64,000 bases of DNA, taken from assembly GCF_000092645.1 (NCBI RefSeq), contig NC_014165.1, forward strand, positions 1,550,001 to 1,614,000. The letters are read 5' to 3'. Shown here piece by piece: positions 1 to 64,000 of the stretch (position 1 is the stretch's first letter; every line of letters begins with the position of its first letter). The notes under the pieces are model-generated. The model saw only the letters and a list, made by a program, of their open reading frames with translations, was not told the origin of the DNA and made no database searches. The position numbers and the translations under genes are program-made. This DNA is from Thermobispora bispora DSM 43833. Lineage in GTDB: Bacteria; Actinomycetota; Actinomycetes; Streptosporangiales; Streptosporangiaceae.

Positions 1-1
1 C

Positions 2-985
2 CCGTCCCGGTACGCCAACGCGGTGCTGCGCAAGGTGGCCGGGCGGACCCTGGACGAGTGGCTGGCGATCGTGGCCCCGCCGAAGGAGGAGGACCCGATC
101 GGCCACCTCGCCGTGGTCCACAGCCACCCGCGCTGGATCGTCAACGCCTTCCGGGACGCCCTCGGCGGTGACCTGGACGAGACCACGGCCGCGCTCGAGG
201 CAGACAACGCCCGTCCCCGGGTCGCCCTGGTGGCCCGCCCCGGGCGGTGCTCGCCCGACGAGCTGGTCGCCGCCGGGGCCGAGCGCGCCGCCTACTCGCC
301 GTACGGGTGCTATCTCACCGAGGGGGACCCCGCGGAGATCCCCGCGGTCGCCGAGGGCCGCGCCGCCGTACAGGACGAGGCGAGCCAGCTCGTCGCCCTC
401 GCGCTCACCCGGGTCCCGCTCGACGAGGACCGGCGCTGGCTCGACATGTGCGCCGGGCCCGGCGGGAAGGCCGGGCTCCTCGACGCGATCGCGGCCGAGC
501 GGGGCGCCCGCCTGCTCGCCGCCGACGTGCAGCACCACCGCGCCCGCCTGGTCCGCGGCGCGGTGACCCGGGCCGGGGTGGTGCAGGCGGACGGGACCGC
601 GCCGCCGTGGCGGCCGGGGACGTTCGACCGGGTGATGCTCGACGCCCCGTGCACCGGCCTGGGCGCGCTCCGCCGGCGCCCCGAGGCCCGCTGGCGCCGC
701 CGGCCGAGCGACATCCCCGAGCTCACCGGCCTCCAGCGGAGGCTGCTCGCCTCGGCCCTCGAGGCGGTGCGGCCGGGCGGGGTGGTGGCGTACGTCACCT
801 GCTCGCCGCACCTCGCGGAGACCCGGGTGGTGGTGGGCGACGTGGCACCCGGCCGGGCCGAGGTGCTCGACGCCCGGGAGTACCTGCCGGAGGTGCCCGG
901 CCTGGGGGACGGGCCGTTCGCCCAGTTCTGGCCGCACCGGCACGGCACCGACGCCATGTTCCTCGCCCTGCTCCGCCGCAGGTGA
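2..985 (+). CDS. rsmB: 16S rRNA (cytosine-C5)-methyltransferase RsmB, 3' part
   Basis: This is the 3' part of a gene that begins before the window; the frame is open from base 2, and the first residues read [11 protein letters not shown], the end of the NusB-like RNA-binding domain. The rest is a NOL1/NOP2/Sun-type SAM-dependent RNA m5C methyltransferase domain. A SAM-binding motif [12 protein letters not shown] is visible, as are the two cysteine motifs of the family: DAPCTG, which releases the product, and YVTCSPH, which holds the nucleophile. Family knowledge gives C967 of 16S rRNA as the substrate. It lies just before rpe and the riboflavin genes, a common actinobacterial order. Confidence 0.93.
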
Positions 986-1037
986 GCCCCGCCGCGCGGC
1001 GGACCCGGGGCGGCCGTGCGCTCCGCGCGGCGGCCAA

Positions 1038-1043
1038 TAGACT
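1038..1043 (+). promoter_or_regulatory. -10 box of a leaderless rpe transcript
   Basis: TAGACT lies 7 nt before the rpe ATG, and no Shine-Dalgarno sequence precedes that ATG. This spacing puts the transcription start at or next to the start codon, as in leaderless actinobacterial mRNAs. No good -35 element is visible. Confidence 0.55.
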
Positions 1044-1050
1044 GCGGCAC

Positions 1051-1710
1051 ATGGCCGTACAGATTGCGCCCAGCATCCTCTCCGCCGACTTCGCCCGGCT
1101 CGCCGAGGAGGCGGCCCGCGTGGAGGGGGTCGCGGACTGGCTCCACGTGGACGTGATGGACAACCACTTCGTGCCGAACCTCACGATCGGCCTGCCGGTG
1201 GTGGAGGCGCTGCTGCGGAGCACCTCGATCCCGCTCGACTGCCACCTCATGATCGAAGACCCGGACCGGTGGGCCCCCGGGTACGCGGAGGCCGGGGCGG
1301 CGAGCGTGACCATCCACGCCGAGGCGGCGAAGGCGGTGATCCGGACGCTGCGCGCGATCCGTGCGGCCGGGGCGAGGGCCGGTCTCGCGCTCAACCCGGC
1401 CACCCCGGTCGAGGCCTACGAGGACCTGCTGCCCGAGATCGACATGCTGCTGGTGATGACCGTGGAGCCCGGCTTCGGCGGCCAGCGGTTCCTCGACATC
1501 ATGCTGCCGAAGGTGGCCCGGGCCCGGGCGCTGATCGACAAGCACGGCGGCGAGGTGTGGCTCCAGGTGGACGGCGGGGTGTCCGAGGAGACCATCGAAC
1601 GGTGCGCCGCCGCCGGCGCCGACGTGTTCGTGGCGGGCAGCGCGGTCTACGGCAGCTCCGACCCGGCCAAGGCGGTGCGGCACCTGCGCGCCCTCGCCGA
1701 GCGCGCCTGA
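1051..1710 (+). CDS. rpe: ribulose-phosphate 3-epimerase
   Basis: A 219-residue TIM-barrel enzyme that interconverts ribulose 5-phosphate and xylulose 5-phosphate in the pentose phosphate pathway; the length is normal for the family. Family motifs are clear: APSILSADF at the N-terminus, [12 protein letters not shown] with the catalytic Asp and metal ligands, [17 protein letters not shown], and the phosphate-binding VDGGV and AGSAVYG near the end. The ATG is chosen because the protein then begins directly with the conserved [11 protein letters not shown] segment. It has no ribosome binding site but an apparent leaderless promoter. Ribulose 5-phosphate is also a substrate of RibB in the riboflavin operon that follows. 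Confidence 0.96.
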
Positions 1711-1820
1711 CGCCCGCCCGGTCCGGCGCGACGCGCCCCCGGTTTGTGGCACACGACAAACGCAGGCCCAAATCCGGTCAACGCGGACTTGACGGCACAT
1801 GGCACACTAGAAGGCGTACA

Positions 1821-1967
1821 CGCGTGCTCCGGGGTCGGTGAAACTCCGAACCGGCGGTGAAGCCTTTGTGGCGGGGCGAAGTCCGCGACCCGGCCGAAGC
1901 CATCGGCCGGTGGATCTGGTGAGAATCCAGAACCGACGGTGAAAGTCCGGATGGGAGGCAGCGCGCG
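1821..1967 (+). ncRNA. FMN riboswitch (RFN element)
   Basis: The leader before ribD carries the FMN aptamer signature: a 5' ACCGGCGGTGA segment (about 1850-1860), GAAGTCCGCGACCC, a variable GC-rich hairpin, and the 3' segments GAATCCAGAACCGACGGTGA and AGTCCGGATGGGAGG. The ends at 1821-1828 and 1960-1967 can pair to close P1. About 120 nt separate the aptamer from the ribD GTG. That stretch holds a CACGGCC/GGCCGTG hairpin (1977-1996), so the mechanism may be attenuation or sequestration of the ribosome binding site. FMN binding should lower expression of the whole rib operon. Confidence 0.93.
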
Positions 1968-2086
1968 AGGGGACGCCACGGCCTGTTCCGGCCGTGCGCC
2001 CGGCCACGAGATGCACTTCGGCATCCCGCGCATCCCCGGGGCCCGCCGTGACGACATAGGTCCGGCAAGGCGAGAGGAAGACCGGG

Positions 2087-3175
2087 GTGACCTCGCGGGA
2101 CGACCACTACATGCGGCGGGCGATCGAGCTCGCCGCCCGCGGCCACGGCGGCACCAGTCCCAATCCGGTCGTCGGCTGCGTGGTCGTCGACCCCACCGGT
2201 GAGATCGTCGGAGAGGGCTTTCACGCGTACGCCGGTGGGCCGCACGCCGAGATCGTCGCACTGCGCCAGGCGGGTGAGCGCGCCCGCGGCGCCACCGCCT
2301 ACGTGACCCTCGAACCCTGCGACCACACCGGGAGAACCGGCCCGTGCACCGCCGCGCTCCTGCAGGCGGGCGTCGCGCGGGTGGTGGTCGCCGTCCCCGA
2401 TCCCAACCCGGTCGCCGCCGGCGGGGCGGAGACGCTCCTGCGGCACGGGGTGACGGTGGACGTGGGGGTGCTCGCGGCGGAGGCCGAGCGGGTGAACGAG
2501 GAGTGGCTCACCTACATGCGCGCCCGCCGGCCCTTCGTGACCTGGAAGTTCGCCGCCACCATCGACGGGCGCTCCGCGGCGGCCGACGGCACCAGCAAGT
2601 GGATCACCTCGCCGGAGGCCCGCGCCGACGTGCACCGGCTCCGGGCCGCGAGCGACGCCATCGTCGCCGGGATCGGCACCGTGCTCGCCGATGATCCGCG
2701 GCTCACCGTGCGCACCCCCGAACCCCGGCGGACGCGGCCGGTGCTGCGCGTCGTGGTCGACTCCGGCGCCCGGACCCCGGCGGGGGCCCGGGTGCTCGAC
2801 GGCGAGGCCCCCACGCTCGTGGCCGTCGCCGACGACGCCGACCCGCCCCCGCACCTCGGCGACGCCGTACGGCTCCCGCGGGCGGACGGCGGGCTCGACC
2901 TGCGCGCGCTCCTCGCCGAGCTGCACCGCAGGCAGGTCGTGAGCGTGCTGCTCGAGGGCGGCCCGACCCTCGCCGGGTCCTTCCTGCGGGAGGGCCTGGT
3001 CGACCGGGTCGTCGGCTACCTCGCGCCCGCGCTGCTCGGCGCCGGCTCCGCCGCGCTCGGGCCGGCCGGGGTCACCACCATCGCCGAACGCCACCGGCTC
3101 GAGTTCGAGGAGGTCACCCGGATCGGGCCGGACCTCAAGGTCGTCCTCCGGCCGTCCCGTAAGGAGGGGAACTGA
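2087..3175 (+). CDS. ribD: bifunctional pyrimidine deaminase/reductase RibD
   Basis: A 362-residue two-domain riboflavin-pathway enzyme. The N-terminal deaminase domain has the zinc motif HAE near residue 50 and a PCDHTGRTGPC segment that supplies the catalytic Glu context and the two cysteines. The C-terminal half (from about residue 145, FVTWKFAATIDGR) is the NADPH-dependent reductase, with GIGTVLADDPRLTVR and LLEGGPTLAGSF. It converts the first pyrimidine intermediate through deamination and side-chain reduction. The GTG start is preceded by a GA-rich ribosome binding site and gives the usual DDHYMRRAIELA opening. It is the first gene after the FMN riboswitch and sits 5 nt before ribE. Confidence 0.96.
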   Translation: MTSRDDHYMRRAIELAARGHGGTSPNPVVGCVVVDPTGEIVGEGFHAYAGGPHAEIVALRQAGERARGATAYVTLEPCDHTGRTGPCTAALLQAGVARVVVAVPDPNPVAAGGAETLLRHGVTVDVGVLAAEAERVNEEWLTYMRARRPFVTWKFAATIDGRSAAADGTSKWITSPEARADVHRLRAASDAIVAGIGTVLADDPRLTVRTPEPRRTRPVLRVVVDSGARTPAGARVLDGEAPTLVAVADDADPPPHLGDAVRLPRADGGLDLRALLAELHRRQVVSVLLEGGPTLAGSFLREGLVDRVVGYLAPALLGAGSAALGPAGVTTIAERHRLEFEEVTRIGPDLKVVLRPSRKEGN

Positions 3176-3180
3176 AACCG

Positions 3181-3780
3181 ATGTTCACCGGAATCGTCGA
3201 GGAGCTCGGCGAGGTCGTCGCGCTCGAGCGGGGAGGGGGCGCGTCCGCGCGCCTCGCGGTCCGCGGTCCCGTCGTCACCGCCGGCGCGGCCGCCGGCGAC
3301 TCGATCGCCGTGAACGGCGTCTGCCTGACCGTGACCGGCCTGTCGGGCGACGTGTTCACCGCGGACGTGATGAAGGAGACCCTGGATCGTTCCTCCCTGG
3401 GGGCGCTGGAGCCGGGATCCCCGGTCAACCTGGAGCGAGCGGTGCCGGCCGGCGGGCGGCTCGGCGGGCACATCGTGCAGGGCCACGTGGACGGCGTGGG
3501 CACCGTGCTCTCCCGCGAGCCCGGTGACAACTGGGAGATCGTGCGCTTCTCCCTCCCGCCCGCCCTCTCCCGCTACGTGGTGGAGAAGGGGTCCATCGCG
3601 GTGGACGGGGTGAGCCTGACCGTGGTCGAGGCGGCCGGGGACTCGTTCACGGTGAGCCTGATCCCCACCACCCTCGAGCTCACCACCCTCGGCCGGAAGC
3701 GCCCGGGCGACCCGGTCAACCTCGAGGTGGACGTGATCGCCAAGTACGTGGAGCGGCTCCTGGAGAGGACGCGCGCATGA
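3181..3780 (+). CDS. ribE: riboflavin synthase alpha subunit
   Basis: A 199-residue protein with the two tandem lumazine-binding repeats of riboflavin synthase. The first begins [12 protein letters not shown] and the second begins near residue 98 with [13 protein letters not shown]. It dismutates two 6,7-dimethyl-8-ribityllumazine molecules to riboflavin and a pyrimidine. The motif [11 protein letters not shown] in repeat one is echoed by [11 protein letters not shown] in repeat two, as expected for the duplicated fold. The ATG sits 5 nt after ribD and follows an AAGGAGGGG ribosome binding site. The stop overlaps the ribM start by 4 nt (ATGA), indicating translational coupling. Confidence 0.96.
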
Positions 3781-4430
3781 GCTGGGCGGAGGCGGGGTTC
3801 GAGGTCCTCGGCCAGCGCGTCCTGTGGATCGACCTGGTCGGCAACGCCTGCGCGCTGGGCACGGTCTACCTCGCGATCAAGCGGACCGTGTGGACCTGGC
3901 CGGTGCAGCTCACCGGGACCGTGCTGCTCTTCATCGCGTCGGTCAACGCGCACATCACCGGCAACGCGCTCAAGCAGGTGCTGTTCGGGGTGCTCGCCGT
4001 GTACGGGTGGGTCAAGTGGGCCAAGGGCACCCGGGACGGCGCGGCGCTGCCGATCCGGCCGGCCACGGCGCGGGAGCGGGCCGCGCTGTGCGCGGCCATG
4101 GCGGTGGGGACGGTCGCGGTCGCGCTGACGTTCACCGCGCTCAACGCCCGCGGCTGGCACATCTCGTGGGCGCCCTGGCCGGACGCCTACATCTTCGTCG
4201 GCAGCGCGGTGGCCACCTGGGCCCAGGGCCGGGCGCTGGTCGACTTCTGGCTCGTATGGGTCGCCGTGGACCTGGTGGGCGTCCCCCTGGCCTTCTCCTC
4301 CGGCCTGGTGGTCTCCGGCCTCGTCTACGGGGTGTTCCTCGTGATGGTGCTGATCGGATTCCGCGGGTGGCTGCGGCAGGCGCGGGTGCTCGCGGTGCAG
4401 CGACAGGAGACGGAGGCGATGGCCGCGTGA
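3777..4430 (+). CDS. ribM: PnuC-family riboflavin transporter (RibM type)
   Basis: A 217-residue hydrophobic protein of the PnuC family with about six or seven membrane segments and the family-typical segment [13 protein letters not shown] near residue 75. PnuC proteins facilitate uptake of nicotinamide riboside. Members encoded inside FMN-riboswitch rib operons, as in Streptomyces and Corynebacterium, are the riboflavin facilitators RibM. Here it lies between ribE and ribBA and overlaps both by 4 nt, the ribE-M-A/B-H arrangement, so riboflavin import is the best inference. Nicotinamide riboside cannot be excluded from sequence alone. Confidence 0.85.
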
Positions 4431-5650
4431 CCGACATCCAGCTGGACCCGATCGAGCGGGCCATCGCCGACATCCGGGACGGCAGGCCCGTGGTGGTCGT
4501 CGACGACGAGAACCGGGAGAACGAGGGGGACCTCATCTTCGCCGCCGCCAAGGCGACCCCCGAGCTGCTCGCCTTCATGATCCGGTACACGAGCGGCGTG
4601 ATCTGCGTCGCCATGGAGGGGACCGCGCTCGACCGGCTCGGCCTGCCGCTCATGGTGCGGGAGAACCGCGACCGGCTCGGCACCGCGTACACGGTCACCG
4701 TGGACGCGGCGGAGGGGGTGACGACCGGCATCTCCGCGGCCGACCGGGCGCGGACCATCCGCCTGCTCGCCGACCCGGCGACCCGGCCGGAGGACCTGGT
4801 GCGGCCCGGGCACATCTTCCCGCTCCGCTACCGGGAGGGCGGGGTGCTGGTCCGGCGCGGCCACACCGAGGCGGCCGTGGACCTCGCCCGGCTCGCCGGC
4901 CTGCCCCCGGCCGGCGCGCTCGCGGAGATCGTGAACGACGACGGCACCATGGCGCGCCTGCCCCGGCTGCGTGAGTTCGCCGACGAGCACGGCCTGGCGC
5001 TCGTCACGATCGAGCAGCTCGCCGAGCACCGCCGCCGCTCGGAGCGGATGGTCACCCGGGTCGCCGAGACCCGCATCCCCAACCGGTACGGGGTGTGGCG
5101 CGCCTACGGGTACACCAGCCTGCTCGACGGCGGCGAGCACCTGGCCCTGGTCTACGGCGACCTGGCCGACGGGGAGAACGTCCTGGTCCGGCCGCACTCG
5201 GAGTGCCTCACCGGCGACGTGCTCGGCTCGCTGCGGTGCGACTGCGGGGCGCAGCTCGACCACGCGATGCGGGTGATCGCCGAGGAGGGCCGCGGGGTGG
5301 TCGTCTACCTCCGCGGGCACGAGGGCCGGGGGATCGGCCTGACCGCCAAGCTCCAGGCCTACAGCCGCCAGGACGCCGGGAGCGACACCGTCGACGCCAA
5401 CCTGGAGCTCGGGCTGCCGGTCGACGCGCGGGAGTTCTCCAACGCCGGGCACATCCTCGCCGACCTCGGGGTGCGGTCGGCCCGGCTGCTCACCAACAAC
5501 CCGGCCAAGGTGCGGGGCATGGACGGTTACGGGGTCAAGGTGCTCGGCCGGGAGCCGATGCCCGTGGCCGTGACCCCGTACAACCGGGGCTACCTGGCGG
5601 CCAAGCGCGACCGGCTCGGCCACCACATTCCCATCGAGGAGGACCGATGA
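4427..5650 (+). CDS. ribBA: bifunctional DHBP synthase/GTP cyclohydrolase II RibBA
   Basis: A 407-residue fusion that starts both branches of riboflavin synthesis. The N-terminal ~205 residues are 3,4-dihydroxy-2-butanone 4-phosphate synthase, with the acidic metal motif [11 protein letters not shown] and the later RPGHIFPLR and [14 protein letters not shown]. The C-terminal part is GTP cyclohydrolase II, with zinc cysteines in [19 protein letters not shown] and the downstream [11 protein letters not shown]. The GTG start overlaps the ribM stop (GTGA) and gives the usual [16 protein letters not shown] opening. The stop overlaps the ribH start by 4 nt. The open frame extends further upstream, but that extension runs through ribM and is not used. 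Confidence 0.95.
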
Positions 5651-6117
5651 GCGGAACTGGGCGTCCCGGCGTCGCCCCGGTGGACGCCGAAGGGCTCACC
5701 GTCGGCATCGTGGCGGCGCGGTGGAACGCGGAGGTCACCGACCGGCTGCTCGAGCGGGCGGTGCGCGCGGCCGAGGACAGCGGCGCCCGGGTGATCACCG
5801 CGCGGGTGGCCGGGGCGATGGAGATCCCGGTGGTGGCCCAGGCGCTCGCCCGGCGCTGCGACGCCGTGGTCGCGCTCGGCGCGGTGATCCGGGGGGAGAC
5901 CCCGCACTTCGACTACGTGTGCGACTCGGTGACCGCGGGGCTGACCCGGGTGGCGCTGGACGAGTCGACCCCGGTGGGAAACGGCGTGCTCACGTGTGAC
6001 ACTCTTGATCAGGCGATCGCGCGGTCCGGCGTGCCCGGGAGCAAGGAGGACAAGGGCTACGAGGCGACCATCGCCGCCCTTGAGACGGCCCTGGTACTGC
6101 GCCGCCTGAACTCCTGA
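5647..6117 (+). CDS. ribH: 6,7-dimethyl-8-ribityllumazine synthase
   Basis: A 156-residue lumazine synthase that condenses the RibD product with dihydroxybutanone phosphate to make the RibE substrate. Diagnostic segments are VGIVAARWN near the N-terminus (the aromatic Trp stacks on the substrate), [12 protein letters not shown], and [16 protein letters not shown] with the catalytic His. [13 protein letters not shown]-like sequence follows in the form [13 protein letters not shown], then KGYEA. The family forms pentamers or 60-mer capsids. The ATG overlaps the ribBA stop by 4 nt. It is the last biosynthetic gene of the operon. Confidence 0.96.
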
Positions 6118-6156
6118 ACCGGCACGCGGCCGCCCGGAGAGGAGTGAACGTACGGG

Positions 6157-6615
6157 GTGAGCCGTTTGCCCGAGGATGAGCCGCCCTCGCTGCCGCTGAC
6201 CTGGCGTCCCCGGTGGGCCCCGATCGTCGCGTACGGCCTCGCCGTGGTGATGGTCGTCGGCATGGCCGCGCTCGCCTTCACCCTGCCGCCCGAGTACGGC
6301 ACCGGCGACCGGGCCGGGATTGTGATCTTCGGCCTGCTGGTGGCCGCGGTGCTCCACCTCCTGGGCCGGCTCCGGGTGGAGGCGGACGAGCGGGGGATCA
6401 CCGTGGTCAATCCGCTCCGGGTGCATCGCTTCGAGTGGCCCCAGGTGATCGACGTGACCATGGCCGAGGGCGACCCGTGGCCGAGGCTCGACCTGGCCGA
6501 CGGCAGCACCGTGGGCGCGATGGGCATCCAGAGCGCCGAGCGGAGGCGGGCGGAGCGGGCGGTCGCCGAGCTGAGCGCCCTCATCCGCGCGCACGGCGAG
6601 GCCCCCGACCGCTAG
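6157..6615 (+). CDS. PH-domain-like membrane protein of the rib operon
   Basis: A 152-residue protein with two transmembrane segments near residues 22-45 and 52-68, followed by a soluble C-terminal part (LRVEADERGITVVNPLRVHRFEWPQVIDV). That part resembles the bacterial PH-like (bPH2/DUF2581-type) domain. Such proteins commonly follow ribH in actinobacteria, but no biochemical function is established. It starts with GTG, preceded by GAGAGGAG about 12 nt upstream and 39 nt after ribH, so it is probably the last gene of the operon. A hairpin terminator follows at 6711-6739. Confidence 0.72.
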   Translation: MSRLPEDEPPSLPLTWRPRWAPIVAYGLAVVMVVGMAALAFTLPPEYGTGDRAGIVIFGLLVAAVLHLLGRLRVEADERGITVVNPLRVHRFEWPQVIDVTMAEGDPWPRLDLADGSTVGAMGIQSAERRRAERAVAELSALIRAHGEAPDR

Positions 6616-6710
6616 GCGCGGCGCGCCCGAACCGGGATGCTCCGCGGCGGGCCCGGCCGATCCGGGTGCGCGGCGACGCTCATGGCGCGGCGGCCGGCCG
6701 GAACGGCGAA

Positions 6711-6739
6711 AGCCCCCGGCCGCGGGGCGGCCGAGGGCT
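6711..6739. terminator. bidirectional terminator between the rib and ssu operons
   Basis: AGCCC-CGGCCGC pairs with GCGGCCG-GGGCT around a GGG loop, with one mismatch. On the minus strand the hairpin is followed by TTTCGCCGTT, a weak U-tract, so it best serves the ssu operon. It lies between two convergent operons and may also end the rib transcript. Confidence 0.65.
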
Positions 6740-6758
6740 CAGGGGGACGGGCGCCGGA

Positions 6759-7895
6759 TCAGGCGCTGAGCGGCAGCGCCTCCTCGGCGGTCTTGATCCG
6801 CCCCCGCCGCCGCAGCTCGGGGAGCACCCCCTCGGCGAACCAGTAGGCCTCCTCCAGGTGGGGGTAGCCGGAGAGCACGAACTCCTCGATCCCGAGCGAG
6901 GCGTACTCCTCGATCAGGTCGGCGACCTCGGCGTGGCTCCCGACCAGGGCGGTGCCGGCGCCGCTGCGGACGAGGCCGACACCCGCCCAGAGGCCCGGGT
7001 AGACCTCCAGGTCCCGGGCCGAGCCGCCGTGGAAGCCCGCGTTCAGGGCGAGCATCCGCTGCTGCCCGACCGACTCGCTCTCGCCGAGGATCGCCCGGGC
7101 GGTCTCGATGTCCTTCGGGTCGATCCGCTCGAGCAGCCGCTCGGCGAAGTCCCAGGCCTCCTTGGACGTGTCCCGCGTGATCACGTGCAGGCGGATGCCG
7201 AACCGCAGCGTGCGGCCCTCCCGCTCGGCGAGCGACCGGATCCAGGCGAGCTTCTCCGCGACCTGCGCCGGGGGCTCCCCCCAGGTGAGGTAGACGTTCA
7301 CGTGCCGCGCCGCGACCGGCCCGGCGGCCGCCGACGAGCCGCCGAAGTAGAGCTCGGGGACGGGGTCGGGGCGCTCGGCGACCGTGGCCCCCTCGACGTG
7401 GTAGTAGCGTCCCTTGAAGTCGTACGGCCCGGCCCAGGCGCCGCGCACGATGCTGAGGAACTCGTCGGTGCGCGCGTACCGCTCGTCCTTGGTGAGGTGG
7501 TCGCCGAACCGCCGCTGCTCGGTCGCCTCCCCGCCGGTGACCACGTTGAGCAGGAGCCGCCCGCCGGAGATCCGCTGGTAGGTGGCGGCCATCTGGGCGG
7601 CGAGGGTGGGCGACATCAGCCCGGGCCGGAACGCGACCAGGAACTTCAGCCGGGTGGTGACCTGGGAGAGCGCCGCCGCGACGAGCCAGGCGTCCTCGCA
7701 CCAGGTGCCGGTCGGGGTGAGCACGGCCTCGAACCCGAGCCGTTCGGCCGCCTGGGCGACCTGGCCGAGGTAGTCGATGGAGGGCGGCCGGTACGGCACG
7801 TCGTCCGGCCGGCCGTGCCCCCGCTGGAGGCCGCGCCCGCCGCCGATGATCGCCCGGCCGTCGCCCGAGGTGGGCAGGAACCAATGGAATCTCAC
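6759..7895 (-). CDS. ssuD: FMNH2-dependent alkanesulfonate monooxygenase SsuD
   Basis: A 378-residue bacterial-luciferase-like monooxygenase that cleaves C1 and longer alkanesulfonates to aldehyde and sulfite, using FMNH2 and O2. Matching family features are the FHWFLPTSGDGR start, the conserved active-site Cys in PTGTWCEDAWLVA (Cys66), NVVTGGEATEQRRFG, YYHVEGATV, LYFGGSS and the substrate His in IRLHVITRDTS. The GTG start overlaps the ssuA stop (GTGA). It is the last gene of ssuCBAD. No flavin reductase gene (ssuE) is present in the operon, so reduced FMN must come from an enzyme encoded elsewhere. Confidence 0.93.
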   Translation of the reverse strand: MRFHWFLPTSGDGRAIIGGGRGLQRGHGRPDDVPYRPPSIDYLGQVAQAAERLGFEAVLTPTGTWCEDAWLVAAALSQVTTRLKFLVAFRPGLMSPTLAAQMAATYQRISGGRLLLNVVTGGEATEQRRFGDHLTKDERYARTDEFLSIVRGAWAGPYDFKGRYYHVEGATVAERPDPVPELYFGGSSAAAGPVAARHVNVYLTWGEPPAQVAEKLAWIRSLAEREGRTLRFGIRLHVITRDTSKEAWDFAERLLERIDPKDIETARAILGESESVGQQRMLALNAGFHGGSARDLEVYPGLWAGVGLVRSGAGTALVGSHAEVADLIEEYASLGIEEFVLSGYPHLEEAYWFAEGVLPELRRRGRIKTAEEALPLSA

Positions 7896-8866
7896 TGCTG
7901 TCCCTTCCCGAGAATGTCGTTGAACCGGTCGTCGACGAACTCCGCGAAGTCGATGGCGCGGGGGATCAGGCCCTCGGCCGCGAACGCGTCGGCCATCTCC
8001 TGCTCGGAGGAGACGACGGAGCCGTCGATGGGGATGGGGCGCATGACGTAGTTGGCGGCCGCGGCCTCGGTCACCCGCAGGGGCAGGCCGGTCTCCGCCG
8101 ACCAGACCTTCGCCCATTCGGATTGGTGCGATATGGCCCAGGTCCGCGCCTTGGCGAGCCGCTCGAGGAAGTCGCGGATCGCCGCCTCCTTGGCCGGGTC
8201 CTGGAGCGCGGCCGGGGAGGCGACCTGGAAGTTGAGGCCGTTCACGTAGGCGGTGCCGTCGGTCAGCACCCGCGCCTTGTGCTCGAGCCGCGCCTGCGAG
8301 GTGAACGGCTCCCAGATCGCCCAGGCGTCGACGGTGCCCGAGGAGAACGCGGCGAGCGCGTCGGCCGGCTGGAGGTACTGCGGCTGGATGTCGGCGAAGG
8401 AGAGCCCGGCCTGCTTGAGCACGGCGAGCAGGTGGTAGTGCGCCGAGCTGCCCTTGGCCACCGCGACCCGCTTGCCCTTGAGCTGGGCGGGGGTGGTGAT
8501 CGGGGAGCCGTCGGGCACGAGGATCGCGGCCCCGACCGGGTTCTGCCGGAATGCCGCCACCACGGTGATCCGCGAGCCCGCCGCCGCGGCGAAGATCGGC
8601 GGGGTGTTGCCGACGCCGCCGATGTCCACGGCCCCGGCGTGGACCGCCTCGAGCAGCGGCGGGCCGGAGGTGAACTGGGCCCAGGTGATCCGGTACGGGG
8701 TGCCCTCGAGGAGACCCGCGGCCTCGAGCACGGCCCGGGAGCCGGCCTTCTGGTCGCCGATGCGGAGGGTCACGGTATCGGCCGGGGCGCCGCCGCCGTT
8801 CCCCGCCGTGGCGCAGGCCGTGCCGGTGGCGACGAGCAGGAGCACGGCGAGCAGCTTCTTGATCAT
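7892..8866 (-). CDS. ssuA: sulfonate ABC transporter substrate-binding lipoprotein
   Basis: A 324-residue periplasmic-type binding protein of the SsuA/TauA/NMT1 family that captures aliphatic sulfonates outside the membrane. It starts with a signal peptide (MIKKLLAVLLLVATGTAC), with a possible lipoprotein cysteine at residue 18; the residue three before it is not the usual Leu or Val, so lipidation is likely but not certain. The mature protein shows the family segments LRIGDQKAGS, AGAVDIGGVGNTPPIFAAAAG, GKRVAVAKGSSAHY and DAWAIWEPF. The ATG overlaps the ssuB stop by 4 nt, and the stop overlaps the ssuD start. Confidence 0.93.
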   Translation of the reverse strand: MIKKLLAVLLLVATGTACATAGNGGGAPADTVTLRIGDQKAGSRAVLEAAGLLEGTPYRITWAQFTSGPPLLEAVHAGAVDIGGVGNTPPIFAAAAGSRITVVAAFRQNPVGAAILVPDGSPITTPAQLKGKRVAVAKGSSAHYHLLAVLKQAGLSFADIQPQYLQPADALAAFSSGTVDAWAIWEPFTSQARLEHKARVLTDGTAYVNGLNFQVASPAALQDPAKEAAIRDFLERLAKARTWAISHQSEWAKVWSAETGLPLRVTEAAAANYVMRPIPIDGSVVSSEQEMADAFAAEGLIPRAIDFAEFVDDRFNDILGKGQQ

Positions 8867-9603
8867 GAGGTTCCTTCCGGGGACACGCCGAGCGCGGTCA
8901 GGAGCTGGGTGCGGAGGGCGGTGAGCCCGGGGTGGTCCCGGCTCCGGGGGCGGGGCACGGTGACCGCCCACTCGTGGCCGATCCGCCCGCGCTCGAGCAC
9001 GAGGACCCGGCCGGCGAGCAGCAGCGCCTCGTCCACGTCGTGGGTGACGAGCAGGACGGCCGGGCGGTGGGCCGCCCACAGGTCGAGCACGAGGCGGTGC
9101 ATGGTGATCCGGGTCAGGGCGTCGAGCGCGCTGAACGGCTCGTCGAGCAGGAGCAGGGCGGGCTCGCGGACGAGGGCGCGGGCGAGGCTCGCCCGCTGCG
9201 CCTCGCCGCCGGAGAGGGTGAGCGGCCAGGCGTCCGCCCGTTCGGCCAGCCCCACCTCGGCGAGCGCGGCCCGGGCCCGCTCGTCCGGGTCGGGGACGTC
9301 GAGGCCGAGCGCGACGTTGGCCCGTACCCGCTTCCACGGCACGAGCCGGGGCTCCTGAAAGGCCACGGCGACCGACCCGGTGACGGTGAGGTCGCCCTCG
9401 ATCTCCCGGTCGAGCCCGGCCAGCGCCCGTAACAGGGTCGACTTGCCCGAGCCGCTGCGGCCGAGGAGCGCGACGAACTCGCCGTGCCGGATCTCCAGGT
9501 CGAGCCCGTCGAGCACCGCGCGGTCCCCGAACCTCCGGGTCAGGCCGCGGACGCTGACCAGCGGCCGGGTGGCCGTCAGCCCGTCAGGAAGCCGCGCCGC
9601 CAC
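8863..9603 (-). CDS. ssuB: sulfonate ABC transporter ATP-binding protein
   Basis: A 246-residue ABC ATPase that powers sulfonate import with SsuC. Walker A is GRSGSGKST, a Q-loop is present in VAFQEPRLVPWKRV, the signature is LSGGEAQRASLARAL, Walker B is LLLLDEPFSALD, and the switch His is in VTHDVDEAL. The GTG start is chosen because an AAGGAGGG ribosome binding site lies about 7 nt upstream and the product then has the normal length. The start falls 28 nt inside the end of ssuC, and the stop overlaps the ssuA start. Confidence 0.93.
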   Translation of the reverse strand: MAARLPDGLTATRPLVSVRGLTRRFGDRAVLDGLDLEIRHGEFVALLGRSGSGKSTLLRALAGLDREIEGDLTVTGSVAVAFQEPRLVPWKRVRANVALGLDVPDPDERARAALAEVGLAERADAWPLTLSGGEAQRASLARALVREPALLLLDEPFSALDALTRITMHRLVLDLWAAHRPAVLLVTHDVDEALLLAGRVLVLERGRIGHEWAVTVPRPRSRDHPGLTALRTQLLTALGVSPEGTS

Positions 9604-10409
9604 GACAGCGCCCTCCTTTCGAGCAGCCGGACGAGCGCGTCGGTGAGCAGGCCGAGCGCGCTGTAGACCAGCAGGCCGACGACGACCACGTCGGTGCGGA
9701 GGAACTCCCGCGCGTCGTTGATCATGAAGCCGAGCCCGGCGTCCGCGTTGATCTGCTCGGCCACGATCAGGGCGAGCCAGGCCACGCCGAGGCTCTGCCG
9801 GAGGCCGACGAGCGTCTGGGGGAGCGCGCCGGGGAGCACGATGTGGCGGATGAGCTGTGCCCTGCTCAGCTTCAGGGTCTGCGCGACCTCGGCGAGCTTG
9901 CCGTCCACGCCGCGGATCCCGGCGAACGTGTTGAGGTAGAGCGGGACGGACACCGCGAGGGCGACCAGGAGCACCTTCGGCGTCTCGCCGATGCCGAACC
10001 AGAGGATGAACAGGGGGATGAGCCCGAAGAACGGCAGCGTCCGGATCATCTGCATGAGCGGGTCGACCGCGTTCTCCCCGGCCCGGCTCAGCCCGGCGAT
10101 CAGCGCGAGCCCGATGCCCGCCACGGCCCCGGCGGTGAAGCCCACGAGCACCCGCTGAAGCGAGACGGAGATCGCGGCCGGCAGGGTCCCGGTCTGGATC
10201 AGCTCCACGGCCGTCGCCGCGATCGTGGAGGGGGCGGCGAGCAGGCGGGCGGGGAGCAGGCCGGTGGAGCTCGCGACCTGCCAGATCAGCAGGACGGCGA
10301 TCGGGCTGATCCAGCGCTGCAGCCGCTTCCCCGGCAGCCGCCAACCCCGGGGGCGGGGGCCGGCCCAGGGCTGCGCCCGGGCGTGGTTCCCGATGTGCAC
10401 AACGGACAT
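9576..10409 (-). CDS. ssuC: sulfonate ABC transporter permease
   Basis: A 277-residue permease of the BPD_transp_1 superfamily with about six membrane segments and the cytoplasmic coupling (EAA-type) loop AEVAQTLKLSRAQLIRHIVLPGALP. It forms the membrane channel of the SsuABC importer. The ATG at 10409 has GAGGT 6 nt upstream; an in-frame GTG four codons earlier is possible. It is the first gene of the minus-strand ssu operon. Its promoter region contains the TTCCTA-N9-TAGGAA palindrome at 10454-10481, with a TTGACT hexamer in the middle. Confidence 0.93.
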   Translation of the reverse strand: MSVVHIGNHARAQPWAGPRPRGWRLPGKRLQRWISPIAVLLIWQVASSTGLLPARLLAAPSTIAATAVELIQTGTLPAAISVSLQRVLVGFTAGAVAGIGLALIAGLSRAGENAVDPLMQMIRTLPFFGLIPLFILWFGIGETPKVLLVALAVSVPLYLNTFAGIRGVDGKLAEVAQTLKLSRAQLIRHIVLPGALPQTLVGLRQSLGVAWLALIVAEQINADAGLGFMINDAREFLRTDVVVVGLLVYSALGLLTDALVRLLERRALSWRRGFLTG

Positions 10410-10453
10410 GAGCGACCTCACACGCGACGAACGGACGACTTTCAGGGTTGCCC

Positions 10454-10481
10454 ATATTTCCTACCAAGTCAATAGGAATAT
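10454..10481. promoter_or_regulatory. palindromic operator between ssuC and the DUF4031 gene
   Basis: ATATTTCCTA (10454-10463) and TAGGAATAT (10473-10481) form an inverted repeat with a 9-nt spacer, so the core is TTCCTA-N9-TAGGAA with AT-rich flanks. The sequence is strikingly AT-rich for this genome. On the minus strand the spacer contains TTGACT (10472-10467), a good -35 for ssuC. On the plus strand a -10-like TAGGGT lies at 10490-10495, before the DUF4031 gene. A regulator bound here could control both divergent genes, most plausibly the sulfonate operon. The regulator is unknown. Confidence 0.6.
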
Positions 10482-10528
10482 CTCTCGGTTAGGGTGCTCC
10501 CTGAACCGCGAGATCCGAGGAGGTCGCC

Positions 10529-10852
10529 GTGGCGGTGCTCATCGACCCGCCCTCCTGGCCCGGCCCTGGCGGGCTGCTCTGGTCGCACCTGGTGAGCGAC
10601 GGCTGCTACGAGGAGCTGCACGAGTTCGCCCGCCGGCTGGGCGTCCCCGAACGGGCCTTCGACCGGGACCACTACGACGTGCCGGAGACCGTCTACGGCC
10701 GGGCCGTGCTGCTCGGCGCCGAGCCCGTCTCCAGCCGGGAGCTGGTGCGCCGGCTACGCGCGGCCGGCCTGCGCCGGCCCAAGTTCCGTTCCCCCGCCGG
10801 ACAGCCGCCCCGTTTCCCCGCCGGACGGCCGCCCCGGTCCTCCGGCGGATAG
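10529..10852 (+). CDS. DUF4031 family protein
   Basis: A 107-residue protein whose first ~80 residues match the DUF4031 family: AVLIDPPSWPGPGGLLWSHLVSD, then FARRLGVPERAFDRDHYDVPE and VSSRELVRRLRAAGLR. The family is small, actinobacterial and without known function. The GTG start has an ideal GAGGAGG site 6 nt upstream. The last ~23 residues are an 8-residue Pro/Arg/Gly repeat (PAGxPPR-type) encoded by a 24-bp tandem repeat. A stop arises in the third unit. The 3' end overlaps the convergent HD-domain gene by 99 bp. Confidence 0.8.
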   Translation: MAVLIDPPSWPGPGGLLWSHLVSDGCYEELHEFARRLGVPERAFDRDHYDVPETVYGRAVLLGAEPVSSRELVRRLRAAGLRRPKFRSPAGQPPRFPAGRPPRSSGG

Positions 10853-11512
10853 CCGCCCCGTTTCCCCGCCGGACGGCCGCCCGGCGCCACCGGCGGACGG
10901 CCGCTCCAGCTCGGCCAGCTCCCGGCGCAGGTTCTCCCGGGCCCGGGCCTCCCACAGCCGGCGCGCCTCCGCCGTGCCGTACAGCGCGTCCCGCGCGAGC
11001 AGCCGGCGCAGCACGGCCGCCCGCCCGGCGCGGAACTCCGCGTCCGGCACGTGCCGGTACTCCTCCCGCACGGCCGCCGCGTACGCCGCGTACTCCGCGG
11101 GGGAGCCGGCGAGCACGGCCAGATCCGCGTCGCACAGCACGGCGGCGTTCGCGTCGCCCGGCGCGTAGGCGTGGGAGGCGGTCACCCGCACCAGCCGCGC
11201 CACCTCCCGCACCCGGTCCGCGGGGACTCCGCAGGCCGGCAGCCGGGCCTCGGCGAGCTGCGCGCTGCGCTCCTCGTCCCAGCCGGGACGGCCCTCGTAG
11301 CAGACGTCGTGGAACCACGCGGCGAGCCGTACCGCGTCCGCGTCGGCGGCGTGGGCGGCGAGCCGGTCGACGGCCGCGAGCACCGCCCGGAGGTGCGCGA
11401 CGGTGTGGTAGCGGCGGTGCGGCTCCGCCCACCGCGCGATCAGCTCCGCGGTCAGGGCGCGGCCCGCGGGCGTGCCGGACAGGCCCGGGGGAGCGGGAAG
11501 GCCGAGCGCCAT
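10754..11512 (-). CDS. predicted HD-domain metal-dependent phosphohydrolase
   Basis: A 252-residue protein with an HD-type metal site: His in RRYHTVAHL (near residues 28-33), the HD pair in AAWFHDVCYEG, a further His in TASHAYAPGD and Asp in LCDADLAVL. HD proteins hydrolyse phosphomonoesters, nucleotides or cyclic nucleotides; the substrate here is unknown. The ATG lies 7 nt after a TAGAGT -10 box, so the mRNA appears leaderless. Residues about 204-243 are an 8-residue Gly-rich repeat (RPSGGETG-like) from a 24-bp tandem repeat shared antisense with the DUF4031 gene. The catalytic domain is complete before the repeat. Confidence 0.78.
   Translation of the reverse strand: MALGLPAPPGLSGTPAGRALTAELIARWAEPHRRYHTVAHLRAVLAAVDRLAAHAADADAVRLAAWFHDVCYEGRPGWDEERSAQLAEARLPACGVPADRVREVARLVRVTASHAYAPGDANAAVLCDADLAVLAGSPAEYAAYAAAVREEYRHVPDAEFRAGRAAVLRRLLARDALYGTAEARRLWEARARENLRRELAELERPSAGGAGRPSGGETGRLSAGGPGRPSGGETGRLSGGGTELGPAQAGRA
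10784..10903. repeat. 24-bp tandem repeat, five units
   Basis: Five head-to-tail 24-bp units begin at 10784, 10808, 10832, 10856 and 10880. The second and fourth are identical and the others are diverged. Because 24 bp equals eight codons, the array reads as an 8-residue repeat in both overlapping genes: Pro/Arg-rich on the plus strand and Gly/Ser-rich on the minus strand. Confidence 0.85.
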
Positions 11513-11690
11513 ACCCGGGACTCTATCCCGGGACCCGATCCGGCGACCGGGCTCTGTCCCCGGCCCCGTTCCGGATCCCCGGCCCCGTTCCGGCGACGCC
11601 GGAGCGCTGGCAACCGGCTTCGCCGTGATCGTCAGGTATTTGGCGGATTCGGCCAGAGCCATGACGGCGACCGCGGCGTAGCCTGGTCGT
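11513..11690. promoter_or_regulatory. divergent leaderless promoters (HD gene and coxD-like gene)
   Basis: On the minus strand TAGAGT (11525-11520) lies 7 nt before the HD-gene ATG, inside a perfect inverted repeat CCCGGGA-N5-TCCCGGG (11514-11532). On the plus strand TAGCCT (11679-11684) lies 6 nt before the coxD-like GTG. Neither gene has a ribosome binding site. Between them is a direct repeat of CCCCGGCCCCGTTCCGG (about 11558-11597). Confidence 0.55.
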
Positions 11691-12647
11691 GTGCTGCGGC
11701 GGACAATCACGGTTGCTGAGATCGACTCGCCGGCGAGGCTGGCGGAAGTCCTCGATCACCACGACTACCTGGCGGACGACGGGCTCGTCACCGCGGTCTT
11801 CCTCGCGCTGAAGATGGGGCGGCCCCTCCTCCTCGAGGGCGAGCCCGGCGTGGGCAAGACGGAACTCGCCAAGACGCTCGCCGCCGTTCTCGGCGCACCC
11901 CTGATCCGGTTGCAGTGCTACGAGGGCATCGACGCCGCCCAGGCCCTCTACGACTGGGACTTCGCCCGGCAGCTCCTCCACCTCAAGGCCGCGGAGGCGG
12001 CGGGCGCCACCGACGCGGCCGCGCTCGAGGACGAGATCTACCAGCGGCGCTTCCTCATCGCCCGGCCCCTGCTGCGGGCGCTGGAGACCCAGCCGAGCGT
12101 CCTGCTCATCGACGAGATCGACCGGGCCGACGACGAGTTCGAGGCGTTCCTGCTGGAGATCCTCTCCGACTACACGATCTCCATCCCGGAGCTGGGCACG
12201 ATCAAGGCGGAGCGCCCGCCGGTGGTGGTGATCACCTCCAACCGGACCCGCGAGGTCCACGACGCCCTCAAGCGGCGCTGCCTCTACCACTGGCTGGAGC
12301 ATCCCGGCTTCGAACGCGAGGTGGCGATCCTGCTCCGGCGGCTGCCGGGCTGCACCGAGCGGCTCGCCCGGGACGTGGCGGCCGCCGCGCAACGGCTCCG
12401 CGAGGCCGACCTGGTCAAGCCGCCCGGCGTGGCGGAGACCCTCGACTGGGCCGAGGCGCTGCTCAACCTCGGCGCCACCGAGCTCGACCCCGGCCTCGCC
12501 GCCGCCACCCTCGGCGCGGTGCTCAAGTACCGGGAGGACCAGACGGCGGTCCTCACCGGCGGCCTCCTCGACGGCGTGCGCGAACCGGCCGCGCGCACCG
12601 GTGACACCCGGCCCGCCGTGCCGGGGCCGGCCGGCCGCCATGGCTGA
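11691..12647 (+). CDS. MoxR/CoxD-type AAA+ ATPase
   Basis: A 318-residue AAA+ ATPase. Walker A is EGEPGVGKTEL, Walker B is VLLIDEIDRAD, sensor 1 is VVITSNRTRE, and an arginine-finger region HDALKRRC follows. The segment LQCYEGIDAAQALYDWDFARQ is typical of the CoxD branch of MoxR proteins, which help assemble the molybdenum-copper site of CO dehydrogenase and related hydroxylases. The GTG start has no ribosome binding site and follows a TAGCCT box by 6 nt. The last 8 nt overlap the CoxE-type VWA gene, its usual chaperone partner. Confidence 0.85.
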   Translation: MLRRTITVAEIDSPARLAEVLDHHDYLADDGLVTAVFLALKMGRPLLLEGEPGVGKTELAKTLAAVLGAPLIRLQCYEGIDAAQALYDWDFARQLLHLKAAEAAGATDAAALEDEIYQRRFLIARPLLRALETQPSVLLIDEIDRADDEFEAFLLEILSDYTISIPELGTIKAERPPVVVITSNRTREVHDALKRRCLYHWLEHPGFEREVAILLRRLPGCTERLARDVAAAAQRLREADLVKPPGVAETLDWAEALLNLGATELDPGLAAATLGAVLKYREDQTAVLTGGLLDGVREPAARTGDTRPAVPGPAGRHG

Positions 12648-13836
12648 CGACGCCGGCGGGCGGGCGGCCCGGCCGCAGGGCATCACCGCACTGCTCACCG
12701 GGTTCGCCCGGGCGCTCCGGTCCGCCGGGGTGCCGGCCGACCACCAGCGTACCCAGGCCTTCCTCACCGCGCTCGGCCACCTCAGCGTGGCCGAGGAGCG
12801 CCACGTGTACTGGGCCGGCCGGCTCACCCTCTGCGCCGGGCCCGCCGACATCCCCGTCTACGACCGGTGCTTCGCCGCGTACTTCTCCGGCGCCTGGCCG
12901 CGCACCGGCCGCGGTATCCCGCCGGTGCGGGTGGACCGGGTGGTCGCCCTGCCGTACGGCTCGCCCGAGGACCCGGGCGGGTCGGAGGACGGCACCGATC
13001 GCGTGGTGCCGGCCACGGCGAGCACGATCGAGGTGCTCCGCCACCGCGACGTCTCCCGGCTCACCCCGGAGGAGCGGCGGGAGGTGCACCGGATGATCGC
13101 GCTGCTCGACGGCGCCCGGGAGCCGCGGGTGTCGCGGCGGCTCCGCCCGGCGCACCGGGGCGACCTCGACGTCCGCCGCACGGTGCGGGAGGCGGTCCGC
13201 AGCGGAGGCGAGCCGGCCCGGCTGCGCCGCCGGGCCCGCCGGACGCGGCCGCGCCGCGTCGTCCTGGTGGTCGACGTGAGCGGCTCGATGTCCCCCTACG
13301 CGGACACCCTGCTGCGCTTCGCCCACGCCATGGTCCAGGCCGAGCCGCGGGCGACCGAGGTGTTCAGCGCGGGGACCCGGCTCACCAGGATCACCGCCGA
13401 GCTGCGCCACCGGGACCCGGAGAGGGCCATGAACGCCTGCTCGGCCGCCATCCCCGACTGGAGCGGCGGCACCCGGCTGGGCGAGGAGCTCAAGGCCCTG
13501 CTCCGGCTGCCCTTCCCGCGCGGCGCCACCGTCGTGATCGCCTCCGACGGGTGGGAGCGCGGCTCCGCCGAGCTGCTCGGCGCGCAGATGGCCCGGCTCT
13601 CCCGGATCGCGCACCGGGTGATCTGGGTCAACCCGCACAAGGGAGACCCGGCCTACCAGCCGCTCACCGCCGGGATGCGGGCCGCGCTGCCGTACGTCTC
13701 CGACTTCGTGGCCGGGCACAGCCTGGCCGCTTTCGAGAACCTGGCCGGCCTGCTCGCCGGCGGGCGGGGCGGTCGCAGGGGCCGCCGCACCCCAAGGAAC
13801 GGACGTGGCCTTCGGGAGGTGCGTTCCGATGCGTGA
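12640..13836 (+). CDS. CoxE-type VWA domain protein
   Basis: A 398-residue protein of the CoxE/VWA family. The C-terminal von Willebrand A domain has the MIDAS motif VVDVSGSMS (DxSxS), a downstream Thr in WSGGTRLGE and Asp in VIASDGWERG, so it should bind a metal ion. The N-terminal half (about residues 1-200) is the family's helical region and contains the Arg-rich segment LRRRARRTRPRRVV. CoxE-like proteins act with the preceding MoxR ATPase as a metal-centre insertion chaperone. The ATG overlaps the ATPase gene by 8 nt, and its own end overlaps xdhC by 8 nt, so the proteins are probably made in step. Confidence 0.85.
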   Translation: MADDAGGRAARPQGITALLTGFARALRSAGVPADHQRTQAFLTALGHLSVAEERHVYWAGRLTLCAGPADIPVYDRCFAAYFSGAWPRTGRGIPPVRVDRVVALPYGSPEDPGGSEDGTDRVVPATASTIEVLRHRDVSRLTPEERREVHRMIALLDGAREPRVSRRLRPAHRGDLDVRRTVREAVRSGGEPARLRRRARRTRPRRVVLVVDVSGSMSPYADTLLRFAHAMVQAEPRATEVFSAGTRLTRITAELRHRDPERAMNACSAAIPDWSGGTRLGEELKALLRLPFPRGATVVIASDGWERGSAELLGAQMARLSRIAHRVIWVNPHKGDPAYQPLTAGMRAALPYVSDFVAGHSLAAFENLAGLLAGGRGGRRGRRTPRNGRGLREVRSDA

Positions 13837-14929
13837 CGTTCTGCCGCAGCTCATGGAGTGGTGGGAGAACGGGGAGGTCTTCGGGCTCGCCACGGTGGTG
13901 AACACCTACCGGAGCGCGCCCCGCCCGCCCGGCGCCGCCCTGGCCGTGCGCGGCGACGAGGTGGTCGGCAGCGTGTCGGGCGGCTGCGTCGAAGGCGCGG
14001 TCTACGAGCTCGCCCGCGAGGTGGTGGCCAGCGGGCGGCCGGTGCTCGAGCGGTACGGGGTGAGCGACGACGACGCCTTCGCCGTGGGCCTCACCTGCGG
14101 GGGGATCATCGACATCTACGTGGAGCCGGTCTCCCGGGACACCTTCCCCGAGCTGGGGGAGGTCGCCGCGGCCGTCGCCGAGGGCGACCCGATCGCCGTG
14201 GCCACGGTGGTGGCCGGGCCGGGGACCGGCGCCCGCCGCGTCGTCCGGCCGGACCGCGCCACCGGCTCGCTCGGGTCGCCGGGCCTCGACCGGGCGGTCG
14301 ACGACGACGCGCGCGGCATGCTCGCCCAGGGGATCACCGGGCTGCGCCGGTACGGCACGCAGGGGGAGCGGCTCAAGGACGAGGTGCAGGTCTTCGTCAG
14401 CTCCTTCGCGCCCCCGGCGCGGATGCTCGTCTTCGGCGCGATCGACTTCGCCGCCGCGGTCGCGCGGATCGGCAAGTTCCTCGGGTACCACGTCACGGTC
14501 TGCGACGCCCGCCCGGTGTTCGCGACCCGCAAGCGCTTCCCCGAGGCGGACGAGGTCGTGGTGGAGTGGCCGCACAGGTACCTCGCCCGCACCCGGGTGG
14601 ACGAGCGGACGGTCATCTGCGTGCTCACCCACGACCCCAAGTTCGACGTGCCGCTGCTCGAGGTGGCGCTGCGCACCCCGGCCGCGTACGTGGGCGCGAT
14701 GGGCTCGCGGCGCACCCACGAGGACCGGCTGGCCCGGCTGCGCGAGGCCGGGCTCACCGACGAAGAGCTCGCCCGGCTGCGGTCGCCGATCGGGCTCGAC
14801 CTGGGGGCGCGCACCCCGGAGGAGACCGCGGTCTCCATCGCCGCCGAGCTGATCATGACGCGGTGGGGCGGGACCGGGCGGCCGCTCCGCACGACCGAGG
14901 GCCCGATCCACCGCGAGAGCGCGGCATGA
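13829..14929 (+). CDS. XdhC/CoxI family molybdenum-cofactor maturation protein
   Basis: A 366-residue protein of the XdhC/CoxI family, which binds and sulfurates molybdenum cofactor before insertion into xanthine-dehydrogenase-type enzymes. The N-terminal XdhC_CoxI domain has PRPPGAALAV and the signature GSVSGGCVEGAV. The C-terminal Rossmann-type XdhC_C domain begins around MLVFGAIDFAAAVARIGKFLG, with VGAMGSRRTHEDRL and PIGLDLGARTPEE later. The ATG at 13829 is preferred over an in-frame GTG at 13805 because GGGAGGT lies 8 nt upstream. It overlaps both neighbours (8 nt and 4 nt). Confidence 0.9.
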   Translation: MRDVLPQLMEWWENGEVFGLATVVNTYRSAPRPPGAALAVRGDEVVGSVSGGCVEGAVYELAREVVASGRPVLERYGVSDDDAFAVGLTCGGIIDIYVEPVSRDTFPELGEVAAAVAEGDPIAVATVVAGPGTGARRVVRPDRATGSLGSPGLDRAVDDDARGMLAQGITGLRRYGTQGERLKDEVQVFVSSFAPPARMLVFGAIDFAAAVARIGKFLGYHVTVCDARPVFATRKRFPEADEVVVEWPHRYLARTRVDERTVICVLTHDPKFDVPLLEVALRTPAAYVGAMGSRRTHEDRLARLREAGLTDEELARLRSPIGLDLGARTPEETAVSIAAELIMTRWGGTGRPLRTTEGPIHRESAA

Positions 14930-15513
14930 CCGCGGGCGGGCGCCGGCACGGCGAGGTGGCGGGGGTCCTGCTCGCCGCCGGCGGGGGCAGCCGGCTGGGC
15001 ACGCCGAAGGCGATCGTCGAGTACCGGGGGGAGCGGCTCGCCGACCGGGGCGCGCGGCTCCTCGCCGAGGGCGGCTGCCATCCGGTCGTGGTGGTGCTCG
15101 GCGCGGTGCTGGTCCCGGTCCGGGGCGCGATCACCGTGTGCAACCCGGACTGGGCCACGGGCATGGGCTCATCACTCCGCGCCGGCCTGCGCGCCCTCCC
15201 CGGCTCGGCCCGCGCCGCGGTGATCGCGCTGGCGGACCAGCCGCTGATCCGGCCCGCGGCGATCGCCCGGCTGATCGCGGCGTTCCACACCGGGGCCACG
15301 GTCGCCGTCGCCGCCTACGGCGGGGTGGGGCGGAACCCGGTGCTCATCGCCCGGGAGCACTTCGCCGAGGTGGCGGAGCTCGCCGAGGGCGACGTCGGGG
15401 CGCGCCCGTTCCTGCGCGCCCACCCGGAGCTGGTCACGCTCGTCCCCTGCGACGACGCCGGTGACCCGGCGGACGTCGACACGCCCGAGGACCTGCGCTC
15501 GCTCGATCCGTGA
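14926..15513 (+). CDS. MocA/MobA-like molybdenum cofactor nucleotidyltransferase
   Basis: A 195-residue NTP-transferase with the GT-A type signature VLLAAGGGSRLGTPKAIVEYRG near the N-terminus, WATGMGSSLRAGL, and the metal-binding ALADQPLIRP. The strand-end GDVGARPFL and DIDTPEDL-like DVDTPEDLRSL are typical of MocA, the CTP:molybdopterin cytidylyltransferase that makes the cofactor form used by CO-dehydrogenase and xanthine-dehydrogenase family enzymes. Its place after the CoxD/CoxE/XdhC genes fits that role. The start overlaps the xdhC stop by 4 nt. It is the last gene of the operon. Confidence 0.85.
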   Translation: MTAGGRRHGEVAGVLLAAGGGSRLGTPKAIVEYRGERLADRGARLLAEGGCHPVVVVLGAVLVPVRGAITVCNPDWATGMGSSLRAGLRALPGSARAAVIALADQPLIRPAAIARLIAAFHTGATVAVAAYGGVGRNPVLIAREHFAEVAELAEGDVGARPFLRAHPELVTLVPCDDAGDPADVDTPEDLRSLDP

Positions 15514-15850
15514 CCGGGGACCGGCCGGCACACGGGCGGGGCGAGCGGTCCGGTGCCGCAGCGGTCCAGGGGGAGCGGACGGCCGCCCGCGCCCGCCGGC
15601 GCCCATGGAGCCGATCGCCGGCCCGCGTGGCACGGGCCGCGCCGGCCCCGCGTCCACCGCGGCGTGGCCAGGGGGCCGAGCGCCTCCGGCCGATGGGACC
15701 ACCGCGCCCGATCGCCGGCCGCGCGGCGGCGGAACGAGAGCAGGCCGGTGACGGATCGGGGAAACCCCTGTGGCGGGCGGGCCCGCGGGCGTAAGATCAC
15801 CGACACCGCATCCGGTAAAACGGCGTCAAACCCGGATCAAGGAGTGAGCG
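15514..15850. other. noncoding gap with a methyltransferase promoter
   Basis: A GC-rich 337-nt gap with no convincing gene. A direct repeat CGATCGCCGGCC(C)GCG occurs near 15610 and 15710. A -10-like TAAGAT at 15792-15797 lies about 50 nt before the next GTG, with no convincing -35. No intrinsic terminator with a U-tract is visible after the mocA-like gene. Confidence 0.5.
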
Positions 15851-16645
15851 GTGACGGACCAGCAGCGTCTCGGCGATTTCGACGTCCCGAACGTCGCGCG
15901 GATGTACGACTACTACCTGGGCGGCAAGAACCACTTCCCGGCCGATCGCGCGGCGGCGGAGAAGGTGATCGAGCTGTCGCGCGGGTACGTCAAGGAGGCC
16001 GCGCTGGAGAACCGTCTCTTCCTGCGCCGCGCGGTCCGGTTCCTCGCCGGCGAGTGCGGCGTCCGCCGCTTCCTCGACCTCGGCACCGGGCTGCCGACCC
16101 AGGGGAACGTGCACGAGATCGCGCTCGCCGAGGCGCCGGACGCCGAGGTGGTCTACGTGGACATCGACCCGCTGGTCGCCGCGCACGGCCGGGCGCTGCT
16201 CGCCGGTGACCCGCGGGTGGAGTTCCTCGAGGCGGACCTGCGCGACCCGGACCGGATCTTCGCCATGCTGCCCGAGCGGTTCACGCTCGACCGGCCGGTC
16301 GGCCTGCTCCTGGTCGCCTGCCTCCACTTCATCCCCGACGAGGAGGACCCGGCCGGGATCGTGGCGCGCTACCGCGAGCTGCTCCCGCCGGGCAGCTACA
16401 TCGTGATCTCCCACGTGTGCTCCGACTCGCTCCAGGAGATCATGGCGGCCGCGGGCAACGTGTACGGCAACGCCAACGCCCCGTTCGAGGCGCGGCCCCG
16501 GGCGGCGATCGAGCGGTTCTTCGCCGGGCTGGAGCTGGTCGAACCCGGCCTGGTCCCGGTGCACGAGTGGCGGCCCGAGCCGGACGCGCTGCCGCCGCGG
16601 GCGGACATCATGGCGGTGCTCGGGGGAGTGGGCCGCCGCCCCTAG
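15851..16645 (+). CDS. S-adenosylmethionine-dependent methyltransferase, Methyltransf_19 (DUF574) family
   Basis: A 264-residue protein of the actinobacterial Methyltransf_19 family, recognised by RMYDYYLGGKNHFPADR near the N-terminus. The SAM-binding Rossmann motif is FLDLGTGLPTQGN (about residue 74), followed by VVYVDIDPLVAAHGRALL and EADLRDP. Members occur in many copies in streptomycetes and relatives; their substrates are mostly unknown. The GTG has AAGGAG 6-7 nt upstream. It stands alone between the molybdenum maturation operon and the LLM oxidoreductase gene, so context does not reveal its target. Confidence 0.85.
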   Translation: MTDQQRLGDFDVPNVARMYDYYLGGKNHFPADRAAAEKVIELSRGYVKEAALENRLFLRRAVRFLAGECGVRRFLDLGTGLPTQGNVHEIALAEAPDAEVVYVDIDPLVAAHGRALLAGDPRVEFLEADLRDPDRIFAMLPERFTLDRPVGLLLVACLHFIPDEEDPAGIVARYRELLPPGSYIVISHVCSDSLQEIMAAAGNVYGNANAPFEARPRAAIERFFAGLELVEPGLVPVHEWRPEPDALPPRADIMAVLGGVGRRP

Positions 16646-16647
16646 TG

Positions 16648-16676
16648 TTGGCCGGCCGCATCCCGCTCGTTAGCCT
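16648..16676 (+). promoter_or_regulatory. promoter of the LLM oxidoreductase gene
   Basis: TTGGCC (16648-16653) and TAGCCT (16671-16676) are separated by 17 nt, a housekeeping-type spacing. The start codon is 57 nt after the -10 box. Confidence 0.5.
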
Positions 16677-16732
16677 GGGCACGGAAAGAGAACATCATTC
16701 TGCTATCTGCGCACCGGAAAGGGCGGAGTGGG

Positions 16733-17767
16733 ATGCGGATCGGAATGACCCTCAACTACGCCGGGGGCTTCAAGGAGACGGTGGCCGAGCTGGCCGACTA
16801 TGAGAAGGCCGGGCTCGACATCGTCTTCGTCGCCGAGGCGTACAGCTTCGACGCGGTGAGCCAGCTCGGCTACATCGCGGCCAAGACCGAGCGGCTGCAG
16901 ATCGCGTCGGGCATCCTGCCCATCTACTCCCGCACGCCCACGCTGCTCGCGATGACGGCCGCCGGGCTGGACTACGTCTCCGATGGGCGGTTCACCCTCG
17001 GCATCGGCGCCTCGGGGCCCCAGGTGATCGAGGGCTTCCACGGCGTGCCGTACACCGCTCCGCTCGGCCGGACCCGGGAGATCATCGAGATCTGCCGGAA
17101 GGTGTGGCGGCGGGAGCGGGTGGAGTACCAGGGCAAGTACTACACCCTGCCGCTGCAGGGCGGGACCGGCCTCGGCAAGCCGCTCAAGCTGATCAACCAC
17201 CCGGTGCGGGAGCGGATCCCGATCGTGGTCGCCGCGATCGGCCCGAAGAACGTCCAGCTCGCCGCGGAGCTCGCCGAGGGCTGGCTGCCGATCTTCTTCG
17301 TGCCGGAGAAGTGCGCCGAGGTGTGGGGCGACGCGCTCGCGGCCGGCAAGTCCCGCCGGGACCCCGCGCTCGGCGAGCTGGACCTGATCGCCAGCATGCC
17401 GCTCGCCATCGGCGACGACGTCGCCGACCTGGTGGAGTTCGGTAGGGACATGGCCGCCCTCTACATCGGCGGCATGGGGGCCAAGAGCAAGAACTTCTAC
17501 AACGACCTGGCCCGCCGGTACGGCTACGAGAAGGAGGCCGAGCAGATCCAGGACCTCTACCTCGCCGGCAAGAAGAAGGAGGCGGCCGCCATGGTCCCGC
17601 GCGAGCTGCTGGAGAAGACCTCGCTCATCGGCTCCGAGGGGTACATCCGCGAGCGGATCGCCCTCATGCGCGAGGTCGGCGTCACCACGCTCTGCGTGAC
17701 CCCGATGGCCGCCACCCATGAGGAGCGCGTGCGGCTGATCGAGAGGATCAAGGAGCTCGTCTCCTGA
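16733..17767 (+). CDS. LLM-class F420-dependent oxidoreductase (Rv3520c-like)
   Basis: A 344-residue luciferase-like TIM-barrel protein. It starts MRIGMTLNYAGGFKETV and has VAEAYSFDAVSQLGYIAAKTERLQIASGILP, LDYVSDGRFTLGIGASGPQVIEGFHG and later GGMGAKSKNFYNDLARRYG. These features place it in the F420-dependent LLM group represented by mycobacterial Rv3520c rather than among FMN-using monooxygenases. The physiological substrate is unknown. The ATG follows a GGAAAGGGCGGAG-type purine-rich stretch. A perfect 12-bp hairpin after the stop separates it from the peptidase gene, so it is probably monocistronic. Confidence 0.87.
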   Translation: MRIGMTLNYAGGFKETVAELADYEKAGLDIVFVAEAYSFDAVSQLGYIAAKTERLQIASGILPIYSRTPTLLAMTAAGLDYVSDGRFTLGIGASGPQVIEGFHGVPYTAPLGRTREIIEICRKVWRRERVEYQGKYYTLPLQGGTGLGKPLKLINHPVRERIPIVVAAIGPKNVQLAAELAEGWLPIFFVPEKCAEVWGDALAAGKSRRDPALGELDLIASMPLAIGDDVADLVEFGRDMAALYIGGMGAKSKNFYNDLARRYGYEKEAEQIQDLYLAGKKKEAAAMVPRELLEKTSLIGSEGYIRERIALMREVGVTTLCVTPMAATHEERVRLIERIKELVS

Positions 17768-17777
17768 CGCCCGGCCA

Positions 17778-17805
17778 CCGCCCCGCGGCCGGCGCCGCGG
17801 GGCGG
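17778..17805 (+). terminator. strong hairpin after the LLM oxidoreductase gene
   Basis: CCGCCCCGCGGC (17778-17789) and GCCGCGGGGCGG (17794-17805) form a perfect 12-bp stem with a CGGC loop. No U-tract follows, as in many actinobacterial terminators. Confidence 0.75.
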
Positions 17806-17832
17806 GCGGGACGGCCGCGGCGCCGGTGGGCG

Positions 17833-17838
17833 TAGAGT
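17833..17838 (+). promoter_or_regulatory. -10 box of a leaderless peptidase transcript
   Basis: TAGAGT lies 7 nt before the GTG of the M24 peptidase gene, which has no ribosome binding site. The same hexamer and spacing precede the HD-domain gene at 11512. Confidence 0.55.
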
Positions 17839-17845
17839 CCACTCC

Positions 17846-18910
17846 GTGACCCAGTCCGTGAACCATGCCGAACGACGCGCCCGGTTCGCCGCGGCCCTCG
17901 CCGAGCGCGGGGTGGAGACCGCGCTCATCACCTGGCCGGTCAACGTGCGCTACCTGACCGGCCTGGCCAGCTCCAACGCGGCGGTGCTCGTCACCGCCTC
18001 CGGCGGGGCGGTGCTCGCCACCGACGCCCGGTACGCGGAGACCGCCCGGGCGCGCTGCCCCGACCTGGAGGTGATCGAGCACCGCGACGTGGCCGGCGTG
18101 CTGCTCGCCCGCGCGGCGGGGGAGGTCGCGGTCGAGGCCGACCACATGCCGGTCGCCGAGTACCGCAGGCTCTCCGACGGGCACCGCCTCATCCCGGTGA
18201 GCGCGCTGGTGGAGCCGGTCCGGGCGGTGAAGGACGAGGCCGAGATCGCGGCGCTCCGGCTGGCCTGCGAGATCACCGACCGGGCGTTCGCCGCGGTCCT
18301 CGAACGGCTCGCGCCCGGGGTGACCGAGCGCCGGATCGCCCGCTGGCTCGACACCGCCATGCTCGAGCTGGGCGCGGACCGGCCCGCCTTCGACACGATC
18401 GTCGCCAGCGGGCCCAACGGCGCGATCGCCCACCACGCGCCCACGGACCGCGAGATCCGGGCGGGCGACCTGGTGACCATGGACTTCGGCGCGTGCTGCG
18501 ACGGCTACCACGCCGACATGACCCGGACCGTGGCGGTCGGCCGGCCGGCCGGATGGCAGCGCGACCTCTACGATCTGGTCCGGCGGGCCCAGCGCGCCGG
18601 GTGCGACGCGGTACGGCCGGGCGCGACCGTGCACGAGGTGGACGCGGCCGCGCGCGCGGTGATCACCGAGGCCGGTCACGGGGAGCACTTCCACCACGGG
18701 CTCGGCCACGGGGTGGGCCTGGAGATCCACGAGCTGCCGTACTTGGGCCCCGGCAAGCCCGGTAAACTAGAACCTCGGGTTCCGATCACCGTCGAGCCGG
18801 GGGTCTACCTCCCGGGAAGAGGCGGTGTGCGCATCGAGGACACGCTTGTCACGCGTGATGACGGGCCGGAGCTTCTCACACTGACCACCAAGGACCTGCT
18901 CATTCTCTAA
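17846..18910 (+). CDS. M24 family Xaa-Pro aminopeptidase
   Basis: A 354-residue two-domain protein of the aminopeptidase P/prolidase family. The N-terminal creatinase-like domain spans about residues 1-125. The C-terminal pita-bread domain keeps all five dinuclear metal ligands: Asp213 and Asp224 ([16 protein letters not shown]), His288 ([12 protein letters not shown]), Glu317 (TVEPGVY) and Glu331 (VRIEDT). It should remove N-terminal residues preceding proline. It lies 26 nt before efp, a pairing that recurs in many bacteria. EF-P relieves polyproline stalling, so the two share a proline theme, but a direct link is inference. Confidence 0.9.
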
Positions 18911-18936
18911 GGGCAGCCGCACGCGGGAGAACCTAC

Positions 18937-19497
18937 GTGGCGACGACGAACGACCTTAAGAACGGACTCGTGCTCAAGCTCGAGGGCGGCGAGCTGTGGA
19001 CCGTCGTCGAGTTCCAGCACGTCAAGCCCGGCAAGGGCGGTGCGTTCGTCCGTACCAAGCTCAAGAACGTCCTGTCCGGGAAGGTCGTCGACCGGACCTT
19101 CAACGCCGGCGTCAAGGTCGACGTGGCGAACGTCGACAAGCGCGAGATGCAGTTTTCCTACCTCGACGGTGACGAGTTCGTCTTCATGGACACCCAGACC
19201 TACGACATGGTCCACGTCCCCCGGTCGGTGGTGGGAGACGCTGCCAACTACATGCTCGAGAACATGACGGCGACGGTCGCCTTCCACGAGGGCACCCCGC
19301 TCTACGTGGAGCTCCCCGCCTCCGTCGAGCTGGTGATCGCGCACACCGAGCCGGGCGTGCAGGGCGACCGCTCCACCGGCGGGACCAAGCCGGCCACCCT
19401 CGAGACCGGTGCCGAGATCAAGGTTCCGCTGTTCATCACCACCGGTGAGAGGGTCAAGGTGGACACCCGGACCGGCGAGTACCTCGGCCGGGCCTGA
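18937..19497 (+). CDS. efp: translation elongation factor EF-P
   Basis: A 186-residue, three-domain EF-P of normal length that binds stalled ribosomes between the P and E sites and restarts polyproline synthesis. Domain I is the KOW-like fold with the conserved tip loop [11 protein letters not shown], whose lysine is residue 33. Domains II and III follow, with [32 protein letters not shown] and [20 protein letters not shown]. No EpmA-type modification gene is seen nearby. The GTG has GGGAGA about 10 nt upstream. It overlaps nothing but is 1 nt from nusB. Confidence 0.97.
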
Positions 19498-19498
19498 C

Positions 19499-19933
19499 GT
19501 GACGACGGTACGGGGGAAGGGCCGCCAGGAGCGGACGCAAGCCCGCCAGCGGGCCCTGGACATCCTGTTCGAGGCCGAGGCCCGGGCGGTGAGCCCGCTG
19601 CAGGTGCTCGACGAACGGGCCAAGGAAGCGGATCCTCCGGTCCTCGAGTACACGGTCACCCTGGTCGAGGGCGTGGTGCGGCACCAGGACCGCATCGACG
19701 AGCTCATCTCCACCTACGCGCAGGGGTGGACACTCGACCGGATGCCGGCCGTAGACCGGAACATCCTCCGTGCCGGCACCTATGAGATGCTCTGGTCGAC
19801 GGACGTGCCGGAGAACGTGGTCATCAGCGAATGGGTCCGGCTCGCGGCCGAGCTGTCGACCGACGAGTCTCCGCACTTCGTCAACGGCCTGCTCGCCCGG
19901 TTCAAGGAGCTCAAGCCGTCGCTGACGATCTAG
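19499..19933 (+). CDS. nusB: transcription antitermination factor NusB
   Basis: A 144-residue all-helical RNA-binding protein that works with NusE (ribosomal protein S10) at boxA sites in rRNA transcripts. Diagnostic segments are RTQARQRALDILFEAEAR, DELISTYAQGWTLDRMPAVDRNILRAGTYEML and VPENVVISEWVRLA, with HFVNGLLARF at the end. The GTG at 19499 begins 1 nt after the efp stop. Earlier in-frame positions lie inside efp and are not used. A perfect hairpin directly follows the stop. Confidence 0.95.
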   Translation: MTTVRGKGRQERTQARQRALDILFEAEARAVSPLQVLDERAKEADPPVLEYTVTLVEGVVRHQDRIDELISTYAQGWTLDRMPAVDRNILRAGTYEMLWSTDVPENVVISEWVRLAAELSTDESPHFVNGLLARFKELKPSLTI

Positions 19934-19962
19934 GCCGCCCGCCCGGCGACCCGGCGGGCGGC
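19934..19962 (+). terminator. hairpin directly after nusB
   Basis: GCCGCCCGCC (19934-19943) and GGCGGGCGGC (19953-19962) form a perfect 10-bp stem with a 9-nt loop, beginning on the base after the nusB stop codon. There is no U-tract. It probably ends the peptidase-efp-nusB transcript. Confidence 0.65.
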
Positions 19963-20053
19963 GCCCGCTGATCCGGGACGGCGCGCCAGGCGCCGGGGAG
20001 CGGCGGCGCGGCAAGGCGGCAGGCGCGGGGCACGCCCCGGGTAAGGAGGGGAA

Positions 20054-20791
20054 ATGCGGGACGCCACACGGCAGACCGTCGTCTGGGAGGCGCTGCGCGC
20101 CGTCCTCGCCGAGCGGGCCGCGGCCGCCGGCACCGGTTCGCTCGACATCGTCGACGCCGGCGGCGGCACCGGTGGCTTCGCCGTCCCCCTCGCCGGGCTC
20201 GGGCACCGGGTGACCGTGGTCGACCCCTCGCCCGACGCGCTCGCCGCGCTGGAACGCCGGGCCGCCGAGGCCGGGGTCCAGGTGAAGGGCCTCCAGGGCG
20301 ACGTGACCGACCTCGGCGAGCTGCTCCCGCCGGGCTGCGCCGACGTGGTGCTCTGCCACTGCACGCTCGAGCACGTGGACGATCCGGCCGGCGCGCTCGC
20401 CGCCATCGGCCGCGTCCTCCGCGACGACGGCGTGATCAGCGTGATCGCGGCGAACTCGGTCGCCGCCGCGCTCCACCGCGCGCTCGCGGGCCGGTTCGAC
20501 GAGGCGAGCCGCGTTCTCGGCGAGCCGGGCGGGCGCTGGGGCGACCGGGATCCGATGCCGCGCCGGTTCACCCGCGAGGAGCTCGTCGGGCTGCTCACCG
20601 CGGCCGGGTTCACCGTCGGGGACGTGCACGGCGTGCGGATCTTCACCGACATCGTGCCCAGCATGCTCGCCGAGAGCGATCCCGGCGCGCTGATCGCGCT
20701 GGAGCGGGCCGCCGCCTCCCACCCGGTGTTCCGCGACATCGCCACCCAGCTCCACGTCATCGGGCGCAAGCGGCGGCCGGCCGGAGATTAG
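20054..20791 (+). CDS. class I SAM-dependent methyltransferase
   Basis: A 245-residue Rossmann-fold methyltransferase. Motif I is DIVDAGGGTGGFAVPLA (about residue 33), the acidic end of strand 2 is VTVVDPSPDAL, and motif IV is DVVLCHCTLEHVDDP, all typical of Methyltransf_11/25 proteins. The C-terminal part (RRFTREELVGLLTAAGF) resembles SmtA/CmoM-like proteins, but the substrate cannot be assigned. The ATG has an excellent AAGGAGGGG site just upstream. The dinB promoter begins close to its stop codon. Confidence 0.82.
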   Translation: MRDATRQTVVWEALRAVLAERAAAAGTGSLDIVDAGGGTGGFAVPLAGLGHRVTVVDPSPDALAALERRAAEAGVQVKGLQGDVTDLGELLPPGCADVVLCHCTLEHVDDPAGALAAIGRVLRDDGVISVIAANSVAAALHRALAGRFDEASRVLGEPGGRWGDRDPMPRRFTREELVGLLTAAGFTVGDVHGVRIFTDIVPSMLAESDPGALIALERAAASHPVFRDIATQLHVIGRKRRPAGD

Positions 20792-20805
20792 AAACTCTGT
20801 TCGGT

Positions 20806-20811
20806 TAGGCT
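20806..20811 (+). promoter_or_regulatory. -10 box of a leaderless dinB transcript
   Basis: TAGGCT lies 6 nt before the dinB ATG, and no ribosome binding site is present. A TTAGAAAC-like AT-rich patch overlaps the end of the preceding gene about 25 nt upstream. No LexA-type SOS box is evident. Confidence 0.5.
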
Positions 20812-20817
20812 GCTGGT

Positions 20818-22050
20818 ATGTCCAGGCAGCCCATCCGCGGATCGGTGCCGGACGGCCCGGCCGGCGACACCGGCTGCCCGATCCTGCACGTGGACATGGA
20901 CGCCTTCTACGCCAGCGTCGAGCTGCTCGACCGGCCGGAGCTGCGGGGCGCCCCGGTGATCGTCGGGTCGCCCGGTCCCCGGGGCGTGGTGCTGAGCGCC
21001 AGCTATGAGGCCCGCCGGTACGGCGTCCGCTCGGCGATGCCGATGACGCAGGCCCGCCGCCGCTGCCCGGCTGCCGTGATCATCCCGCCGCGCCACGCCA
21101 AGTACGCCGAGGTCTCCCGGGGGATCATGGAACTCCTCCGGGACATCACCCCGCTGGTGGAGCCGATCGCGCTGGACGAGGCGTTCCTCGACGTCGGCGG
21201 CGCCCGCCGCAGGCTCGGCCCGCCCGCCGCGATCGCCCGCATGATCCGCGAGCAGGTGGCCGGGCGCTTCGGCATCACCTGCTCGGTCGGGGTGGCGAAC
21301 AGCAAGTTCGTGGCGAAGCTCGCCTCGCGGCGGTGCAAACCGGACGGCATGCTGGTCGTCCCCGCCGACAAGGTGATCGAGTTCCTCCACCCGCTCCCCG
21401 TCGCCGAGCTCTGGGGGGTGGGGGAGCGCACGGAGCAGGCCCTGACCCGCCTCGGCATCCGGACCGTCGGCGATCTCGCCCGGGTTCCGGTGGCCACCCT
21501 CCGGCGCGAGTTCGGCGCGCTGGGGGAGCGCCTCGCCGAGCTGGCCTGGGGCCGGGACGACCGCCCCGTGGTCCCGGACGCCCCCGACAAGAGCATCGGC
21601 AGTGAGGAGACGTTCTCCCACGACGTCGACGACCCGGAGACGATCAAGCGGGAGCTGCTGCGGCTGTCGGAGCGGGTCGCCGCCCGGCTCCGGGCGGGCG
21701 GGTACGTCGGCCGCACGGTGAGCGTGAAGCTCCGCCGCTCCGACTTCACCACCATCACCCGGTCGCGGACCCTGCGCGAGCCGACCGACGTGGCGCGGGA
21801 GATCTACGGGACGGCGCGCGGCCTGTACGAGTCCTCCGGCCTGGAGCGGGCGCGGCTGCGGCTGGTCGGGGTGCGCGTGGAGAACCTCCGCCCGGCCGCC
21901 ACGGCCGCGCACCAGCTCAGCCTGGGCGAGCGGGAGAAGGGCTGGCGCGACGTGGAACGGGCCATGGACCGGGTGATCATGCGATTCGGCCCGGGAGCGG
22001 TACGCCCGGCGTCGCTGGTGGAGCCCCCGCATGATGAGATGGGTCTATGA
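20818..22050 (+). CDS. dinB: DNA polymerase IV (Y family)
   Basis: A 410-residue translesion polymerase. The palm motif HVDMDAFYASVE (Asp26, Asp28) and the catalytic Asp-Glu pair of PIALDEAFLDV (Asp120, Glu121) are present. The fingers segment SYEARRYGVRSAMP and the little-finger segment TVSVKLRRSDFTTITRSRT also match the family. A sliding-clamp-binding motif QLSLGE lies near residue 363. A helix-hairpin-helix region (LWGVGERTEQALTRLGIRTVGDLA) binds DNA. It extends primers past damaged bases with low fidelity. The leaderless start gives a 20-residue extension before the core. Confidence 0.95.
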   Translation: MSRQPIRGSVPDGPAGDTGCPILHVDMDAFYASVELLDRPELRGAPVIVGSPGPRGVVLSASYEARRYGVRSAMPMTQARRRCPAAVIIPPRHAKYAEVSRGIMELLRDITPLVEPIALDEAFLDVGGARRRLGPPAAIARMIREQVAGRFGITCSVGVANSKFVAKLASRRCKPDGMLVVPADKVIEFLHPLPVAELWGVGERTEQALTRLGIRTVGDLARVPVATLRREFGALGERLAELAWGRDDRPVVPDAPDKSIGSEETFSHDVDDPETIKRELLRLSERVAARLRAGGYVGRTVSVKLRRSDFTTITRSRTLREPTDVAREIYGTARGLYESSGLERARLRLVGVRVENLRPAATAAHQLSLGEREKGWRDVERAMDRVIMRFGPGAVRPASLVEPPHDEMGL

Positions 22051-22107
22051 CGCGCCGCCGGTTTGTGGCATGTTGAACGTTTTCTTTCGCCCACGTCTAC
22101 GGGCTCG

Positions 22108-22113
22108 TATTCT
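22108..22113 (+). promoter_or_regulatory. putative -10 box of the DUF3040 gene
   Basis: TATTCT at 22108-22113 lies in an AT-richer stretch about 83 nt before the GTG, with TTT-rich sequence 17-18 nt upstream and no canonical -35. The upstream motif CGGTTTGTGGCA (about 22053) also occurs near 1740, ahead of the FMN riboswitch. Confidence 0.35.
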
Positions 22114-22195
22114 GGGGATAACCGACCGCGAGGTTGGGCATCCCGAGCCGTCCGTTGCCGTCTTCCCCTGAATGGGGCCGTCCTTGGGAGGCGCC

Positions 22196-22579
22196 GTGCC
22201 GCTGTCTGAGCACGAGCAGCGCTTGCTCGACCAGATCGAGCAGGCCCTCTACGCGGAGGACCCGAAGTGGGCGCACAGCGTCCGGATCAGTGACCCCCGC
22301 AACCACTACAAGCGCCGCCTGATCAAGGCGGCGATCGGCTTCGCCTTCGGTGTGGTGCTGCTGATGGTCGGCGTGGTGGCGCAGCAGATCCCGCTGGGCG
22401 TCGCCGGCTTCGTCGTGATGCTCGCCGCCTCGCTGTGGGGCCTGTCGAGCTGGAAGCGGATGAACGGCTTCGCGTACCCCCCGTCGCCGGACGAGGGGAG
22501 GCCGCCGATGCGCCGGCCGAAGCAGACCTTCATGGAGCGCATGGAGGAGCGCTGGCGCCGCCGCCAGGAAGAGCGCTGA
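22196..22579 (+). CDS. DUF3040 membrane protein
   Basis: A 127-residue actinobacterial protein of unknown function. The start MPLSEHEQRLLDQIEQALYAEDPKWA is the DUF3040 signature. Two adjacent transmembrane segments (about residues 42-60 and 66-84) are followed by a charged tail ending in MERMEERWRRRQEER. The GTG at 22196 fits the family start and has GGGAGG 4 nt upstream. An in-frame ATG 24 nt earlier lies before that site and is less likely. The gene converges on the transglutaminase operon, with a 570-bp gap between them. Confidence 0.85.
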   Translation: MPLSEHEQRLLDQIEQALYAEDPKWAHSVRISDPRNHYKRRLIKAAIGFAFGVVLLMVGVVAQQIPLGVAGFVVMLAASLWGLSSWKRMNGFAYPPSPDEGRPPMRRPKQTFMERMEERWRRRQEER

Positions 22580-23147
22580 CCCGGGCGCGCCGCCGGGGAA
22601 CGCTCCGCTGAGGCCCTCTCCCCCTCCGCCTCGGCGAGCGGCACCGCGCCGGGCGTGCCCACCCGGGACCTCTCAGACGAGACGCCGGCCGCGCCCACGG
22701 CGTGGCCGGCGGACGGCCGTGCACGGCCACGGTTCGGCAGGGCGGATCCGCCCGCGCCCATCCGGCGAGCGCGTGCGCCCGTGCCTGCGATCGACGCCGC
22801 GGGCCATCGGACACGAAGGGGCGATGGGCCCCGTCCGCCCGCGCACGCGAGATCCGCTCGACGCTCTCGCACCGCCGCGGTGGCGAGGCGCCCGTGCGCC
22901 CGCGCACGCGATGCCCTCCATTCAGCGGGCGTGACATGGCTCGGCCGCGTGTCCCCGGGCCCGCGCGCACGCGATGCCTTGCGGGCCTGCCGGCTTTCCG
23001 GCGCGCGGACGGTCACGGCCCCTGGCGGGGACGGGGGCCGGTTCCGGGACTGACGACGCCCGGGGCCATGCCCGGGGCGGGACGCCGCGGCCCAAGGCCG
23101 GACGGATGCCCCTGACGCGACACCGCGGCCCGGCCCGCCCAGCCGGC
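22580..23147. other. noncoding stretch between convergent genes
   Basis: A 568-nt GC-rich stretch with no supportable gene. Its main feature is a spaced repeat at 22716-22974, described separately. No frame has plausible coding structure across the repeat, because its period is not a multiple of three. Confidence 0.7.
22716..22974. repeat. spaced imperfect repeat, ~61-bp period, five units
   Basis: A 14-16 nt core close to GCCCGCGCACGCGATG recurs at about 22716, 22777, 22837, 22898 and 22959, that is every 60-61 nt. The third and fourth cores agree over 14 nt, the fifth has a 2-nt insertion, and the first two are diverged. The ~46 nt between cores is not conserved. The core is too short and the spacers too GC-rich for a CRISPR array. 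Confidence 0.6.
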
Positions 23148-25496
23148 TCATCCCCGGGCCCGGCCGATCCTGACCGCCTCGAGCATGTCGAACAGGTCGA
23201 GCGCGCGCTCGGCGAGCGCCCGGGCGCGCCGGAACGTCGAGGCCGGGGCGAGGACCGCGCCGGCCCGCCGCCATCGGGACACGGTGCGGGCGAGCGCGCG
23301 CCGCACCCGCCGGAGGTCCTCGGCCGTGGGCGCCGCGCCGCCGGGGGAGGGGGCGTAGCTGAGCCGCTCCTGCGCGGCCCCGATCGCCGCGAGCGAGGCG
23401 GCGTCCGCGCCACCGAGCCCGTGGCGCTCGGAGATCCGCCGGCAGAGCGCCCGCGGGCTCTCGCTGGGCAGCCTGGCCAGCCCGAGGTCGGTGAGCGTGT
23501 CGCAGAGCTCCGCCCAGGCCGCCTCGATCGCCGGGGCGGGCGCGCCGCCGCCGAGCACCCGGCGCCGCCGCAGCCAGACGGCCCGCCGCACCCCAGCGGG
23601 GATCAGCGCGACCAGCAGGACCAGGACCGCCACGAGCCCCGCCTTGACCGCGCCGGGCACGCCGGTGTCCTGGCCGGTGGGGACCGCGCCGAGGTCGGGA
23701 TCGTCGATCGCGCGGCGGCCGGCCGCGGTCGGGGCGGCCGTGGGCTCCGCCTCGTCCGGCTCCGCCGAGGCGGCCGCCGACGGGCCGGCGTTCGGCGTCA
23801 CGGTGGGCGGCGCCGGGAGCGTGTACGACGGCGGCTCGGCCGTGCCCTGCCCGGTGGCGCCGGAGGGCGTCGGCTCGAACCGCAGCCACCCGATGCCGTC
23901 GAAGTACAGCTCGGGCCAGGCGTGGGCGTCGTGCGTGGTGACGACCCAGGAGTCCTCCGACCGGGTGCCGCCGGTGTACCCGATCGACACCCGGGCCGGG
24001 ATCCCGAGGATCCGGGCCATCACCGCCATCGCGCTCGCGAACTGCTCGCAGTACCCGGCGCGGGAGGTCAGCAGGAACCGGGCGATGGCCCGGGACCCGG
24101 AGCCGGAGGCGAGCAGGCTGTAGGTGAACCCGCCCGTCTCGGTGAACCACCGCTGCAGGGCGACCGCCTTCCGGTACGGGGTGTCGGCCTCCTGGGTCAC
24201 CTCTTCGGCGAGCGCGGCGATCCGGGGGTCGAGGTCGTCGGGGAGCGCCAGGTACCGCTCGTCGGGTGGCTCGACGCCCGCCGCGTCGAGCTGGTCGGCC
24301 GTGGGCCGCGGCTCGCCCATCTCGACCCGGTACTCCAGCCCGGCCGCCTCGTCGCTGGGGGAGAACACGGTGAGCGTGGCCCGGTCCGCCCGCCAGTCGC
24401 CCTCGGCCTCGACCCGGGTCGCCGGGTACGGCAGCGGGAGGAACCTCAGCTCACTGATCTCGTCACTGATCTTGATCTCCATCTCCGCCCGGGCCACCTC
24501 GACATCCGGGCCGAGCCCGGGGGCCGGGGGGAGCGGCCCGGCGGAGACCCGGTCCTGCGGCCGGCCCCGCAGCGAGCCCACCGTCCACTTCACCCCGTCG
24601 AAGACGTCGAGGGCGTAGATGCGCAGGTATCTCGGCCGGTCGTCGCTGCTGGTGTAGGTGAGGACGATCCGGTTCTCGAACCGGCGGAGCTGCCCGCCCA
24701 GCTCGGCGACCGCGTCGGGGATGCCGATGGTGCCACCGCCCGCCCCGGTGCCGTTGCCCGCGCCGAAGCCGGCCACGGGGTTGGGCGTGAGCGTCGGCAG
24801 CAGCGCGGGGACCACGACGGCGAGCGCGACCGCCGCCGCGCCGATCCGCTTGCCCGGCAGCGCCGGCCGGACGAGATCGCGACGGCGGCTCACCGCCCTG
24901 GCCCGGTGCAGCGTGATCACCGGGCCCCAGCCGTGCAGCCGCTCCCGGCCGTCGGCGGCGAGCAGCCCCAGGTACCCGGCGGCGGCGAGCACGAACACCG
25001 GCCAGGCGATCGGCTCGGTGAGCACGGCCGCCGGCACGGTGAAGAGCGCGAGCAGGGGCATCCCGGCCGCGGCCGCGCTGCGCAGCCGGATCGCGAGCCA
25101 GTCGACGAGGATGGCGATGAGCGCGACCCCGCCCGCGGTGATCAGGCGGACGCCCGGGGTGGCCGGCACCGGTGCGCTGTACCGCTGGATCTCGCCGAAC
25201 CCGGTGGAGACGAGATCGCCGAGCCTGCCGAGCGACTCCTCGGTCGGGACGATCCGCAGCCACGCCTCGCCCGGGGCGAAGGCCGCGGTCAGGAACACCA
25301 GGGTGACGGCGAGCATGACCGGCGGCACCGCCCACGGCCGGAGGCGCAGCCGGGAGGCGGCGATCCCGGCCCCGGTCACCACGAGGATCGCGCCGAGGCA
25401 GTCCCACCACCAGGAGCCGCCGGCGATGAGCGGCTGCAGGGTCGCCGTGACGGCGGCCGTGGCCAGCGCCCCCGCGATCGACAGCCGGATCATCAT
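23148..25496 (-). CDS. membrane transglutaminase-like protein (DUF3488-TGc-DUF4129)
   Basis: A 782-residue integral membrane protein. The N-terminal ~230 residues hold several membrane helices (DUF3488/TgpA N-terminal type). An extracytoplasmic transglutaminase-like domain follows, with an intact catalytic triad: Cys483 in AGYCEQFASA, His525 in HDAHAWPEL and Asp533 in YFDGIGW. A Pro/Ala-rich stretch, one more membrane helix and a cytoplasmic DUF4129-like tail complete it. Its target is unknown. The double ATG start overlaps the DUF58 stop. It is the last gene of a MoxR-DUF58-transglutaminase operon, a conserved actinobacterial trio. Confidence 0.88.
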   Translation of the reverse strand: MMIRLSIAGALATAAVTATLQPLIAGGSWWWDCLGAILVVTGAGIAASRLRLRPWAVPPVMLAVTLVFLTAAFAPGEAWLRIVPTEESLGRLGDLVSTGFGEIQRYSAPVPATPGVRLITAGGVALIAILVDWLAIRLRSAAAAGMPLLALFTVPAAVLTEPIAWPVFVLAAAGYLGLLAADGRERLHGWGPVITLHRARAVSRRRDLVRPALPGKRIGAAAVALAVVVPALLPTLTPNPVAGFGAGNGTGAGGGTIGIPDAVAELGGQLRRFENRIVLTYTSSDDRPRYLRIYALDVFDGVKWTVGSLRGRPQDRVSAGPLPPAPGLGPDVEVARAEMEIKISDEISELRFLPLPYPATRVEAEGDWRADRATLTVFSPSDEAAGLEYRVEMGEPRPTADQLDAAGVEPPDERYLALPDDLDPRIAALAEEVTQEADTPYRKAVALQRWFTETGGFTYSLLASGSGSRAIARFLLTSRAGYCEQFASAMAVMARILGIPARVSIGYTGGTRSEDSWVVTTHDAHAWPELYFDGIGWLRFEPTPSGATGQGTAEPPSYTLPAPPTVTPNAGPSAAASAEPDEAEPTAAPTAAGRRAIDDPDLGAVPTGQDTGVPGAVKAGLVAVLVLLVALIPAGVRRAVWLRRRRVLGGGAPAPAIEAAWAELCDTLTDLGLARLPSESPRALCRRISERHGLGGADAASLAAIGAAQERLSYAPSPGGAAPTAEDLRRVRRALARTVSRWRRAGAVLAPASTFRRARALAERALDLFDMLEAVRIGRARG

Positions 25497-26710
25497 GCCG
25501 CGCGCCTCCTCCCCGCCTGGGGCCAGACCGCGGCGAGCGGGGTGTCCTTGGCCAGGTCGAGCACCCGCCACCCGGCGCCGGTGAGCAGCGCCCGGGCCTG
25601 ACCGGCCGTCTCGTCGGGGTGCCCGCCCCAGGTGGCGACGTCGAGCAGCACCGCGACCGCGTTCACGCCGTGCCGCCGCAGCCCGGCGAGGGCGCGCGCG
25701 TCCTCGGGGTGGAGCGCGCCGAGCACGGCGATGATCAGCCCGTCGCCGTCCTGCCGGAGGGCGGCGATCCCCTGCTCCAGGGAGTACAGCGGGCTCTCCC
25801 GCACCACCGCGAGCATGTCGAGGAGCGGCCACGCCCCGGCCTCGGCCGGCCGCCGGCGGCCCTCGTCGGTGACGAGCCGCAGGGTGAGCCCGTCCTGGGC
25901 GAGGGCCGCGCCGATCGAGGCCGCGGCCGAGACCGCCGCCTCGAACGAGGAGGCGGCCCCGTCGCCCCGGTGCGCCCACCGGCGGGTGTCGAGCAGCAGC
26001 GTCCCCCGGCTCTCCCACTGCTGCTCCTCGCGCCGGACCATCAGCTCCCCGCGCCGCGCCGTGGACCGCCAGTGGACCCGCCGCAGCTCGTCGCCGTGCC
26101 GGTACTCGCGCGGCGCGACGTCGTCGTCCCCGGCTGTGGCGATCGACCGGGTACGGCCCTCGCCGCCGTCGCCCCACTCCCCGGACAGCCGCACCCTGGG
26201 CAGCGGCTCGATCCGCGGCGTCACGGTGAGGGTGTCGACGAAGGTGAACGACCGCACCAGCTCGACCAGGCCGAAGGGGTCGGTGATCCGCACGGTGAGC
26301 GGGCCGATGGGGTAGCGCCCGCGCACGGCCGGCCGTACCGTGTAGCGGATCTCCCGGACCCCGTGCGGCTCCACCCGGTCGAGCGCGTACCTGGGCGCGG
26401 CCTCGAGTGCGGAGGGGAGCGTGTCCTCCACCAGCAGCAGCCCGGTGGGCAGCCGCGTGGCGTTGGAGAGCCGGATCATGACGGTGCTCGTCGCCCCGGC
26501 CTCGACCCGGGCCGGCTCCAGGCGGCGGGCGCAGGTGAGCCGGTAGCGGGTCCGCGCCACCACCAGGGCGGCGAGCAGCGGCAGCGCGAGCACCAGCACG
26601 GCGATCCGCACCAGGTCCTGCTCGCCGAGGACGATCGCGCAGGCCAGCGCGGCCACCCCGGCGGCGAGGAAGGAGCGCCCCCGGGACGTCAGGGCCTTCA
26701 ACCCGGTCAT
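25493..26710 (-). CDS. DUF58 domain protein
   Basis: A 405-residue protein with two N-terminal membrane helices (about residues 14-47), a beta-rich region, and the DUF58 signature REYRHGDELRRVHWRSTARRGELMVRREEQ near residue 210. The C-terminal part has a degenerate von Willebrand A-like fold (GTLLLDTRRW). DUF58 proteins partner with MoxR ATPases, probably as substrate or metal chaperones, but none has a clear biochemical role. The ATG lies 12 nt after the moxR stop, and the stop overlaps the transglutaminase start. Confidence 0.87.
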   Translation of the reverse strand: MTGLKALTSRGRSFLAAGVAALACAIVLGEQDLVRIAVLVLALPLLAALVVARTRYRLTCARRLEPARVEAGATSTVMIRLSNATRLPTGLLLVEDTLPSALEAAPRYALDRVEPHGVREIRYTVRPAVRGRYPIGPLTVRITDPFGLVELVRSFTFVDTLTVTPRIEPLPRVRLSGEWGDGGEGRTRSIATAGDDDVAPREYRHGDELRRVHWRSTARRGELMVRREEQQWESRGTLLLDTRRWAHRGDGAASSFEAAVSAAASIGAALAQDGLTLRLVTDEGRRRPAEAGAWPLLDMLAVVRESPLYSLEQGIAALRQDGDGLIIAVLGALHPEDARALAGLRRHGVNAVAVLLDVATWGGHPDETAGQARALLTGAGWRVLDLAKDTPLAAVWPQAGRRRAA

Positions 26711-26722
26711 GGCGCCCTCCGG

Positions 26723-27703
<981 letters not shown>

Positions 27704-28048
27704 CAGGCCTCCATCAGGGTGCGTCCCCGGTAATGGGGCGTTAAACGGTCGTTATCCATTCTGAGATGCCCACTGTGCCGCAGCGGGAGGTACGTGCACG
27801 ACTTTGTCAGGAAATCCCGGTGAATAACAGCAGTGTTCGCCGGTCGTGTTCGCCATCCGGTCCCGTGTGCGTTCGAATCCCGTGACAATCGCGCTCCACT
27901 TTTCCCCACCAGGGCACGCCGGACGCGCTCTCGCCCCATGGCGTACGGCCTCCGCGGCGCCCCTGGGGCGGGGGAGAGGCCTCGCTCTTTACCGTGAATA
28001 AGCTGCGAAAACGCGGACGAATTACCGCGAGTGATCACAGTTACACGG
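27704..28048. other. divergent intergenic region upstream of moxR and mraZ
   Basis: About 345 nt with no gene, richer in A/T than its surroundings. On the minus strand a TAACG-N6-TAACG direct repeat (about 27732-27752) lies upstream of moxR. The plus-strand side leads into the mraZ promoter. No confident moxR promoter was identified. Confidence 0.5.
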
Positions 28049-28088
28049 TTGACGGTGGGGAGAAGTGGAGTATCGTGGTGCGCAGTGG
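28049..28088 (+). promoter_or_regulatory. mraZ promoter with four-repeat MraZ operator
   Basis: TTGACG (28049-28054) and TATCGT (28071-28076) are spaced by 16 nt. Four GTGG motifs start at 28055, 28065, 28075 and 28085, exactly 10 bp apart, covering the spacer, the -10 box and the likely start site. MraZ proteins are known to bind 10-bp-periodic short G-rich repeats at the head of the division cluster. This site therefore predicts autorepression of mraZ and its operon. Confidence 0.75.
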
Positions 28089-28137
28089 AGGGCTGAGGCT
28101 GAAGCGCTGAGCGCTCCCAAGGCACGGGGGGTGGGCG

Positions 28138-28569
28138 ATGTTCCTGGGAACCCACCACCCACGCCTTGATGACAAAGGACGGCTGTTCCTCCCGGCGAAG
28201 TATCGCGAGGAGCTGGCGGAGGGTCTGGTGATAACCAAAGGCCAGGAGCGCTGCCTCTACGTCTTCCCGGTAGAGGAGTTCCGGCGCATCACCGAGGCTC
28301 TCCGTGCCGCGCCGCTCACCGCGAAGGCGGTGCGCGATTACAGCAGGGTCTTCTTCGCCAGCGCTTCCGACGAGAAGCCGGACAAGCAGGGCCGGATCAC
28401 GATCCCCCAGAGCCTGAGAGAGTACGCGGGCCTGGAGCGCGACTGCGTGGTCATCGGGGCGAACACGCGGCTCGAGATCTGGGACGCCAAGGCGTGGGAG
28501 ACCTATCTGGCCGCACAGGAACAGGCGTTCTCCGAGCTGTCCGAGGAGGTGCTGCCGGGGATCCTGTGA
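28138..28569 (+). CDS. mraZ: transcriptional regulator MraZ
   Basis: A 143-residue protein with the two tandem SpoVT/AbrB-like half-domains of MraZ. The first is [25 protein letters not shown]; the second ([29 protein letters not shown]) carries the second copy of the DxxGR motif. It forms a ring-shaped oligomer that binds DNA repeats and controls the division and cell-wall cluster. The ATG follows a G-rich segment. Four 10-bp-spaced GTGG repeats at its own promoter are the likely operator. It is the first gene of the cluster. Confidence 0.95.
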
Positions 28570-28597
28570 CGCTGACCAGTGAACGTGAGACCCGTCG

Positions 28598-28777
28598 ATG
28601 ACGTTCGGCGAGGTCTCCACCCGCTCCCGCGTGGGTTCTGATGCACCTTCCCCGGTGTCAGAGGCCACGCACCGGGAAGCGGATGGGGGCCTGGCCGCAC
28701 GGGTCGGCTCGTTGAGAGCCCGCATGGGTGGGGTCCGTTGCGTGGTCATCGACGGCAGCCGCGGTCCGCAGCGCTGA
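28598..28777 (+). CDS. possible small ORF between mraZ and rsmH
   Basis: A 59-residue open frame (starting MTFGEVSTRSRVG and ending VVIDGSRGPQR) fills most of the 217-nt gap between mraZ and rsmH, ending 9 nt before the rsmH start. It has no clear ribosome binding site. About three quarters of its third codon positions are G or C, less than in neighbouring genes. It resembles no family I recognise. It could equally be untranslated leader or the remains of an N-terminal extension of RsmH. Confidence 0.25.
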   Translation: MTFGEVSTRSRVGSDAPSPVSEATHREADGGLAARVGSLRARMGGVRCVVIDGSRGPQR

Positions 28778-28786
28778 AGCGGCGAT

Positions 28787-29770
28787 ATGGGGGTACGAGG
28801 GGCGTTGGCGCAACATCCGGGACAGGTGAACGGTCACGTTCCGGTCATGCTCGGTCGCGTGCTGGAGTTGCTCGCACCGGCGCTGACCGGACCGGACCCG
28901 GTGCTCGTCGACGCCAACGTAGGCCTGGGCGGCCACGCCGAGGCGCTGCTGAAGGCACATCCCGCGCTGCACCTCATCGGGATCGACCGCGACCCCACGG
29001 CGATCGAGCGCTCCACCGCACGGCTCGCACCCTACGCGGAACGGGTCACGCTGGTTCACGCGGTCTCCGATGAGCTGCCCACCATCCTCTCGCGCGCCGG
29101 GCGCCCGCGCATCAACGGCGCCCTGTTCGACCTCGGCCTCTCCTCCCCGCAGATCGACGAGGCGGCGCGAGGCTTCGCCTACTCGTACGACGCCCCCCTC
29201 GACATGCGGATGGACCCGGGGCAGGAGCTGACGGCCGCCGACGTGGTCAACGGCTACTCCGTCGCCGAGCTCACCCGCATCCTGCGCGAGTACGGCGAGG
29301 AGCGGTTCGCCGCGCGCATCGCGAACGCCATCGCGAGAGAACGCGCGCGTTCCCCCATCACCACGACCAAGCGGCTCGCCGATCTCGTCCGTGACGCGAT
29401 CCCCGCCGCCACGCGCCGGACCGGGGGTAACCCGGCAAAGCGCACCTTCCAGGCGCTGCGCATCGAGGTGAACCAGGAGCTCGCCGCGCTGGAGCGCGCG
29501 CTCCCCGCCGCCCTCGACGCGCTGGCGGTCGGCGGGCGCGTCGTCGTGCTCGCCTACCACTCGCTGGAGGACCGGCTCGTCAAGCGGGTCCTCGCGGAAC
29601 GGAGCACCGAGAGCGGTCCCCCCGGGCTGCCGGTCCCCCTGGAGGCGCACCTGCCCACGTTCCGTCTCCTGACCAAGGGAGCCGAGCTTCCGGATGACGA
29701 GGAGGTGGCCCGCAACCCGCGGGCCGCTTCGGCACGTTTGCGGGCGGCAGAGAGGATCCGCGAGGGATGA
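28787..29770 (+). CDS. rsmH: 16S rRNA (cytosine-1402 N4)-methyltransferase RsmH
   Basis: A 327-residue SAM-dependent methyltransferase of normal length that modifies C1402 in the ribosomal P site. Conserved segments are [13 protein letters not shown], the SAM motif [39 protein letters not shown] with [16 protein letters not shown], and [14 protein letters not shown] followed by [15 protein letters not shown]. The ATG at 28787 has only a weak purine stretch upstream. A GTG at 28826 would begin nearer the conserved core and is a real alternative. The stop overlaps ftsL (ATGA). Confidence 0.94.
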
Positions 29771-30399
29771 GGATAGAGCAGGAGAACAGGAGGACCGCGG
29801 AGCGGGCGCCGCAGGGCGGCGGCCGTGTGCGGTCCGCGGCGGTCAAGGAGCCGTTCGCCGGGAACGGCCGGCCCACCCGGGTGCCCGGACGGGCGGGGGC
29901 CACGGCCGCCGCCCGGTCCCGCGGCCGCACCGGGGGCGCCGCGGTCAGGGGACGGGTGCCCGCCGGAGGCGCCGCGTCCCGGGGTCCCGCCGCGGGATCG
30001 GCCGGGAGGCGTATCGCGGCCACGGGCGCCGGCCGCACCGTCCGCCCGCCGGCCGCGCGCCGGCCGGCGCAGGCGAGGCCCGCGCTCCAGCGGCCGCCGA
30101 AGGCCCCGTTCGTGCTGCTCATCGCCGGACTGCTCTGCGGCGGCCTCGTCACCCTGCTGCTGCTCAACACCGTGCTCGCCCGGGACTCCTTCAAGCTGAA
30201 CGACCTGCGGGCGAGCATCAACGAGCTCCAGGAGCTCGCGGCCGCTCAGGAGAACCAGCTCCGCGAGCGGAGCCAGCCCGGGCACCTCGACGAGGCCGCC
30301 AGGCGGCTCAACCTCCGGGAGGACGACTCGCCGCCGATGTTCCTCACCCCCGGGCCCGCGGATGAGCCGGAGACCGGCCGGGAGGGCGTGCTCCGGTGA
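29767..30399 (+). CDS. ftsL: cell division protein FtsL
   Basis: A 210-residue single-pass septum protein. Residues 1-113 form an unusual long cytoplasmic tail rich in Arg, Gly, Ala and Pro. A transmembrane helix spans about 114-137 ([20 protein letters not shown]), and an extracytoplasmic leucine-zipper-like coiled coil covers about 140-175, ending in [13 protein letters not shown]. FtsL joins FtsQ and FtsB-like proteins to activate FtsW-FtsI. Its identity rests on topology and position, since FtsL is poorly conserved. The start overlaps rsmH and the end overlaps ftsI, each by 4 nt. Confidence 0.85.
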
Positions 30400-32579
30400 G
30401 GGACGGCGGCCGGAACCCGGGTCCCGGCCGCGGTGGTCCTGGTTCGCGCGGCGGCAGAGGTCCGGGCGGCGGCCGGAGGCATCCGGGGACGCCGGGCAGG
30501 CCGGCCCGCTCCGAGGGTCCTCCCCGGCCGCACCGGCCGGATCGCGCCGCGCCCCCGCACCCGCCGTCCGCCGGACGGGACGACCTCGCCGGGCGCCGTG
30601 GCGGCACGCCTCCGCGCCCCGGGGAGCCCACGCCCCGCCGCGGCCCGCGACCCGAGCCGGGCGGGCGGGTACCGCCCGGCCGCGGTGCGCGGCAGCCGGG
30701 TTCCGGGGCACGCGCGGCCGGGCCGCGGCGGCCGGTCGCCCGGACCGCATCGGGTGGGCGGCCGCCGGAGCGGCGGCCCCGCTGGCCCTGGCCGGCCGGC
30801 CCGGACCGGCGCCGGTCCCGCGCGCCGGAGCCGCCCCGCCAGCCCGCCGTGCTGCGGCTGGGGAACCCGGTCCGGCGGCTGAACGCCGGGCTGATCGCGA
30901 TGGCGTTCGTGCTGTCGATCTTCGCCGGGCGGCTGGTGCAGCTCCAGGGGTTCGACTCCAAGGTGCTGCAGGCGAAGGCGGCGCAGCAGCGCGTGCAGCC
31001 GGAGACCCTGCCGGCGCGGCGGGGGTCGATCACCGACGTGCACGGGCACGAGCTCGCCGTGACGGTGGACGCCCGGGAGATCTACGCCGACCCGAAGGTG
31101 ATCGACCCGGCCCAGCGCGACCAGATCGCCGAGACGCTCGCGGCCGAGCTGAGCAAGCCGAAGGAGGAGATCGCCGCGAAGCTGGCGCGGACCTCCTCCC
31201 GGTACGTGGTGCTCGCGCGCGGGGTCGAGCCGCTGCGGGCCAAGCGCATCCTGGGCTTCGGGTTCAAGGGGGTGGGCGCCAAGCACTCCTACCGGCGGCT
31301 CTACCCGGGCGGCACGCTCGCCGGGAGCCTCATCGGGTTCGTGGGCACCGACGGCTACGGCCTGGAAGGGCTGGAGAGCGCGTACAACCACGTGCTCGCG
31401 GGCCGGGACGGCCTGCAGAGCATCGAGATCGGCCGGGACGGGCAGCGCATCCCGATGACGCGCAGCGAGCGCCGCCCGCCGCAGCCGGGCCGGGACGTGC
31501 GGCTCACCATCGACCGGGACATCCAGTGGGCCGCCCAGAAGGCGATCGCCGAGCAGGTGAAGGCGACCGGCGCGCGCAGCGGCAGCGTCATCGTCATGGA
31601 GGTGCGGACCGGGCGGATCGTCGCCATGGCGAACGCCCCCGAGCCCGACCTGAACAACTGGCAGGACGTCCCGCCGGAGCAGCGCGCCAACCGCGCCGTC
31701 TCCGAGGTGTTCGAGCCGGGGAGCACGAACAAGGTGATCACGGCGGCCGCCGCGATCGAGGCGGGCGTGGTCACCCCGGAGACCGTGTTCCGGGTGCCCG
31801 ACACCATCCAGTGCGCCGACCGGCGGCTCAAGGACTCCCATCCGCACCCGACCGAGCGGCTCACCTTCACCGGGGTCATCGCCGAGTCGAGCAACGTCGG
31901 CACGATCATGGCCGCGGAGCGGGTGGGCAGCCAGCGCCTGTACGAGACGTTCCGCGCGTTCGGCTTCGGGGAGCGGAGCGGCTCCGGCCTCCCCGGCGAG
32001 GAGGCCGGCCTGCTGCCGGAGTGGCAGACCTGGTCGGGGAGCCAGCGCTGCACCATCGCGTACGGCCAGGGCATCTCGGTGACCGCGCTGCAGATCGCGA
32101 GCGTCTACCAGACGATCGCCAACGGGGGAGTGCGGGTGACCCCGACGATCGTCGCCGGCATCACGGACGAGCGCGGCCGGCTGGTGCCCGCGCCGGAGCC
32201 GAAGCGGACCCGGGTGGTGAGCGAGCAGACCGCGCGGCAGGTCACGATGATGCTGGAGGCCGCGGTCGGCAACGACGGCACGGGCACGGCGGCCGCGATC
32301 CCCGGCTACCGGGTGGCGGGCAAGACCGGCACCGCGCTGCGGTATGACGAGAAGTGCCAGGGGTATTGCGGGTACACCGCGACCTTCGTCGGGTTCGCTC
32401 CCGCGGACGCGCCGCGGCTGGTGGTGCTCGCCGTGATCCAGGATCCGAAGAAGGGCCGGTACGGCGGGCGGATCGCCGCGCCCGTGTTCCGGGACGTGAT
32501 GACGTTCGCGCTGAAGACCAAGAAGATCCCGCCGACCGGGACGAAGCCGCCCCGCGTGGCCCTGCGCGCGGGCGGGTGA
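30396..32579 (+). CDS. ftsI: septal peptidoglycan transpeptidase FtsI (PBP3)
   Basis: A 727-residue class B penicillin-binding protein. Residues 1-160 are a disordered Arg/Gly/Pro-rich cytoplasmic tail, longer than in most FtsI proteins. A membrane helix follows at about 163-183, then the pedestal domain and the transpeptidase domain. Active-site motifs are intact: S443TNK (nucleophile), S498SN and K643TGT. It cross-links septal peptidoglycan made by FtsW. The GTG overlaps the ftsL stop (GTGA). A promoter and a tandem repeat separate it from murE. Confidence 0.95.
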   Translation: MRDGGRNPGPGRGGPGSRGGRGPGGGRRHPGTPGRPARSEGPPRPHRPDRAAPPHPPSAGRDDLAGRRGGTPPRPGEPTPRRGPRPEPGGRVPPGRGARQPGSGARAAGPRRPVARTASGGRPPERRPRWPWPAGPDRRRSRAPEPPRQPAVLRLGNPVRRLNAGLIAMAFVLSIFAGRLVQLQGFDSKVLQAKAAQQRVQPETLPARRGSITDVHGHELAVTVDAREIYADPKVIDPAQRDQIAETLAAELSKPKEEIAAKLARTSSRYVVLARGVEPLRAKRILGFGFKGVGAKHSYRRLYPGGTLAGSLIGFVGTDGYGLEGLESAYNHVLAGRDGLQSIEIGRDGQRIPMTRSERRPPQPGRDVRLTIDRDIQWAAQKAIAEQVKATGARSGSVIVMEVRTGRIVAMANAPEPDLNNWQDVPPEQRANRAVSEVFEPGSTNKVITAAAAIEAGVVTPETVFRVPDTIQCADRRLKDSHPHPTERLTFTGVIAESSNVGTIMAAERVGSQRLYETFRAFGFGERSGSGLPGEEAGLLPEWQTWSGSQRCTIAYGQGISVTALQIASVYQTIANGGVRVTPTIVAGITDERGRLVPAPEPKRTRVVSEQTARQVTMMLEAAVGNDGTGTAAAIPGYRVAGKTGTALRYDEKCQGYCGYTATFVGFAPADAPRLVVLAVIQDPKKGRYGGRIAAPVFRDVMTFALKTKKIPPTGTKPPRVALRAGG

Positions 32580-32584
32580 GCGCC

Positions 32585-32621
32585 CGGGTGACCAACGGGT
32601 GACCAAAAGAAAGGGTACGCT
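32585..32621 (+). promoter_or_regulatory. murE promoter with 11-bp tandem repeat
   Basis: CGGGTGACCAA occurs twice in direct contact (32585-32595 and 32596-32606), just after the ftsI stop. TACGCT (32616-32621) follows 9 nt later and lies 6 nt before the murE GTG, so a leaderless transcript is likely. The repeat covers the -35 region, where no canonical hexamer is present, suggesting a bound regulator. Confidence 0.55.
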
Positions 32622-32627
32622 CACGCC

Positions 32628-34220
32628 GTGCATCCCCCGACATCGATGCGTCCGGCAGCCGTCGAGGCCCGCCCGATCTCCGGGCTGGCCGCGCTCCTCG
32701 GCGTGCCCTCCGCAGTCCACCCGCCTCATCCCCGGGGCACCCGGGGAGTGATCACCGGGATATCGATCGACTCGCGCCGCGTGCAGCGCGGCGACCTGTA
32801 CGTGGCCCTGCCGGGCAGCACGGCGCACGGCGCCGACTTCGCCGCGGAGGCGAGCGCCGCGGGCGCCGTCGCGATCCTGACGGACGCGGCCGGGCGGGAG
32901 CGCGCTGTCGCGACCGGGCTGCCCGTGCTCGTCGTGCCCGATCCCCGGGCCGTGCTCGGGCGGGTGGCCGCCTGGGTGTACGGCAACCCGACCGCCGACC
33001 TGACGATCATCGGCGTGACCGGGACCAGCGGCAAGAGCACCACGACCTTCCTGACCGAGGCGGGCCTGCGGGCGGCCGGCCACCGCACCGGCCTGATCGG
33101 CGGGGTGGAGATCCGGGTGGGGGACCTGCGGTTCCCCGCGCGGCTGACCACCCCGGAGGCGAGCGAGCTGCAGGCCCTGTTCGCGCTCATGCGGGAACAG
33201 GGGGTCACCGCGGCCGCGATGGAGGTGTCCAGCCACGCCCTCGCTTTGGGGCGGGTGGCCGAGATCATTTACGATGTCGCCATCTTCACCAACCTCTCCC
33301 AAGATCATCTTGACTTCCATCGCGACCTCGACGACTACTTCGCCGCCAAGGCGCGGTTGTTCACCCCGGACCACTCCCGGCTGGGCGTGGTGAACATCGA
33401 CGATCGGTACGGCCGCGAGCTCGCCGAGCGGGCGAAGATCCCGATCACCACCTTCTCCCCGTCCGGCGACGCCGACGCCGACTGGCGGGTGGCGGACGTC
33501 CGCCTCGGCGCCGACGGGAGCGTCTTCCGGGTCGTCGGCCCGGGCGGCGTGGAGACCGACGTGAGCGTCGCCCTCCCGGGCGCCTTCAACGTGGCCAACG
33601 CGCTCGCCGCGCTGGTCGCGCTGGTGGAGGCGGGCGTGCCCGTCCCGGCGGCGGTGGCCGGCATCGGCATGACGACCTGCGTCCCCGGCCGCATGGAGCG
33701 GGTCCCGGGCCCGGGGGACATCCAGGTGTTCGTGGACTACGCGCACAAGCCCGCCGCGGTCGAGTCGGTGCTCCGCTCGCTCCGCGCGGTGATGGGCTCC
33801 GGCCGCCGTCTCGTGATCGTGGTGGGGTGCGGCGGCGACCGCGACCGGGGGAAGCGGCCGCTCATGGGAGAGGCGGCCGCGCGGCTCGCCGATGCGGCGA
33901 TCTTCACGAATGACAACCCCCGGAGCGAGGACCCGCTCGCGATCCTCGCCGCCATGCTCTCCGGGGCGCTCCGGGTCCCGGCGGCGGAACGGGCCCACGT
34001 GATCGTGGAGCCGGACCGGGCCGCCGCCATCGACCTGGCGATTTCCACTGCCAGGTCCGGAGATGTGGTACTTGTGGCGGGTAAGGGGCACGAGCAAGGT
34101 CAGTATGTCGGAGGCCGGGTCATCCCCTTCGACGACCGTGAGGTGGCCGCGCAGGCCATCGCGCGACGAGCCAGGGCGCACGCGGCCGGGCTGGTCGGCG
34201 AGAGGGCCGGCGGTGGGTGA
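32628..34220 (+). CDS. murE: UDP-MurNAc-tripeptide synthetase MurE (meso-DAP adding)
   Basis: A 530-residue Mur ligase that adds the third residue of the stem peptide. The ATP-binding P-loop is GVTGTSGKSTTTF. AMEVSSHAL, NLSQDHLDFHRD and VFVDYAHKPAAVE are Mur-ligase landmarks, and DNPRSEDP contains the DNPR motif that selects meso-diaminopimelate over lysine. The GTG has no ribosome binding site but sits 6 nt after a TACGCT box; an in-frame ATG at 32646 is a less likely alternative. It restarts transcription inside the division cluster. Confidence 0.95.
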   Translation: MHPPTSMRPAAVEARPISGLAALLGVPSAVHPPHPRGTRGVITGISIDSRRVQRGDLYVALPGSTAHGADFAAEASAAGAVAILTDAAGRERAVATGLPVLVVPDPRAVLGRVAAWVYGNPTADLTIIGVTGTSGKSTTTFLTEAGLRAAGHRTGLIGGVEIRVGDLRFPARLTTPEASELQALFALMREQGVTAAAMEVSSHALALGRVAEIIYDVAIFTNLSQDHLDFHRDLDDYFAAKARLFTPDHSRLGVVNIDDRYGRELAERAKIPITTFSPSGDADADWRVADVRLGADGSVFRVVGPGGVETDVSVALPGAFNVANALAALVALVEAGVPVPAAVAGIGMTTCVPGRMERVPGPGDIQVFVDYAHKPAAVESVLRSLRAVMGSGRRLVIVVGCGGDRDRGKRPLMGEAAARLADAAIFTNDNPRSEDPLAILAAMLSGALRVPAAERAHVIVEPDRAAAIDLAISTARSGDVVLVAGKGHEQGQYVGGRVIPFDDREVAAQAIARRARAHAAGLVGERAGGG

Positions 34221-34304
34221 GACGGCCACCGAGACGACGTGGGCGGGCGCGCGACGCCCCGCGCGCCGCCGGTGGAGTGGCGTGAAAGAGAGCAGGACAG
34301 ACGC

Positions 34305-35672
34305 ATGATCCCGTTGCCGCTGGCGCGGGTGGCCGAGATAACCTCGGGCGCCCTGAACGGCCTGGCCGACCCCGAGGCCGTGGTCCGAGGTCCGGTTGTG
34401 ATCGACTCGCGGGCCGTGGAGCCGGGCTCGCTGTTCGCGGCCATCAAGGGGTCGCGGGCCGACGGCCACGACTTCGCCCAGGAGGCCTGCGCGGCCGGGG
34501 CGGTGGCCGTGCTCGCCTCCCGGCCCGTGGACGCACCCGCCGTGATCGTGAGGGACGTGGTCGCCGCCCTCGCCGACCTGGCGGCCGCCGTGGTGGCCGA
34601 GCTGCCGTCGGTGACCGTGGTCGGCGTGACCGGATCCCAGGGGAAGACGACGACCAAGGACCTGCTCGCCGGGCTGACCGAGCGGATCGGCCCGACGGTC
34701 GCGCCGGTCGGCTCCCACAACAACGAGATCGGCCACCCGCTCACCGTGCTGAAGGCCGATGAGCGCACCCGGTTCCTCGTCCTGGAGCTGAGCGCGCGGA
34801 ACGTCGGGCACATCGCCTACCTCACCCGGATCGCCCCGCCCCGGATCGGCGTCGTGCTCAACGTGGGCGCGGCCCACATCGGCGTCTTCGGCGGCCGGGA
34901 GGCGATCGCCAAGGCCAAGGGCGAGCTGGTCGAGGCGCTGCCCGAGGACGGGGTGGCCGTGCTCAACGCGGACGACCCGTACGTCCGGGAGATGGCCGGC
35001 CGGACCCGCGCCAGGGTGACCTGGTTCGGGCGCTCGGCCGAGGCGCGGATCCGGGCCGAGAACGAGACGCTCGACGAGCGGGGCCGCGCCTCGTTCACCC
35101 TGTGCACGCCGTCCGGATCGGCCCCGGTACGGCTCCGCCTGCACGGCGCGCACATGGTGCCCGACGCGCTCGCCGCGGCCGCGGTCGCGTACGAGCTGGG
35201 GCTGCCGGTCGTGGCGATCGCCGAGGAGCTCTCCCGGGCCGAGCCGCGCAGCCGCTGGCGCATGGAGGTGACCGACCGGGCCGACGGGGTCACCGTGATC
35301 AATGACGCCTACAACGCGAGCCCCGACTCGGTGCGGGCCGCCTTCGCCGCCCTGCGGGCCATGGGGGACGGCCGGCGGCGGTTCGCCGTGGTCGCGGCCA
35401 TGCGGGAGCTCGGCGAGGCCGGTGCGGAGCTGAACGAGGAGTTCGGCCGGATCGCCGCCGGGTCGGGATTGGAGGCCCTGATCGTGGTCGGTGACGACGC
35501 CGGGCCGATCCTCGCCGGCGCGCCCGGCGCCATCCACGTCCCGGACACCGACGCGGCCGCCCGGGAGCTCGCCTCCCGGCTAGCCCCGGGCGACGTGGTG
35601 CTGGTGAAGGGGCCGCGCGCGGCCGGGCTGGAACGGGTCGCCGCCGCCGTTCTCGGGGGTGACGCCCGGTGA
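34305..35672 (+). CDS. murF: UDP-MurNAc-tripeptide-D-Ala-D-Ala ligase MurF
   Basis: A 455-residue Mur ligase that adds D-Ala-D-Ala to complete the pentapeptide. The P-loop is [51 protein letters not shown] and [14 protein letters not shown] are MurF-typical. The ATG at 34305 is chosen because the protein then opens with the conserved [14 protein letters not shown]. An upstream in-frame ATG at 34239 would add 22 unconserved residues. The stop overlaps the mraY start by 4 nt. Confidence 0.95.
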
Positions 35673-36742
35673 GGCTCATCCTCATCGCGGCGGCGGTCTC
35701 GCTGCTGCTCTCCATGGTGGGCACGCCCCTCGCCATCCGGATCTTCGCCAGGCGCGGCTACGGCCAGAACATCCGGGAGGAGGGGCCGTCCGGCCACTAC
35801 GACAAGAAGGGCACCCCGACCATGGGCGGCACGGTGATCGTCATCGCGTCGCTCTGCGGGTACTTCACCGCCCACCTGGTCAGCATGGTGTCCTTCGACT
35901 CCGACCCGCCGACAGCGTCCGGGCTGCTGGTGCTGTTCCTGATGACCGGCCTGGCGGTCGTCGGCTTCATCGACGACTTCATCAAGATCTACAAGCAGCG
36001 GAGCCTGGGGCTGCGCAGCGGCGCCAAGGCCCTCGGCCAGCTCATCGTCGGCGCGGTCTTCGCCGCGCTGGTGATCCGGTTCCCCAACGCCTACGCGCTC
36101 ACCCCGGCCGAGACCCGGCTCTCCTTCCTCCGCGACTTCGGGCCGTCGATCGGCATCATCGGCTTCACCCTCTGGGTGCTCTTCTTCATCGTCGGGTTCT
36201 CGAACGCGGTGAACCTCACCGACGGGCTCGACGGCCTCGCCACGGGCGCCACCTGCCTGGTCCTCGCCGCGTACGTGCTGATCGGCAACTGGCAGCTCCG
36301 CAACAGCTGCACCAGCGTCGGGTTCGGCCCCAACTGCTACTGGGTGCGCGACCCGCTCGACCTGGCCGTGGTCGCGGCGGCCGTGCTCGGCGCCTGCCTG
36401 GGCTTCCTGTGGTGGAACGCGCCCCCGGCCAAGATCTTCATGGGGGACACCGGGTCGCTCGCGCTCGGCGGCGTGATCGCCGGTCTCGCGTTCACCACCC
36501 GGACCCAGCTCCTGCTCGTGATCCTCGGCGGCCTCTTCGCGATCATCACCATGTCGGTGATCATCCAGGTCGGCTTCTTCAAGCTGACCGGCAGGCGGGT
36601 GTTCCGGATGGCCCCGCTCCAGCACCACTTCGAGCTCTCCGGCTGGGCGGAGACCACCATCGTGGTGCGCTTCTGGCTTATCGCCGCGCTCTGCGTGGCC
36701 GCCGGGCTGGTCCTCTTCTACGTGGAATGGATGCCGAAGTAG
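35669..36742 (+). CDS. mraY: phospho-MurNAc-pentapeptide translocase MraY
   Basis: A 357-residue polytopic membrane enzyme (about ten helices) that transfers phospho-MurNAc-pentapeptide to undecaprenyl phosphate, giving lipid I. Signature segments are [30 protein letters not shown] with the catalytic Asp pair, [26 protein letters not shown] and [13 protein letters not shown]. The GTG overlaps the murF stop (GTGA). A periplasmic loop with two Cys ([14 protein letters not shown]) is notable. The 3' end overlaps the preferred murD start by 16 nt. Confidence 0.96.
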
Positions 36743-38115
36743 TGAGCGTCGTCGTCGCCGGACTGGGGGTCTCCGGCCTCGCCGCCGCCCGGGCGCTGGC
36801 GAGGCGGGGAGAGCGCGTCATCGTGCTCGAGGGGAACGACGGGGAGCGGCAGCGGGCGGCCGCGGCCGAGCTCGCCCCGCTCGGCGTGGAGGTGCGGTTC
36901 GGCGAGCCCGAGCTCCCCGAGGGCGCGTCCCTCGTCGTCACCTCCCCCGGATGGCGGCCGGACCACCCGCTGCTCGCCGCGGCGGCCGCCGCCGGGATCG
37001 AGGTGATCGGCGAGGTGGAGCTCGCCTGGCGGCTGCGCGGCGACGGCGCGGCCCCCTGGCTCGCGCTCACCGGCACCAACGGCAAGACCACGGCCGTCCG
37101 CATGCTCACCTCGATGCTCACCGCGGCCGGCCTCAAGGCCCTCGCCGTGGGGAACGTGGGCGTCCCCATCGTCGAGGCGGTGCGCGAGCCGTACGACGTG
37201 CTCGCCGTCGAGCTGTCCAGCTTCCAGCTCCACTGGTCGTCGGGCATCGCCCCGCTGGCGGCCGCGGTGCTCAACGTGGCGCCGGACCACATCGACTGGC
37301 ACGGCTCGCTGGAGGAGTACGCGGCGGCGAAGGCGAAGATCTTCCGCAACGCGCCGACCGTGATCTACAACGCGGACGACGAGCGGTGCGCCCGGCTCGC
37401 CGAGCCGTACCGCGCCGCCGGGCGCCGGGTGGTGGGCTTCACCCTGGGCGCGCCGCGGCCCGGCCAGCTCGGCGTGGTGGAGGACCTCCTCGTCGACCGG
37501 GCGTTCGTGCCCGACCCGCGGCACACCGCCGAGGAGCTCGCCACGCTCGCCGACGTGCGCCCGCTCGCCCCGCACAACGTCGCGAACGCGCTCGCCGCCG
37601 CTGCGCTCGCCCGGGCCCACGGCGTGCCCACCGGCGCGGTACGGCGCGGCCTGGCCGAGTTCGTCCCGGACCCGCACCGCATCGCCCACGTGGCCCGGAT
37701 CGGCGACGTCGACTACGTGGACGACTCCAAGGCCACCAACCCGCACGCCGCGGCCGCCTCCCTGTCGGCGTTCCGGTCCGTGGTGTGGATCGCCGGCGGC
37801 CAGCTCAAGGGCGCCGACGTCGACGACCTGGTACGGCAGGCGGCCGGGCGGCTCCGCGGCGTGGTCCTCCTCGGCGCCGACCGGGCGCGGATCCGGGAGG
37901 CGCTGGAGCGACACGCCCCGCACATCCCCGTGGTGGAGGTGCCCGGCCAGGACACTGGAGTCATGGATCGCGTGGTGACCGAGGCCGCGAAACTCGCCGC
38001 CCCCGGCGACACCGTGCTCCTCGCCCCGGCGGCGGCCTCCTACGACATGTTCGCCGGCTACGCCGCGCGCGGCGACGCCTTCGCCGAGGCCGTGCGCCGG
38101 CTGGCGAAGCGGTGA
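36727..38115 (+). CDS. murD: UDP-MurNAc-L-Ala-D-Glu ligase MurD
   Basis: A 462-residue Mur ligase that adds D-glutamate. The N-terminal domain starts [21 protein letters not shown], the ATP P-loop is [14 protein letters not shown], and [32 protein letters not shown] and [20 protein letters not shown] are MurD landmarks. Two starts are possible: ATG at 36727, overlapping mraY by 16 nt, or GTG at 36742, overlapping by 1 nt. Neither has a strong ribosome binding site; the ATG is taken here. The stop overlaps the ftsW GTG. Confidence 0.94.
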
Positions 38116-39428
38116 CCGCCCCCGCGGCCGGGAGCGAGCCGGGCCTGATCCGCACCCTGACCGGCTCCTTCCGGGAGCTGCTCGCCCGCCCGCTGACCTC
38201 GTACTACCTGGTGCTCGGCAGCAGCGCGCTCCTGCTCGCGCTCGGCCTGATGATGGTGCTCAGCGCGTCGAGCATCGAGGCCCTGCAGCGCACCGGCAAC
38301 CCCTTCTACTGGTTCGCCAAGCAGTCGATGTCGGCGGCGATCGGCATCCCGCTGATGTGGATCTGCTCCCGGCTGCCGCCGCGGTTCTTCCGCCTCGCCG
38401 GGTACCCGGTCATGGCGCTGTCGCTGCTCGGCCTCGTCATGGTGATCTTCGTCGGCGAGGAGCTGCTCGGCGCCCAGCGGTGGATCACCGTCGGCCCGTT
38501 CTCCATCCAGCCGTCCGAGCCGGCCAAGCTCGGCCTGGTGCTCTGGGGCGCCGACGTGCTCGCCCGCAAGGCGCGCGGCCGGTACATCGAGTGGCGCCAC
38601 CTGCTGCTCCCGCTGATGCCCGGTACGGCGCTCCTCGCCGTGATGGTCATGTTCGGGCGGGACCTCGGCACCACGATCGTGCTGATGCTGATCTTCCTGT
38701 CCCTGCTGTGGGTGGTCGGCACGCCGGTCCGGCTGTTCCTCGGCATCCTCGGGCTCATCCTGCTCTCCAGTGCCGCTATGATCATCGCCGAGCCGTACCG
38801 CTTGGAGCGGCTGAAGAGCTTCCTCGACGTCTGGAGCCACGCCCAGGACGGCGGTTACCAGGCCGTCCAGGGCCTGATCGCGATCGGGTCGGGGGGCTGG
38901 TTCGGCATCGGCCTGGGGGGCAGCCGTCAGAAGTGGAACTGGGTCCCCCACGCGGAGAGCGACTTCATCTTCGCCATCCTGGGGGAGGAGCTCGGCCTGA
39001 TGGGCACGCTCATCGTGGTCGCGCTGTACGGCCTGCTCGGCTACGCCGGGCTGCGCATCGCCTCCCGGATCGACGACCCGTTCATCCGGCTCGCCTCGGC
39101 CGCCACGGTCGCGTGGATCACCGGGCAGGCGATCGTGAACATCGGCGCGGTGATCGGCGTCCTGCCCATCACCGGCATCCCGCTGCCCCTGGTCTCGTAC
39201 GGGGGCTCGGCGTTGTTGCCCATGCTCGCCGCGCTTGGCATGTTGTTGTCGTTCGCCAAGCGGGAACCCGGCGCCGCCGAGGCGCTGGCGGCGCGAGGCC
39301 CTGGATTCGCCGCCCGGGCTCTAAGCTGGCTTGGCTTGGGTGGCCGCCCGAAGCGTGACGGCACGGCTACGCCGGCGCAGCCGCGGCAGCGTCGGGCGGC
39401 GATTCGGACGACTCAGAACAGGGAGTGA
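38112..39428 (+). CDS. ftsW: septal peptidoglycan glycosyltransferase FtsW
   Basis: A 438-residue SEDS-family polymerase with about ten membrane helices. It makes septal glycan strands from lipid II and works with FtsI. Typical segments are [56 protein letters not shown] and [14 protein letters not shown]. The C-terminal cytoplasmic tail (about 45 residues) is basic. The GTG overlaps the murD stop (GTGA), and murG follows after 1 nt. Confidence 0.95.
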
Positions 39429-39429
39429 C

Positions 39430-40509
39430 ATGAGGGTGGTCCTCGCCGGCGGCGGGACGGCCGGCCATATCGAACCGGCACTGGCGCTTGCCGATGCGCT
39501 ACGCGAGATCGACTCGGCGATCGGGATCACCTGCCTCGGCACCGAACGGGGCCTGGAGACCCGGCTGGTGCCCGCCCGCGGCTACGAGCTCGAGCTCGTG
39601 CCGGCCGTACCGCTGCCACGCTCGCTCACACCGCAGCTCCTCACCGTCCCCGGCCGGCTCGCCGGCGCGATCGGCGTCGCCGGCGGCATCCTCGACCGGG
39701 TCAAGGCCGACGTGCTCGTCGGCTTCGGCGGCTACGTCGCCACCCCCGGCTACCTGGCGGCGCGGCGCCGGGGCATACCGATCGTCGTCCACGAGGCGAA
39801 TCCGCGGCCCGGGCTCGCCAACCGGCTCGGCGCCCGGCTCACCGAGCACGTCTTCACCGGGCACCCCGACACGCCGCTGCCGAACGCGCAGTACATCGGC
39901 ATCCCGCTCCGCCGGGACATCGTCAACATGGACCGCATGGCCCTCGGCGACAAGGCCCGGTCCTACTTCGGGCTGGAGTCCGATCGGGTCACGCTGCTCG
40001 TGTTCGGCGGCTCGCAGGGCGCCCGCTCGATCAACAAGGCGGCCCTCGACGCGGCGCCCCGGCTCCGTGAGGCCGGCATCCAGGTGCTGCACGTGATCGG
40101 GCCGAAGAACACCGTCGAGAAGGAGCCCCCGCCGGGCGACCCGCAGTACGTCATCCTGCCGTACATCGACCGGATGGACCTCGCCTACGCCGCCGCCGAC
40201 TTCGTGCTCTGCCGCAGCGGCGCGCTCACCTGCGCCGAGCTGACCGCCGTGGGGCTGCCCGCGGCGTACGTCCCGCTCCCGCACGGCAACGGCGAGCAGC
40301 GGCTCAACGCCCAGCCGATCGTCCAGGCCGGCGGCGGGATCATGGTGGAGGACGCCGAGCTGTCGGCGGACTGGATCATCGAGACGCTGCTGCCGATCCT
40401 CAACGACCCGGAGCGGGTGGTCGCCATGTCGGAGGCCGCCTCGCGCATGGGCCGGAAGGACGCGGACGTGGCACTCGCCAGGAAGGTTCTGGAGATCGCG
40501 TCCAAATGA
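39430..40509 (+). CDS. murG: lipid II synthase MurG (GlcNAc transferase)
   Basis: A 359-residue GT-B glycosyltransferase on the inner membrane face that converts lipid I to lipid II. Conserved segments include [20 protein letters not shown] at the N-terminus, [27 protein letters not shown], and the UDP-GlcNAc site [15 protein letters not shown] with [13 protein letters not shown]. The ATG is 1 nt after the ftsW stop and the gene overlaps murC by 4 nt. Length and motifs are normal. Confidence 0.96.
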
Positions 40510-41924
40510 GCCTGGTCAAGCCCGTGGACCCCGTCCCGGCCGCCGAGCTGGGCCGGGTCCACTTCATCGGCATCGGGGGAGCGGGGATGTCGGGCATCGC
40601 CCGCATCCTGCTCAAGCGCGGCGTGCGGGTCTCGGGGAGCGACGTGCGCGACTCCGCGGTGCTCGCCGAGCTCCGCGAGCTGGGCGCCACCGTGCACATC
40701 GGCCACGCCGCCGGGAACGTCGGGGACGTGGACACGGTCGTCGTCTCCACGGCGATCCGGGACTCCAACCCCGAGCTGCAGGAGGCGCGCCGCCGGAACC
40801 TGCGCGTGATCCCCCGGGCCGCGGCGCTCGCCGCCGTGATGGAGGGACGGACCGGCATCGCGGTGGCCGGGACCCACGGGAAGACCACCACCACCTCGAT
40901 GCTCACCGTGGCGCTGCAGAAGTGCGGCGCCGACCCGTCGTACTGCGTGGGCGGCCTGCTCGCCACCACGGGCCTCGGCGCCGACGACGGCGCCGGGGAC
41001 CTGTTCGTGGCGGAGGCCGACGAGAGCGACGGGTCGTTCCTCATGCTCCGGCCCGCCATCGCGATCGTCACGAACGTCGAGGCGGACCACCTCGACAACT
41101 ACGGCGACGTGCGGGCGGTGCACGAGAGCTTCGCCCGGTTCGTGGAGCGGGTCGGGTCGCTGCTCGTGCTCTGCGCCGACGACCCCGGCTCGGCCGCCCT
41201 CGCCGCCCCGGCGCGCGAGCGCGGTCTCACCGTCGTCACGTACGGCGAGTCCGCCGGCGCCGACTACCGGACCGTCGACGTCGTGCCCGAGGGCCTCGGG
41301 GTGGAGTTCGCGGTGGCGGCGGGCTCGCCCGGCCCCGGGTGGCCGCTCCGGGTGCGCCTCGCCGTACCGGGCCGGCACAACGCGCTCAACGCGACCGCGG
41401 TGATCGCCGTGGCCGACCGGCTCGGGCTGCCGCTCGGCGAGGTCGCGGCGGGCCTGGCCGCCTTCGGCGGGGCCAAGCGCCGCTTCGAGGCCAAGGGCGA
41501 GGCGGGCGGCGTGGCGGTGTTCGACAGCTACGCCCACCACCCGACCGAGCTCACCGCGGACCTGCGCGCCGCCCGGGAGGTGAACGCCGGCCGGGGCCGC
41601 GTGATCGCGGTGTTCCAGCCGCACCTGTACTCGCGGACCAGGTTCTTCGCCGACGCCTTCGGCGCGGCCCTGGGGCTCGCGGACGAGGTGATCGTGCTCG
41701 ACGTGTACGGCGCGCGGGAGGACCCCGAGCCCGGGGTCACCGGCGCGCTCATCGCGGAGCGGGTGCCGCTCCCGGCCGACCGGGTGGTCTACGCCCCGGA
41801 CCGGGAGAGCGTGCCCGCCCTCGTCGCCGGCCGGGCGCGTCCCGGGGACATCGTGCTCACCATGGGCGCCGGTGACGTGACCGAGCTCGGCCCGCGGATC
41901 GTGGAGGAGCTGGCGGCCCGGTGA
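40506..41924 (+). CDS. murC: UDP-MurNAc-L-alanine ligase MurC
   Basis: A 472-residue Mur ligase that adds the first stem-peptide residue. The N-terminal Rossmann domain reads [22 protein letters not shown], the P-loop is [13 protein letters not shown], and [36 protein letters not shown] and FQPHLYSRT are characteristic. It acts before MurD, MurE and MurF, whose genes precede it in the cluster. The start overlaps murG and the stop overlaps ftsQ, each by 4 nt. No ddl gene follows, unlike in many other bacteria. Confidence 0.96.
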
Positions 41925-42586
41925 TCCCCGCCCTGCGGCGAGCGGCGCTGGTGATCCTGCTCACCGGCGCGGTGGCCGGTGCGGCCGCCTGGGTCGTGTT
42001 CTTCTCGCCCCTGCTCGGGGTGCGCGAGATCGAGGTGACCGGGGGTTCGGCGGCGCTCGCGGAGCGGGTCCGCGCCGCCGCCGGGGTGCCCACCGGAACC
42101 CCGCTCGCCGCGGTCGACCTCGGCGAGGTCGAGCGCCGGGTGCGCGGCGTGCTCGAGGTGGAGTCGGCCCGCGTGGCGCGCGGATGGCCCGGCACGCTCC
42201 GGATCTCCGTGGTCGAGCGGACCCCGATCGCCGTGATCCCCGCGGGCGACCGCGTGCTGGTGGTCGACCGGTTCGGCGTGGTGCTCGGCCGGGTGGCCAA
42301 CGCGCCGCGGCTTCCGGTGCTGCGGGGCGGACCGGACCCCGGTGATCCCGCGGTCCGCGCCGCGCTCAGCGTGCTCCACGCGCTCCCGCCCGGCCTGGCC
42401 GCGCGGGTGGCCGAGGTGCGCGCGCCGTCGGCGAAGTCGATCACATTGCGGCTCGCCGATGGCCGTACAGTGCTGTGGGGGGATGCGAGGCACGCGGCTC
42501 AGAAGAGCAGAAACCTCGCCTCCACACTCAGCAAGCCCGGAACCTTTTACGATGTCAGCTCACCGCGGGTGGTGACGGTGAAATGA
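41921..42586 (+). CDS. ftsQ: cell division protein FtsQ
   Basis: A 221-residue single-pass protein with a very short cytoplasmic N-terminus. Its membrane helix is at about residues 9-29, followed by a POTRA domain starting LLGVREIEVTGGSAALAERVRAAAGV. The FtsQ/DivIB beta domain follows, with VARGWPGTLRISVVERTPIAVIPAGDRVLVVDRFG. It links FtsL-type proteins to the septal synthase complex. The GTG overlaps the murC stop. A 225-nt regulatory gap separates it from ftsZ. Confidence 0.92.
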   Translation: MIPALRRAALVILLTGAVAGAAAWVVFFSPLLGVREIEVTGGSAALAERVRAAAGVPTGTPLAAVDLGEVERRVRGVLEVESARVARGWPGTLRISVVERTPIAVIPAGDRVLVVDRFGVVLGRVANAPRLPVLRGGPDPGDPAVRAALSVLHALPPGLAARVAEVRAPSAKSITLRLADGRTVLWGDARHAAQKSRNLASTLSKPGTFYDVSSPRVVTVK

Positions 42587-42667
42587 CACGTCTCACATTC
42601 CGCGAGGCCCGGCATCGCGCGAAAAGGACAGTGCGCGACACGCCGGGCGGCATTGCGGCGCGGTTAG

Positions 42668-42697
42668 TTGACCCGTGGGGATGGGCGACCCTACTGT
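42668..42697 (+). promoter_or_regulatory. ftsZ upstream promoter
   Basis: TTGACC (42668-42673) and TACTGT (42692-42697) are separated by 18 nt, a housekeeping-type promoter. The ftsZ GTG lies 114 nt after the -10 box. Multiple ftsZ promoters are known in streptomycetes. Confidence 0.5.
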
Positions 42698-42714
42698 CCG
42701 TATCAATCCTCAGG

Positions 42715-42752
42715 TTGACATAACTCTAAATCTCAACTTGAGGGTGAGAGTT
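42715..42752 (+). promoter_or_regulatory. ftsZ regulatory element: -35-like box plus nested palindrome
   Basis: A perfect TTGACA (42715-42720) is followed by a symmetric element: outer arms AACTCT (42722-42727) and AGAGTT (42747-42752) enclose inner arms CTCAA and TTGAG around a single central C (42732-42742), with 4-nt gaps on both sides. It is AT-rich in a GC-rich genome. No -10 hexamer fits at 17 nt, so promoter activity may need an activator or alternative sigma factor. A sporulation- or growth-linked regulator is plausible. Confidence 0.55.
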
Positions 42753-42811
42753 TACGTAGTCAGCGCGGGCATTGCCCGCTAGGAAACGCAAGAGCGGAAG
42801 GGCCCCTCGTC

Positions 42812-44314
42812 GTGGCAGCACCGCAGAACTACCTCGCGGTCATCAAGGTCGTCGGCATCGGCGGCGGCGGTGTCAACGCCGTCAACCGGATGATCGAAGA
42901 GGGACTCAAGGGCGTCGAGTTCATCGCCATCAATACGGACGCCCAGGCGCTGCTGATGAGTGACGCCGACGTCAAGCTCGACGTCGGCCGTGAGCTCACC
43001 AGGGGCTTGGGCGCAGGCGCCAACCCGGAAGTGGGCCGTAAGGCGGCCGAGGACCACCGTGAGGAGATCGAAGAGGTCCTCAAGGGCGCCGACATGGTCT
43101 TCGTCACCGCCGGTGAGGGCGGCGGCACCGGCACCGGCGGCGCACCCGTCGTGGCCAACATCGCCCGGTCCCTCGGCGCGCTGACGATCGGGGTGGTCAC
43201 CCGGCCGTTCAGCTTCGAGGGCAAGCGCCGGGCCATGCAGGCCGAGGCGGGCATCGAGGCGCTTCGCGAAGAGGTGGACACGCTGATCGTCATTCCCAAC
43301 GATCGGCTGCTGTCGATATCGGACCGCCAGGTCAGCGTGCTCGATGCGTTCAAGGCGGCCGACCAGGTGTTGCTGTCGGGTGTGCAGGGCATCACCGACC
43401 TGATCACCACCCCGGGTCTGATCAACCTTGACTTCGCCGACGTCAAGTCGGTCATGTCCGGGGCCGGGTCGGCCCTCATGGGCATCGGCCAGGCCAGGGG
43501 GGACGACCGCTCCGTCGCCGCGGCCGAGATGGCGGTGTCGAGCCCGCTGCTCGAGGCGAGCATCGACGGCGCCCACGGGGTGCTGCTCTCCATCGCGGGC
43601 GGCTCCGACCTCGGCCTCTTCGAGGTCAACGAGGCGGCGCAGCTCGTCGCCAACGCCGCGGCGCCGGACGCGAACATCATCTTCGGCACCGTGATCGACG
43701 ACGCGCTCGGCGACGAGGTGCGGGTGACGGTGATCGCCGCCGGCTTCGACGAGCCCGTGCACAAGAAGTCGTCGAACGTCACGCCGATGCCCCGGTCCCA
43801 GCAGCCCTCCCGGCCCGCCGTGCCATCGCGGCCGAGCGTGACGCTCACCTCGCCGACGCGGTCGGAGCAGCGGTCCGAGCAGTCCTCCGCCGAGCCCGCG
43901 GAGCGCTCGGAGCCCGACCCGGCCGGGCGGCTCTCGTCGCGCCAGACCACCGGGACGGCCCCGGCGGCCGCGCCGGAGCCCGCATCGGGCGCCGCCGTGT
44001 CGGTCCCGGCGCAGGCGGCACCGGCGGATCCGCCGCTCTCCGCCCCGGCGGCGCAGGAGGCGGATCCGGAGCCGGCCGACAAGGCGCAGCCTGCCGCGGC
44101 CCAGCAGGAGAAGCCGGTCGCGGCGCCGTTCCCCCGGGAGCCGGAGGACGGCAGGACCGAGGCGGGCACGGCCACCGGGCCGGTGTCGATCCCGCGGCCC
44201 ACGCCCGAGCCGCCGACCCCGATCACCTCGCGGATCGGCCAGCCCGGGCCCCGGCGCCCGGTGGTGTTCGAGGAGCAGGAGGAGGAGCTCGACGTGCCGG
44301 ACTTCCTCAAGTGA
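42812..44314 (+). CDS. ftsZ: cell division GTPase FtsZ
   Basis: A 500-residue tubulin-like GTPase that forms the Z ring. The core (residues 1-315) begins [21 protein letters not shown] and contains the tubulin signature GGGTGTG (103-109) and the T7 loop NLDFADV (205-211). Residues about 318-488 form a disordered Pro/Ala/Glu-rich linker, roughly 100 residues longer than in streptomycetes. The C-terminal tail [10 protein letters not shown] is the binding site for SepF and other partners. No ftsA is present, so SepF is the likely membrane anchor. The GTG overlaps nothing upstream; the stop overlaps ylmE. Confidence 0.97.
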
Positions 44315-45060
44315 GCTCCCATCCGTACGGCACCGGAACCGTCGCGGAGGCCGAGCGCCGGGAGGAGCTCGCCTCGGCCCTGGCCCGGGTCGAGCAGCGG
44401 ATCGAGGAGGCCTGCCGGGCCGCCGGGCGGCGGCGCTCCGAGATCACGCTGATCGCGGTGACCAAGACCTACCCGGCCTCCGACATCCGGCTCCTCGCCG
44501 GGCTCGGCGTGACGGACATCGGGGAGAACCGCGATCAGGAGGCGTCGGCCAAGGTCGCCGAATGCGCCGATCTCGACCTGACCTGGCACTTCATCGGCCA
44601 GTTACAGACCAACAAGGCCCGGTCGGTGGTCCGGTACGCCGATCTGATCCACTCGGTGGATCGTTCCCGCCTGGTGACGGTGCTCAGCCGGGAGGCGGTG
44701 CGGGCCGGCCGTGAGGTCGGCTGCCTCGTGCAGGTCTCGCTGGATCCGCCCACGCCCGAGGGGACGAGTGGGCGGGGCGGGGCCCGGCCGGAGGAGGTGC
44801 TCGACCTCGCCGGGCAGATCGCGGCGGCCGAAGGGCTCCGCCTGCGCGGGGTCATGGCCGTCGCACCGCTCGGCGGGGACCCGGCCGAGGCGTTCGCACG
44901 GCTACGGGAGATCGCGCGCGCCGTCCAGGCCGAGCACCCGGACGCCGGGATCATCTCCGCTGGCATGAGCGGCGATCTGGCCGAGGCGATCGCGTGTGGT
45001 GCGACACACGTGCGGATCGGTACGGCGTTGCTCGGCCGCAGGAAGACCTTCGTCAGGTAA
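44311..45060 (+). CDS. ylmE: PLP homeostasis protein, YggS/YlmE family
   Basis: A 249-residue fold-III PLP-binding protein with no catalytic activity of its own. It helps control pyridoxal phosphate and amino-acid balance. The cofactor lysine is in [13 protein letters not shown], and [36 protein letters not shown] and [25 protein letters not shown] are family motifs. It directly overlaps ftsZ by 4 nt. In streptomycetes a laccase-domain gene (ylmD) normally separates the two; it is missing here. Confidence 0.93.
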
Positions 45061-45186
45061 TGTCCCCCAAGTGGACCTTGAACATCTCCGATAGAGGCCG
45101 TCAGCGGGAGCTCCAAGGTGACGGCTGCCGCCTGGCCTGCCCCGACGGACCTTGACGGCACGCACGACGCGGGAGGACGACGAGCG

Positions 45187-45714
45187 ATGGCCGGCGCGAT
45201 GCGCAAGATGGCGGTCTACCTCGGTCTGGTGGAGGACGACCGCTACGAGGACAGGTACTCGGGCGAGTTCGCCGACGAGGAGTACGGCGACGGCGACGCC
45301 GAGGAGTACGAGCAGCCGCGGCGCGGCTCGAGGGCCTCTGAGGCGCACGCGGCGGAGGCCGCCGGCGAGGACGCCGCCGCGGCCGAGCCCGCCGCCCATG
45401 CGCAGAGCCCCGCTCCCGAGCGCCGGACCGCGGATCTGGCGCGGATCACCACCGTCCATCCCCGCAGCTACAGCGAGGCGCGGATGATCGGCGAGCACTT
45501 CCGGGCGGGCACGCCGGTCATCATGAATCTGACCGAGATGGCTGACAGCGATGCGAAGCGCCTCGTCGATTTTGCGGCAGGTCTCATCTTCGGCCTGCAC
45601 GGCACCATCGAACGTGTTACGAACAAGGTGTTCCTGTTGTCCCCTGCCAACGTCGAGGTGACCGCCGAGGACAAGGCCCGAATCGCTGAACGCGGCTTCT
45701 TGAACGAGGGTTAG
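45187..45714 (+). CDS. sepF: cell division protein SepF
   Basis: A 175-residue FtsZ-binding protein. It starts [21 protein letters not shown], whose N-terminal amphipathic helix inserts in the membrane. An acidic Ala/Glu-rich linker follows, then the C-terminal SepF core ([32 protein letters not shown], then [31 protein letters not shown]). In actinobacteria, which lack FtsA and ZipA, SepF is the main Z-ring membrane anchor. The ATG at 45187 matches the streptomycete start; earlier in-frame codons precede a GGGAGG stretch and are not used. Confidence 0.94.
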
Positions 45715-45796
45715 AGTTCCACCATGAGCAATGACCGGTTGAACGGTACCCGAGAGGACCGGAGGCAGCGGAACCGGATGGAAGCGGGGCTGGACA

Positions 45797-46084
45797 GTGG
45801 CGATCGTTAGAGAGCTCTTGATCTTCGCCCTGACCATCTATCTGCTGCTGCTCATCGGCAGGATGATCTTCGACATGGTCCTGGCGTTCGCCCGCTCCTG
45901 GCGCCCCACCGGGGTCGTCCTGGTGCTGGCGGAGGCCATATACACGGTGACCGATCCCCCGCTCAAGTACCTCCGCCGTTTCATCCCGCCACTCCGGTTG
46001 GGTACGGTGGCGTTGGACCTGAGCTTCACAGTGTTGTTCATTGTGGTCTTGGTCTTGATCCAAATTATGTCCGCGCTTCGCTGA
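45797..46084 (+). CDS. ylmG: YggT/YlmG family membrane protein
   Basis: A 95-residue protein with two transmembrane segments (about residues 4-24 and 70-92) flanking the conserved TDPPLKYLRRFIPPLRLGTVALDLSF, the YggT signature. YlmG-type proteins affect septum placement or membrane-protein assembly, with no known enzymatic role. It starts with GTG without a strong ribosome binding site. A 28-codon open frame (45724-45810) ends inside its first codons and might couple its translation, though that is weakly supported. It lies between sepF and divIVA, the usual order. Confidence 0.9.
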   Translation: MAIVRELLIFALTIYLLLLIGRMIFDMVLAFARSWRPTGVVLVLAEAIYTVTDPPLKYLRRFIPPLRLGTVALDLSFTVLFIVVLVLIQIMSALR

Positions 46085-46133
46085 TCGGGTACCGTCCCGC
46101 CGGACAGACTCCAAGCGCGCCAAGGAGACCCAG

Positions 46134-47003
46134 ATGCCATTGACGCCCGCTGATGTGCGGAACAAGCAGTTCAGTACCACCCGCCTCAGGCCGGGGTACG
46201 ACGAGGAGGAGGTCGACGCGTTCCTCGACGAGGTCGAGGCCGAGCTCGACCGCCTGATCCAGGAGAACGAGGAGCTCCGTGCGAAGCTGGCCGAGTGCCT
46301 GCGGGGCAAGGTACCGGGAGGCGTCAACGTGCCCGGCCAGCAGATGCAGCAGATGGCCGCGGCCCCGGTCGCGGAGCCGAAGCCGGAGATGATGCCTCCT
46401 CAGGCGGAGCCGAGGGCCCCGGAGCCGGCCCGTCCCGAGCCGGCGCCCGCCGGGGTGGGCATGCCGCCCGGCGAGGACAACATGGACACCGCGGCCCGGG
46501 TGCTCGCGCTCGCCCAGCAGACCGCGGACCAGGCCATCGCCGACGCCCGGCGGGAGGCCGACGAGACGGTGACCCGCGCCCGGCGCGAGGCCGATGACAT
46601 CCTCAGCAAGGCCCGCCGCCAGGCCGAGCAGATCATCAGCGACGCCCGGGCCCGGGCCGAGACCCTGGAGCGCGACGCCCAGGAGCGGCACCGCCAGGCC
46701 ATGGGCTCGCTGGTGCAGGCCCGCGACGAGCTGGAGCGCAAGGTCGAGAAGCTCCGCAGCTTCGAGCGCGAGTACCGCAGCCGCCTCAAGCTGTACCTGG
46801 AGAACCAGCTCGCCGAGCTCAACGTGGCCTCGGAGAACACCGGCGGCTTCCCGGCCCCCGACACGGGCGCGCACGCCATGGCGCACACCGTGCCGCCGGG
46901 CGGCCAGCCGATGCAGGTGTCCCCGAACGTCTACGTGCAGGAACCCACCCAGCACACCGGTGGCTTCCCCGGGCCGGAGGGCCCGCACCCCGAGCGACGG
47001 TGA
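46134..47003 (+). CDS. divIVA: polar growth protein DivIVA (Wag31)
   Basis: A 289-residue coiled-coil protein that marks curved membranes and recruits the polar growth machinery. The N-terminal membrane-binding domain reads LTPADVRNKQFSTTRLRPGYDEEEVDAFLDEVEAELDRL, including the exposed Phe and Arg that contact lipid. A Pro/Ala/Met-rich linker (about 60-115) follows. A long Ala/Arg/Glu heptad coiled coil runs from about 118 to 230, and a short Gly/Pro-rich tail ends the protein. The ATG has AAGGAGA 7 nt upstream. Confidence 0.95.
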   Translation: MPLTPADVRNKQFSTTRLRPGYDEEEVDAFLDEVEAELDRLIQENEELRAKLAECLRGKVPGGVNVPGQQMQQMAAAPVAEPKPEMMPPQAEPRAPEPARPEPAPAGVGMPPGEDNMDTAARVLALAQQTADQAIADARREADETVTRARREADDILSKARRQAEQIISDARARAETLERDAQERHRQAMGSLVQARDELERKVEKLRSFEREYRSRLKLYLENQLAELNVASENTGGFPAPDTGAHAMAHTVPPGGQPMQVSPNVYVQEPTQHTGGFPGPEGPHPERR

Positions 47004-47052
47004 GCGGAACGCATTTCCCCCTGGCCGCGTGCGGTGACGTGGAGAGCCGATC

Positions 47053-48867
47053 GTGATCCTCGTCAGTGCGGCGCTGGTACTGGCCGCGATCATCCTGCTG
47101 ATCGCGGGTGTGGTGCTGGCCACTCCCTTCCTGGTGATGTGGTCGATCGTGATCAGCGCCCTCGCCGCGGTCTGCCTGCTGATCGGGGTGCTGCTGCGCC
47201 GGCATGAGCTGTTCCCCGCCGGTGGGCGCACCGCCGGACAGGCTCCCGCCTCCCCACAGGGGACGTCGGTCGCGTCGTTCGCGCCGCAGGGAGTCCTGCC
47301 GGTCGGCGTGGCGCTCGGTGGAGCGCCGCCGATGGCCAGCCCGGTGGCGGTGGCACAGCCGGGAACGCAGCCGCCCTCCGCTCCGCCTGGGCGCCTCCAG
47401 GCGGCGGCGCCGACTCTCCGACCGGCGGCTCATGATGGCCGGGGTCTCGCCCCTGATGCGATCGTGGTGGTGATTCCGGGGCGCAGACGCTTCCATCTGC
47501 CGAGCTGCCGCCAGGTCGTGGGGCGCCAGGTGGAGGAGCTCACCCACGAGGAGGCCAGGGAAGAGGGGTTCACCCCCTGCACCGCCTGCTTGGCCGAGAT
47601 CTCCGCCCACGCGGCGGAGGCGCGGGAAGCGGACGGCCGCGGGGCGACCGCCGTGACGCCGCCGACCGGCCGGGAACGGCCGGCCGACGAGACGGGGCCG
47701 CCGGACCGGGCGGCCGAGCCGGGTGGCTCCTCCCGGCCCGGGCAGACCGGCCACGGCCCGCGAGAGAAGGCGGACGAAGCGGCCTCGCCCGAGAAGGTCT
47801 CCCCCGAGGCGGAGACCGGCACGGCCCGCGAGGACCGGTCCGCGCCGGATGACGGCGGCGATCAGGCCACGGCGGAGACCCGCGTCACGGCCGCAGGCGA
47901 TGCTCCGGTGACCGGCGGCACGACCGCCGGCAGCGCACAGGCGGAACCCTCGGCCGCACCACGGGAGGCCGCCGCAGCCGAGCCGGGCGCGTTCAGCTGG
48001 TTCCGGCCCAACGCGACCACGGCGGCCAGACCATCGGCCGAGAAGCAGGCATCGGGCGCTCCAGCCGACGCGGAGGCCACGGACGCCGCAACCCCGGCCG
48101 CACCGGACCCGGAGCAGGCCGGTGGCGGGCCCGAGGAGCCCGGTGACGCCCCGGACGCCACGGCTCAGCCGGACCGCCCCACGAATGAGGCGGCGGCCGC
48201 CGCGGCGGGGGAAACCCCGGGAACGTCCCGGCCCGTGACGCGGCCGGACGGTGGACAGAGCGCCGAGCAGGCCGCCGAGCCGGTGGCCGGCCAGCCCGGC
48301 ACCGGCGATCCCGGAACCTACGACGAGGCGGACGACACGGCCGTGATCCCGGCGATCGCCCGCCCGCCCGCCCGGCCAGCCCAGGACCGCGACGGCCAGG
48401 GTGCGCCACCGCGCGCGGGCGGCGGCACAGGCCCACGGCAGGACGACCGGCCGACCTCCGATGACGCCGGCCCTTCGGCCGAGGCGGCGAGCCCGTCCTC
48501 CCCGAAGCCGGCAGAGCCGGCCCACGAACCGGGCCGGCCGGCGGATGGGACGGAGCCGGCCGGGAGCCCGGGATCCGAGCCCACGGGCAGCGTCGATCCC
48601 GCCTCGGATGCCCCGGAGGCACCGCACCGGTCCGAGGACGCGAGCGAGGAATCGCGGCCATCCGGCCAGGCCGAGGACGAGCCGGCCGCCGGGCGTGACC
48701 GCCTCGCCCCCGGCACGAGGGTGACGGTGATGATCGGCACCCGGCGCTACCACAGCACCGACTGCCCGCTCATCAAGGGGATGGGCGCGGACGGCGTGCA
48801 GACCATGACCGTCGAAGAGGCCGAGCAGGCCGGGCTGACGCACTGCTCGGTCTGCCAGAACGCCTGA
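47053..48867 (+). CDS. unrecognised membrane protein with two HxxxC-CxxC modules
   Basis: A 604-residue protein I cannot assign. Residues about 3-28 and 30-48 are two membrane helices. A module at about 136-180 has His148, Cys152, Cys176 and Cys179 (RRRFHLPSC, then FTPCTAC). A matching module at the very C-terminus (about 557-604) has His567, Cys571, Cys598 and Cys601 (TRRYHSTDC, then LTHCSVC). Both have the form YH-x3-C-x23-26-C-x2-C with an EEA segment, resembling Ada-type or nuclease-associated metal-binding motifs. About 370 residues of Ala/Pro/Glu/Asp-rich disorder separate them. The GTG has GGAGAG upstream. It follows divIVA by 49 nt and may share its transcript. Confidence 0.75.
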   Translation: MILVSAALVLAAIILLIAGVVLATPFLVMWSIVISALAAVCLLIGVLLRRHELFPAGGRTAGQAPASPQGTSVASFAPQGVLPVGVALGGAPPMASPVAVAQPGTQPPSAPPGRLQAAAPTLRPAAHDGRGLAPDAIVVVIPGRRRFHLPSCRQVVGRQVEELTHEEAREEGFTPCTACLAEISAHAAEAREADGRGATAVTPPTGRERPADETGPPDRAAEPGGSSRPGQTGHGPREKADEAASPEKVSPEAETGTAREDRSAPDDGGDQATAETRVTAAGDAPVTGGTTAGSAQAEPSAAPREAAAAEPGAFSWFRPNATTAARPSAEKQASGAPADAEATDAATPAAPDPEQAGGGPEEPGDAPDATAQPDRPTNEAAAAAAGETPGTSRPVTRPDGGQSAEQAAEPVAGQPGTGDPGTYDEADDTAVIPAIARPPARPAQDRDGQGAPPRAGGGTGPRQDDRPTSDDAGPSAEAASPSSPKPAEPAHEPGRPADGTEPAGSPGSEPTGSVDPASDAPEAPHRSEDASEESRPSGQAEDEPAAGRDRLAPGTRVTVMIGTRRYHSTDCPLIKGMGADGVQTMTVEEAEQAGLTHCSVCQNA

Positions 48868-48881
48868 ACGTCCTTCCGCAC

Positions 48882-48903
48882 CGCGCGGCCTTCCGGCCGC
48901 GCG
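48882..48903 (+). terminator. hairpin after the two-module membrane protein gene
   Basis: CGCGCGGCC (48882-48890) and GGCCGCGCG (48895-48903) form a perfect 9-bp stem with a TTCC loop, starting 14 nt after the stop codon. There is no U-tract. It probably ends the division-cluster transcript. Confidence 0.65.
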
Positions 48904-49442
48904 CGGATCGGCGCCCGGGTCGGCCTTCGCCCGTGACGGCGGCAGAGCGCCGTCCGGGTTCCCGTCGGCGATTCCCCATGGCCCGGGCGGCACGCCCCGT
49001 ACCACCGCCGATGCCCGCGTGATCGTCGAACCCTGCGGCGGTGTGGTCCTGCCGCAGGGATTCCAGGCTCGACTCCTGATCCCCCGGGCGCAGAAGCGCG
49101 CCATGCCGCGGACGGGCGCCCGGATTCCCCTTCACCGGTGACGGTACGAGCCGTTGGGCCCACCGGTGACCGTGCGGCGCACTGGCGTCTCCAGTGCCGA
49201 TCTCCGCTGGTCCAAGGGAACACTGCCGTGCCCTGAGCCGGTGCCCGTGGTGGTTCGATCGTCAGCTGCGGCGTGATCCCGTCGGCGCGGACTCAGTGCC
49301 TCTCTCGGCGCCGCCCCGAGGGGCGAAGGCGCGCCGAGCCACGGATCGGCGCCCGGGCCGGCCTCGCGCCGGCCGCCCCGGACGCGTGGCCTGCCGCTCC
49401 GCGAGCACGCCGGCCCAGGACGCCGAGCGTGACCAAGAGAAA
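48904..49442. other. noncoding stretch between the division cluster and ileS
   Basis: About 540 nt with no supportable gene. A 23-nt sequence beginning CGGATCGGCGCCCGGG recurs at 48904-48926 and 49342-49364 with one mismatch, in direct orientation. A perfect stem CCCTGCGGC/GCCGCAGGG (49031-49039 and 49051-49059, 11-nt loop) lies between them. Both genes at its edges converge on it, so it may hold transcript ends or a small RNA. Confidence 0.55.
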
Positions 49443-49474
49443 GCCCCTCCGGGGCGGTGGCCGTCCGGAGGGGC
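49443..49474 (-). terminator. intrinsic terminator of ileS
   Basis: GCCCCTCCGG (49443-49452) pairs with CCGGAGGGGC (49465-49474). On the minus strand the stem is followed by TTTCTCTT, a fair U-tract. It lies 17 nt after the ileS stop codon. Confidence 0.85.
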
Positions 49475-49490
49475 CAGGGTCCTCGTATGG

Positions 49491-52400
49491 TCAGGCCTTC
49501 TTGAGCTGGAAGGTGAGGCCGAGGTCGGCGTCCTCGTGCCGGGGCAGCTCCTCGGCGGGCGCGCCCTCGGTGAAGCTCACCGCGAGCACCTCCTCAGCGA
49601 TGCCGCTCCCGTTCGCCCGCAGGGTCTCCGCCAGCTCACCGTCGGCCGACCACCACAGCTCGATCCGGTCGGTGATGGACAGGCCGGTCGCCTTGCGCGC
49701 CTCCTGGATCAGGCGGATCACCTCGCGGACCAGGCCGGCCCGGCGCAGCTCGTCGGTGATGGTGAGGTCGAGCGCCACCGTCTCACCGGTGCCGGTGTCG
49801 ACCGCGCCGGTCTCCACCGCCCAGCCCTCGCGCGGTTGCTCGGTCACGATCACGTCGTCCGCGCCGAGCTCGACCGTGCCGACCTCCGCCACCTCGACCG
49901 TGGCGGTCTCCCCGGCGCGCAGGGTCTGGGCGAGCACGGTGGGATCGGCGGCGGTGATCGCCGCGGCCACCTGCTTGGTGCGCGGCCCGAAGCGCTTGCC
50001 GAGCGAGCGGAAGTTCGGCTTGACGATGAACGTCACCAGGTCGGACGAGAACGAGGAGAGGTCCTCCAGCCGCTGGACGTTCAGCTCCTCGGCGATCAGC
50101 TCGCGCAGCTCCCCGGGGAGCCCGGCCCAGCCGGGGGCGCCGATCAGCGCCCGGGCGAGCGGCTGGCGGGTCTTCACGCCCGACGAGGCGCGGGCGGACC
50201 GGCCCAGCTCGACCAGCCGGCGGACCAGAGCCATCTGCTCGGACAGCTCGGGGTCGAGCAGCTCGCTCTTCACCTCCGGCCACCGCGCCAGGTGCACCGA
50301 CGTCGGGTCGTCCGGGGTGCGCAGCACGCCCCAGATGTAGTCGGTGATGAACGGCACCAGCGGGGCCATCAGCCGGGTGACCGTCTCCAGGCACTCGTAC
50401 AGCGTGGCGAAGGCGGCTTCCTCACCCGACCAGAACCGGCGGCGGGAGCGCCGCACGTACCAGTTGGACAGGTCGTCGAGGAACTCGGTGAGCCGCCGCC
50501 CGGCCCGCGCCGTGTCGAAGTCCTCCATCGACGCGGTGACCTCGGAGACGGTCCGGTGCAGCTCGGCGAGGATCCACCGGTCGATGAGCGGCCGCCGGTC
50601 GTACGCCGGGGCCTCGGCGAGCTTCGCCGGCGACCAGGACTCGGCGTTGGCGTAGAGGACGAAGAACGAGGCCGTGTTCCAGTAGGTGAGCAGCACCCTC
50701 CGGACGATCTCCTCCAGCGCGCCGTGGCCGATCCGGCGGGGCGACCAGGGCGAACCGGAGGTGGCCATGAACCAGCGCAGCGCGTCGGCGCCGTGCTGCT
50801 CCATGAGCGGGATCGGCTCCAGCACGTTGCCGAAGTGCTTGCTCATCTTCCGGCCGTCCTCGGCGAGGATCAGGCCGAGGCAGAGCACGTTCTCGTACGA
50901 CGAGCGGTCGAACACGAGCGTGCTGACCGCCATCATCGAGTAGAACCAGCCCCGCGTCTGGTCGATGGCCTCGCAGATGAACTGGCCCGGGAACGACTTC
51001 TCGAAGACGTCCTTGTTGATGTGCGGCGCGCCCCACTGCGCGAACGGCATGGCGCCCGAGTCGTACCAGACGTCGATCACGTCGGGGACCCGCTTGGCCT
51101 CGGCGCCGCAGGTGGGGCAGGGGAACACCACCTCGTCCACGTACGGGCGGTGCGGGTCGAGACCGGTCAGGTCGCGCCCGGCGTACTCCCCGAGCTCCTT
51201 CAGCGAGCCGACGCAGGTGACGTGCTCCTCGGGGCAGATCCACAGCGGCAGCGGGGTGCCCCAGTAGCGGGACCGCGACAGCGCCCAGTCGACGTTGTTG
51301 CGCAGCCACTCCCCGTACCGGCCGTGCTTGATCGTGGCGGGGAACCAGTTGGTCCGCTCGTTCTCCGCGAGCAGCCGGTCCTTGATCGCGGTGGTCCGGA
51401 TGTACCACGACGGCAGGGCGTAGTACAGCAGCGGGGTGTGGCAGCGCCAGCAGTGCGGGTAGCTGTGCTCGAAGTGCCCGCCCTTGAACAGCAGGCCGCG
51501 CTCGCGCAGCAGCTCGGTGAGCGGCCCGTTGGCGTCCTTGAAGAACATGCCGCCGACGACCGGGACGTCGGGCAGGAACCGGCCGTCCGGGCCGACCGGG
51601 TTCACCACCGGCAGGCCGTACCGCTTGCAGACGGCCATGTCGTCGGCGCCGAACGCGGGGGCCAGGTGGACCAGGCCGGTGCCGTCCTCGACGGTCACGT
51701 AGGTGCCGAGCGTCACGTAGTGGGCGTCCGCGATGTCGACGAAGTCGAACGGCCGCGAGTAGGTCGTGCGCTCCAGGTCGGCCCCGGAGAACCGCTCCAC
51801 CACCTCGGCGTCCTCGCCCAGCACCTGCCGGAGCAGCGGCTCGGCCACGACGAGCACCTCGTCACCGTGGCGGGCGGCGACGTAGGTGACCTCGGGGTGC
51901 ACCGCGACCGCCGTGTTGGACACCAGGGTCCACGGGGTGGTGGTCCAGATCAGCAGCGAGGCCCCGAGCTCGGCGAGCCGGCCGGAGGTCGCCGGCATGC
52001 GCACGTACACCGAAGGGCTGCTGATCGTCTCGTACCCGCCCGGCTGGCCCAGCTCGTGGTCGGAGAGCGGGGTGCCGCAGCGCGGGCAGTACGGGGTGAT
52101 CCGGAAGTCGCGGAAGAGCAGGCCCTTCTCCCAGATCACCTTGAGCGACCACCAGACGGCCTCGATATAGGAGGGGTCCATCGTGCGGTAGGCCTGGGAC
52201 ATGTCCACCCAGTAGCCCATCCGCTCGGTCATCTGCTCGAACGCGTCGACGTACCGCAGGACCGACTCGCGGCAGCGCTTGTTGAACTCCGCGATGCCGT
52301 ACGACTCGATCTCGGGCTTGCCGGAGAGGCCGAGCTCCTTCTCCACCGCGACCTCGACCGGGAGGCCGTGGCAGTCCCAGCCGGCCTTGCGCGGCACGTA

Positions 52401-52643
52401 GTAGCCCCGCATGGACTTGTAGCGGGGGAAGACGTCCTTGAAGACGCGCGCCTCGACGTGGTGGACCCCGGGCATGCCGTTCGCCGTGGGCGGGCCCTCA
52501 TAGAAGATCCAAGGGGGGCCGTCCGCGTTCTGCTCCAGCGAGCGCTCGAACACCTTCCCGTCCCGCCACCGCCTGAGCACCTCGCGTTCCATGGCGGGCA
52601 GGTCGACCTGCGCGGGGAGAGCGGGGAAGTAGTGGTTGGACAT
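49491..52643 (-). CDS. ileS: isoleucyl-tRNA synthetase with swapped HIGH motif
   Basis: A 1050-residue class I synthetase. The usual HxGH signature is replaced by GVHH (Gly59-Val60-His61-His62, in ANGMPGVHH), with the first and third residues exchanged. The KMSKS loop reads RKMSKHFG. The editing domain has WTTTPWTLVSNTAVAVHP. KAGWDCHGLPVE, two CPxCG zinc-type segments and the eukaryote-like C-terminal region fit type-2 IleRS. Type-2 enzymes tolerate mupirocin, and the swapped motif has been linked to very high tolerance. The ATG at 52643 is chosen because it gives the family start and lies beyond the T-box leader. Confidence 0.95.
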   Translation of the reverse strand: MSNHYFPALPAQVDLPAMEREVLRRWRDGKVFERSLEQNADGPPWIFYEGPPTANGMPGVHHVEARVFKDVFPRYKSMRGYYVPRKAGWDCHGLPVEVAVEKELGLSGKPEIESYGIAEFNKRCRESVLRYVDAFEQMTERMGYWVDMSQAYRTMDPSYIEAVWWSLKVIWEKGLLFRDFRITPYCPRCGTPLSDHELGQPGGYETISSPSVYVRMPATSGRLAELGASLLIWTTTPWTLVSNTAVAVHPEVTYVAARHGDEVLVVAEPLLRQVLGEDAEVVERFSGADLERTTYSRPFDFVDIADAHYVTLGTYVTVEDGTGLVHLAPAFGADDMAVCKRYGLPVVNPVGPDGRFLPDVPVVGGMFFKDANGPLTELLRERGLLFKGGHFEHSYPHCWRCHTPLLYYALPSWYIRTTAIKDRLLAENERTNWFPATIKHGRYGEWLRNNVDWALSRSRYWGTPLPLWICPEEHVTCVGSLKELGEYAGRDLTGLDPHRPYVDEVVFPCPTCGAEAKRVPDVIDVWYDSGAMPFAQWGAPHINKDVFEKSFPGQFICEAIDQTRGWFYSMMAVSTLVFDRSSYENVLCLGLILAEDGRKMSKHFGNVLEPIPLMEQHGADALRWFMATSGSPWSPRRIGHGALEEIVRRVLLTYWNTASFFVLYANAESWSPAKLAEAPAYDRRPLIDRWILAELHRTVSEVTASMEDFDTARAGRRLTEFLDDLSNWYVRRSRRRFWSGEEAAFATLYECLETVTRLMAPLVPFITDYIWGVLRTPDDPTSVHLARWPEVKSELLDPELSEQMALVRRLVELGRSARASSGVKTRQPLARALIGAPGWAGLPGELRELIAEELNVQRLEDLSSFSSDLVTFIVKPNFRSLGKRFGPRTKQVAAAITAADPTVLAQTLRAGETATVEVAEVGTVELGADDVIVTEQPREGWAVETGAVDTGTGETVALDLTITDELRRAGLVREVIRLIQEARKATGLSITDRIELWWSADGELAETLRANGSGIAEEVLAVSFTEGAPAEELPRHEDADLGLTFQLKKA

Positions 52644-52649
52644 CGTCGG

Positions 52650-52900
52650 GCGGGAACCTCCACGCGTGGAACGGACATGGCGCGAAGGGACGAAGCCGGG
52701 ACGGCTCCGCGGTACCACCCTTCTTGACGCCCGGGCGGCCGGGCGCCCACTCATTTCGCTTGCTGCCGGTTCTACTCAGCCGGGGAGGCCTTTCTTCCGG
52801 CGGCTCCGGGGTGATCTTCCCACCGCGACCCGCCCCGGGCTCACACCGTCCCCGGGTCGCTGAAGCGAGTGGATGCGGAGGTACTCGTCCCCATCAACGC
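52650..52900 (-). ncRNA. T-box riboswitch of ileS
   Basis: On the minus strand the leader contains the T-box core GGGTGGTACCGCGG (52720-52707), whose TGGT pairs with the tRNA ACCA end. Upstream lie GACGAGTACC and a helix-loop with an ATC triplet (52815-52813) in GGGAAGATCACC, a plausible specifier codon for tRNA-Ile(GAU). No terminator with a U-tract follows the T-box; instead GTGGAGG lies near the ileS start. This fits the translational, short-Stem-I ileS T-boxes of actinobacteria. Uncharged tRNA-Ile should raise IleRS synthesis. Confidence 0.9.
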
Positions 52901-52948
52901 CTTGCAAACTATGAAGATAACGCAGACTGGCCAGAAGGGCTTCCCGGC

Positions 52949-53218
52949 ATGCGAGTGAGCATCAGGGTACGACCGGGCGCATCCAGGGAATACGTGGGAG
53001 GAACATACGGCGATGGCGCCATCGTTGTGAGGGTGTGCGCCCCAGCGGTCGACGGGCGGGCGACCGAGGCGGCCCTGAAGGCCGTCGCGTCGGCCTTCGG
53101 CGTCCGCCGGGGCGACGTGCGTCTCGTCTCGGGTGCGACGGCGCGCGACAAGGTCGTCGAGATCGCCGGGGACGAGGAGGAGCTCGCGCGGCGCGCCGCC
53201 CGGCTGCGCGAGGGCTGA
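52949..53218 (+). CDS. DUF167 (YggU) family protein
   Basis: An 89-residue protein of the DUF167/YggU family. Conserved segments are VSIRVRPGASREYVGG, IVVRVCAPAVDGRATEAALKAVA and VRRGDVRLVSGATARDKVVEI. The fold is known but its function is not. The ATG at 52949 begins the conserved core and has GAAGGGC about 10 nt upstream; the longer upstream frame would run into the ileS T-box region. It is divergent from ileS and about 100 nt before the DksA-like gene. Confidence 0.9.
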   Translation: MRVSIRVRPGASREYVGGTYGDGAIVVRVCAPAVDGRATEAALKAVASAFGVRRGDVRLVSGATARDKVVEIAGDEEELARRAARLREG

Positions 53219-53314
53219 ACCCGCCGCGATGAGGCGCCCGCCCGGGGCGTCCGTGGCGTACGATGCCCGGACACGCTCTGCGCCCATGACCAGCTCCTAC
53301 GAGGGAGGCCCGCA

Positions 53315-53716
53315 ATGGCCATGCACGCGCCACGGACCGGGACCGCCGCCGGTGACAACACCTGGACGGCGGCCGAATTGGACGAGGTACGCAAGCGGCT
53401 GGTGCGTGAGATCGAGGAGCTCAAGGCCGAGGTCGCCCGGATGGAGGAGCAGCTCGCGTCCGGGGAGGTCAGCCAGGGCGCCGGGGACGACACCGCCGAC
53501 GCCGGGGCCAAGGCGTTTGAGCGTGAGCGAGAGATCGCCCTTACCCTGAATGCGCGGGATCTGATCGCGCAGAACGAGCGGGCGATCGCCCGGGTCGACG
53601 CAGGGACTTACGGAGAGTGCGAATCGTGCCACAAGCCGATCGGCAAGGAGCGTCTTCTGGCGTTCCCGAGGGCGACGCTGTGCGTGACATGCAAGCAGCG
53701 GGAGGAGCGCCGCTGA
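53315..53716 (+). CDS. TraR/DksA-type zinc-finger protein
   Basis: A 133-residue protein with an N-terminal helical coiled coil (about residues 18-55, LDEVRKRLVREIEELKAEVARMEEQL). A four-cysteine zinc finger lies at the C-terminus: CESC (Cys103 and Cys106 region) and CVTC, around HKPIGKERLLAFPRATL. This matches the zf-dskA_traR family. DksA-type proteins bind the RNA polymerase secondary channel, but many actinobacterial members lack the acidic coiled-coil tip, so the role is uncertain. The ATG has GGGAGG 7 nt upstream. The end overlaps the lspA reading frame. Confidence 0.88.
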   Translation: MAMHAPRTGTAAGDNTWTAAELDEVRKRLVREIEELKAEVARMEEQLASGEVSQGAGDDTADAGAKAFEREREIALTLNARDLIAQNERAIARVDAGTYGECESCHKPIGKERLLAFPRATLCVTCKQREERR

Positions 53717-54255
53717 ATGACCCCGCCCCCGAGCCCGCGCCGCCCCGGCGGAGGAGGGTGGGTCTGCTGGCCGTCCTCGCCGCGGTGGTGTACGCCCTCG
53801 ATCTGGGGAGCAAGTTCCTCGTCGTCGGCTTACTCGAGCACAAGGAACCCGTCACGGTCATCCCCGGCGTGCTGCTGCTGAACGTGATCCGCAACCCCGG
53901 GGCCGCGTTCAGCATCGGGACCGGCATGACGATCGTGTTCACCGTGATCGCGGCGGTCGTGGTGATCGCGATCATCCGCACCGCGCGGCGGCTCCGGAGC
54001 GCGCCCTGGGCGGTCACGCTCGGCCTGCTGCTCGGTGGCGCCCTCGGCAACCTGACCGACCGGATCTTCCGGGCGCCCGCGCCGCTGCAGGGGCACGTGG
54101 TCGACTTCATCCAGGTGTTCCCGGTCACCAGGTTCCCGGTGTTCAACCTCGCCGACTCGGCGATCGTCTGCGGCGGGATTCTCGCGGTCATCCTTTCCTG
54201 GCGCGGTTATCAGATCGACGGCACTCGGGATACGGGGGAGGATGTGCATGGGTGA
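53689..54255 (+). CDS. lspA: lipoprotein signal peptidase LspA
   Basis: A 188-residue aspartic protease of four membrane helices that cleaves prolipoproteins after lipid attachment. Catalytic Asp regions are intact: GALGNLTDRIF and VFNLADSAIV. NPGAAFSIG and DLGSKFLVVG are further family marks. The start is unsettled: ATG 53689 lies 28 nt inside the DksA-like gene without a ribosome binding site, while an in-frame CTG at 53713 has GGAGGAG 5 nt upstream. Both leave the catalytic core whole. The 3' end overlaps the pseudouridine synthase gene. Confidence 0.92.
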   Translation: MQAAGGAPLNDPAPEPAPPRRRRVGLLAVLAAVVYALDLGSKFLVVGLLEHKEPVTVIPGVLLLNVIRNPGAAFSIGTGMTIVFTVIAAVVVIAIIRTARRLRSAPWAVTLGLLLGGALGNLTDRIFRAPAPLQGHVVDFIQVFPVTRFPVFNLADSAIVCGGILAVILSWRGYQIDGTRDTGEDVHG

Positions 54256-55180
54256 GCAGCGGAGCCTTCCGGTACCTGAGGGTCTGGAGGGGGAGCGGCT
54301 CGACGCCGCGTTGTCCCGGTTGTTCGGGTTCTCCCGTACCCGCGCCGCCGACCTGATCGCCGCCGGGGACGTCCTCGTGGACGGCGCGGTGCCGTCCAAG
54401 TCCGATCGGCTGCGCGCGGGGCAGTGGCTCGACGTGACGATCCCCCCGCCCCCGGCCCCGCCCGCGCCCCGGCTGGAGCCGATCCCCGGCATGTCGATCC
54501 TCTACGAGGACGAGGACATCATCGTGATCAACAAGCCGGCGGGCGTGGCCGCGCACCCCACCGTGGGCTGGACCGGCCCGACCGTGCTCGGCGGGCTCCT
54601 GGGCGCCGGCCACCGGGTGTCCACCAGCGGCGCGGCCGAGCGGCAGGGGATCGTCCACCGGCTCGACGCGAACACCACGGGCGCGATGGTCGTCGCCAAG
54701 AGCGAGCTGGCGTACGCCCGGCTCAAGCGCGCGTTCAAGGAGCGCAAGGTCGAGAAGCGCTACCACGCGATGGTGCAGGGGCACATGGACCCGCTGCGCG
54801 GCACCATCGACGCCCCGATCGACCGCCACCCCTCCGGGGACGGCCGGTTCGCGGTGGTCGCCGGCGGCAAGGAGGCCATCACCCACTACGACACGATCGA
54901 GGCGTTCCGGGCGGCCTCCCTGCTCGACGTCAAGATCGAGACGGGCCGCACGCACCAGATCCGGGTGCACCTGTCCGCGCTCGGGCACCCGTGCGTCGGC
55001 GACTTCATGTACGGCGCCGACCCCACGCTCGCGGCGAAGCTGGGTGTGAACCGGCAGTGGCTGCACGCCATCACGCTCGCCTTCGAGCACCCGGTGACGG
55101 GGGAGTGGATGTCGTTCACCGCCGAGTACCCCGACGACCTGGCCCGCTCGTTAAAGATCATTTCGGACGAGAACGCCTGA
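54248..55180 (+). CDS. rluD: RluD-type ribosomal large subunit pseudouridine synthase
   Basis: A 310-residue RluA-family enzyme. The N-terminal S4 RNA-binding domain (GERLDAALSRLFGFSRTRAADLIAAGDVLVDG) is followed by the catalytic domain, with the active Asp in GIVHRLDANTTGAMVV. GRTHQIRVHLSALGHPCVGD is also diagnostic. RluD-type enzymes modify 23S rRNA around position 1911-1917; the exact sites here are inferred from family. The ATG at 54248 has GGGGGAGG 6 nt upstream, better than the ATG at 54242. It overlaps lspA by 8 nt. Confidence 0.92.
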   Translation: MGEQRSLPVPEGLEGERLDAALSRLFGFSRTRAADLIAAGDVLVDGAVPSKSDRLRAGQWLDVTIPPPPAPPAPRLEPIPGMSILYEDEDIIVINKPAGVAAHPTVGWTGPTVLGGLLGAGHRVSTSGAAERQGIVHRLDANTTGAMVVAKSELAYARLKRAFKERKVEKRYHAMVQGHMDPLRGTIDAPIDRHPSGDGRFAVVAGGKEAITHYDTIEAFRAASLLDVKIETGRTHQIRVHLSALGHPCVGDFMYGADPTLAAKLGVNRQWLHAITLAFEHPVTGEWMSFTAEYPDDLARSLKIISDENA

Positions 55181-55184
55181 GCGC

Positions 55185-55258
55185 GGCCGGGCCCGGCGTG
55201 CGTCCCGGTGTGCGCGCCGGGCTCGGGTGCGCGCGAACCGGGGTACGCGGGCCCGGCC
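55185..55258. terminator. inverted repeat between convergent rluD and thioesterase genes
   Basis: GGCCGGGCCC (55185-55194) and GGGCCCGGCC (55249-55258) are perfect complements, 54 nt apart, with further small hairpins between them. It follows the rluD stop by 4 nt and also follows the thioesterase stop on the other strand, so it may act in both directions. There is no U-tract. Confidence 0.5.
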
Positions 55259-55273
55259 TGGCCGGGGCCGCCG

Positions 55274-56065
55274 TCAGCCGAGCACCAGGGCGAGCTGCCG
55301 GGACTGGGCGACCAGCGTCCCGGTGGAGTCCCAGATCTCCATGTCCTCCTCGTGGAAGCCGCCGGTCAGGTACCTGGTGCCGACCCGGCACGCGAGCCAT
55401 CCGGGGGCCGGGCGCCCGCGCAGGTACACGGTGAGCTGGACGGTGGTGGAGCCGAGCTCGCCCAGGTCGAGCACGGTGGGGGCCATGGCGTCCACGAAGA
55501 AGGAGAGCGACAGCGGGTCGGCGGGCCGGCCGTCCTTGAACCGCATCCAGAACTCCCAGGACGGCTCGCCGCTCGGCCGCCCGAGCATCCAGCCGAGCGG
55601 CTCGGTGAACCGGTAGTCCACCCGGTCGACCACGGTCAGCCCGGGCAGCGTCCTGCCGTCCATGAGCTCGGGGAGCTTCTCCGGGGCCGGCAGCTTCGGC
55701 GGTTCCCCGAGCAGCGTGGTGCGTCCGGTGGCCTGGTCGAGGTCGGCGAAGGACGCCACCACCCGGACGGTCTCCTTGCCCTGGCAGACCAGGGTCGCCT
55801 CGCCCGTGGCGATCCGCCGGCCCACCCGGGCGATCCGCGTGTGCACCTCGGCCGGGCCCACGACGCCCGGGCGCAGGTAGTTCGCGGAGACGGTGAGGGG
55901 ATCGGGGTACGGCATCTCCTCCGCGAGCGCCCGGAGGCAGATCGCCAGGAGGTATCCGCCGTTCGGCACGTTGCCCAGCGCGTTCCAGCGATCCGTGATC
56001 TCCACGGCGTATCTGCCGTCGGCCAGGCCGGTCACGCGTGTGTCGGTGTCGAAGACGTATGCCAC
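55274..56065 (-). CDS. TesB-like acyl-CoA thioesterase
   Basis: A 263-residue double-hotdog protein of the 4HBT_3/TesB-like family. The N-terminal hotdog shows NALGNVPNGGYLLAICLRALAEEMPYPDPLTVSANYLRP, and the C-terminal hotdog shows PLSLSFFVDAMAPTVLDLGE and STTVQLTVYLRGRPAPGWLACRV. Members hydrolyse acyl-CoA esters; the chain preference is not evident. The GTG at 56065 lies 6 nt after a TACGCT box and has no ribosome binding site, so a leaderless start is preferred over the longer frame. It appears monocistronic. Confidence 0.87.
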   Translation of the reverse strand: MAYVFDTDTRVTGLADGRYAVEITDRWNALGNVPNGGYLLAICLRALAEEMPYPDPLTVSANYLRPGVVGPAEVHTRIARVGRRIATGEATLVCQGKETVRVVASFADLDQATGRTTLLGEPPKLPAPEKLPELMDGRTLPGLTVVDRVDYRFTEPLGWMLGRPSGEPSWEFWMRFKDGRPADPLSLSFFVDAMAPTVLDLGELGSTTVQLTVYLRGRPAPGWLACRVGTRYLTGGFHEEDMEIWDSTGTLVAQSRQLALVLG

Positions 56066-56071
56066 GCACGC

Positions 56072-56077
56072 AGCGTA
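56072..56077 (-). promoter_or_regulatory. -10 box of a leaderless thioesterase transcript
   Basis: On the minus strand TACGCT lies 6 nt before the thioesterase GTG. The same hexamer and spacing precede murE. Confidence 0.5.
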
Positions 56078-56083
56078 CGGCAA

Positions 56084-56454
56084 ACAGAGCGAAATTCCAG
56101 TCCGCGTCGCGTGACCGGTGCGCGGCGGCGGTAGGTGCGCCGCGCGTGCGCCGGCGGCCGCTGCGGGGGAGCGGTACGGCCGGGCGCGGTGGCCCGTGGT
56201 GGTCGCGCCGGAGAGCCCGCGCGTGGCGGCCCGGGCAACCGGTACGGGCCGTCCACCACGGGAGGGCCATGCCGGCCCCGGGTGCCCGGGCCTCCGGGCG
56301 CCGGCCCCTGGAGGAGCCCGATCCAGGGCCTGCGCGCTCCGCGCACCGGTCCGGCGGTCACGCCCGGTGCGCCCGCGTGGCCCCGGTATCGCCGCCCGTG
56401 TCCGCGGGCGGGCCGCCCGGCCGGGCTCACAGGAGGGTGACGCCCCGGCCGCGC
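56084..56454. other. noncoding stretch with a nested inverted repeat
   Basis: About 370 nt without a gene. Outer arms CCCGTGGTGG (56193-56202) and CCACCACGGG (56253-56262) enclose inner arms GGCCCG (56228-56233) and CGGGCC (56245-56250), which could fold into one long hairpin. The region lies downstream of the helicase gene and upstream of the thioesterase gene, so it may serve as a transcript end or a structured RNA. Confidence 0.5.
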
Positions 56455-59724
<3,270 letters not shown>

Positions 59725-60093
59725 CTGCGCGATTTTGCCACAGCCTGGTGATCCCCGTCCGAGCCTTGACCCGGCCCTTAGCGGGGCCGGGCGCGGCGCG
59801 GGATGGAGTGCGGCACCCGGTACCCGGCGGCGTGCCCCGGCCGCTGGGCCGGGCCGGACCGGCCGCGGGCCGGGCGGCTCGGTGCTCCGCCCCGCGCCGC
59901 GCCCCATGGCGGGCCGTACGGCCGGCGCGGAGGATGCGGCGCGGGAACGCCGCCGGGCGCGGCTCTCCGGGCCCGCCCTGGCCGTACGAACGCATCGACG
60001 GGCTCCTGGCCTGTCCGGAGCAGGCCCGGCAGGCCGGCCGCGCCCGGGCCCCGACGCCCGGGCCCTCCGGAGGCGATGGGCCGGCGGTACCGG
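59725..60093. other. noncoding stretch between the kinase and helicase genes
   Basis: About 370 nt of very GC-rich sequence with many short repeats and no supportable gene. A CAAAAT hexamer (minus strand) lies 7 nt before the helicase GTG and could be its -10 box. GGGCCC-containing repeats near 60045-60065 lie after the kinase stop codon and may end that transcript. Confidence 0.45.
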
Positions 60094-62424
60094 CTACTTC
60101 GCCGGCCGGAACGTGGCGGTGAAGGTCTTGAAGTAGTGGTAGTCCTTCTTCCAGCGCCGGTCCGGCGTGCTCCAGTAGATGGCGTAGCCGTGGCGCTTGT
60201 CGGTGACGAAGCCCCGGTTGACCACGTGCATCCGCCCGCCGCGGGCGGAGTAGGTGAACTCCCAGTCGGCCGCGGTCTTCCAGTAGTCCACTTTCTTGAT
60301 CTTGATGCGCTTGTACCCGGGGAACCGGTACCGCACGTACCGCTCCTGGTTCTTCCAGTCCTTCTCCGCGTCGGCCTTCGGGGAGCTGGTCTGATCGATC
60401 AGCAGGGTGCCGGGGGTGCCGGGGCCGCCGAACCACACCTGGGTGCCGCTGCGGCGGATCACCCGCCAGCCCGCGGGGAGCGCCAGCGAGAACCCGGTCC
60501 GGTCTATGTACCGGTACCAGCCCTCGGGCACGGCGGCGGGCTCGCCGCCCGTGCCGCTCGGCGTGGGCGACCCCTCCGGGGTGCCGCTCGCGGACGGCGA
60601 CGACGGCGTCTGCCCGCTGGCCGACGCCGAGGGGGTGACCGCCACCGTGGTGTCCGTGGGCCGCCCCGGGTCCTGCCCGCCCGCCCGCATGCCGAGGTAG
60701 CCGGCGATCCCGGCGACGCCGAGCATCCCGAGGATCAGGAGCACCACCGGCTTGAGCAGGGTCCGCCGGAGCCCGGGCCGCGGCCGGGGCGGCGCCGCGA
60801 CGCGGATGGTCTCCATGGACCCGACGCCGCGGTCGACCGGGGCGGCGAGCCGGGCGATGGGCCGCTGCGCCGGCCGCACCCCGGTTCCGGAGGACCCGGG
60901 GCGGGGCTTCGTCGCGGTGGCCGCCACGGCCGGCTTCCGTGCCGCGGCCGCTTCGGCGTCGCCCCGGCCGGCCGGCTCGCCCGGGGCCGGTCTAGCGGCG
61001 GCGCCGCCGTCCCCGCCGCCGGTGGCGCGGCCGGGGGAGGCGCCGGGCTCGGGCCGCTCCCGCCCGCCGTCCGGGTCCTCCCCGGCGCGATCGGCGGAGC
61101 CGTCGGGTGCGGGGCCGGCCGGTTCGGAACGGTCCGGGCGATCCGCCTTCGCGGCGGCCGGCCGCTCTTCCCCGGCGCCGCCTCGATCGGGCGCTCCTCC
61201 GGGCTCGCCCGCCGTGCCCGCCTTCGCGGCCGCAGCGCCCGACTCCGCGCCCGCCGTGCCCGCCTCCGCGTCAGCCGTACGGCGGGGGCGGACCAGGCGG
61301 GTGGACGGCGCGGCGTCCGCCTCGGCCGGCGGCGCCGGCAGGTCCTGGGTGTCCTCCTCGGGCCCCGCGCTCTTGCCCCCCGGCCGCGCGGCGGAGGATC
61401 CGCCGGCGGGCTCCGTGCGGGCGGCCTTCACGGTCTCCGGGGCGGGCGGCTCCGACCGGTCGCCGGCGGCAGCGGATCCGTCCGCGGCGGCCGGTTCCGC
61501 GGTGGGGCCGGGCGCGGGCACCGGAGTCGGGGCGGGGCCCGCGCCCGGTGCCCCGGTGGAGGCCGCGCTCCGGGCCGCGCCGTCCGCGGCGGTCCCGGAC
61601 CTGGACGCCGGGGAGGGGGAGACCTGGCGGAGCATCCGCGCGATCTCGTCGTACCCGGGCCGGTCGGCGGGCTCCTTGGCGAGCAGCCGCATCAGCAGCG
61701 GGGCGAGCCGCCCGGCACGCTTGGGCGGTGCCGGGTCCTCGTTGAGCACCGCGTGCATGGTGGCCATGGGCATGCCGCGGTCGTGGGGCGGCCGCCCCTC
61801 CACGGCCGCGTACAGGGTGGCGCCGAGCGACCACAGGTCGGACTCGCGCAGCGCGGGCGTGCCGCGGAGCCGCTCGGGCGCGATGAAGGCCGGGGTGCCG
61901 ACCAGCCCGGTGCGGGTCATGGTCGAGTCCGCCTCCAGCCGGGCGATGCCGAAGTCGGTGAGCACCACCCGGCCGTCCTCGGTGAGCAGCACGTTCTCCG
62001 GCTTCACGTCACGGTGCAGCACGCCTTCGCGGTGGGCGGCGCGGAGCGCCTCGAGGATCTGCAGGCCGATCTCGCTCACCCGCTCCGGCGGCAGCGGCCC
62101 GCTCTCCCGGAGCACCTGGCCGAGCGACTTCGAGGGGACGAGCTGCATGATGATCCACGGGCGCCCGTCCTCCTCGATCACATCGTGGATCACGACCACG
62201 TTCGGGTGGGTGAGCCGCCCGGCCGCCCGCGCCTCGCGCAGCGTGCGGCGGTTGAGATCGCTGAGCTCGTCGTCCATCGCGGTGTCGTAGCGGATCTCCT
62301 TCACCGCGACCTCGCGATCGAGCAGCTCGTCGTGGGCACGCCACACGATGCCCATGCCACCGCGGCCGATCGGCTCCACCAGGTGGTACCGGCCTCCAAC
62401 GCGCCGGCTTTCCACTCGCGACAT
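60094..62424 (-). CDS. membrane Ser/Thr protein kinase with extracytoplasmic domain
   Basis: A 776-residue PknB-type kinase. The kinase domain (about residues 12-265) has GRGGMGIVWRA, the ATP lysine in VAVKEI, the catalytic loop HRDVKPENVLL, DFGIAR and GTPAFIAPERL, so it should be active. A long Ala/Pro/Glu-rich disordered stretch (about 270-550) leads to one membrane helix (VVLLILGMLGVAGIAGYLGM). An outer domain of about 140 residues starts YRYIDRTGFSLALPAGWRV, resembling a PsbP/Mog1-like fold rather than PASTA repeats. The ATG has GGAGGGA upstream. The signal it senses is unknown. Confidence 0.9.
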   Translation of the reverse strand: MSRVESRRVGGRYHLVEPIGRGGMGIVWRAHDELLDREVAVKEIRYDTAMDDELSDLNRRTLREARAAGRLTHPNVVVIHDVIEEDGRPWIIMQLVPSKSLGQVLRESGPLPPERVSEIGLQILEALRAAHREGVLHRDVKPENVLLTEDGRVVLTDFGIARLEADSTMTRTGLVGTPAFIAPERLRGTPALRESDLWSLGATLYAAVEGRPPHDRGMPMATMHAVLNEDPAPPKRAGRLAPLLMRLLAKEPADRPGYDEIARMLRQVSPSPASRSGTAADGAARSAASTGAPGAGPAPTPVPAPGPTAEPAAADGSAAAGDRSEPPAPETVKAARTEPAGGSSAARPGGKSAGPEEDTQDLPAPPAEADAAPSTRLVRPRRTADAEAGTAGAESGAAAAKAGTAGEPGGAPDRGGAGEERPAAAKADRPDRSEPAGPAPDGSADRAGEDPDGGRERPEPGASPGRATGGGDGGAAARPAPGEPAGRGDAEAAAARKPAVAATATKPRPGSSGTGVRPAQRPIARLAAPVDRGVGSMETIRVAAPPRPRPGLRRTLLKPVVLLILGMLGVAGIAGYLGMRAGGQDPGRPTDTTVAVTPSASASGQTPSSPSASGTPEGSPTPSGTGGEPAAVPEGWYRYIDRTGFSLALPAGWRVIRRSGTQVWFGGPGTPGTLLIDQTSSPKADAEKDWKNQERYVRYRFPGYKRIKIKKVDYWKTAADWEFTYSARGGRMHVVNRGFVTDKRHGYAIYWSTPDRRWKKDYHYFKTFTATFRPAK

Positions 62425-62547
62425 CAACTTCCCTCCGACCCATGAATCGTCCCACGGATGGCAAAGGGATCAACTCGGTCACACAGGGCCGGAGCAGGAC
62501 GCTCTACGTGGTGAACGGCGTTGCGCAGGACACCACCGGCGGCTTGC

Positions 62548-62553
62548 TAGGTT
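62548..62553 (+). promoter_or_regulatory. putative -10 box of the chorismate mutase gene
   Basis: TAGGTT at 62548-62553 lies about 120 nt before the ATG in the 250-nt divergent gap with the kinase gene. TTGCGC at 62521-62526 is too far upstream for a standard -35, so support is weak. Nothing else is evident in the gap. Confidence 0.3.
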
Positions 62554-62674
62554 CAAGAGCACGGCACCGGTGCCCGGTACGGCGGCGCGGCCACCAGGCA
62601 GGGAACGGTCCCGAGGCGCCGCCCGCGCCGGTCCGGTGACGGGCACGGCGCGGTCCCCGTTCCCCGGAGTGCGG

Positions 62675-63661
62675 ATGTCGAGAACAACCCGATCGGATCG
62701 CCGTCTCGTGCGGATCGCCGGCCTCCTCCTCGGCGACGGCCACCCCGTCGCGGTCCTCGGCGGGCACGACGCGAGGTGGGTGAGCCTGCCCGCCGCCGGC
62801 GGACGCCCGGCCGGCGAGGTGCTCGCCCGGGAGCGGTCCGCATGGCCGGGCCCGCTCCTCGCCGAGCCACGCTCGGCCGCGGACCTGCCCGCGATCGCCC
62901 GGCACGCCGACGGGGTGGTGATCGGCCCCGCGGAGCTGCGGCACCCCGCCCTCCGCCAGGAGATCGCCCGGCTCGGCCGGCCGGTGGTGCTCCGGCGCGG
63001 CCCGGGCATGCCGCTGGCGGAGCTGCTCACCCTCGCGGACCGGTGCGCCGCCGAAGGGTGCGGCGGGGTGGTGCTCTGCGAGAGCCGTACCGGCGGGCCC
63101 GACCTCGCGCTGCTGCGCGAGGCGAAGGAGCGGTCCGGCCGGCCGGTGCTCGCCGCGCTCGGCGGGGACGCCGCGCTCGCCGGCGCGGCCGTGGCCGCGG
63201 GAGCGGACGGGCTCCTGCTCGATCCCGGCGCGGACCCCCAGACGATCGCCGAGGCGCACGAGGCGGCGACCCTCCTCGGCGCGCTCACCCGCCGGGAGGA
63301 CCCCGGAGACCTGGCCGCGGCGAGGCGCGCGATCGACCGGGTCGACGCCGCGCTCGCGACCCTGCTGGAGCGCCGCGCCGCGCTCGCCGGGACCATCCAG
63401 CGGCTCAAGCCCGTCGGAGGGTTCCGCGGCCGGGACCCGGAGCGGGAACGCCAGGTGGTCGCCGCGATGGCCATCCGGGCGCCCCGCCTCGGCGCGGCCC
63501 GGCTCGCCCCGATCATGAACGCGGTCATCGAGGCGGGCCTCCGGCTCGCCGAGGAGGAAGCCGGGGCGGAGCCCGATGGCGGGCGCTCAGCCCGGCCGCC
63601 CCGGGACGGGGAGGACGGCCCAGGGCGCGGCGGCGTCGCCTCCCCTCCGCACCCCGGGTGA
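62675..63661 (+). CDS. chorismate mutase (AroQ) with degenerate DAHP-synthase-like domain
   Basis: A 328-residue protein. Residues about 211-292 are an AroQ-type chorismate mutase ([24 protein letters not shown], then [10 protein letters not shown]) with the expected active-site Arg, Lys245, Asp254, Arg257 and Glu258. Residues about 58-200 align by eye with type-I DAHP synthases ([45 protein letters not shown]). They lack the DPSH and EVHP metal motifs, so this half is probably inactive. A Gly/Pro-rich tail follows. The ATG has GGAG 6 nt upstream. It converts chorismate to prephenate by family inference. Confidence 0.75.
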
Positions 63662-63731
63662 GCGTAGGCTCGGATCCGCAGAGCGGGCGGCGACCGCGCG
63701 GCCCGGAAGGCGGCGAAGGTTAAGGGAAGTC

Positions 63732-64000
63732 ATGGGCGAATCGTTTGTACATCTGCACGTGCACACCGAGTACTCGATGCTCGACGGTGCGGCCCGGTTG
63801 AAGCAGATGTTCAAACTCGTGGGCGAGCTCGGCATGCCCGCGATCGCGATCACCGACCACGGCAACCTGCACGGGTCGTACGACTTCTACAAGCAGGCGA
63901 CCGCCGCCGGGATCAAGCCCATCATCGGCATCGAGGCGTACGTCGCGCCCGAGTCGCGGTTCAACAAGCAGCCGGTCCTGTGGGGTGAGCCGCACCAGCG
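63732..64000 (+). CDS. dnaE: DNA polymerase III alpha subunit DnaE, 5' part
   Basis: The first 89 codons of a gene that runs past the window end. It starts [22 protein letters not shown], the PHP domain opening of DnaE, with [17 protein letters not shown] and [12 protein letters not shown] following. The PHP metal ligands visible so far ([19 protein letters not shown]) look complete, as in actinobacterial DnaE1, where this domain provides proofreading. The ATG has GGGAAG 3-4 nt upstream. Confidence 0.95.

Follow-up and report, generated by a model that had tools for sequence, protein, structure and literature searches.

DivIVA directs polar growth in actinobacteria and, to our knowledge, few of its membrane partners have been described in filamentous genera beyond Streptomyces and the Corynebacteriales. 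A described case is GlpR (Cgl0885) of Corynebacterium glutamicum, an integral membrane protein that spans the membrane with three helices, has two disordered cytoplasmic regions of opposite charge, and interacts with both the Wag31 (DivIVA) N-domain and a divisome factor (PMC10522489). With respect to genes that adjoin divIVA, a review of actinobacterial signature genes, in excerpt, names SCO2078 (YlmG) as the conserved neighbour and not the gene considered here (PMC4255298). The function of a second protein of relevance, Rv2144c of M. tuberculosis, is unknown (PMC5405230); going by gene order, this is probably the name of the mycobacteria-like divIVA neighbour discussed below. Finally, the domain found in our protein belongs with that of the DNA-repair protein Ada, in which Cys38 is the residue that accepts the methyl group (PMC10814553).

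A conserved gene beside divIVA

In the window, that is, the whole stretch of 64,000 nucleotides of Thermobispora bispora DSM 43833 analysed here, a membrane-protein gene lies directly 3' of divIVA (Table 1). The open reading frame and the ligand numbering of the earlier note (H148/C152/C176/C179 and H567/C571/C598/C601) are correct, and its placement of the gene at the end of an ftsZ-ylmE-sepF-ylmG-divIVA set agrees with the order seen in the window and in most relatives, ftsZ-ylmE-sepF-ylmG-divIVA-[gene]-ileS, with ileS on the opposite strand. Since no terminator-like site was found in the 49-base gap (47004..47052) that follows divIVA, both genes are likely to be co-transcribed. Upstream in the window, the ylmE reading frame and the end of ftsZ share 4 bases (44300-44320), with no ylmD between the two genes.

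Table 1. Features of the divIVA-adjacent locus, in window positions
Feature	Coordinates	Strand	Basis or remark
divIVA, directly 5' of the membrane-protein gene	46134..47003	+	ORF; DivIVA adjoins the orthologue in 78/80 named loci
Intergenic gap between divIVA and the membrane-protein gene	47004..47052	+	49 bases, with a GGAGA ribosome-binding-like site ahead of the GTG
Membrane-protein gene	47053..48867	+	GTG start, 604 aa; ORF confirmed
Two-helix membrane hairpin, about aa 3-22 and 25-50	47059..47202	+	Model; charge count; homologous hairpins in other families
Disordered linker 1, aa 51-131	47203..47445	+	pLDDT mostly <50
Ada-like zinc module 1, aa 132-185	47446..47607	+	Ligands H148, C152, C176, C179; pLDDT 93; Ada N-domain is the top fold match
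Disordered linker 2, aa 186-554	47608..48714	+	Ala-, Pro-, Gly- and Glu-rich composition; pLDDT mostly <50
Aromatic short motif F-S-W-F-R-P-N, aa 314-320, consensus [GSD]-W-F-x-R	47992..48012	+	Kept in 73/80 named loci
Ada-like zinc module 2, aa 555-604, extreme C-terminus	48715..48864	+	Ligands H567, C571, C598, C601; hhalign; 1u8b fold match
ileS, conserved convergent neighbour, 3' of the membrane-protein gene	49491..52754	-	Neighbourhood reading in relatives

When the full-length protein was used as query against genome contigs no match was obtained, the peptides chosen being mostly linker, and the search succeeded with a module profile. Within the same family, 118 of 160 genomes matched a module-1 profile, and module 2 as a query alone found matches in 44 of 60 relatives. 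Neighbourhoods were read in 40 regions, and the ftsZ-to-ileS order was present in almost all orthologous loci. From a named collection we kept 80 loci, almost all of which carry Streptosporangiaceae names (Nonomuraea, Microbispora, Streptosporangium, Planobispora, Planotetraspora, Sphaerisporangium, Acrocarpospora and others) and one actinobacterial MAG. The earlier note had staked its reading on the gene staying next to divIVA and on the modules being conserved, and both expectations held: divIVA adjoins the gene in 78 of these loci, the other two being fragments that start near the gene, and 77 of the 80 encode both modules. The gap after divIVA ranges from 20 to 250 bases (median 43.5) in the 78 named loci, 73 of which have GTG as the assigned start. 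No phage relatives were found, and the sole "plasmid" match is an 11.85-Mb Nonomuraea record.

The twin-module layout emphasized at the outset is usual (119 of 142 non-identical orthologue sequences) but not obligatory, as there are relatives with the first module only, the second only, or the hairpin only. Profile searches in six frames found the C-terminal module alone in eleven loci and the first module alone in four; in three further loci near contig ends the absence of the second module is probably a limit of the sequence, as probably is one case in which it lies in another frame. The recurrence of the modules, taken with the identity of their first ligand (His in 299 of 299, see below), is far beyond chance. 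Between divIVA and ileS no counterpart was found in Streptomyces-like genomes and several other families, so DivIVA does not, in general, need this gene for its function. Among thirteen genomes noted in this respect, matches to the DivIVA N-domain number 4-5 per genome in same-family relatives without the zinc module against 1-2 in module-bearing ones, a correlation that may be phylogenetic in origin.

Ada-type modules, membrane hairpin and linker

The two modules share a common origin (hhalign 99.4%) and are homologues of the Ada zinc domain, and the Ada-type resemblance pointed out in the earlier note is a true homology on which profile, predicted fold and ligand positions concur. Structure prediction, proposed in the earlier note as a check, gave confident folds, with pLDDT of about 93-97 for the modules in the full-length model and a mean of 93.4 for module 1 by AlphaFold2. 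Searched against the PDB with Foldseek, module 1 retrieved only Ada N-domain structures at meaningful probability (1wpk 0.91, 1zgw 0.84, 1adn 0.60), and VIA-align superposed it on 1u8b over 49 residues at 2.4 A with 29% identity; with so small a domain, the scores themselves stay modest (Z 4.7; Foldseek E 0.13). Module 2, within the full-length model, matches Ada structures independently, including 1u8b. By sequence, Ada ranks first when the module profile is run against PDB sequences (E 0.014), 28 of 32 modules weakly match Pfam Ada_Zn_binding, and hhalign against the true Ada domains of relatives gives 85.9% for module 1 and 94.5% for module 2. Profiles are needed for this purpose, phmmer with module 2 alone having found no match among PDB chains. 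Homologs of transcription elongation factor 1 appeared as weak PDB matches of similar score and were dropped, the fold search giving them no support. In module 1, conservation extends far past the ligands (VxVxPGRxRYHxxxCRxLxGR...EEA...G), which suggests a binding surface.

In the alignment, the module His stands opposite the Ada Cys of "YCRPxC", exactly at the position of the methyl-accepting Cys38, and the other three Cys of the two domains align with one another. This His was found in 299 of 299 modules by a scan pattern that did not require it. As Cys38 is replaced throughout, the modules are unable to work as Ada and, at the level of these residues, the methyl-transfer reaction is lost; T. 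bispora encodes a separate, ordinary Ada that retains the Cys. Across both modules none of the four ligands varies, the His that stands in for the reactive Cys included, and no further Cys is conserved, so that a structural His-Cys3 zinc site is likely; the ligands are assigned from homology, and the predicted models contain no metal.

The two N-terminal hydrophobic helices that were said to anchor the protein are seen in the predicted model. Helix 2 is followed at once by a stretch rich in Arg and Lys, and over 161 orthologues the mean count of K+R is 2.47 after helix 2 versus 0.52 in the loop between the helices; by the positive-inside rule, this excess predicts that linker and modules are cytoplasmic. 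Complex I subunits came up as a fold match of the hairpin, which we take as a common helix-hairpin arrangement.

The gene 3' of divIVA was also read in 42 further loci of diverse families, where three states occur: no such gene (Streptomyces-like and many others), a hairpin with one or more modules, and a hairpin without module. The last state is found in mycobacteria-like genomes, with short tails, and in Nocardiopsis-like genomes, with long tails, the taxa being inferred from the sequences. Over their full length, the hairpins of these module-less lineages can be aligned to the Streptosporangiaceae hairpins (hhalign 92.8-97.8%, against 1.1% for a control, the hairpins of an unlinked module protein). 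Because homologous hairpins follow divIVA elsewhere without a module, the divIVA-side hairpin is probably ancestral and the zinc modules were added later, or else the modules were lost repeatedly; and because the core hairpin beside divIVA is common to distant families, the link to divIVA would predate the modules. The protein fits a group that we define here, the divIVA-adjacent membrane-hairpin proteins of Actinomycetes, which directly follow divIVA on its own strand and share one profile of an N-terminal two-helix hairpin. Five Nocardiopsis-like divIVA neighbours carry the tail motif R-T-D-G/D-L/V-G-K-A/S-S-V about 20-30 residues past the hairpin. In one divIVA neighbour, from a class-level family (f23), a module-like stretch, TVLVVNGEPYFYVAEG...EELPLAEAIELGFEPY, has apparently lost its first metal ligands, and the locus ends ahead of the last Cys. 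Elsewhere, unlinked families of Actinomycetes (seventeen loci) show a two-helix hairpin, often a coiled-coil-like stretch, and then one C-terminal, His-type Ada-like module; judged from these sequences, the pairing of a hairpin with an Ada-like module recurs with unrelated hairpins. In the five of these unlinked proteins that were tested, no Pfam family scored above cut-off.

The long inter-module linker is disordered, as the earlier note had it, but its length of about 370 residues did not stand: C179 and H567 are separated by 387 residues, and orthologous linkers, which are of low complexity and unalignable between genera, span 51-664 residues, so that length is no fixed design feature. One motif survives in this otherwise diverging linker, which argues for selection on it. 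Its fuller consensus is [GSD]-W-F-[GSA]-R (S315-W316-F317-R318-P319 in the window); it is doubled in most Microbispora and Planotetraspora, takes the form W-x-A-F-x-R-P in Acrocarpospora, and is missing where the linkers of a genus group are of the "PSAW" or "TDWVP" type. Of the 119 distinct inter-module linkers, 77 contain W-F, whereas shuffling (500 shuffles per linker) gave 1.9 on average and never more than 6, a figure that overstates the significance because related sequences are not independent. Other 5-mers of the linker are mainly composition-driven repeats. One Nocardiopsis-like protein without modules retains L-N-W-F-A-R-R.

A candidate adaptor at DivIVA-marked membrane

The reading that we favour, to which we give a probability of about one half, is that the protein acts as a membrane-tethered cytoplasmic adaptor at sites marked by DivIVA and not as a sensor; we hold our confidence at that level because the step from linkage to function has to be inferred. 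The two-helix hairpin would keep the protein in the membrane and leave the remainder in the cytoplasm, where DivIVA assembles. The two Ada-fold modules, each built on one zinc through His-Cys3, would flank the flexible linker as small binding domains, and the W-F-x-R motif within the linker would offer a docking site for a partner. In this way, the protein could keep factors of the cell envelope or of division at the membrane that DivIVA marks, that is, at hyphal tips, branch points and septa. Such a role has a precedent, since GlpR binds the Wag31 N-domain (PMC10522489). The scaffold put forward in the earlier note is still the best reading when taken as an adaptor, but its image of a protein that reaches across the pole is without support because the length of the linker is unconstrained.

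Adjacency is no proof of shared function, and ileS adjoins the gene too. The gene might accordingly be a passenger, kept beside divIVA through chromosomal inertia while serving an unrelated function in the envelope, as ileS, lspA and others are likewise conserved neighbours and as unlinked proteins with a hairpin and one such module exist. Nevertheless, in many families hairpin homologues stay directly after divIVA even as the modules and the linker vary. This persistence points to selection for the link to divIVA, and we consider the passenger explanation unlikely, if worth keeping in mind. That the modules might retain the ancestral binding of the DNA backbone, and so hold the chromosome or RNA near the pole from a membrane tether, is an idea that draws on the DNA complexes of the Ada N-domain (1u8b, 1zgw) and on the conserved basic residues of module 1 (PGRxR, CR, GR). 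It is weakened by the replacement of the basic pair of Ada CKRC, the second residue of which is an invariant Arg, with mostly small residues (CTAC, CSVC), and by the strongly acidic helix EEAREE of module 1, and we regard a nucleic-acid binder as distinctly improbable.

The earlier note had also raised a metal or redox sensor, in which the His-Cys3 sites would take up or release metal, or undergo oxidation, and thereby signal to the growth pole. Cys-rich metal sites on a membrane tether would suit such a task, and a His in place of one Cys could tune affinity; on the other hand, neither module shows any variation at its four ligands or any additional conserved Cys, the ligand motif lies within a stable predicted fold, and in the loci read no metal or redox genes adjoin and nothing nearby hints at metal homeostasis. 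By this argument, which is not a test, we set the sensor aside as very improbable. An Ada-type methyl acceptor relocated to the membrane, suggested by the homology and fold of the modules, can be dismissed almost entirely, as every module has His for Cys38, which already refutes the known mechanism, and the genome has its separate true Ada with Cys.

With respect to the adaptor, it is tempting to go one step further and to propose, tentatively and at something short of even odds, that actinobacteria turned an Ada-type zinc domain from DNA repair into a non-catalytic binding module for the machinery of the cell pole: its nucleophile would have become His, and it would have been joined once or twice, together with a W-F-x-R docking motif, to an older hairpin encoded alongside DivIVA, yielding an undescribed adaptor family of filamentous actinobacteria. 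The protein is in any case a candidate partner for DivIVA, a widely conserved membrane protein beside divIVA in which modules and short motif can be mutated separately, and it illustrates how the Ada repair domain is reused after the loss of its reactive residue.

Relation to described families

The earlier note recognised no described family with this layout, and indeed no Pfam or NCBIfam model covers the protein above cut-off. PF02805 (Ada metal-binding) matches the whole protein with 18.8 bits (E 0.0017), below its curated cut-off of 23 bits; PF19746 (DUF6233) reaches 13.2 bits, below 27.6 bits; and NCBIfam models gave no match at E up to 10. In the open-licence literature we found no description of modules combined with a divIVA-linked hairpin, and one may exist elsewhere. 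The module itself is a variant of a known domain. With the Ada N-terminal zinc domain (PF02805; 1adn, 1eyf, 1u8b, 1zgw, 1wpk) it shares the overall fold, the spacing and three of the four zinc ligands, the remaining Cys; it differs by the His for Cys38, by the membrane anchor and by the presence of two copies per chain, and unlike Ada the membrane protein has no AraC-type or methyltransferase domain.

DUF6233 (PF19746) weakly matches most modules (28 of 32, best E 7e-6). As the members read carry their own H-x3-C...C-x2-C, DUF6233 is perhaps another Ada-like zinc module; unlike our protein, these members show no hairpin and lie scattered at several places in one Streptomyces-like genome, where the domain occurs five times. 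The unlinked proteins of Actinomycetes, for which no named family was found, resemble ours by two helices followed by one His-type module, but their hairpin is another one (1.1%), the module is single, and no DivIVA lies beside those checked. GlpR, a membrane protein with cytoplasmic disordered regions, compares only in the way it works: it has three helices versus two in our model, no zinc module is reported for it, and it belongs to another locus (Cgl0885, near glp Cgl0883). The mycobacteria-like two-helix protein, for its part, lacks the zinc module and the W-F motif and has a short tail (65-213 aa in total for complete ones), but shares with ours the position after divIVA and a homologous hairpin (hhalign 92.8%, control 1.1%). 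The same hairpin beside divIVA in mycobacteria-like genomes thus gives the present protein relevance for better-studied organisms.
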